A stretch of 29,923 nucleotides of DNA. Source: a virus. A program made the translations under genes and the position numbers. How positions within the stretch are numbered: the first letter of the stretch is position 1; each line of letters starts with the position of its first letter. The notes beneath the pieces were generated by a model, which saw nothing but the letters and a program-made list of their open reading frames with translations, did no database searches and was not told the DNA's origin. Shown here one piece after another: positions 1 through 29,923 of this stretch. Location of the stretch: positions 1 through 29,923 of IMG/VR virus record IMGVR_UViG_3300037336_000028. One strand, 5' to 3'.

Positions 1-1035
1 CTGACCGGCGCCGCTGGCGCTGACGGGGCCACAGGGCCCACTGGTCCGCAGGGTGATGCGTCAACTGCCGCTGGTCCTACAGGTCCGACAGGTACACCCG
101 GCCTCAAAGGCCCAACAGGTTCGACTGGTGCGACAGGCCCTACGGGCGCCTCCGGCGCCGCAGGCGGTGCAGGTAGTGTCGGCCCCACTGGTCCGACTGG
201 TGCGCAAGGCGTGCAGGGTATTCAAGGTATTCAAGGTACTCAGGGTAGTACTGGCCTCAGCGGCCCGACAGGTTCGATTGGTGTAGCAGGTCCGACAGGT
301 CCGCAGGGTAACACCGGACCGACTGGTTCAGAGGGTCCTCAAGGTACCTCGATCAATTTTGTTGGCGAGGTCGCCACTGTTGGTGACCTGCCGCCTACAG
401 GCAACACACTTAACGATGCCATCATCGTGCAGGCATCCGGTGATCTGTACATCTGGGACGGTTCGGCTTGGAATAATGCTGGCCAGATCGTCGGCCCACA
501 AGGCCCAACCGGCCCCCGTGGTCTCCAAGGTCTCGCAGGTCCGACCGGCCCAAGCGGCCCGCAGGGCGTAGACGGTACACTCGGTGCGGTTGGTCCCACT
601 GGCCCACAGGGTATCCAAGGTACATCCGGTGCGCTCGGCGCAGCGGGCCCCACTGGTCCGCAAGGTATTCAGGGTACACAAGGTACGTTCGGTCCCACGG
701 GTCCGACAGGTTCGACCGGTGCAACGGGCACAGGCGCAACAGGGCCGACAGGTCCGCAAGGCGCGACGGGTGTGACAGGTCCTACCGGCGGTGGCCCTAC
801 CGGCGCAACCGGCCCAACTGGTCCGCGGGGCCCACAAGGTGTGCAGGGTACAGGCACTACAGGCCCGACAGGCCCCCAAGGCGCGAACTCTACAGTCGCA
901 GGTCCGCGAGGCCCAACTGGTCCATCTGGCCTTAACGGCACTGGTGGTTCGACTGGCCCAACTGGTCCGCAGGGTCCGCAGGGTGTTTCGGGTACAGGCA
1001 CTACAGGCCCTACCGGCCCCGCAGGTACCCTTGGT
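1..1035 (+). repeat. Gly-X-Y coding repeat tract of the fibre shaft
   Basis: Degenerate 9-base units resembling ggtccgaca, ggcccaact and ggtccgcag recur through the shaft-coding part of the fibre gene, broken only by the insert at 346-492. They are coding repeats, not intergenic ones. They create several long open shadow frames on both strands, and could let the shaft change length by slippage or recombination. Confidence 0.8.
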
Positions 1036-1455
1036 TTCACCCCAGTGCAGCAGGGCGGTGGTGTAGGGCAGCGGAGTAATAAAATATTTATTGGTTGGAG
1101 TGGCTCTGAGTTGCTGGCTCAAGTCGATAACAATTCAAGCTTTGGGGGACTGGCTTTTAAGTCTGACATTCCTGCTGGCATTGGAGTCGGTCAAACGTGG
1201 CAGGCAGTTTCTCGCTCCGCAAATGTTTGGTATCAAAACACCACAGGCAGGTCGATTGTTTTTCAAATGCGGACAAATGCGACTGGTAACTTAGATATTT
1301 CGGTTGGCCCCAGCACGTCCGTTTTCTCTACGCAAAGTTGGGGTGACCTTTCTAGCGGCACCTATGACGCGGCTTGTGTAATTATCCCGCCCAGTCACTA
1401 CTACCACGCAGGTGGTGGTGGAATGTCAATCACAGCGGCGCAGGAGTTACGGTAA
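1..1455 (+). CDS. Collagen-like tail fibre / receptor-binding protein (5' truncated)
   Basis: The reading frame is open from base 1, so the true start lies upstream; the first internal ATG is at 211. About the first 345 codons are Gly-X-Y triplets such as GPTGPQG and GATGPTG, typical of collagen-like phage fibres that form a trimeric triple-helical shaft. A non-collagen insert (bases 346-492, containing [12 protein letters not shown]) interrupts the shaft; similar inserts occur in other phage collagen-like fibres. From about base 1027 the protein changes to a C-terminal module with GVGQTWQ and [11 protein letters not shown] motifs and ends in ITAAQELR, resembling phage fibre or spike tip domains that bind the host surface. 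This C-terminal part is clearly richer in A and T than the shaft, which suggests module exchange. The next gene, a tail chaperone, starts at the stop codon (TAATG). Role in adsorption is inferred from architecture. Confidence 0.85.
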
Positions 1456-1808
1456 TGGAAAAAGGTTTCTTTCATCCAAAGATAGGTTACTGGCAAACTA
1501 ACACCGCACCAAGTGCGGAGATATTTGCGTCATACCTCGCAGGAACCGTTGAAGTGCCGCTGATTCCTTCTGGGGACCACCAGTGGAATGGCTCTGAATG
1601 GGTTTACGTTGCACCACCTGTTGATCTCGAAGCCCTCGCCGCCCAAGCCCGCGCGCAACGCAACGACCTACTTGCCGCATCAGACTGGACTCAAGTCCCT
1701 GACGCTCCCGTGGACCAAGCTGCATGGGCTACCTACCGCCAAGCGCTGCGGGACATCACGGCGCAGGCCGGCTTTCCCACGGACATCAACTGGCCAGAGG
1801 CCCCATGA
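1455..1808 (+). CDS. Phage tail assembly chaperone-like protein
   Basis: This 117-residue protein starts at ATG 1455, overlapping the fibre stop (TAATG) with CAGGAG upstream; an earlier in-frame ATG at 1374 would lie deep in the fibre gene and is not favoured. The C-terminal half carries RNDLLAASDWTQVPDAP, then WATYRQALRDIT, then GFPTDINWPEAP. This matches the tail assembly chaperone family usually placed just after fibre genes (Phage_tail_APC, PF16778). Family members are thought to help fold or assemble tail fibre parts. The N-terminal region, with DHQWNGSEWVYV, may be the fibre-specific part. Recognition is by motif memory; no alignment was run. Confidence 0.8.
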   Translation: MEKGFFHPKIGYWQTNTAPSAEIFASYLAGTVEVPLIPSGDHQWNGSEWVYVAPPVDLEALAAQARAQRNDLLAASDWTQVPDAPVDQAAWATYRQALRDITAQAGFPTDINWPEAP

Positions 1809-2317
1809 CAAGGCCGCTCTGGGAAGCCACGCGCGACCAGCATCACGCCTGCGAGGAACACCTCGTGGGCGCTGCCATGGCGTCTGGCAAGCCGCCTATG
1901 GATTGGTACAGCGACTGGCTCTACGCGATCCATCACATCCACCACAAGATCGACCCCACGCTGCCTGTGGTTCTGCACCGCACCGCGCGGCTGGAAGACG
2001 ACATCACTGAAGTGGGACACATCAGCACGCCTGTACCTGCTGCCTACGCATACGCCGAGTCTCTGGACACGGACGACAAGATCGCCGGGGCAGCATACGT
2101 GCTGACCGGTGCGCACCTGATGGGTGGCGAGATTATGCGACGGCGCCTTGACGGGTACCCGACCTCTCACCTCGTGTGGGATGACCGCAAAGCGGCGCTT
2201 GAGGAACTCAAAGCGTACCGTGTACGTAGTGAACTGGCTGCCGAGGCTCGCGACTGCTTTACCGCGCTTCTCCGCATCATGGATGAAATCAAGGAGCGTA
2301 CCGATGGACGTGCTTAA
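1805..2317 (+). CDS. Heme oxygenase-like protein
   Basis: This 170-residue protein starts at ATG 1805, overlapping the chaperone stop by 4 bases (ATGA). The N terminus reads LWEATRDQHHACEEHL, which lines up with the proximal-helix pattern ATxxxHxxxE of heme oxygenases and places His13 as the candidate axial heme ligand. Residues 95-116 (AGAAYVLTGAHLMGGEI and following) resemble the distal helix of bacterial biliverdin-producing heme oxygenases, which usually read YVLEGSxLGG. Here Met106 stands where the first Gly of that GG pair is expected, or one residue is inserted. The rest looks helical, as in this all-alpha fold, and the length is slightly below the usual 180-220 residues. Known members open heme to biliverdin, CO and iron, using reduced ferredoxin or a similar donor. 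Catalysis is not shown here; another HO-fold or TenA-like role is possible. Its place between tail and lysis genes is unexpected. Confidence 0.65.
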   Translation: MTRPLWEATRDQHHACEEHLVGAAMASGKPPMDWYSDWLYAIHHIHHKIDPTLPVVLHRTARLEDDITEVGHISTPVPAAYAYAESLDTDDKIAGAAYVLTGAHLMGGEIMRRRLDGYPTSHLVWDDRKAALEELKAYRVRSELAAEARDCFTALLRIMDEIKERTDGRA

Positions 2318-2528
2318 CACCATCATGCAGTGGGTTGTTGCGCCAGTGGCCGGATTCGTATGGCTACTACACCTCAAGACACAGCAGAACACGATGGACA
2401 TTGCTGTCATCAAGGCGCAAACTGCCGCGACCAAGGAAGCCCACGACCGTGAGTTCAAAGAGGTCAAGGAATCCTTTAAGGCAGTGATGGAAAAGCTCGA
2501 CAATATAGAACAGCACTTGAGGAAGTGA
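2304..2528 (+). CDS. Small membrane protein with coiled coil, lysis region
   Basis: This 74-residue protein starts at ATG 2304 with a good AAGGAG site at 2291-2296, inside the end of the heme oxygenase-like gene. Residues about 4-23 (from NTIMQWVVAPVAGFVWLLHL) form one hydrophobic segment. The rest is charged and likely a coiled coil (KEAHDREFKEVKESFKAV, then LDNIEQHL). One N-terminal anchor followed by a coiled coil recalls inner-membrane spanins or small holin accessory proteins, but it is shorter than typical Rz proteins and no embedded Rz1-like lipoprotein was found. The lysis role rests only on the neighbouring holin and endolysin. Confidence 0.65.
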   Translation: MDVLNTIMQWVVAPVAGFVWLLHLKTQQNTMDIAVIKAQTAATKEAHDREFKEVKESFKAVMEKLDNIEQHLRK

Positions 2529-2529
2529 T

Positions 2530-3015
2530 GTGGACCCAGCTTCAGTCACCTTAGCGATAGGCGCCGCCAGTAAAGCGTTCTCGATGCTCAAGCGCGGCTT
2601 CGAGATCGGCCGCGATATTGAGTCTATGCACGGTGACATCCAGAAGTGGATGGGTGCCTCTGCGCAAATCTTCGCGATTGAGAAGTCCACAAAGAATCCA
2701 AGCGTTATCACGCGGCTTCTGACAGGCTCCGGTAACATTGAGGCGATGGCCACGCAGGCGGTGCTGGCCCGCAAGCAGATTGAGGCGCAGCGATATGAGC
2801 TGAAGGTGTGGGTGTCGATGACCTACGGCATGGGAACATGGGAGGAAATCCTGCGCACCGAGGGGCAGCTGCGCAAGCAACGACAAGCCGTAATCGCAGA
2901 GCAGCAAGCGTCCTTTGCAAAAGTGTTCCTTGGCGCCATGCTTTCTGCTACTGTCGGCATAGGCGGCGGGCTGCTGTACTTTTTTGCAATGTTTTTGAAG
3001 GACCTGCAACAATGA
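2530..3015 (+). CDS. Conserved phage membrane protein of unknown function
   Basis: This 161-residue protein starts at GTG 2530 with GAGGAAG just upstream; the out-of-frame ATG at 2528 leads to a stop within a few codons. The N-terminal part is amphipathic and begins DPASVTLAIGAASKAFSML. The middle is charged and helical. A C-terminal hydrophobic segment (about residues 134-156, including ATVGIGGGLLYFFAMF) is a likely membrane anchor. It ends in an ATGA overlap with the holin gene, so it belongs to the same operon and possibly the lysis set. I do not recognise a named family and assign no function. Confidence 0.65.
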   Translation: MDPASVTLAIGAASKAFSMLKRGFEIGRDIESMHGDIQKWMGASAQIFAIEKSTKNPSVITRLLTGSGNIEAMATQAVLARKQIEAQRYELKVWVSMTYGMGTWEEILRTEGQLRKQRQAVIAEQQASFAKVFLGAMLSATVGIGGGLLYFFAMFLKDLQQ

Positions 3016-3500
3016 AAAACCTGACGGCAATACTCGGGGCGGTGGCCCCGACCATCGCGACCGCGCTAGGCGGACCACTGGGCGGCATGGCGATTAAGCT
3101 GGTGGCCGACAAGCTGGGTCTCCCTGAGTCAACCTTGGAAGCGGTCGAGGCTGCGGTAACAAACGCCACACCGGCGCAGCTGGCTGAAATCAAAAAGGTC
3201 GAGGCGGACTTCAAGGTCAGCATGAAACAGCTGGACGTGGATTTGGTTAAGATCGCTGCGTCAGACCGAGACAGCGCGCGTCGCCGCCACGCCAGCGTTA
3301 AAGATATGACGCCCACCGTCCTTGCCGTAGGGACGCTGCTTGCGTTCTTTGGCTACGTTGGGGCAGTGACGTTCATCGACCACGGTGCCGACCTTGGTCT
3401 CATCAACGTTGCTGTAGGCTGGCTGGGGGGTAGCGCATCTGCTGTCATCTCCTTCTACTTCGGCGCAAGCAACACAACGGAGAAAACACATGAGCTTTAG
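3012..3500 (+). CDS. Holin, gene-transfer-agent 3-TM type
   Basis: This 162-residue protein starts at ATG 3012 after AAGGA and overlaps the upstream stop by 4 bases. The order fits GTA_holin_3TM (PF11351): a hydrophobic N-terminal segment (LTAILGAVAPTIATALGG), a charged middle (LAEIKKVEADFKVSMK, then ASDRDSARRRHA), and two C-terminal membrane segments (TVLAVGTLLAFFGYVGAV and VAVGWLGGSASAVISFYF). The S/DRxSARRR stretch is typical of the family. Holins open the inner membrane at a set time so the endolysin can reach the cell wall. The adjoining M15 peptidase supports this call. Family members occur in alphaproteobacterial phages and gene transfer agents, which gives a weak hint about the host. 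Confidence 0.8.
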   Translation: MKNLTAILGAVAPTIATALGGPLGGMAIKLVADKLGLPESTLEAVEAAVTNATPAQLAEIKKVEADFKVSMKQLDVDLVKIAASDRDSARRRHASVKDMTPTVLAVGTLLAFFGYVGAVTFIDHGADLGLINVAVGWLGGSASAVISFYFGASNTTEKTHEL

Positions 3501-3942
3501 ACTCTCAGACCGCAGCATGAGCACGCTGCAGGGCGTCGACGAACAACTGGTCGCGACCGTCAAGCTGGCGATCCTGACCACGAAGATTGATTTTGGTGTG
3601 ATCTGCGGACTCCGTACAATAGAGGAACAGCGGGTCCTAGTCGATAAAGGTGCGAGCAAGACCATGCGCTCCAAGCATTTGGACGGCAAGGCCGTTGACC
3701 TAATGGCCTACATTGGTAGCAGGGGTTCGTGGGAACTGAACCTCTATGACGACCTTGCCGACGCCATGAAGGAGGCCGCCATAGAGACGGGTGCTGTCCT
3801 GCGCTGGGGCGCCGCGTGGCATATACCAGACATCCGCAAATGGAGCGGCACAATGGAGCAAGCCATGAACGCCTATGTAGATTTGCGCCGCAGTCAGGGG
3901 AAGCGCCCCTTCATTGATGGCCCGCACTTCGAGCTGGCGTAA
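3490..3942 (+). CDS. Endolysin, M15 family peptidoglycan peptidase
   Basis: This 150-residue protein starts at ATG 3490 with CGGAGAA upstream and overlaps the holin end by 11 bases. It has the zinc-site pattern of M15 L-Ala-D-Glu peptidases of the phage T5 endolysin type: SKHLDGKAVD (His63, Asp70) and DGPHFEL (Asp143, His146). The spacing between the two last residues matches the family. There is no signal peptide, so release through the holin is expected. It would cut the peptide stem of peptidoglycan in the periplasm. Length fits a single-domain enzyme without a cell-wall-binding module, as is usual for phages of Gram-negative hosts. Confidence 0.9.
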   Translation: MSFRLSDRSMSTLQGVDEQLVATVKLAILTTKIDFGVICGLRTIEEQRVLVDKGASKTMRSKHLDGKAVDLMAYIGSRGSWELNLYDDLADAMKEAAIETGAVLRWGAAWHIPDIRKWSGTMEQAMNAYVDLRRSQGKRPFIDGPHFELA

Positions 3943-3958
3943 CCGAGGAAATACGCTG

Positions 3959-4093
3959 ATGATGGACAAGAAGACGAAACCGATGAGCTACAAAAAAGGC
4001 GGCATGGTGTTCAAGCCCTGTCCCGGATGCCCAAACCCAACCAAGTGCAAGGCGATGGGTAAGTGCATGAAGAAGGCAGGCAAGAAAAAGTGA
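3959..4093 (+). CDS. Small basic four-cysteine protein
   Basis: This 44-residue frame starts at ATG 3959 (a second ATG follows directly), with GAGGA at 3946-3950. It contains CPGCPNPTKCKAMGKC with Cys at 21, 24, 30 and 36, flanked by lysine-rich ends. The pattern suggests a small zinc-binding knuckle, and the basic charge would suit nucleic acid or virion binding. Similar tiny Cys-rich proteins with a KKGG element occur in other marine phage genomes, by my recollection. It ends with a 4-base GTGA overlap with the next gene, which supports it as a real translated gene. Function is unknown. Confidence 0.7.
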   Translation: MMDKKTKPMSYKKGGMVFKPCPGCPNPTKCKAMGKCMKKAGKKK

Positions 4094-6504
4094 CCGCCCT
4101 AAAGATCATCAACTTTCTCGGCGTTGTGCCGAAGAACTCTGCGGAGTTATTGCCGGATACCGCCGCGCAAGTAGCGGAGAACTGCAAGCTCTACTCTGGT
4201 GATCTTATACCCTACCCACTGCCGGTCATTACTGCAAATACAGGGCGTACGGGGGAAACCCGTACGCTCTACGCGTTGCGCGATCCTAATACAGACGAAC
4301 CCGTGTGGCTATCATGGCCCGGCGACGTGGACATCGTCACGCCCGCAGCGGACGAGATCGGCGAGCAGCGGTTCTACTACGCAGGTGATGGTGTACCGAA
4401 GGTTAGTACCTACGAGCTTACCACTACCGGCGCAGCCCCATACCCCACAGGTTTCTACGAGCTAGGGCTGCCGCTCCCAACAGCGACACCTACCGCGACC
4501 GCGACCCCATTTACACCAGCAACATCGGCGAGCTTCGCGCGCGACGACAGTAACAACGTGACACTGGTCACAGCGGCACCGCACAATCTCAAGACCGGTG
4601 CATTTGCCACGATCTCTGGCTTTGCGTTCCGCACGGGTACCTACAGCCAAGCAGGCAGTGCTGTCACAGTGACCATCACCGGGCACGGGCTGACGACAGG
4701 CGCGCAGGTGTTCGTGGAGTTTACCAGTGGCGGCGCACTGCCCGGCGCGTACAACATCACTGTTGTCGACGCGGACACCTTCACCACTGCAGCACCGGAT
4801 TCCGCTACCCGGTCAGGCGATGCGCGGTGGGACATCCGGGACCTGAACATTACGACCGATACCACGGTCGTCGACGCTACGACGCTCACGTACCGAGCAG
4901 CTGGTCCCGCTGTCACGACGACCGCGAACACAGACGGCAAGGTCGATCTCGGTGGCGCGGTGCTTGCACGCAACTACGTGTACACATGGTTCACTCCATG
5001 GCAGGAGGAGTCTGTAGGCTCCATCCCGTCTGAACCGCTGTTCATAAAAGAAGGCCAGATCACCACTGTTGCAGGGCTACCGACCGCACCTCCGGCGGGC
5101 ACGTTCGTGCGAGGTATTCGGCTATACCGGTCCCTCGCGGTGGCAAACGGCACCAGTGAGTTCTTCCGACTGACCACCCTGTGGTTCCCCAACCCGCTGG
5201 TACGCGCGTCGCGCGCATCGAATGTGTCCCGCGTTCGACTGGAGTCTCCACACAACTTGTTGAAACGTGACCGGGTCAAGATCAGCGGCGCGGCCCCAGC
5301 GAGCTTCAACATAACTGACGGCGTCGTAACGGCGCTCATCGACCAGTACACGTTCGAGTACGCGCAGACAGCAGCTGACGTCGCAGACGACGTAGCGACC
5401 GGCACGCTCTACTACGATAGCGCGGAGCGCGCGACGGACCCGGCTCGGTACTGGGGCGACGGTGGCGTGTACACTTTTGTGGACGACTTTAGCTTCCGCA
5501 GCCTGTTAAACATCTTGACAACGGACAACTACAACGCACCGCCCGACGACCTGCAGGGTCTGGCTGTCCTCAAGACCAATATCCTCGTGGGGTTTGTGGG
5601 TAACGACCTATACTTCTCCGAGCCCGATAAGTTTCACGCGTGGCCAGTGGAGTATAAGCGCTCACTGGAGCACAACATCGTCAAGGTCATACCAATCGCT
5701 GGGGACTTGATCGTACTTACGGATAGCTATCCATACTATGTTGCTGGTAACGACCCGCGGACACTGTCGATCCAGAAGGCAGACGCACGGTACCCATGTG
5801 TCAGCCGGCGCAGTGTGGCGTTGACTCCCACTGGCGTTGTATTCTCCTCCCATGACGGGTTGGTTTCCATGGGCCCCTTGGCCGGGGCGCAGATTCTGTC
5901 TGCCAAAGTACACAGCAGCGACACATGGAACGCAGCGCTCGACCCCGAGACCGTAGTGGGTGCCAACTACAAAGAGACTTACTTCGCGGCGCACAGCGCG
6001 GGCTCGTTTGTCTACGAAGTGCTGGAGCGCGGCGCGTCTTTTGTGAACAGTGACTACACGTTCACTGCCACGTGGTACGATCCCCTTACAAACATCTTGT
6101 ACTACACCAGCGGTGAGAACGGCGACGTCTACCGTTGGGACGATCCAACGCAGCCCACAGCTACATTGCAGTGGAAGTCCAAGACGTTCATCACCCCGCT
6201 GTACACCAACGTAGGTGCGGCGCGTGTCGTCGCTGACTACACCGGCGCAGTCTTCTCGTCTGTGTGGGGTACCGCAGACATCAACTGGGAAGTAGCCGAG
6301 GAGAACTGGGACCAAGACGACCCACTGACGTTCAGCCTCTACGTTGACAAGCAGCTGGAGTTCACAACGACATTGGAGAGCGGCGATATATTTCGCCTGC
6401 CCGCAGGCTATAAGTCTGACACGTTCGAGTTCGGCGTGTCTGGCACGATCCGCGTGCGGTCGATCCACATAGGCGAAACACCCTCAACGCTGGTGCGTGT
6501 CTGA
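4090..6504 (+). CDS. Large phage structural protein with repeated beta modules
   Basis: I place the start at GTG 4090 (overlap GTGA), giving 804 residues beginning TALKIINFLGVVPKNSAELL; the ATG at 4063 would sit inside the preceding small gene. The N-terminal phrase with AENCKLYSGDLIPYP recurs in virion proteins of podovirus-like aquatic phages. At least three repeats share the pattern V.L..PHNLKTGAFATISG, VTITGHGLTTGAQVFVEF and VRLESPHNLLKRDRVKISG. They resemble the small beta domain called E1 FCCH (PF16190) seen in phage tail proteins. The remainder is rich in aromatic and Asp residues, like beta-propeller or tail-tube structures. A tail or head-tail structural role is inferred; a precise role cannot be named. 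Confidence 0.7.
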   Translation: MTALKIINFLGVVPKNSAELLPDTAAQVAENCKLYSGDLIPYPLPVITANTGRTGETRTLYALRDPNTDEPVWLSWPGDVDIVTPAADEIGEQRFYYAGDGVPKVSTYELTTTGAAPYPTGFYELGLPLPTATPTATATPFTPATSASFARDDSNNVTLVTAAPHNLKTGAFATISGFAFRTGTYSQAGSAVTVTITGHGLTTGAQVFVEFTSGGALPGAYNITVVDADTFTTAAPDSATRSGDARWDIRDLNITTDTTVVDATTLTYRAAGPAVTTTANTDGKVDLGGAVLARNYVYTWFTPWQEESVGSIPSEPLFIKEGQITTVAGLPTAPPAGTFVRGIRLYRSLAVANGTSEFFRLTTLWFPNPLVRASRASNVSRVRLESPHNLLKRDRVKISGAAPASFNITDGVVTALIDQYTFEYAQTAADVADDVATGTLYYDSAERATDPARYWGDGGVYTFVDDFSFRSLLNILTTDNYNAPPDDLQGLAVLKTNILVGFVGNDLYFSEPDKFHAWPVEYKRSLEHNIVKVIPIAGDLIVLTDSYPYYVAGNDPRTLSIQKADARYPCVSRRSVALTPTGVVFSSHDGLVSMGPLAGAQILSAKVHSSDTWNAALDPETVVGANYKETYFAAHSAGSFVYEVLERGASFVNSDYTFTATWYDPLTNILYYTSGENGDVYRWDDPTQPTATLQWKSKTFITPLYTNVGAARVVADYTGAVFSSVWGTADINWEVAEENWDQDDPLTFSLYVDKQLEFTTTLESGDIFRLPAGYKSDTFEFGVSGTIRVRSIHIGETPSTLVRV

Positions 6505-6848
6505 TGCCCCGGTTCACAGCATTACCCGCGCTACCCCCCTCTGGACTTGAGGCGGCCCAGTACCAGTTGCTGTCGGCTATGAAAGAGAACGTCGAGCTGC
6601 TGACCGGCACGCGCGGTGAACTCGATGGCGCCAGTCGCGCAATTACGCGGGACGCAGTATCCGTACCAGCGGCGACCGCTCAGTTTACCAGCTTGTCAGC
6701 ACGGGGTAGCGGGTATACTGTAAGTGGTGTACAGTTAGTAAGCCTTTCCGACTACCAGAACTTGTTGCGTGACGTGCAGAACTTGTCTGCGGATGTAAAC
6801 ACCTTACGGACCGCGCTGAACGCGCTGTTACAGCAACTCGGGAGATAA
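6504..6848 (+). CDS. Small phage structural-region protein, coiled-coil C terminus
   Basis: This 114-residue protein starts at ATG 6504 in a TGATG overlap with the preceding structural gene, so it is probably translated by coupling. The N terminus is Pro-rich (FTALPALPPSGL). The middle has alternating small and polar residues. The C terminus (YQNLLRDVQNLSADVNTLRT onward) is a heptad-like coiled coil. I do not recognise a family. Small coiled-coil proteins in this position could be minor virion components, but that is conjecture. Confidence 0.6.
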   Translation: MPRFTALPALPPSGLEAAQYQLLSAMKENVELLTGTRGELDGASRAITRDAVSVPAATAQFTSLSARGSGYTVSGVQLVSLSDYQNLLRDVQNLSADVNTLRTALNALLQQLGR

Positions 6849-6850
6849 CG

Positions 6851-7663
6851 ATGCAGAATATGAACCGCCCCGCGGCAAACGCCCCACAGTCCACGACCTC
6901 GCTGGACCTGCCACCCGCGCTGGCACAGCTGCTCGCGGCGCCAATGCTGCAGTCAGTACCCATGCCACAGCAGGCTCCGCAGCAAATACCAATGAACAAC
7001 ATGGCCCCACCACCTATGCCCAGCTACCAGCTGGGTGGTATGGTTGGCCCCGGCGGTATGCCGGTTCGCCCTCAGACAGCAATGCCCCCCGGTGCGGGTA
7101 TGCCCCAGCCCGGTATGCCCGGGCAGCAACCCGGCCTACAACAGCCCGGTGGTATAGACGCCACGGAGAACCCGCAGATTCTGGAGGCACAGGTCCAAGA
7201 CCTCATTCGCCGTGACCCGCAGCAGGTACAGGCGATCCAAGTAGAGATTCAGCAAGGGCTGCAGTCCGGTGAGGTGACACCAGAAAGCATCCAGATGATC
7301 GGCCAGCTCGCAGTCGTCGGACTAGAGAACCCACAGATGTACCCGCAGATCAGGCAGTCGCTGCTGCAGAACGGATTCTTGGACGAGGAAGACCTGCCCC
7401 TCGACTACAACCAAGGTGTAATGCTGCTGTTGTACCTGATCGGTAAGGTCGGTGAGCAAGTCATCTCCGGTGGTGGCCAGCCCATGATGTCTATGAAAGA
7501 GGGCGGCCCGCTGCCAGCGAGTAGCCCCAAGCCCGATGGGTCCATTCCGATCAACGCCCACGAGGGCGAGTACGTTATCCCAGCGGACGTGGTGCGCGCG
7601 AAGGGTACTGAGTTCTTCGACAAGCTGCTCCAGCAGTATAAGCAAGAAGGGGCAGCGAAATGA
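6851..7663 (+). CDS. Pro/Met/Gln-rich virion-associated protein, unknown function
   Basis: This 270-residue protein starts at ATG 6851 with GGGAGA upstream. Residues 1-100 are low complexity with many Pro, Met and Gln (PQQAPQQIPMNNMAPPP, then repeated GMPQPGMPGQQPG), likely disordered. Residues 105-210 are helical. The C terminus contains GSIPINAHEGEYVIPADVV followed by GTEFFDKLL. That INxHEGEYVIPADVVxxxG element is common in phage virion-region proteins of unknown role. It overlaps the next gene by ATGA. The role is not known. Confidence 0.65.
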   Translation: MQNMNRPAANAPQSTTSLDLPPALAQLLAAPMLQSVPMPQQAPQQIPMNNMAPPPMPSYQLGGMVGPGGMPVRPQTAMPPGAGMPQPGMPGQQPGLQQPGGIDATENPQILEAQVQDLIRRDPQQVQAIQVEIQQGLQSGEVTPESIQMIGQLAVVGLENPQMYPQIRQSLLQNGFLDEEDLPLDYNQGVMLLLYLIGKVGEQVISGGGQPMMSMKEGGPLPASSPKPDGSIPINAHEGEYVIPADVVRAKGTEFFDKLLQQYKQEGAAK

Positions 7664-8703
7664 AAAAGTTCTTCAAGAAATTACTACGCGTCGCCGCGGC
7701 CGTAGCCATCATCGTTTTCGCGCCCGCCATAGCAGCGAGCATTGCCACAGCCGTGCCTGCTCTTGCGCCAGTTATGACCAGCGCGTTCGGTGCACCTCTG
7801 GTTGGTGCCGCGATAGGCGGGGTCACGTCCGTTGCCACCGGCGGGTCGTTCGGTGAAGGCGCCCTTATCGGCGGTACCCTCGGTTTCGCCAGCCCCTATC
7901 TTGGTGCTGGTACTTCCGGCGGATTCCTCGGCACTGGTTACGGTGCGTCCGCAGGCACCGCAGCAGGTACGGCTGCAACAGTAGCACCCGGCGTTGCGTC
8001 AGCAGTACCCGGCGTCGCGACAGCGGCACCCGGCGTTGCGACAGCAGCAGTACCCAGCACTTTCCTCGGCACCGTAGGTAAGATCGCTTCCACTGGGGCG
8101 ACTGTACTGAATGCTCTGTCTACCGTGCAGCAGGCGCGTCTCGCGGCCTCGCTTGCCGATGGGTCAACTGAGGGCCTAACCACCGAGGAGATCGCACTGC
8201 GTGGGCGGTTCCAAGGGGAACTAGAAGAACTGTCGGCTACCAACCGCGCACAGTACGACCAGCTCGTTTCGCAGGGCCGTGACCTAATCGCCCGTGGTAC
8301 TGCCAACCCTGAGCTGGCTTACGGCCAAGCCTCTGCTGCGACGCAGCGTGCCGGGCTCGACCTGAGCCGTGGGCAGGCACCGGGAATGTCCGCTGAACTG
8401 CAACGTCGTACGGCCATTGACGCCGCACGCTCCGGTGGCGGTGCTGCTGCCCAAGAACAGATGCGAGCTGACGGCGCACAGGCTTCAGGTATTACCGCTT
8501 TGAGCGGGCTAGGCGCAGCGCCACAAGGGGCCGCCGCTGGACTCATGTTGCAGGCAGATGCCGACCGTGCGCGCCGCGCAGAGGAAGAAGCAGAACGCCT
8601 GCGTCGTATGGGGCAGAGCGGGGCTGCAGCCCAATCAGCTGCAGATTCATTGAAAGACCTTTTCGACAATAAGCCTACTACGCCTGCAACTGGCACCAGC
8701 TAA
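7660..8703 (+). CDS. Ala/Gly-rich membrane-active virion-region protein
   Basis: This 347-residue protein starts at ATG 7660 (ATGA overlap, AAGGGG upstream). A basic start (KKFFKKLLR) is followed by a long hydrophobic stretch (AVAIIVFAPAIAASIATAV) and Gly/Ala-rich segments to about residue 100, as in proteins that enter membranes during DNA injection. Three 7-residue repeats of the form xPGVA(S/T)A lie at residues 109-129. The C-terminal half is helical and charged, with ARRAEEEAERLRR-like content near 300-320. The position upstream of the transglycosylase resembles internal core protein genes of podoviruses, so an ejected internal protein is a reasonable guess. Confidence 0.6.
   Translation: MKKFFKKLLRVAAAVAIIVFAPAIAASIATAVPALAPVMTSAFGAPLVGAAIGGVTSVATGGSFGEGALIGGTLGFASPYLGAGTSGGFLGTGYGASAGTAAGTAATVAPGVASAVPGVATAAPGVATAAVPSTFLGTVGKIASTGATVLNALSTVQQARLAASLADGSTEGLTTEEIALRGRFQGELEELSATNRAQYDQLVSQGRDLIARGTANPELAYGQASAATQRAGLDLSRGQAPGMSAELQRRTAIDAARSGGGAAAQEQMRADGAQASGITALSGLGAAPQGAAAGLMLQADADRARRAEEEAERLRRMGQSGAAAQSAADSLKDLFDNKPTTPATGTS
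7984..8046 (+). repeat. Three 21-bp tandem coding repeats
   Basis: Units at 7984-8004, 8005-8025 and 8026-8046 are near identical (gcacccggcgttgcg core) and encode (A/V)PGVA(S/T)A three times in the Ala/Gly-rich protein. The few differences are mostly at third codon positions. Confidence 0.75.
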
Positions 8704-8715
8704 GGAGACCACGCT

Positions 8716-11043
8716 GTGGTAGTTAAGACAAAAGAAGGGTACCTGATACCCACGTACGGCCCGACTGGTATCTCGCCGTCGGCCGGTGCTGAAGCAGGTA
8801 TGGCCGCTGGCCGCGCAGTGCAGACGCAGCGGGAGCAGACGCTTAATTCGCGTCAGGCTCGTGACTCTGTTGACCAGCAGATGAAGATGCGCACCGAGGA
8901 GCAGCGCCGGATCGAAGAAGACCGCGCAATAGCCGCAGCTGAACGGGCTCGGGTCGAAGCCGAGCGAAAGAAGTTAGCAGCTAAACGGGCTCAGCTATTA
9001 CGCGCTATGGAAGCGGCAGCAGTACCGACCGACTCTGGCGTCGTGGCTGCGCCGGGCGCGCAACGCGCGGGCCTGTCGTTTGGGCCTAATACACCTGCCA
9101 TGGAGCCCGTGACCATGGGCGTGCAGCCCATATCTTTCGGTCCGAGTACGCCAGCGCCCACATACGTACCGCCCGGCGGAGCGCGGGCGACTGTCGCTGC
9201 ACGTCAGCAGGACACCCCTTTGACCACGCGCCTCGCCCCGGTATGGGCGCAGTTAGAGCAGCAGGGCGGCCTACCACAAGGTTACTTCCGCCGCCTTGCC
9301 GAGATAGAGAGCAGCCTAAACCCCGAAGCGCGCAACCCGAACAGCACCGCCTCGGGATTGTTTCAGCTTCTCCGTGACACTGCACAGGAGTACAACGTAC
9401 AGAACCCAAACGACCCGATGGACGCTACGCAAGGGGTTGCGCGGTACACCGCCGTCTCTCTGCCTGCGCTACAGCAAGCACTGGGGCGGCAGCCCACGGG
9501 CGGCGAGCTGTATCTGGCCCACCAGCAGGGGGCTACAGGCGCAGTAAACCTACTGCGCAACCCCGACCAGTTAGCATCCGCAGTTGTTGGGGCTGACGCG
9601 GTCCGCCTCAATGGTGGTGACCCCGAGACTATGACCGCAGGCGCTTTTGCTGATCTCTGGATCGGCGAGTTCGAGGGCACGTCCAACTCGCGGAGTTCCA
9701 ACGCTGCTATGGCGGCCGCTGGGATAACATTCTCGTCAGCGCCCCCCGCCGGACTTACTGAGTCAGCGGCGCCCTCGATTACCGAGGTAGACCCCGAAGC
9801 CACGGCGTTCCAACAAGACATACAAGGCTTGCTTCGGCAAGGCGACATTGCTGGCGCGATCAACCGCATAGAGACGGGTTTGGCGATAGGCACGTACGGC
9901 CCCATGGGTAGCCCCGTCGGCGGCATGGTGGGGTACTTTAAGGACACTCCAGACGAAGCGGCCCGCAGAACCCAAGTACAGCAGGCGTTGCAGTGGTTCC
10001 AAGATAGCAAGAACGCGTCCTATATGCGCGACAACCCTGCGCTAATAGCTCAAGCCGCGGCCGACCCACTTGCGTTTGTCGCTGCCCAGCCGCGTGGGGC
10101 ACCCGATGCGGCCGCAGCAGAAACACCTACCGCCCCTATACAAGTGCGCATACCCGGCGGCGCTACGATTGCCGTATCCGAACCCGATGCTCCCGCCGCT
10201 GGGCTTACTGTTCCTCCTGCTGCTGCTCCCGATGCTGCTCCCGCCGCTGGGCTTACTGTTCCTCCTGCTGCTGCGGGCGTTCCAACCACCCGTGGTACAG
10301 TCGCGGGCGAAATCTTAGGCTTGCCCCGTGGGGCGCCGGCACCCCGGATTAACCAAAAAGTTATCGACGCTGGCCCTGCGCGTATGACCCAAGAGATGGA
10401 GGGGCTTGCGGCGCAAGACACCCAGCTTGCTCTGTTGCAGCAGTATTACGTCGATATGGAGGCTATACCAGAGGCAGTGAGCGTACAACTCCAGCGTCTT
10501 CAGCTGCGCAGCGCACATCAGGCACTGAAAGGCGCGCAGGCCGTAGCACGTATGGAAATGGGCGATTACTCTATGGCCGCTGATGCATTGTCCACTGCAA
10601 CGGGTACGCCAGTGCAAATCCAACCACGTGTCGACGGTACGTTCGACCTGCTGGCAAACGGTCAAGTGTATGCAGACGGGCTTACAGCTGCTGAACTGAA
10701 AGCATACGTACAGCAAACCACGGACAGCGCGTACCGGACCCAGCAGGCAGCGGTTGCCGAAGCGATGCTTAAGGCTGATATTGAACAGAGCGGCAAGAAC
10801 GCGGACTCAGTACGAAAGATAGCGGAAAAAGCTGCCGAGCTGTTCCAAACAGGCCGGAACGCCGAAGCGCTAGAAAAACTGAAGCAAGCAGGACTCTCAG
10901 TAGAGTTGACAGACTCTGGGATTTTTATATTTAGTCAGGACGGTACCGAGGCATACATTATAGACCCCGCGGGGAAGGTTTCGCCCGTGGGTGTCGACCA
11001 ACCAGTCGGGGGCCCGACTGCTAAGCCCATATTACTACGATAA
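8716..11043 (+). CDS. Internal virion protein with lytic transglycosylase (SLT) domain
   Basis: This 775-residue protein starts at GTG 8716 with AAGGAG at 8702-8707. Residues about 40-95 are a charged helix (RTEEQRRIEEDRAIAAAERA). Residues about 170-290 form a lysozyme-like transglycosylase domain: RLAEIESSLNPEARNPNS has Glu198 as the likely catalytic acid, followed by ASGLFQLLRDTAQEY and ELYLAHQQGATGAVNLL. Such domains cut glycan strands so the phage can pass DNA through the cell wall during entry. A Pro/Ala linker with two 16-residue repeats lies near residues 490-525, and the C-terminal third is helical. The classic G-L-x-Q motif is present as GLFQL. No signal peptide is seen, as expected for a virion-packaged enzyme. 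The next gene, a giant internal protein, fits the same injection role. Confidence 0.8.
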   Translation: MVVKTKEGYLIPTYGPTGISPSAGAEAGMAAGRAVQTQREQTLNSRQARDSVDQQMKMRTEEQRRIEEDRAIAAAERARVEAERKKLAAKRAQLLRAMEAAAVPTDSGVVAAPGAQRAGLSFGPNTPAMEPVTMGVQPISFGPSTPAPTYVPPGGARATVAARQQDTPLTTRLAPVWAQLEQQGGLPQGYFRRLAEIESSLNPEARNPNSTASGLFQLLRDTAQEYNVQNPNDPMDATQGVARYTAVSLPALQQALGRQPTGGELYLAHQQGATGAVNLLRNPDQLASAVVGADAVRLNGGDPETMTAGAFADLWIGEFEGTSNSRSSNAAMAAAGITFSSAPPAGLTESAAPSITEVDPEATAFQQDIQGLLRQGDIAGAINRIETGLAIGTYGPMGSPVGGMVGYFKDTPDEAARRTQVQQALQWFQDSKNASYMRDNPALIAQAAADPLAFVAAQPRGAPDAAAAETPTAPIQVRIPGGATIAVSEPDAPAAGLTVPPAAAPDAAPAAGLTVPPAAAGVPTTRGTVAGEILGLPRGAPAPRINQKVIDAGPARMTQEMEGLAAQDTQLALLQQYYVDMEAIPEAVSVQLQRLQLRSAHQALKGAQAVARMEMGDYSMAADALSTATGTPVQIQPRVDGTFDLLANGQVYADGLTAAELKAYVQQTTDSAYRTQQAAVAEAMLKADIEQSGKNADSVRKIAEKAAELFQTGRNAEALEKLKQAGLSVELTDSGIFIFSQDGTEAYIIDPAGKVSPVGVDQPVGGPTAKPILLR
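10189..10274 (+). repeat. Two-copy 48-bp direct repeat in the transglycosylase gene
   Basis: A 48-base unit at 10189-10236 is repeated from 10237; the first 38 bases are identical in both copies. It encodes APAAGLTVPPAAAPDA twice, a Pro/Ala linker. The near identity at synonymous sites suggests a recent duplication. Confidence 0.85.
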
Positions 11044-11052
11044 GGTGAACCC

Positions 11053-14000
11053 ATGGTAGACCGCGCCGGATTGATGTTACCAGAAACGCCTGCAGCGGCT
11101 ATGGAACTTGGCCCCCAAAACGCCTTTAGCGTTGCACTACGGGACCCGTCCCGAGCCAGTGGGCTAGGCGGGCTGGGCACGACCATGGCGGATGTGCAAG
11201 TTGCTTTTGAGCAGGTCGTAAACCAGCCTGCGCCTGACTACACTGCGATGCGCGCCCCGCCTGCGCAGGCGGGGCCCTCAATCTACTTTGACCAAGCCCG
11301 CAACCTGTTCTCTGTAAACGGGTATGCCTTCGACGCTGAGGACTATGGCGCAGCTGTACAGTCGCGGCAGTTTCTGAACCAGCCTGCCGGTGGCCCACCG
11401 GCGGAAGGGGCGTGGACTCGATTGAGCCCCAGTATGTACGAGCAGTACATGACTCAGATCGAAGACCCCACGCTGGGCACACGCTTCGGGCGTAGCTTCG
11501 ACATCGGGGTGCAGAACCTGAAGACCCTCGGCGGCGCAGGCTTGCAGTTCCTTGGGGCAGAGGAGACAGGTGCGGGCGTCGTCAATCGTGCCAGCGAAGA
11601 ACTCCAGCGCCTGTCGCCCTTCCAAGTATCGGCCGCAGAGGTTGCCTCTGGCGAGCTAGGCGCGATTGAGTACGCTGTGTCTGTGCTTGGTCAGCAGGGC
11701 CCGAACATCCTCGAGAGTATTGGTACCGCGCTCGTCGGCGCAGCCGCTGGTGGTGTTGCGTCTGGTAATCCTATCGGCGCAGCCGTCGGTAGTTTCGGTG
11801 CGCTGCTGTCAAAAAGCGCTATCAAAGGCGCAGCCAGAGAAGCCGCAGAAGCCTACGCGCGGGGCGCAGCCTCGACCGCGCAGAAGAAACTGCTGGCCCG
11901 CATCGGCGGTGCAGCCGCTGCAACGGCGGTCAACAACTACGCCATGGGCGTCTCGGACGTATACAGTGAGACCCGCCAGCAAGGCGCGGGGCCAGAGGAC
12001 ATGGACGCTCGCGCGATATCCGCTGCCATTGGTGTCCCCTACGCTGTGCTGTCCACGATCCCGGAAGCTATCGCTGCGGGCCGGCTGTTCGGCTTTTCAA
12101 ATGCTGCCGGTGGTTTGCTCCGCCGCGCAGGCACTGGCGCCGGAATCGGCGCAGGGTTGGAAGGTGTAACCGAGGCCGGACAAGAAGCGCTTGTCATGGC
12201 TGGCGGCCAGCAGTTCGGTGGGGATTACACCGACGAATACCTGTCGCGCCTTATCGAAGCCGGTGTAGCCGGTGCAGTCGTCGGCGGTGGTATCGGCGGC
12301 GTGGTCAACCTGCGCGCAGGTAAGCCCACTGATATACTACAGGGTCGCCAAGAACCACCAGCGGACGCTGCCCCTGCCCCGCTTGGACTACCAGCTCCTG
12401 CCCCGCTTGGACTACCAGCTCCTGCCCCGGGCTTACTTCCAGCCCCGCCTGCTGCACTCCCTGCCCCTGACCGTACTGCAGCGGCTGCGCCCGAGGTTAT
12501 CGTGCCGGCCGCCCCTGCGGCGTCGTCCGTTGCGTCTGCTGCGCCTGTTGCGCCTGTTGCGCCTGTTGCGCCTGTTGCGCCTGTTGCGCCTGCGGCCCCC
12601 ACTGCCGCGACGCTCGGGCTTGAGGGCCCTGTGGCTGAAGGGTTTGATATAGCCGCCACTTTGCAAGGCCCACCGACACCGCCGGTGACTACGGCTGCAC
12701 CCCCAGTGACTGCACCAAACCAGTTACAGCAGCAGTTAATGGCACTGCAGCAAAGACAGCAGCAGACAGCGCAGACGCCAGCCCCTGTGGTAGCACCGCC
12801 GGTCGAAGAACCCACCGAGATCGCAGTGGAGCCCACACCGACTGGCGAGATCACGCCTCGTGAATACGACGCAGCCTACGGTGGCTGGGAGGAGGTACGC
12901 GCTGACCAGTCCAACCCGGACGCACTTCCGTCGCTGCCGCGCCTCAACAAGAAGGCCCAGCGCGAATGGGTTATGGCAGTGCGCGCGGGTACCGCAGACG
13001 CTGCCCTGTTCGGGCGGCTTGCGAAGCGTAAAGTCAGCAAGGCAGAGCCACTGGTAGCCACTGGTGTAACCGCCACGCGTGAAGCCGACATCAATGCTAT
13101 GCAGCAGCAGGTAGCTACCGCCCGTGCGACTGAGGCTGCACAGCAAGACCTGCAGGGTAAGGCCGCTGCCCTTCGTGCGCTGGGCCAGCGCATGGAACGC
13201 GCCCGCCCGCCGCTACCTGCCGACACCTATGGTACAGAAGCTGGCGCACCTTTCCGGAACAAGGCGCAGGCCATCGCACCGGCCAACCGCAAGCGCGTGG
13301 CGAAGCAGATCAACCAAGAGACTGGCAAAGCTGTCACCGCGAAAGACCTCGAACCTGTGGAAGTCGCGGGCGGCTGGGCGCTGCGCGTGAAGACCCCACC
13401 CACACCACCGGCTCCTAAGCCCACCCTCAAGAGAGGAAAACCTGATGCCGTTCGTGAGCAAGGCGCAAAGGCGAGCACTCTACGCAAAGGACCCAAAGCT
13501 GGCGGAGAAGTTCGAAGCAGTGACACCGAAGGGCAAACCGCTACCGGAGAGGGTACCCAAGAAACCGCCCAAGAGGATACCACCCAAGAACAATCGCCTG
13601 TTCGGGAAGCTGGAGTAGCACCGCCCCCGGCGAAGCCTGCGAAGCCGAAGAAGGTCAAGCTACCAGCGGGAGAAACAGACGCGGAGCTTGACAGGTCGAT
13701 AGCTATGGGAGCCGTGGAGCTCGCCGAGGATGTAATCCTCAACGACGCGCGCAAGAAGCGTACCCTGCTCACGCAGGCGGAGCTCGATGCTGGCGTTGAG
13801 CTGACCGTGCTCAGCACAAACTCTGACCCGGCTGTGGCTAAGGCAGCACTGGATGTGCTTGAGCTCAACCTGTCCGCCACCCAGTACAAAGAACTCGCTG
13901 CGTATGTGGAGCGCGCGAACAACCACGGGAGCCTCGGTGGTGACCGGGCCGATGTGGACTTCGCGGGCAAAGAAATACAGGCCATGGTAACCATGTTCAA

Positions 14001-17000
14001 CTCCGGTTCTGTGCCCGACAACAGCGTGTCGGCGTTCGAAGCGCGGTTTAGGGCACTGGCCACGCGTGTGCGTAACAGCGACCCTAAGGCAGACGTCCTC
14101 GGGTACGCTACGGTAAGCAATTCGCCAAACAAAAAGATGGGGCAGATCGCCCACACCACGCCCAACACAAACTCCGGCGGTGCGTTTTCGCTCGCGTCGC
14201 TGGCCGATGCTGTCCTTGGTAATGGTAAGCGCGCAGTCCCGCTGGCCATCGGCAAGCAGCGTATGATCGCCCGGAATATACTCAACAAGTTCAAGGTAAA
14301 GCCCGAGCTGTCTGTGTTCGCAAGTCAGGCCGACATGAAGCAGCGCAACCCTGCGCTCTACAAGCGCGCTGCAGCCGCGCGCAGCCAAGGCGACTTCGAC
14401 AGCGCACCGGCGGTGGGCTACTTCTTCGATAACCAAGTCATCATCTTCAGTGACCGCGTGGCTACGCGCCAGCAGCTGGAGTTTGTCGTCGCCCACGAAG
14501 TGTTGGGCCACTTCGGCATGCGGTCCGTGCTCGGTGCGTCCGAGTTCAACACGCTGATGGATTCCGTTTACACTGACAGCTCGCCCTATACCAAGGTCGC
14601 CATTGACGACATGGTTGCAGCGCGCGGCATGCCACGGGCTGAGGCCGTGGAAGAATACCTGTCGGACTTTGCAGCACAGGTGGAGACAAGCGTCCTGCGC
14701 CGGTGGTGGGCCAAGGCCAAAGACGCGCTGAACAAGATCGGCTTCAAGTTCGACGACGATGTCGCGCGCTACCTTATGAACCAGAGCCGCAGGTACCTGC
14801 GCACTGGGGAGAAAGGCTCTGTGTTCAACACCGACCGCGTCGCGGGCACCATGCACCAGCTCGAAGCAGGCACAGACCCCACTGGGGTCGGCCGCTTCAG
14901 CACCGCAGCAGAGCAGGCACCCATTCGCGAGCTGGGCCATATGGTAGATGACCCGGGCCGGGTCATGCCATCGTCTATCCAAGACGCACAGGACAAGTTC
15001 ACGCGCGCAGCAGAGGTGTTGGGCTTCGCACCCAAGGACCTCGCCAACAAGTGGGACTCGCTCAAGCGTAACATCGCTACACCGACTATCTTCCGCGCCA
15101 TGCGCAACGAAGGGTTCCAGAAGGTGTTCGATATCCTGCGAGACAGGCACAACTTTGCGCGCGCAATGGTCACACAGATGCAGACGCGCCGCGATATTGC
15201 CCTCAACCCACGGGTCGAGAAGCCGGCCAAGCTCGGCATGGGCGGTAACGGGATCAGCGTGGATGGCCGGGCCAAGGCAGGGTACGTACTCAAAGCCAAC
15301 CGTATGTTCCACTCGTATAGAGCCAAGCGGCTAACTGCTGGTAACACGCCCAAGCTGTTCCTGCGCGAACCCGGGACCGGTAAGCTCCGCCCGGTAGAGG
15401 CCACGTTCGACAAGCTCCTGAAAGAGAACAGACTGCCCCGCGAGCAGTGGGCCGAGGGCGTGCGCGTACCTTACGACACACCGATCCAGATGACTGACGC
15501 GAAGCGCGCTGAGCTTGAGGCTGAGCGCGATGCTGCTATCGCAGCGGCCACGACGGACAAGGCGAAGAACCGCATCACACGGGACTACAAGGCACGGATT
15601 GAGAACAACACATACACAGGTGTGGCCTACCTCGACGTGAAGCAGGAGTTTACGGACCTTGAGTGGGGTGCGTTCAACCAAGAGCTGGACGCGATGGCGC
15701 ACACCGCGCGCGACGTGCTGGAGAGTATCCTCACCAAGTACGACCAAGAGATATCATACTCGTACCGCCGGTTGGGGAAGCAGCTGTCCGCTGCCATGAC
15801 AGACGGTGACCGCGCCCTGATGGACCGTGCTGTCCGCCGGTACGTAGAGATACAAGACGCAGACTTAGCCACCTCCGAGGATGGGCAGATCGACCCGTCG
15901 ACCCGGAACACAGCCGCGGCCGAGAAGTTCTTGATCCAGTTTAACACTGCCCTACTGGGCACCGGCCGTGACCGTATCTACGGTCTGTTCGCCCCGAACG
16001 CGGACAACAACGACATCGTAGCGTTACCCGAGAGCGAGCGGAAAGAACTTACCGACATGATCGACGGGCTCCGTACCCGATACAACCCGCCAGCGAAAGA
16101 CGAAGGTGCAACCGCAACGGAAGCACGGCGCGTGGTCCAGCGTGAAGTCCAGCTCATTGCACAGCAGCTCACTGTGACCCAAGACGCTGAGAAGGCTGCT
16201 GTCCGTACGATACAGACAGCGTATGTACCCATTGTGCGTGAGGGCGAGTACCAGACGAGCGTGGTGTTTACCGGGGCGGACGGCAACCAGTACACACTCG
16301 GCGACAGCTACCGGGAGCAGGCCCCGTACATGCAGTTCGCAAAGCAGTCAGACGCCGACCGCGCAGCCGCAGAGATCACAGAGCTGTTCGGCGACACCGA
16401 GCATACCGTAGAGGTGTGGGACCCAGAGGCTGACAACGGTCGGGGCAAGCTCGTGATGAAGAAGGGTAAGCTGACGGCGGTCAGTGGGACCGTCCTCGAC
16501 GCACCCACTACGGACCCAGAGATCAGCCACGACGCCGCGCTGCGGTTCATCCGGCGCTTCGGTATCCCCCTGACGCCGCAGAAGCTGGAACAGATCATCA
16601 CTGCGTCGACCACCAGTGGCAACCGCGCGATCCTGCGCCAGCTGAAGGCGGGCTTCACACCCGGTGCACCCAACGACTTGACCAGTGCTATCTCATCCCA
16701 CATCGAATCGCGTGCCTCTACCGTCGCACGGAACAAGACCGGGGTGGAACTGGAGAACGCGCTCGACATCAGGGGCGATGCCAAGGACATGTGGTTCGGG
16801 AGCAAGAAGACATACGACGCGCTCAAGGCTGAGTACGAGCGGCTCAAAGCTGCGCCTAACCCGAACGACGACGCGATCAGCGTGGCCCGCCAGAAGTTCG
16901 AGCAGTACCACCGGTGGTACATCACTGAGAACGCGCCCGCGAACGCGAACAAGTTCTACAACGAAGCCCGTACGGCAGTGGCGTTCCTCGACCAGCAGAA

Positions 17001-18606
17001 GGGCGTGCTGGAGACAGACCTCGCGAACAACAAGCACATCGCGACCGTGCAGATGATGACCTCTGTGAGCTACCTCGGCTTCATGGCGGCGTCAGGTGCG
17101 CTCAACATAGCCAGTGTGTTCACCAACGTACCGGCTGCGCTGGGCACAGTGAACCATAAGACAGGTTTCGGTGGCGGCTTCGGGCTCATGCGGGCGACCA
17201 CAGAACTTGCACGCATGACGAAGGTGGCTGCTGGGTGGGGCGGGCAGAAAGACACTGCCGAGTATTGGAAGGGGCTTACCGCCGCAGAGCTCAAGGACAT
17301 GGGTATCGAGTCCGAGACGCGGGACTTCATAGCCCTCGGCATTGAGAGCGGTATCTTCCAAGCGGCGCAGACCAACTCGCTCATTGGTTCGGCCCGTGGG
17401 CGCGTCACATCTGGTGGTGTGCAGAAGTTCCTGACGACGTACATGGCCCCGTTCAACTGGACAGAGCAGGTGGGCCGTAGGACCGCGGGCTTGGCGGGCT
17501 TTGAACTTATGTTCCAGCGGCAGCTGGCTGCCGGCAAGTCACGGGAAGAAGCCGCTGAGGCAGCGGCAAAGTTCTCTGTAGAGATCGTCTCCACTACGCT
17601 GGGGGACTACACCTCTGTAAACCGACCCGCGTTGTTCCGGGGCGGGGTGCTGCAGTTCACGTTCATGTTCAAGATGTTCACGGTGAATACCGCGGCACTC
17701 GTGGCCAACCTGCCACCGGCAGGGCAGGTCGCACTGTTGGGGTCGCTGCTACTACTCAGCGGCTTGCGCGGTGTACCCTACGCTGAAGACATCGAGGACC
17801 TCGTCAACACCCTCGCGCAGAAGTTCGGCATACCTATGCCCAGCATCCGCGACTCGATCCGCCGCAGTGGCGACGAGCTGCTCCCCGGCTTCGGGGAAGT
17901 ACTCGTGAGCGGCGCGCTCAACCGCATCGTACCATTCGACATCGGTGTCCGCTTCTCCGCTGGGGATATCCTACCGGGCACAGGCATTGGTCTGGCTGGG
18001 GCGGACGTATCCCGTGAGCTCATAGAGATCGGCGGGCCGATGGCGTCTTGGATACAACAGATGGTGGGTACTGCGGGCAACGTGGCCAACATCCTGCCCG
18101 GGGGGAAAGCCTTCTCCCTTGAGTCGACACTGCGGGAGTCGCCGGTGTCGTTCCTGCGCGCAGCCACAGACGCTTACGCCTTCGAGAAGCACGGAGCCAT
18201 CGTGGACAAGCGCGGGTATGTGGTGTCCGAAGACTACAACTCAGCCGTAGGTATCGGGCGGATACTCGGCCTGTACCCGGGCCCAGCAGCGCGGGCGTAT
18301 GAGTCTATCCGTGAGGCCAAGCTCATCACCGAGTACCAGAAGTCTATGTCTGTGTACTACCGCGACCGCATCGTAGCCGCCACAGTGGCTGGCGATAACG
18401 CCAAGGTGCAGGCGCTATATGCAGAGGCCCGAGAGTGGAATGAGTCCGCCGAGGGGACAGGGCTGGAGGTTGTCAACCTTAGGTCCCGCGTCCGCAGCGC
18501 CTTGAGATCGCAGCGTCTAGGTGCCAGTGAGCGGTTCCTGAAGACCACGCCGCTGGCCACAAGAAGTGCAGCGCAGCGGATCGTGGACGCTTACATCGCA
18601 GAGTGA
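11053..18606 (+). CDS. Giant polyvalent-type internal protein with zincin-like motif
   Basis: This single 2517-residue frame starts at ATG 11053 after TAAGGTGA. Visible parts in order: a Gly/Ala-rich, possibly membrane-active segment (about 225-255 and 345-420); a Pro/Ala linker with tandem repeats (about 430-600); a charged linker (about 790-880); a metallopeptidase-like region with VVAHEVLGHFGMR (His1148, Glu1149, His1153) and EAVEEYLSDFAA about 50 residues later; long helical regions; hydrophobic segments near 2003-2025 and 2226-2245; and a C-terminal module (FRGGVLQFTFMFKMFTVN) like LPD38-type ends of phage polyvalent proteins. Such giant proteins are thought to enter the cell with phage DNA and counter host defences or aid injection. 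The HExxxH spacing differs from classic HExxH, so activity is uncertain. Placement after the transglycosylase fits an ejected internal protein. Domain limits are approximate. Confidence 0.75.
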   Translation: MVDRAGLMLPETPAAAMELGPQNAFSVALRDPSRASGLGGLGTTMADVQVAFEQVVNQPAPDYTAMRAPPAQAGPSIYFDQARNLFSVNGYAFDAEDYGAAVQSRQFLNQPAGGPPAEGAWTRLSPSMYEQYMTQIEDPTLGTRFGRSFDIGVQNLKTLGGAGLQFLGAEETGAGVVNRASEELQRLSPFQVSAAEVASGELGAIEYAVSVLGQQGPNILESIGTALVGAAAGGVASGNPIGAAVGSFGALLSKSAIKGAAREAAEAYARGAASTAQKKLLARIGGAAAATAVNNYAMGVSDVYSETRQQGAGPEDMDARAISAAIGVPYAVLSTIPEAIAAGRLFGFSNAAGGLLRRAGTGAGIGAGLEGVTEAGQEALVMAGGQQFGGDYTDEYLSRLIEAGVAGAVVGGGIGGVVNLRAGKPTDILQGRQEPPADAAPAPLGLPAPAPLGLPAPAPGLLPAPPAALPAPDRTAAAAPEVIVPAAPAASSVASAAPVAPVAPVAPVAPVAPAAPTAATLGLEGPVAEGFDIAATLQGPPTPPVTTAAPPVTAPNQLQQQLMALQQRQQQTAQTPAPVVAPPVEEPTEIAVEPTPTGEITPREYDAAYGGWEEVRADQSNPDALPSLPRLNKKAQREWVMAVRAGTADAALFGRLAKRKVSKAEPLVATGVTATREADINAMQQQVATARATEAAQQDLQGKAAALRALGQRMERARPPLPADTYGTEAGAPFRNKAQAIAPANRKRVAKQINQETGKAVTAKDLEPVEVAGGWALRVKTPPTPPAPKPTLKRGKPDAVREQGAKASTLRKGPKAGGEVRSSDTEGQTATGEGTQETAQEDTTQEQSPVREAGVAPPPAKPAKPKKVKLPAGETDAELDRSIAMGAVELAEDVILNDARKKRTLLTQAELDAGVELTVLSTNSDPAVAKAALDVLELNLSATQYKELAAYVERANNHGSLGGDRADVDFAGKEIQAMVTMFNSGSVPDNSVSAFEARFRALATRVRNSDPKADVLGYATVSNSPNKKMGQIAHTTPNTNSGGAFSLASLADAVLGNGKRAVPLAIGKQRMIARNILNKFKVKPELSVFASQADMKQRNPALYKRAAAARSQGDFDSAPAVGYFFDNQVIIFSDRVATRQQLEFVVAHEVLGHFGMRSVLGASEFNTLMDSVYTDSSPYTKVAIDDMVAARGMPRAEAVEEYLSDFAAQVETSVLRRWWAKAKDALNKIGFKFDDDVARYLMNQSRRYLRTGEKGSVFNTDRVAGTMHQLEAGTDPTGVGRFSTAAEQAPIRELGHMVDDPGRVMPSSIQDAQDKFTRAAEVLGFAPKDLANKWDSLKRNIATPTIFRAMRNEGFQKVFDILRDRHNFARAMVTQMQTRRDIALNPRVEKPAKLGMGGNGISVDGRAKAGYVLKANRMFHSYRAKRLTAGNTPKLFLREPGTGKLRPVEATFDKLLKENRLPREQWAEGVRVPYDTPIQMTDAKRAELEAERDAAIAAATTDKAKNRITRDYKARIENNTYTGVAYLDVKQEFTDLEWGAFNQELDAMAHTARDVLESILTKYDQEISYSYRRLGKQLSAAMTDGDRALMDRAVRRYVEIQDADLATSEDGQIDPSTRNTAAAEKFLIQFNTALLGTGRDRIYGLFAPNADNNDIVALPESERKELTDMIDGLRTRYNPPAKDEGATATEARRVVQREVQLIAQQLTVTQDAEKAAVRTIQTAYVPIVREGEYQTSVVFTGADGNQYTLGDSYREQAPYMQFAKQSDADRAAAEITELFGDTEHTVEVWDPEADNGRGKLVMKKGKLTAVSGTVLDAPTTDPEISHDAALRFIRRFGIPLTPQKLEQIITASTTSGNRAILRQLKAGFTPGAPNDLTSAISSHIESRASTVARNKTGVELENALDIRGDAKDMWFGSKKTYDALKAEYERLKAAPNPNDDAISVARQKFEQYHRWYITENAPANANKFYNEARTAVAFLDQQKGVLETDLANNKHIATVQMMTSVSYLGFMAASGALNIASVFTNVPAALGTVNHKTGFGGGFGLMRATTELARMTKVAAGWGGQKDTAEYWKGLTAAELKDMGIESETRDFIALGIESGIFQAAQTNSLIGSARGRVTSGGVQKFLTTYMAPFNWTEQVGRRTAGLAGFELMFQRQLAAGKSREEAAEAAAKFSVEIVSTTLGDYTSVNRPALFRGGVLQFTFMFKMFTVNTAALVANLPPAGQVALLGSLLLLSGLRGVPYAEDIEDLVNTLAQKFGIPMPSIRDSIRRSGDELLPGFGEVLVSGALNRIVPFDIGVRFSAGDILPGTGIGLAGADVSRELIEIGGPMASWIQQMVGTAGNVANILPGGKAFSLESTLRESPVSFLRAATDAYAFEKHGAIVDKRGYVVSEDYNSAVGIGRILGLYPGPAARAYESIREAKLITEYQKSMSVYYRDRIVAATVAGDNAKVQALYAEAREWNESAEGTGLEVVNLRSRVRSALRSQRLGASERFLKTTPLATRSAAQRIVDAYIAE
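12373..12428 (+). repeat. 24-bp tandem repeat in the giant gene
   Basis: Identical 24-base units occupy 12373-12396 and 12397-12420, with a third partial copy to 12428. They encode the Pro-rich phrase PAPLGLPAPAPLGLPAPAP in the linker of the giant protein. Exact identity suggests a recent slippage duplication. Confidence 0.9.
12541..12594 (+). repeat. 9-bp tandem repeat (gcgcctgtt) in the giant gene
   Basis: Five perfect copies of gcgcctgtt (12541-12585) are followed by one variant copy gcgcctgcg. They encode APVAPVAPVAPVAPVAPA, a Pro-Ala-Val spacer. The unit is a multiple of three, so copy-number change would keep the frame and alter only linker length. Confidence 0.9.
13445..13618 (+). CDS. 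Nested small phage protein inside the giant gene (alternative frame)
   Basis: A 57-residue frame starts at ATG 13445 and ends at TAG 13616-13618, in the +1 frame relative to the giant gene. A GAGAGG ribosome binding site at 13431-13436 sits 8 bases upstream. The protein begins MPFVSKAQRRALYAKDP and continues KLAEKFEAVTPKGKPLPERV, then a Lys/Pro-rich tail ending RLFGKLE. The start strongly recalls a widespread family of small phage proteins (MPFxSKAQxRxxxAxxP...TPxxKxLPExV), usually free-standing. In the giant frame the same DNA encodes a low-complexity polar linker (about residues 798-855), which looks like the arbitrary partner. This supports overprinting: a real gene lies inside, and the long frame reads through it. 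The function of the family is unknown to me. Expression is not shown. Confidence 0.7.
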   Translation: MPFVSKAQRRALYAKDPKLAEKFEAVTPKGKPLPERVPKKPPKRIPPKNNRLFGKLE

Positions 18607-18622
18607 CTATGAGTCACTCTGC
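18598..18622. terminator. Inverted repeat between convergent operons, probable two-way terminator
   Basis: The 11-base arm gcagagtgact (18598-18608) is perfectly inverted at 18612-18622 around a 3-base loop (atg). It covers the stop codons of both convergent genes (plus stop 18604-18606, minus stop 18607-18609). Neither side has a long T run, so termination strength is uncertain, but the location is where a shared terminator is expected. Confidence 0.55.
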
Positions 18623-21447
18623 ATGAGCTTCGAGAACACAGCGTCTTCCTGTGCATGATGCAACCCTTCGAGGATTGAGTTCATGCGCGGGTGGTTCAGG
18701 TTGATCCCGACGACGTAGCACTGTGGCATGGAGAGCGACGTGTTCTTGGCGAGTGATGCCTTCTTTGATCTCGGTGTCGCGTCGGCTCCATCTGTGACCA
18801 GCTGCTCGACAAACTCCCGCGGGTTCCCGCCCTTCTCTGCAAACCATTTGCGGAAGTTCGAGCGTTCCAGCAGCATCACACCACCGACAAGATCGGTCGA
18901 ACCGTGCACCCGCTGACCGTCGACGCGGACGCGGATAGAACCCTTAGGCATCAGCTCGTACACTGGCTGCGGTGTCTTGCCCGCCTCGTGGTACACGACG
19001 ATGGTCTCACGTAGGTGCTCGTTGATGTACTCAGCCAGCAGATCGAAGTGGTCCAGTGCGTTGTCCTGCACAGCTTCGCGCATGGAGTCCAGCTGTATGA
19101 TTACCCAGTTGGTACACTCGACGGGTCCGTAGTCGATGATGCCCCACTCATGGGCCAGCCGCAGGCACAGCTCTGTCAGTACAACAGCGATCTCCCAGTA
19201 CCGCTCGACACCGTCGAACTTCACACCGTACCGTGCCTCGAACTCATCCAGTGCGCTTGCGATCATAGCCCGCAGGCCCTGCTCGCCGATCTCCATGATC
19301 CGGTGCAGGAACATGCGCCCCGCCCACCCGAAGTTCTCAGTGAACAGGCGGTGTATCTTGCGGCCGAAGTCCGTGCCGTCGCCGAACAGCGGTGACTTGT
19401 TGACCCGTAGTTCCAGCAGGCGCGCGAGCTGCGCGTCCGTCTCATGCCCTGTGGATATCAGCTTGCTGGTAATCGGTCTGTTGGTAGACAGTGTCGAGAA
19501 CAGGGCCCACTCACGTGGCGCCTTCTCCTCTGCGGTGCGGGACAGGCGTGCCTTGTCGCGACCTTGGCTCACCCAGTACAGGTAATCGCCGACATCTTTG
19601 TCGGACATCTGCGTGGCTTCGTCCACCGTCATGGGCAGGTGGGCGTATGTACCAAACCTGTTGAACAGAGAGTTCGCGGTGAACTTGGACTGGAAGTGCA
19701 GCTTCTCTGGGTCGCCCCATACTGATTGCTGCATCAGCTGCGCCAGTGACTTACCGCTACCGGATGGGCCATAGAACGACACGGTCGTACCCTTGAGCCC
19801 TGTGAACTGCATGAGGATCGAAGCGAACCCGATGCCTATGGAGAACTGGTGAGCGTTGAGCTTGCCCTTGCGCAGCAGACTGGTGCCTGCCTTCCACGTG
19901 GCGAAGTTGCCCTTCGTGGTGTACATGTCGCTGCCCGCGCGCGTGCTGCGGGAGGATAGGCGGATCGTCTCTGTGGTCACGACGCCGTTGGCACTGCGGC
20001 GGAACAGGTCGTCGCCGAGGACAAACACTTCGTTGTCTTCCTTCCAACCCATGGTCGAGTACAGGTTGGTGACTGTCCGCACCTTGCGCAGCTCGTTGAT
20101 GTAAGCACGTAGCATGATCTGAAAGTACTCCGTTTGCCGCTTGGTCTCGAGCATGATGCCTTGGTCAGCAACAGCACCGACGAACTCGCGGTAGGAACCG
20201 TCGGCCAGATAGGCAAGCCGCAGCGTAAGGACGAGCCAGCCCACATGCGGGCGCTCCCACATGAACTGCGCCACCTCGTAGCCCAGCGCCTCGTCGTACC
20301 CATAGCTCAAAGGGTACAGGTCAAAGTTGCATATAGATACTTCCGCCCCGTCTATGACCGCCATCATCCCCTTGGATGTCCGCTTGAACGGTTTAGGTAC
20401 CTCGATGTCAGTGATGACTTCGGCGGGCGCGGTCGCGCTGGTGTCCACCTCTTTATGCCGCACACCCAGTCGCGCTGGGCTGCCTATCCTACCAGCATGG
20501 ACACAACCCTTACACCCAGCAGGGCGCTCGGACTCCAGCTTGGCACAAGTAGTGGGTCCTGTAGCCTGTGCCTGCCACTGCTGCGTCTTACGTACCGTGT
20601 CTGACTCAGAGTAACTCGGGTGGTGCTCGCTCCACAGCTTAGCTGTGCCCTCAGGGTCCTCGCAGAACGCAGCCACACCCAGCACGGCGTACCACATAGG
20701 CTCGGAAACCTTGTCTTGGTGCTCCGTGGCCCACTTCATCTGCGCGCAGTTGGATACCACTAGGCTACCGATAGCCGGCGGCATGTCTGTCTTGACTGCA
20801 AGGCTGTCCAGAAGGCCGCTGTTCTTGGGCTTCACGGGACCGGACGTAGCGTTATAGTAGTACGCCAGCGCCTTGCGCATCGCATCCACCGTGGTGTCAC
20901 CACCGTCGAGGATTACACGCACCAGCTTGGGTGCAGTCGGGTCCTTGTAGTTATGGGTTCCGACAGGGCGCAGCACCAGCGCTGCGTCTGCCGTCTTGGT
21001 CGTGTCGATGTCGAAGCCACGGGCCTTGGCCGCGTCCTTCAGCGCACGTGCGAGCGGTGTCCACTCATCACGGTCGAGGTCACGGTCGAGTACCCAGTAG
21101 GTGTGGAGCCCATAACCCGAGCGCACGATCAATGGCTTGGGTAAACCCGCCTCTGTCACGAACGTGCCGAGGGCTTGCAGCCCCTCTTTCCATGTAGGGA
21201 ACGGCTTGTCTGGGCCACAGTCTACGTCGATGGTGAGCACGCGGCTCGCATGCATGTTCACCTGCTTGCGGCTGCTGTCATCCTTGAAACTAGAAATCGC
21301 GAAGTAAGTGTCCTGCCCACGCTGGTCTCTGTCTAGTACTGCTACGGCCAAGTCGTTGATCGTATCATAGAACCGCTGCGCGCGACCCCATGAGCAGTAC
21401 TTTCCCCCTGTTGGCAGAACACGCTGGAGGAAGTCCAACGTATCCAT
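18607..21447 (-). CDS. Primase-helicase fusion (AEP primase plus DUF927-like ATPase)
   Basis: This 946-residue protein starts at ATG 21447. The N-terminal 220 residues look like an archaeo-eukaryotic-type primase/polymerase domain: VLTIDVDCG (Asp74, Asp76), RSGYGLHTYW (His115) and VLRPVGTHNYK match its metal and nucleotide-binding motifs. A cysteine-containing stretch (CAKLESERPAGCKGCVHAG, near 310-330) may bind zinc. Residues about 360-720 form an ATPase of the DUF927 type, with Walker A GPSGSGKS at 560-567, a Walker B-like LPMTVDEATQM, and FSTLSTNRP as a probable sensor motif. It would unwind the template and make primers for the phage DNA polymerase encoded upstream in the same operon. It is the last gene of the minus-strand unit, separated from the HTH gene by a hairpin. 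A separate replicative helicase was not seen, in line with this fusion. Confidence 0.8.
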   Translation of the reverse strand: MDTLDFLQRVLPTGGKYCSWGRAQRFYDTINDLAVAVLDRDQRGQDTYFAISSFKDDSSRKQVNMHASRVLTIDVDCGPDKPFPTWKEGLQALGTFVTEAGLPKPLIVRSGYGLHTYWVLDRDLDRDEWTPLARALKDAAKARGFDIDTTKTADAALVLRPVGTHNYKDPTAPKLVRVILDGGDTTVDAMRKALAYYYNATSGPVKPKNSGLLDSLAVKTDMPPAIGSLVVSNCAQMKWATEHQDKVSEPMWYAVLGVAAFCEDPEGTAKLWSEHHPSYSESDTVRKTQQWQAQATGPTTCAKLESERPAGCKGCVHAGRIGSPARLGVRHKEVDTSATAPAEVITDIEVPKPFKRTSKGMMAVIDGAEVSICNFDLYPLSYGYDEALGYEVAQFMWERPHVGWLVLTLRLAYLADGSYREFVGAVADQGIMLETKRQTEYFQIMLRAYINELRKVRTVTNLYSTMGWKEDNEVFVLGDDLFRRSANGVVTTETIRLSSRSTRAGSDMYTTKGNFATWKAGTSLLRKGKLNAHQFSIGIGFASILMQFTGLKGTTVSFYGPSGSGKSLAQLMQQSVWGDPEKLHFQSKFTANSLFNRFGTYAHLPMTVDEATQMSDKDVGDYLYWVSQGRDKARLSRTAEEKAPREWALFSTLSTNRPITSKLISTGHETDAQLARLLELRVNKSPLFGDGTDFGRKIHRLFTENFGWAGRMFLHRIMEIGEQGLRAMIASALDEFEARYGVKFDGVERYWEIAVVLTELCLRLAHEWGIIDYGPVECTNWVIIQLDSMREAVQDNALDHFDLLAEYINEHLRETIVVYHEAGKTPQPVYELMPKGSIRVRVDGQRVHGSTDLVGGVMLLERSNFRKWFAEKGGNPREFVEQLVTDGADATPRSKKASLAKNTSLSMPQCYVVGINLNHPRMNSILEGLHHAQEDAVFSKLMQSDS

Positions 21448-21472
21448 GTGTCACGCCTTGCTCTGATAAAGA

Positions 21473-21493
21473 GGGGAGGGTTTATCCCTCCCC
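21473..21493. terminator. GC-rich hairpin between the HTH and primase genes
   Basis: Perfect 8-bp arms ggggaggg (21473-21480) and ccctcccc (21486-21493) flank a tttat loop. On the plus strand it is followed by gtttt; on the minus strand by tcttta. It lies in the only sizeable gap (57 bases) of the early operon, so it could attenuate transcription into the primase gene or stop plus-strand read-through. Confidence 0.6.
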
Positions 21494-21504
21494 GTTTTGG
21501 TACC

Positions 21505-21789
21505 CTACTCGACTATGCCTAAAATCTCAAGCAGAGAGCGCAGCCTGTCGTTGCTGTGTTGGAACTTGGCCCCTTCGGGGGGCCAAGAGCCGTCTTTCAG
21601 AAGGGGCAGGAGCTGACGGAGCAGGTCCCTGACACGCTTGTCGTTGCGCTCCCGTAGTGCCCCGCCCTCCACCCACTTGTAGTAGGTGACGCGGCTTACG
21701 TCGAGCAGCTGGCACATGTCCTTGATCGTAAGGCCCATGCGCTCGCGGACTAGCTCCACCTTCTCAAAATCGAGAGGTGTATTAGTCAT
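21505..21789 (-). CDS. Small helix-turn-helix DNA-binding protein
   Basis: This 94-residue protein starts at ATG 21789 with GTAGGAGA upstream and overlaps the end of the SSB-like gene by 8 bases. Residues about 12-45 (ELVRERMGLTIKDMCQLL, then DVSRVTYYKWVEGG) form an XRE-like helix-turn-helix, with VSRVTYYKWV as the recognition helix. The C-terminal half is helical and may dimerise. It may regulate phage transcription, possibly at the hairpin region just downstream, but no operator was identified. A role as a phage repressor is not supported by any nearby lysogeny gene. Confidence 0.75.
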   Translation of the reverse strand: MTNTPLDFEKVELVRERMGLTIKDMCQLLDVSRVTYYKWVEGGALRERNDKRVRDLLRQLLPLLKDGSWPPEGAKFQHSNDRLRSLLEILGIVE

Positions 21790-22756
21790 CGTCGTCTCCT
21801 ACCAGAGCGGCGATCTCGTCTGCCAAGCTGGACACTTCGTCGTCCACCACGGTGGCCGCCTTGGGCTCAGACTTGGGCTTTGCTGCTGCCTTGGGTGCTT
21901 CGGCAGGGGCTGCCTTGGCTGCGCCAAACCCACGCTTGGGTGCTTCGGCAGCGGCGGGCGCTGCGACTTCTTCCTCGATCTCAGGCTCAGGCTCAGGCTT
22001 CGCCACCTTGACCGCGGCCTTGCGGGGCGTCGACGGGGCGGCGGCCGCCGCAGGCTGCTTCTCGCCTGTGATATCCAGCACGCTTTCGGCACCGAACAGC
22101 GGCTCGACCGCAGCGTAGGTATCCTCGTCCAAGAAACCACCGAAGCCGAACTTCAGCTTGGGGAACGACGCGTCGGTGTCGAAACCGATCTTGGTCTTGA
22201 CCACCTCGGCGGGGATGCCACGTACTGACAACTCCTTGTGGTAAGAGTTCAAGCCCTTGAGCGCAGCAGGTGTGACCTGCAGCAGATAGACAGGGCCCTC
22301 GGGATCGTCGGCGGCCACTACAGCCAACCGCTTCTGGTCAGTGCAAGCCTTCAGCTGCTGGCCCTGCGGTCCAGTCTTGGAGCCCCATGCGTTGTGCGGG
22401 CAACCTGCGCAGATGTCGTTCTGCGGGTTCTCGCTCTCGGGGTGGGGCTTGGTGCCGTCCAGCGAGAAGCAGTCAGGTGCTGCTGGCTCGGCGTCCTTGT
22501 CCCATGCCTTGGCATAGAAGGTCTTGGACAGCTTGGGGTTCGCACCGACGATGACCACGTCCAGCGAGGTTGTATCCAGTACGGTCTCGGTACCATCTTC
22601 GATGATCCGGAACCGTGCACCCTTGATCGAGATGCGCGGGAACGACTGGCCACTGGAGATACCAGAGGCAATGCTCTGCGACAGGGCAGAGGGTTGGCCC
22701 ACCTTGGCGGCAAGGTGCGCGGGGATTTGTACATTTACGGGGATGATATTGCTCAT
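21782..22756 (-). CDS. Probable single-stranded DNA-binding protein with acidic tail
   Basis: I choose ATG 22756 (324 residues) because a strong TAAGGAGG lies just upstream; an earlier ATG at 22813 has no such support and sits in the preceding gene. The N-terminal 230 residues are beta-rich and hold four cysteines (96, 116, 119, 138; core CAGCPHNAWGS) that could bind zinc. Residues about 235-300 are a low-complexity Ala/Pro/Lys linker. The tail LADEIAALVGDDDD is strongly acidic, as in T7 gp2.5 and bacterial SSB, where it contacts replication partners. Proteins with this layout stand beside polymerase, SNF2 helicase and VRR-NUC genes in many phages. The SSB call is inference from tail, context and length. 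Confidence 0.65.
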   Translation of the reverse strand: MSNIIPVNVQIPAHLAAKVGQPSALSQSIASGISSGQSFPRISIKGARFRIIEDGTETVLDTTSLDVVIVGANPKLSKTFYAKAWDKDAEPAAPDCFSLDGTKPHPESENPQNDICAGCPHNAWGSKTGPQGQQLKACTDQKRLAVVAADDPEGPVYLLQVTPAALKGLNSYHKELSVRGIPAEVVKTKIGFDTDASFPKLKFGFGGFLDEDTYAAVEPLFGAESVLDITGEKQPAAAAAPSTPRKAAVKVAKPEPEPEIEEEVAAPAAAEAPKRGFGAAKAAPAEAPKAAAKPKSEPKAATVVDDEVSSLADEIAALVGDDDD

Positions 22757-22766
22757 AGGGTCCTCC

Positions 22767-23162
22767 TTAACGAGCTGTCGGTTTACGAACGTTGATGTCC
22801 AGCTTGGTGCCATAGGTCACACCCGGCGGGACTTCGTTGGTGGCTTCGAGGTGCGCACGAACAGCGGTCTTGCTGATGCGCTTCTCCAGCATTTCATAGG
22901 CTTCTTCCCTGCGGATGAAGTCCAGTACTGCGTCCCAGTTGGTGACGTTGGCATAGTCGGTGGTCGTCAGGAAGGCCGTGCCATGGTCTGTCTTAAAAGA
23001 CGTGACGCCATCAGCGTCAGCCTTGGCCTTGAGCCATGCTTCGATCTTGAGCATACTCTCCTTGACGGTCGCCACCTTGTCCTTGGCTTCTGCCTCGATC
23101 ACTTCCTTCTGGGTTCGTAATTTCATGTACGTCTTGATGACGCTGTCGACTGTCACGGTCAT
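22767..23162 (-). CDS. Conserved replication-region protein of unknown function
   Basis: This 131-residue protein starts at ATG 23162 with GGAGTGAG upstream. The N-terminal half is a charged helix (MKLRTQKEVIEAEAKDKV). The middle carries HGTAFLTTTDYANVTNWDAV and the end carries VPPGVTYGTKLDINVRK. I recall similar proteins next to SSB-like genes in other phages but no named function. Its stop codon overlaps the ribosome binding site of the SSB-like gene, so the two are probably coupled in translation. Confidence 0.7.
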   Translation of the reverse strand: MTVTVDSVIKTYMKLRTQKEVIEAEAKDKVATVKESMLKIEAWLKAKADADGVTSFKTDHGTAFLTTTDYANVTNWDAVLDFIRREEAYEMLEKRISKTAVRAHLEATNEVPPGVTYGTKLDINVRKPTAR

Positions 23163-23166
23163 GTTC

Positions 23167-24720
23167 TCACTCCGTTGCTTGTTGTATCAGGTCAAGAAGC
23201 AGGCCCTGTAGTTTCTGTTTGCTCGACAGCCTTTGGTACATTTTGTACTCAAGGTCGGTGGCTTCTATGTGGACCACGTTACTGACGTGCCGCTTCCCGA
23301 TGCGCTCTACCCGCCCGTTGGCCTGAACGTATTGCTCATTGCTGGTGATGGGGCCGTACCATACCACGGTCGAAGCCGAGGTCAGGGTCAGGCCATGGGC
23401 CATCGTCGCAGGGTGAGCGATCAGGATACGCGGGTCCTTACTGTTCTGGAAGTCGTGGAATATCTGGTTGCGCTTGTTGGGTGACACCGCACCGTTTACA
23501 ACGGCTGTGGTCCAGCGCTTAGACAGCTCACGCTCCAGCATGTTCAGCACCCCTGTCAGGGGCACGAACACGATGACTTTCTCTCCGGCTTCTTCAATCA
23601 CCTCCTTCACTGCGTTCACCCGTGGTGAACAGTCAATCTCAAAGTCCTGCCCGTCGTCGGTGTAGGCCACACCACAGGCAATCTGCACCAGCTTCTGCAC
23701 CTTCACAGCCTCGTTCACTGCGCTGATGGTTCCGTCGCCGGACTCCATCTCGATGACAAGGCGGCGCATCATAGTCTGGTAATGCTTCTTCTGCTCAACT
23801 GTCAGCTCCACCTTGCGCGTCTGGATGATCGTGTCAGGCAGATCGAAGCACTCGTCCCGTGTGTAACGGATCGCTGGCTGCAATATGTTCTTCACAATCT
23901 CCACGCTCTCCGGCCGTGGTACAAACTTCCACTGGCCGATCTTCATCATCACCTGCTCGCGGAACGCCGTGAATGTGCGCGGTGCGTACGGGCTCTCCAC
24001 CAGCTGGGACAGGGTCCACGCGTCAGTGGGGTCGTTGGGCGTAGGCGTGCCAGTCATCAGCCACAGCCGCGTGTCTGGGTTCTTGTTCATCCACTTCTTG
24101 AAGTGCTTGTACCGGCTGGTCGATGGGTTGCGTAGCACCGCTGCCTCGTCAACGATGACGAGATCGAACTTACCAATGACATCCTCTGCGATGATGTTGA
24201 ACCCATCGTGGTTGATGATGTAGAAGTCGGCCTCGGTGTTGAGCAGCTTCTTGCGGCGCGCAGCGGTACCGTGCAGCACCACGTGCTTGCGGTGGTAGAA
24301 GCCCTTGAATACAGCGTCACCCCACACCCGCTCCAGAGTAGACAAAGGAGACAGGATCAACACCTTCTTCACCGCGCCGATGTTGATGAGGTAGTCGGCT
24401 GCCCACAGTGCGCTCTGGGTCTTGCCTGTACCAATCTCGTTGAGCACAAGGCAGCGGTCCTGCATCGTCAGGAACGACGCCGTCATCTGCTGGTGTTCGT
24501 ATGGTGTGAACTGGCCGGGCCAGTCGTAGTAGTGCAGGATCGGGGACGGTGCCTTGATACCCAGTGCGCGCAGTTGCTTTACAGCAGCCAGCTTGTGAGG
24601 GACGACGACAATGTCATTCCCGCGCACCGTCATCGCCTTGGCCGACGGTACTACCGCCAGCACTTGGGCTGGGTTCTTGAGCTTTAGCGCCAGCGCTTTT
24701 GCCTTGGGGATTACGAGCAC
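23167..24720 (-). CDS. SNF2/DEAD-type superfamily 2 helicase
   Basis: This 517-residue protein starts at GTG 24720 with AAGGGAG correctly spaced upstream. The first 75 residues precede a Q-motif-like FTPYEHQ. Motif I is NEIGTGKT (94-101), motif II is VDEAA (DEAA at 191-194), and motif III is LMTGTPTPN (TGTP at 223-226). The C-terminal lobe has VIVFVPLTGVLNML, then STVVWYGPITSNEQYVQANG with RVERIGK as motif VI. These are the SNF2-like helicases common in phage replication clusters, likely remodelling forks, displacing proteins or aiding recombination. The gene overlaps the VRR-NUC gene by 107 bases in another frame. Such SNF2 and VRR-NUC proteins are often adjacent or fused. Confidence 0.9.
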   Translation of the reverse strand: MLVIPKAKALALKLKNPAQVLAVVPSAKAMTVRGNDIVVVPHKLAAVKQLRALGIKAPSPILHYYDWPGQFTPYEHQQMTASFLTMQDRCLVLNEIGTGKTQSALWAADYLINIGAVKKVLILSPLSTLERVWGDAVFKGFYHRKHVVLHGTAARRKKLLNTEADFYIINHDGFNIIAEDVIGKFDLVIVDEAAVLRNPSTSRYKHFKKWMNKNPDTRLWLMTGTPTPNDPTDAWTLSQLVESPYAPRTFTAFREQVMMKIGQWKFVPRPESVEIVKNILQPAIRYTRDECFDLPDTIIQTRKVELTVEQKKHYQTMMRRLVIEMESGDGTISAVNEAVKVQKLVQIACGVAYTDDGQDFEIDCSPRVNAVKEVIEEAGEKVIVFVPLTGVLNMLERELSKRWTTAVVNGAVSPNKRNQIFHDFQNSKDPRILIAHPATMAHGLTLTSASTVVWYGPITSNEQYVQANGRVERIGKRHVSNVVHIEATDLEYKMYQRLSSKQKLQGLLLDLIQQATE

Positions 24721-25006
24721 GGATATACTCCCTTACCGTCTCAATGGTTTCGTCGTCGTAGGCGACAAAGCACTTGCCACCCGCCTTCTCTATGTCCCGC
24801 ATGCACTTGATCTGCAGTGCCGTGGGCTTCTTGGTCTTGTCTGCCTTACACTCGATACCTACGAAGTGTCCGTTCACGCAAGCGACCCTGTCAGGTATGC
24901 CTGCTACACCGAACGGACCAGCCTGTGGACTGTAGAACCAGACCCCTTCAGCCTTGAGTACTTTGTCAAGTTTGCTCTTGATCCGCCCCTCAGGTGTTGC
25001 AGCCAT
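24614..25006 (-). CDS. VRR-NUC domain nuclease
   Basis: This 130-residue protein starts at ATG 25006 with AGGAGA upstream. The pattern GIPDRVACVNGHFVGIECKA, with Gly36-Ile-Pro-Asp39 and Glu52-Cys-Lys54, followed by PTALQ (Gln65), is the catalytic core of VRR-NUC PD-(D/E)XK nucleases. Related domains cut branched or flap DNA structures. The C-terminal 30 residues are a Ser/Gly/Ala-rich tail encoded where the gene overlaps the helicase start, and are likely disordered. Stand-alone phage VRR-NUC proteins are thought to process replication or recombination intermediates with the SNF2-like helicase. Confidence 0.9.
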   Translation of the reverse strand: MAATPEGRIKSKLDKVLKAEGVWFYSPQAGPFGVAGIPDRVACVNGHFVGIECKADKTKKPTALQIKCMRDIEKAGGKCFVAYDDETIETVREYIRARNPQGKSAGAKAQEPSPSAGGSTVGQGDDGARE

Positions 25007-25037
25007 ACCTATCTCCTCGTGTATACTATGTCAACTT

Positions 25038-25700
25038 CTATTTTGCAAACTCGCAGAAACTTTTGCATGGGCACCAGCCGCACAGCCCGCTTGGCTTGGC
25101 TGGCCAGTTGTTATGCTCGGCCGAACCCTCGATCCGTTTGATCTTGGACAGGATGCGTTGCCAGATGTTGGGCATGTCCTCGCGGGTGTAAGTCTCGTGA
25201 TCCATCTTCATCTCTTTAAGCCACACGAACGTGGTCTTGACGCGCTGGACCTCAGGGTAATGCTTGAACACCTGCACCGCGAACAGCTCCAGCTGGTCGA
25301 AGTCGGGGCGTCGCTTGCCTGTCTTCCAGTCGAACATGATAGCCTCTGGCCCCTTGCGCACAAGCACGTCGATCTTAGAGCGCAGCCACGCGTCGGGGTC
25401 CCACCAGCCTGTGGGCTTGAGGCTGTCGTTGAGGGTCATCTCCTCCTCGACTGTGAGTACACCGCCTGTCGCCAGTCTCTCGATGCTGGCGCACAGCGCC
25501 TCGTACCGTGACGCCTCTTGGTTCAGGGTCGCCGCGTCCTCACCCAGCCTTAGCTCCAACGACTTATGCACACGCTCACCATAGGCAGTGACGGCGTTGC
25601 CGGGGTCGCGCACGAATTTCTCGATGCGCTGGTGGTAGTAGTTCTTCGGGCAGTTCTCATACATCTTGAGGGCTGAGTATGAATGGCTGAGCTTGGTCAC
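25038..25700 (-). CDS. Cas4/RecB-like PD-(D/E)XK exonuclease with Fe-S cysteines
   Basis: I place the start at GTG 25700, where GTGA overlaps the polymerase stop and GGAGAAG lies upstream, giving 220 residues. A longer frame to 25874 would run inside the polymerase gene and reads as a low-quality Arg-rich shadow. The core has YGERVHKSL (His45), SKIDVLVRK (Asp111) and MFDWKTGK (Asp124, Lys126), as in RecB-family nucleases. Cys17 and the C-terminal set CGWCPCKSFC (207, 210, 212, 216) match the iron-sulfur cluster layout of Cas4 and AddB-type nucleases. No CRISPR array or other Cas gene is present, so a replication or recombination role beside the polymerase is more likely than adaptation. Confidence 0.85.
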   Translation of the reverse strand: MTKLSHSYSALKMYENCPKNYYHQRIEKFVRDPGNAVTAYGERVHKSLELRLGEDAATLNQEASRYEALCASIERLATGGVLTVEEEMTLNDSLKPTGWWDPDAWLRSKIDVLVRKGPEAIMFDWKTGKRRPDFDQLELFAVQVFKHYPEVQRVKTTFVWLKEMKMDHETYTREDMPNIWQRILSKIKRIEGSAEHNNWPAKPSGLCGWCPCKSFCEFAK

Positions 25701-27556
25701 TTCGCTTCTCCATAGTTGGGGCCGATGTCTGCTTCGCAGGCCACGGGCAGGTCGGGTGCCCACTTGGGCGGGGTGGACATAACGTCTACCATAAATGCTT
25801 TGCACGCGTCTGCTTCTTCTTCGTCCACCACGCAGACGATCTCGTCGTGCACCTGTAGCGCGACGGGGTAGCACCGCCCGATCTTGGCCATCTGCTCGGA
25901 CACGACGATGCGCGCAACAGCTTGTGTGATGTTCTCCACCACCTTACCGCCGTAGAGTTTCATCCACGTCAACTCTGGGAGTTCGCCGCCCACGACACGA
26001 GCCTCGATAAACTTTCGATACACCCTTGCGTCGTTGATATACTCGAACCCATGGGCGGCACGGCGCAGGGCTGGGTATCTAAGGCGCAACCCGTTGGGGA
26101 GAACGATACCTTCTCTATCGAAAGATATAATATCGCAGAGCTCGCCGCTCGCGCCCGCCACCATCTCGCTGAGCTGGTGGTTGCACCGGTTCCAGAACGC
26201 TTGGATGCGGTGGTACTTATTTCTGTACAACGCGACGATCGTCTGCGCCTCGTTGTCGTCCACCTGTACCGTGATGAACCCAGTTGCCAGCGAGTGCTGG
26301 AACTTAGTCGGACCCATGCCGTAGCCCAGTCCGAGGACGCAGGTCTTGCCTACGTGCCGCTCGACCTTGTCGGTCTTGACGATGCGGCGCTGGTACACAT
26401 CAGTGGCGAACTCAGAGTACACGTCGCGCCCCTCGCGGAAGGACTGCACGAGGTCGTCTTGTCCGGCGAGGTAGGCCACCAGTCGTGCTTCGATCTGGCT
26501 GGAGTCGCATGCCACCACGCACTTACCTGCAGGGGCCGCCAGCGCACGGCGCAGCGCACCGCCTCGCGGTAGGTTCTGTAGGTTCAGTTTGTCCCCGCCG
26601 CTGAAGCGTCCAGTGTGAGCGCCGTAGTAGTTGAGCATGATGGGGATGCGGCCCCGCTCTGCCACCTCAAGGAACCGTTGGGTACGGGTCTCCTCGATGG
26701 TGCTCTTGGTACCCAGCCGTGCTTCGACAATGGTGCGCACCGATGCCTTGGGGTGTTCGAGCAATGCCGTGAACTCTGTGTCGTTCTTGGCAAAGGCAAA
26801 GGTCTGCTTGCCAGTGGTGGGGCTGACCTTCATGGGTGGCTGTACGCCCATCGCTTGCAGCAGGCTGGCGAACTTCGGGTTGGACATGAGGAACTTCTTG
26901 GCCCGCTCCTCGCCGCCCAGTTTCTCTAGCAGCTTGGCCTTGCGCTCGTGGATAGCAGCGAGGTGGTGTTCCAGCACGTCCGTGTCCAGCTCCAGCTGAG
27001 GCTCAGTGTACATCCGAATGGTCTGGTCGATGACCAGCAGCTCCTCCTTGGGGAACTGGCGCATCAGCTTCTTGAACAGCTTGTACGTAAGCTCAACGTC
27101 TTGCACACAGTAGTCTGCATAGGACCGCATCTGCTCTGGCGTGAAGTCTTTGCGCCGCATACCCAATGCCCGCACGACCTCGTCGCCCTTTGCACCCAGC
27201 TTGTAGTAGGTAGCCAGCGCCTTGAGGCTGCCGCCCACAGTCATCGAGTGCAGGGGCCGCGCCATGCTCAGCGTGTCGAGCCACAGCTTGGGTTTGATAC
27301 CACAGTGCCAAGACAGGATCGCTCCGTCGAAGGCTGTGTTGTGGCACAGGATCGCTGCGTTGGTGTAGTCGACGGCGTTGAGGAACCCCGACGCGTCAGC
27401 GCCGGAGTACCAGTCAGTCTCAGTGTCATTGACCTTGATCCCTACACCGATGATCTCGAAGCGGGGGTCACGGATGTACGCCTCGGTCGTCATCTTGGAG
27501 AGGCCGTAGTCATTGGCGTAGTAGGTCTCGAAGTCGATGGTGATGATGTCTATCAC
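25697..27556 (-). CDS. Family A DNA polymerase with 3'-5' exonuclease domain
   Basis: This 619-residue protein starts at GTG 27556, overlapping the exonuclease stop (GTGA). The proofreading domain has TIDFET (Asp8, Glu10), HNTAFDG (Asp77) and YCVQD (Tyr149, Asp153). The polymerase domain has motif A VVACDSSQIEAR (Asp351), motif B RHVGKTCVLGLGYG (Arg400, Lys404, Tyr412) and motif C LQVHDEIVCV (His570, Asp571, Glu572). There is no 5'-3' exonuclease domain, as usual in phage enzymes. The residue equivalent to E. coli Pol I Phe762 is Leu408. It would replicate the phage genome with the primase-helicase, SSB-like protein and nucleases of the same operon. All catalytic residues are present, so it should be active. 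Confidence 0.95.
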   Translation of the reverse strand: MIDIITIDFETYYANDYGLSKMTTEAYIRDPRFEIIGVGIKVNDTETDWYSGADASGFLNAVDYTNAAILCHNTAFDGAILSWHCGIKPKLWLDTLSMARPLHSMTVGGSLKALATYYKLGAKGDEVVRALGMRRKDFTPEQMRSYADYCVQDVELTYKLFKKLMRQFPKEELLVIDQTIRMYTEPQLELDTDVLEHHLAAIHERKAKLLEKLGGEERAKKFLMSNPKFASLLQAMGVQPPMKVSPTTGKQTFAFAKNDTEFTALLEHPKASVRTIVEARLGTKSTIEETRTQRFLEVAERGRIPIMLNYYGAHTGRFSGGDKLNLQNLPRGGALRRALAAPAGKCVVACDSSQIEARLVAYLAGQDDLVQSFREGRDVYSEFATDVYQRRIVKTDKVERHVGKTCVLGLGYGMGPTKFQHSLATGFITVQVDDNEAQTIVALYRNKYHRIQAFWNRCNHQLSEMVAGASGELCDIISFDREGIVLPNGLRLRYPALRRAAHGFEYINDARVYRKFIEARVVGGELPELTWMKLYGGKVVENITQAVARIVVSEQMAKIGRCYPVALQVHDEIVCVVDEEEADACKAFMVDVMSTPPKWAPDLPVACEADIGPNYGEAK

Positions 27557-28086
27557 AGGAACTCGCCATGCTTGGCACTGATCGCGATCAAGTGCTCTGC
27601 CTGCGAGCGGGCATCGTCCAGCGCGTTGTGGTGGGTGCCGCTACGCTCCATCTTCACGTCAGGATACATGCCTTTAGTAGTGCGGTAGCACTTGTCTTTC
27701 CAGAACTCCCACATTGGCACGCGGCACCGCTTCCCCGACTCGTGCATCAATACGTTGTCGAAAGGCGCCCCGTTACCCCATACGCCTTTTAGGCTGTCGC
27801 CGTAGGCGCATACAAACTGCATGAAGTCGCGCAAAGCCACGTCAAGGCCAATGGCTTCGTCTTGGGCTTCGGTCAGTGCGTTGCGCGCACTGTCTCCTTG
27901 CTGCAGCCACCACATGACAGTGCTGGGGTCAATGACAGCGCCGAAGCGCACGGCGCTGTGAAGGGACACAACGCGGTAGAACGTCTCGTCAGTCACGCCC
28001 ATGGCGTTAAACGCCACGGCACCAATAGCCACGATTGGGGCATCCGGGCGGGTGCCCATGGTCTCTAGGTCAAGCATGATGTGCAT
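27553..28086 (-). CDS. DEDDh 3'-5' exonuclease
   Basis: This 177-residue protein starts at ATG 28086 with GAGGAG upstream. It shows MLDLETMG (Asp6, Glu8), VWGNGAPFDNVLM (Asp110) and THHNALDDARSQAEHL (His153, Asp158), the DEDDh set. The length and the PSTVMWWLQQ phrase resemble the Rv2179c-like exoribonuclease family (PF16473), also found in T4-like and other phages. It may trim RNA or single-stranded DNA ends. It overlaps its upstream neighbour by ATGA and the polymerase by GTGA, so it is part of the replication operon. Choice of RNA or DNA substrate is not visible from sequence. Confidence 0.88.
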   Translation of the reverse strand: MHIMLDLETMGTRPDAPIVAIGAVAFNAMGVTDETFYRVVSLHSAVRFGAVIDPSTVMWWLQQGDSARNALTEAQDEAIGLDVALRDFMQFVCAYGDSLKGVWGNGAPFDNVLMHESGKRCRVPMWEFWKDKCYRTTKGMYPDVKMERSGTHHNALDDARSQAEHLIAISAKHGEFL

Positions 28087-28379
28087 CAGTTTGTCTCCTC
28101 AATAAGCAGGTAGCACGCTGCGAGGTAGGTGATCGCCCCGAGCAGCTCGGCCTGTGCGCGGGCGGGTTCCTTACGGCCCAGCATGCCAGAGGCTTCCTGT
28201 GCTTTCTTCATGGCTTGGCCGAGGGCGTACCCGGGCCCCACCATACGGCTGATCTCCATGATGGGTTGGCGGCCAAAGGGTTGGCCGTTGGCGTGGCGCT
28301 CCTTGCCTTTGCCTGCGGCCGCTTGGTTGTAGGCTGCGCCCAAGACGCGGCCCAGCCCTACGTAGTCGGGATTCTCCAT
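28086..28379 (-). CDS. Conserved small early phage protein, unknown function
   Basis: This 97-residue protein starts at ATG 28379 with GAGGAG upstream. The phrases AAGKGKERHANGQPF and RQPIMEISRMVGPGYALGQA, then ARAQAELLGAITYLAACYLL, are conserved-looking and predicted helical. Similar proteins occur in phage early regions by my recollection, some near nucleotide metabolism genes (compare DUF5664-type proteins), but I cannot fix the family. It overlaps the exonuclease start by 4 bases. Confidence 0.7.
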   Translation of the reverse strand: MENPDYVGLGRVLGAAYNQAAAGKGKERHANGQPFGRQPIMEISRMVGPGYALGQAMKKAQEASGMLGRKEPARAQAELLGAITYLAACYLLIEETN

Positions 28380-28382
28380 GTT

Positions 28383-28835
28383 TTACTCCTCGGTTGCTGT
28401 GAAACTGCTGGCGTTCGCCGCCCATAGGCAGAAGGACGCGCGTGTCTGGCCGTACCTACCGAACACATCTGCCTTGGCGATACGCCCTACTTTGAACAGC
28501 CTGTTGAGTGTAGCGTTTGCCGCACTGGTGGTTATGTCGGCCTCTGCTGCGACCTCTGCTGTTGTCACGTACGCCGGTGCAGTGGTGACAACTTTGTATA
28601 CCGTGCTGTCTAAGTCAGAGTCCACTGCTTTTACGATATGCGTGGCAAACCATGGAGTACGCTCCGGCTGGTGTGAGTTAGGGATCATGTCCGCAACCAC
28701 TTCTTCCCCAACCGCAAGGTTGGCAGACCGTGCCACTGTAGGTGGGATGTAGACTTGTGTGCCGTCGTCGGTACAGGCGCCGAACGCAGAGCCTGACTCT
28801 GTGATAAAGACGCAGAATATGTTTCCAGTTTTCAT
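28383..28835 (-). CDS. Predicted OB-like plus winged-helix protein
   Basis: This 150-residue protein starts at ATG 28835 with AAGGA upstream and overlaps the next upstream gene by 4 bases. The N-terminal 75 residues read like a small beta-barrel (GSAFGACTDDGTQVYIPPTV, then LAVGEEVVADMIPN, PWFATHIV), comparable to cold-shock or S1-type OB folds. Residues 85-140 (VTTAEVAAEADITTSAANAT, then LNRLFKVGRIAKADVFG) look like a winged helix-turn-helix. Such a pair could bind nucleic acid as a regulator or modulator. No family name is assigned; the folds are inferred by eye. Confidence 0.65.
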   Translation of the reverse strand: MKTGNIFCVFITESGSAFGACTDDGTQVYIPPTVARSANLAVGEEVVADMIPNSHQPERTPWFATHIVKAVDSDLDSTVYKVVTTAPAYVTTAEVAAEADITTSAANATLNRLFKVGRIAKADVFGRYGQTRASFCLWAANASSFTATEE

Positions 28836-29077
28836 TGATCCATCCTTAGAATTACTTTGCCAATTCGATAGTCTATCTTGTAATCAGGTACCCCGTCACG
28901 CAGGTCCGCTACGACGTCCATGAGTAGTTCTTCTAGTATTTCGGCGCGCTCTTTCTCTGCCTCGTATCGCTCCTTGTAGTCGGTGGATGATCCGACCATG
29001 CGTCGTGTCAGCGCGACCAGCTCGTCATCGGTTATCGGTTCTCGGCCCTCGGGCAATGTCCACTTAGTCAAGTTCAT
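28832..29077 (-). CDS. Small acidic early protein, unknown function
   Basis: This 81-residue protein starts at ATG 29077 with AAGGAG 3-8 bases upstream. The middle is a charged helix (YKERYEAEKERAEILEELL), probably a coiled coil. It overlaps both neighbours (14 and 4 bases), which supports real translation in the early operon. No family recognised. Confidence 0.65.
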   Translation of the reverse strand: MNLTKWTLPEGREPITDDELVALTRRMVGSSTDYKERYEAEKERAEILEELLMDVVADLRDGVPDYKIDYRIGKVILRMDQ

Positions 29078-29420
29078 TCTCCTTGTCGTGCTTTTCCCGC
29101 ACTACGTCCGTCAGCCACTCCGCGATGGTCTCGTATCCGTCGCGCTGGGTTTCGCCGATCAGCCAGACCTTCTCCTCTTTTGACAGCGCCATCATCATGT
29201 CGCTAATGCGGCCCTGACGCATGCCGTTGCCTTTGACCAGATCAAGCACTGCCTGACGGGGGTTTGCCACCGGCTTGGGTGGCAGCCAATTGCGCTGTCG
29301 CGCTTTGAACACGGCGCTCCCGACCTGATCGTATGTGAGACCCAGCGTCTGCGCGATTTCGCGGTTGCTGTTGCCTGCCCGCCGCATGATTGCGACTTCG
29401 TTGATGTCCTGCTCGGTCAT
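29064..29420 (-). CDS. Helix-turn-helix protein, small early gene
   Basis: The best start is ATG 29420, in an ATGA overlap with the upstream gene, giving 118 residues; the longer frame to 29489 lies inside that gene. Residues 8-37 (NEVAIMRRAGNSNREIAQTL, then GLTYDQVGSAVFKAR) match a sigma-factor region 4 or GcrA-like helix-turn-helix that binds DNA. The rest is helical (LSKEEKVWLIGETQRDGYET). It may regulate phage or host transcription; the target is unknown. Confidence 0.7.
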   Translation of the reverse strand: MTEQDINEVAIMRRAGNSNREIAQTLGLTYDQVGSAVFKARQRNWLPPKPVANPRQAVLDLVKGNGMRQGRISDMMMALSKEEKVWLIGETQRDGYETIAEWLTDVVREKHDKENELD

Positions 29421-29608
29421 GGCCGTGCCACCGGACGCAGGAACGGGATGCCTGTATTGCGGCAGTATGCGTCCACTTGTTGGCCCCACAGTTCTTCCAA
29501 CGCCTCGACCATCGCGGGCATCTGGTCGCAGACGGCTGATGTTTTGCCGGTGATGTGGCCGATCTCCATGCTGCCGATTGCGAAGATGATTATGTATAGT
29601 GAGGTCAT
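29417..29608 (-). CDS. Small protein with N-terminal hydrophobic segment
   Basis: I choose ATG 29608 with AAAGGA upstream, giving 63 residues; the longer frame to 29785 would overlap the DUF3310 gene and reads as an Arg/Pro-rich shadow. The N terminus SLYIIIFAIGSMEIGHITG is weakly hydrophobic, and the rest contains CDQMPAMVEALEELWGQQVD. It overlaps both neighbours by 4 bases. Function unknown. Confidence 0.6.
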   Translation of the reverse strand: MTSLYIIIFAIGSMEIGHITGKTSAVCDQMPAMVEALEELWGQQVDAYCRNTGIPFLRPVARP

Positions 29609-29850
29609 TGGTTCTGTCCTTTCATAGAGTCTGCCATCTCCACAAGGCGTTGCAGGTGGTGGATGGCCTTCTCGATATCCTCTAGGCCGCCCTTGTCCCG
29701 CTCTCGTGCGAGGTAGGCGATGGCCACGCCCTTGTGGTACCCACGGTACTCGTCTGGTGTGAGCCATGCTTCCATGGCCTGCCATGGCTGGACCACCATG
29801 TCCTTGTAGTGGCTGCCGCCAACCTGTGTGGCCAGTGTAGATGTAGTCAT
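29605..29850 (-). CDS. DUF3310 family phage protein
   Basis: This 81-residue protein starts at ATG 29850 with AGGAGA upstream. It has the family signature: GGSHYKDMVVQPWQAMEAWL near the start, then GVAIAYLARERDKGGLEDIE and KAIHHLQRLVE. DUF3310 (PF11753) proteins are common in phage early regions and are sometimes linked to nucleotide metabolism, but no reaction is established. It lies at the right end of the visible early operon. Confidence 0.88.
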   Translation of the reverse strand: MTTSTLATQVGGSHYKDMVVQPWQAMEAWLTPDEYRGYHKGVAIAYLARERDKGGLEDIEKAIHHLQRLVEMADSMKGQNQ

Positions 29851-29923
29851 AGCTTTCTCCTCTGCTTCTCTAATAAATACTTCTCGTGGTGTGCCGACCC
29901 TGTCGAGCAGGCTCTGCGCAAAC
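29847..29923 (-). CDS. Possible 3' end of a further early gene (truncated by window)
   Basis: A minus-strand frame runs in from the window edge and ends at TGA 29847-29849, making an ATGA overlap with the DUF3310 start, as at other junctions of this operon. The visible end reads STGSAHHEKYLLEKQRRKL. The frame of the DUF3310 gene is also open to the edge, so this assignment is weak. Confidence 0.35.
   Translation of the reverse strand, partial: LRRACSTGSAHHEKYLLEKQRRKL

Follow-up and report, generated by a model that had tools for sequence, protein, structure and literature searches.

A small phage gene with free-standing relatives nested in the +1 frame of a PLxRFG-domain giant gene

We asked whether a 57-codon open reading frame lying wholly inside a giant phage gene is a gene in its own right and, if so, how it came to lie there. 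The window, that is, the whole stretch of DNA analysed, is an entire 29.9-kb virus record (IMGVR_UViG_3300037336_000028). Its plus strand carries a tailed-phage late module consisting of a tail fibre, an M15 peptidase, a phrog_511 internal virion protein, a transglycosylase and the giant gene, and its replication genes are on the minus strand. The features that concern us are the following.

4063..6504, plus strand: internal virion protein, phrog_511 (E=3e-100)
8716..11043, plus strand: gene upstream of the giant gene, with a transglycosylase SLT domain, part of the late virion module
11053..18606, plus strand: host gene, a PLxRFG-domain giant of 2517 codons, with NF032893 at amino acids 1875-2487
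13431..13436, plus strand: Shine-Dalgarno-like GAGAGG, 8 nt 5' of the nested ATG
13444..13617, plus strand: host linker (giant amino acids ~798-855), polar, acidic and of low complexity; the same bases as the nested gene, read in the host frame
13445..13618, plus strand: nested gene of family A (MPFxSKAQRR...LPERV), 57 amino acids, MPFVSKAQRRALYAKDPKLAEKFEAVTPKGKPLPERVPKKPPKRIPPKNNRLFGKLE, ATG to TAG, in the +1 frame of the giant gene

The C-terminal part of the giant scores 103.9 bits against NF032893, for which the curated cut-off is 100, and the protein is thus a member of the PLxRFG family. This part is common to the virion giants of F116-like Pseudomonas phages, and the record of the H66 relative notes that the protein was verified in the virion by mass spectrometry. 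By its NF032893 match and its H66-type relatives, the host gene resembles the PLxRFG/DarB-like polyvalent giants (F116/H66, P1 DarB; PMC5512222); it differs in that the cultured PLxRFG-type giants examined (H66, Y7, Y11 and Mel-JY34) contain neither family A nor the second nested family, B, described below. Upstream of the nested gene, the Pro/Ala-rich linker of the giant contains tandem GCGCCTGTT repeats (APVAPV...) at window positions 12545-12600. The only hint of a host organism comes from three weak giant relatives in bacterial metagenome-assembled genomes (Gammaproteobacteria, Rhodocyclaceae and Proteobacteria), and families A and B are absent from all three.

The mere openness of the nested frame means little, because the stretch also stayed stop-free in 1648 of 2000 trials (82%) in which the giant gene was shuffled synonymously, and because longer +1 open runs occur elsewhere in the gene, for example 169 codons at 11660. 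Openness was therefore rejected as evidence. What places the nested gene beyond chance is the homology of its peptide and the +1 nesting found in relatives of the window, with further support from the codon-position signature and the start signal. A single search returned relatives of the peptide in 57 viral contigs, at 37-96% identity and E-values down to 8e-31. Family A membership is met through the N-terminal MPFxSxAQRR, the conserved P and A, and the LP(E) element; in alignments of nested and standalone members, S5, Q8, P17, A20, L33 and P34 are invariant or nearly so. Scans of the 57-aa protein against PHROG, Pfam and NCBIfam gave no usable family, and tblastn with the full 57 residues against phages gave no match at E<=0.01; with a 37-aa core, elemoviruses and others were matched at E 0.04-10. 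PHROG_1375 did not match the 57-aa protein and is weakly near two standalone relatives (L026, E=0.0018; L017, E=0.07).

Many of the matched contigs carry family A as a free gene, mostly of 40-70 codons. It stands between terminase and portal genes in one contig (L023), between portal and major capsid protein (MCP) genes in phage 023Pt_psg01, and close to tail genes in L017. A sequence-only reading had placed the 57-codon +1 frame with its GAGAGG site, described the host-frame product as a polar low-complexity linker, held that the small family normally stands alone in phages, and proposed a homologue search and a comparison of conservation in the two frames. The placement held exactly, as did the linker; the search confirmed standalone homologues in many phages, and the comparison, given below, shows that the nested frame is constrained.

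How general is this arrangement? Through the conserved C-terminal part of the giant we fetched 80 related giants, 26-89% identical. Together with the window, 44 of the 81 contain family A, 12 contain family B, 13 contain neither and the remaining 12 are truncated short of the linker; nesting persists in relatives as distant as 26-30% identity. The loci fetched yielded 82 distinct nested copies altogether (66 of family A, 16 of family B), every one in the +1 frame of its host, and 81 are open over at least 36 codons; the sole broken copy (L008/L100) has a TGA at codon 21. Four contigs of one phage (L010-L013) carry ACG in place of the ATG with the rest of the nested gene conserved, which might reflect either a non-standard start or an early loss. 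Family A occurs exactly once per contig in 22 contigs of giant relatives that have it, and for several of these the position was compared with that of the nested copy and agreed. At least 13 of the 69 hosts in which the region is present lack a nested A or B, and no other copy was found elsewhere in those of their contigs that were searched; the nested gene is therefore dispensable in some phages. One giant (L160) has two nested family A copies, at 5479 and 6001, the first apparently with a CTG start after AGGAG.

When the hosts were clustered with the nested segment masked, they fell into three clusters without detectable mutual similarity, plus three single hosts.

Cluster C1, 56 hosts: window-type PLxRFG giants
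Cluster C2, 12 hosts: an acidic protein of ~400 amino acids in the gene order terminase-portal-HOST-MCP-like (scaffold position)
Cluster C3, 11 hosts: elemovirus-type giants, among them those of the cultured Flavobacterium elemoviruses and of ctfjg026, a complete genome

A profile-profile comparison of C1 with C3 gave a probability of 0.3%, i.e. the two are unrelated, and a local blastp of the elemovirus giant against that of ctfjg026 matched only over the nested gene. The C2 hosts (L188 5835-7082, L184 5538-6716 and ten others) contain family A in the +1 frame near their N-terminus, and the four C2 proteins scanned had no match in PHROG. Most nested copies derive from metagenomic contigs, the cultured or complete cases being Elemovirus and ctfjg026, whose records annotate the host gene alone at the nested site; in the elemovirus record MT497017 the nested ATG is at position 54224. 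The nested gene is likewise unannotated in MW202828.1 (741-12320; L222 9405-20984), where the 3859-aa phage giant is labelled 'reticulocyte binding/rhoptry protein', a name that is most likely a misnomer.

We then asked which of the two frames is constrained. In a +1 nest, host position 1 is the nested wobble position and host position 3 is nested position 2. Among 23 sister or related pairs drawn from all clusters, differences at nested positions 1/2/3 numbered 156/115/298 in 934 codons, against 14011/11279/22585 in 46212 codons at positions 1/2/3 of the rest of the hosts, which show the usual excess at host position 3. The odds ratio for host position 1 versus position 3 is 4.2 (p=1.5e-43); the p value is only a guide, because the pairs share some history. 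In all 23 pairs the amino acid identity of the nested frame exceeds that of the same bases read in the host frame. Purifying selection thus acts on the nested frame. The host frame is also preserved: it contains no stop in 3332 codons over nested A copies, whereas the corresponding frame of standalone A genes has 8.4 stops per 100 codons, so that both frames are maintained. This same difference makes the nested gene appear to be the older partner and the acidic disordered linker of the host to have been made from its other frame, which is an inference.

The nested genes also bear start signals of their own. A Shine-Dalgarno-like site precedes 49 of 78 nested starts and only 7.7% of the other out-of-frame start codons of the same hosts (p=8e-34). 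The positive starts all lie outside C2 and C3 (53 of 60 copies there). Ordinary genes of the C2 and C3 phages equally lack such sites (0/52 and 2/34, respectively), and the nested starts of these two clusters have the A-rich leader found at the other genes of those phages. Nested starts therefore carry the ordinary initiation signal of each phage group, which favours internal initiation over frameshifting.

The linker of the giants can house a second small family. Family B, (M/V)PLKSGKSNKVVSANV...KQAVAIALSKAG, matches PHROG_2423 (E=4e-19 to 5e-8), a group of small proteins listed as of unknown function; family A has no match to this group. In related giants, family B occupies the same linker in the same frame (L091 9159, L093 2973, L097 4299, L119 9096, L133 8889 and others), and it also exists as a free gene, directly after the portal gene in phage DSL-LC04 (portal-small-MCP). 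One exchange is particularly clear: L097, with family B, is sister to L069 and L071, with family A; the hosts are 77-82% identical (81% for L069 versus L097), and the flanks can be aligned on both sides of the replaced linker. The tree of the giants needs eight label changes among A, B and none. In L112 the linker is missing entirely, and L135, sister to the A-bearing L132, has a different sequence there. Additional family B matches elsewhere in the genomes were set aside, being DUF6496-like free genes; several giant-bearing phages (L225-L232) have such a gene (SRKQAIAIALSEA) elsewhere in their genome.

As for the function of the nested protein, the AlphaFold prediction for family A puts residues 6-26 in a helical hairpin, after which come the LPERV stretch and a basic tail of weak prediction quality; that for family B has two helices (pLDDT 82 in both cases). 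A fold search and profile searches of the PDB gave no meaningful structural match, and no match to a family of known function was found. From the basic charge, the position in the late module and the company of portal, scaffold-position and virion giant genes, we infer that the family A product is most likely a small basic protein of late morphogenesis or of the virion; translation of the peptide is inferred as well.

The permissiveness of the gene itself was rejected as the cause of the uniform +1 nesting, since the +2 frame of standalone copies is open more often (19/75 for A, 15/73 for B) than the +1 frame (12/75 and 5/73). The host segment over the nested gene has many D/E and A/G/P and few hydrophobic residues, as expected of a disordered linker, and the other possible host frame would encode a strongly basic, acid-poor stretch (33% K/R, 3% D/E). 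The basic product of this alternative frame may explain the exclusive use of +1, a possibility that rests on inference.

We propose the following scenario, which we consider very likely as a whole. A free late small gene, older than its present coding context, would have been captured in the +1 frame by a giant virion gene, within the stretch that encodes a disordered linker, and the host linker would now be the translation of the other frame of the captured gene. The nested gene would be translated by internal initiation from its own start, and its product would have the function of the free-standing relatives that are encoded next to portal and capsid genes. In this scenario, giant virion proteins and the scaffold-position protein would repeatedly take small genes into their linkers and exchange them, with later losses. 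The homology, the frame, the constraint on the nested frame, the start signals, the swaps and the presence in three host families are shown; translation of the peptide, the direction of capture and the function of the protein are inferred, without ribosome-profiling or peptide evidence. Capture is supported by the homologues that stand alone in the structural modules of other phages, together with host relatives that lack the linker or the gene (L112, L135). A tree of the small proteins mixes free and nested copies, and its supported branches force at least three label changes for C1. With only ~45 residues it has too few columns to be well resolved, and the direction and number of captures therefore remain inferences.

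Three other explanations must be considered, and we regard each as very unlikely. According to classical overprinting, the small frame was born de novo inside the giant and is the younger of the two. This mechanism explains most viral overlaps, of which the internal +1 type is the commonest class (PMC8227390), and it predicts no homologues outside the overlap. However, homologues of the nested protein stand alone in many unrelated phages and lie nested in unrelated hosts, and it is the host linker that is the lineage-specific, disordered and variable partner, absent in L112. Alternatively, the giant could be truncated by +1 ribosomal frameshifting, with the nested frame as a C-terminal tail. 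In its favour, the shift would have to be +1, and some programmed frameshifts have, as here, an SD-like site a short way upstream. On the other side, ATG, GTG or TTG starts are kept in nearly all copies, the spacing of the site is typical of initiation, host groups without such sites use their ordinary A-rich leader, and the free homologues begin with the same Met.

The nested frame might also be a non-functional relic, an inserted fragment kept free of stops merely by the need for the host frame. The stop in L008, the ACG start in L010-L013 and the hosts without the gene speak for it. Yet the codon-position pattern shows constraint that tracks the nested frame and not that of the host, nearly all copies are open, and start signals are enriched. 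The sequence-only reading had itself named a broken small frame in an intact giant as refuting its proposal, and this was seen in only 1 of the 82 distinct nested copies. It had left a choice between capture of a small gene and fusion of two genes across it. Capture is supported. Fusion is not, as we found no relative in which a split giant flanks the small gene with its two halves; one relative (L128) has a shorter giant frame but no A or B gene. Moreover, the usual TAATG/ATGA junctions between phage genes place the upstream frame in +2, not +1 (PMC8903798), as in the standalone L014 and L017, and the nested gene is also found in the elemovirus and ~400-aa host genes, which are unrelated. What that reading had missed was the second small family in the same slot and the same nesting in other host genes.

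Embedded +1 genes are themselves already known, best in the Rz/Rz1 spanins (lambda; PMC6139136). There too a small phage gene lies wholly nested in +1 over the flexible linker of the host protein, and the same type of gene is also found in separated architecture. The differences are that the two spanin products are partners in one function and that only one kind of host gene is involved; the spanin survey found no family with members in both embedded and another architecture (PMC6139136). Family A, unlike Rz/Rz1, is a single family that occurs free as well as nested, the latter in three unrelated host families, and a second family shares its slot. Our case shares with overprinted viral genes such as phiX174 E in D (PMC8227390) an internal same-strand +1 overlap in which one partner is rich in disorder, but there the inner frame is usually a younger orphan, whereas here the inner gene has free relatives and it is the host linker that looks new. 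In the open-licence papers searched we found no description of such nesting, and no report either of a family that stands free in certain phages but is nested within several unrelated host genes in others, or of two families exchanging one nested slot.

These genes form a class of conserved phage genes that annotation has passed over. The usual account of overlapping genes is that the inner one was born de novo, and here the inner gene seems to be the older of the two. Because it has free relatives and can be swapped at the same site, the age order and the route of capture can be tested by comparison. The uniform +1 frame, despite the openness of +2 in free copies, raises the concrete question of which frame a captured gene must take. 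A bolder reading, which we think likely, is that the disordered linkers in phage virion proteins serve generally as landing sites for small genes that already exist; these would be taken up in one fixed frame, cleared of host-frame stops and exchanged between unrelated families. If this is true, nested genes could arise by a route in which new coding sequence forms around an old inner gene.
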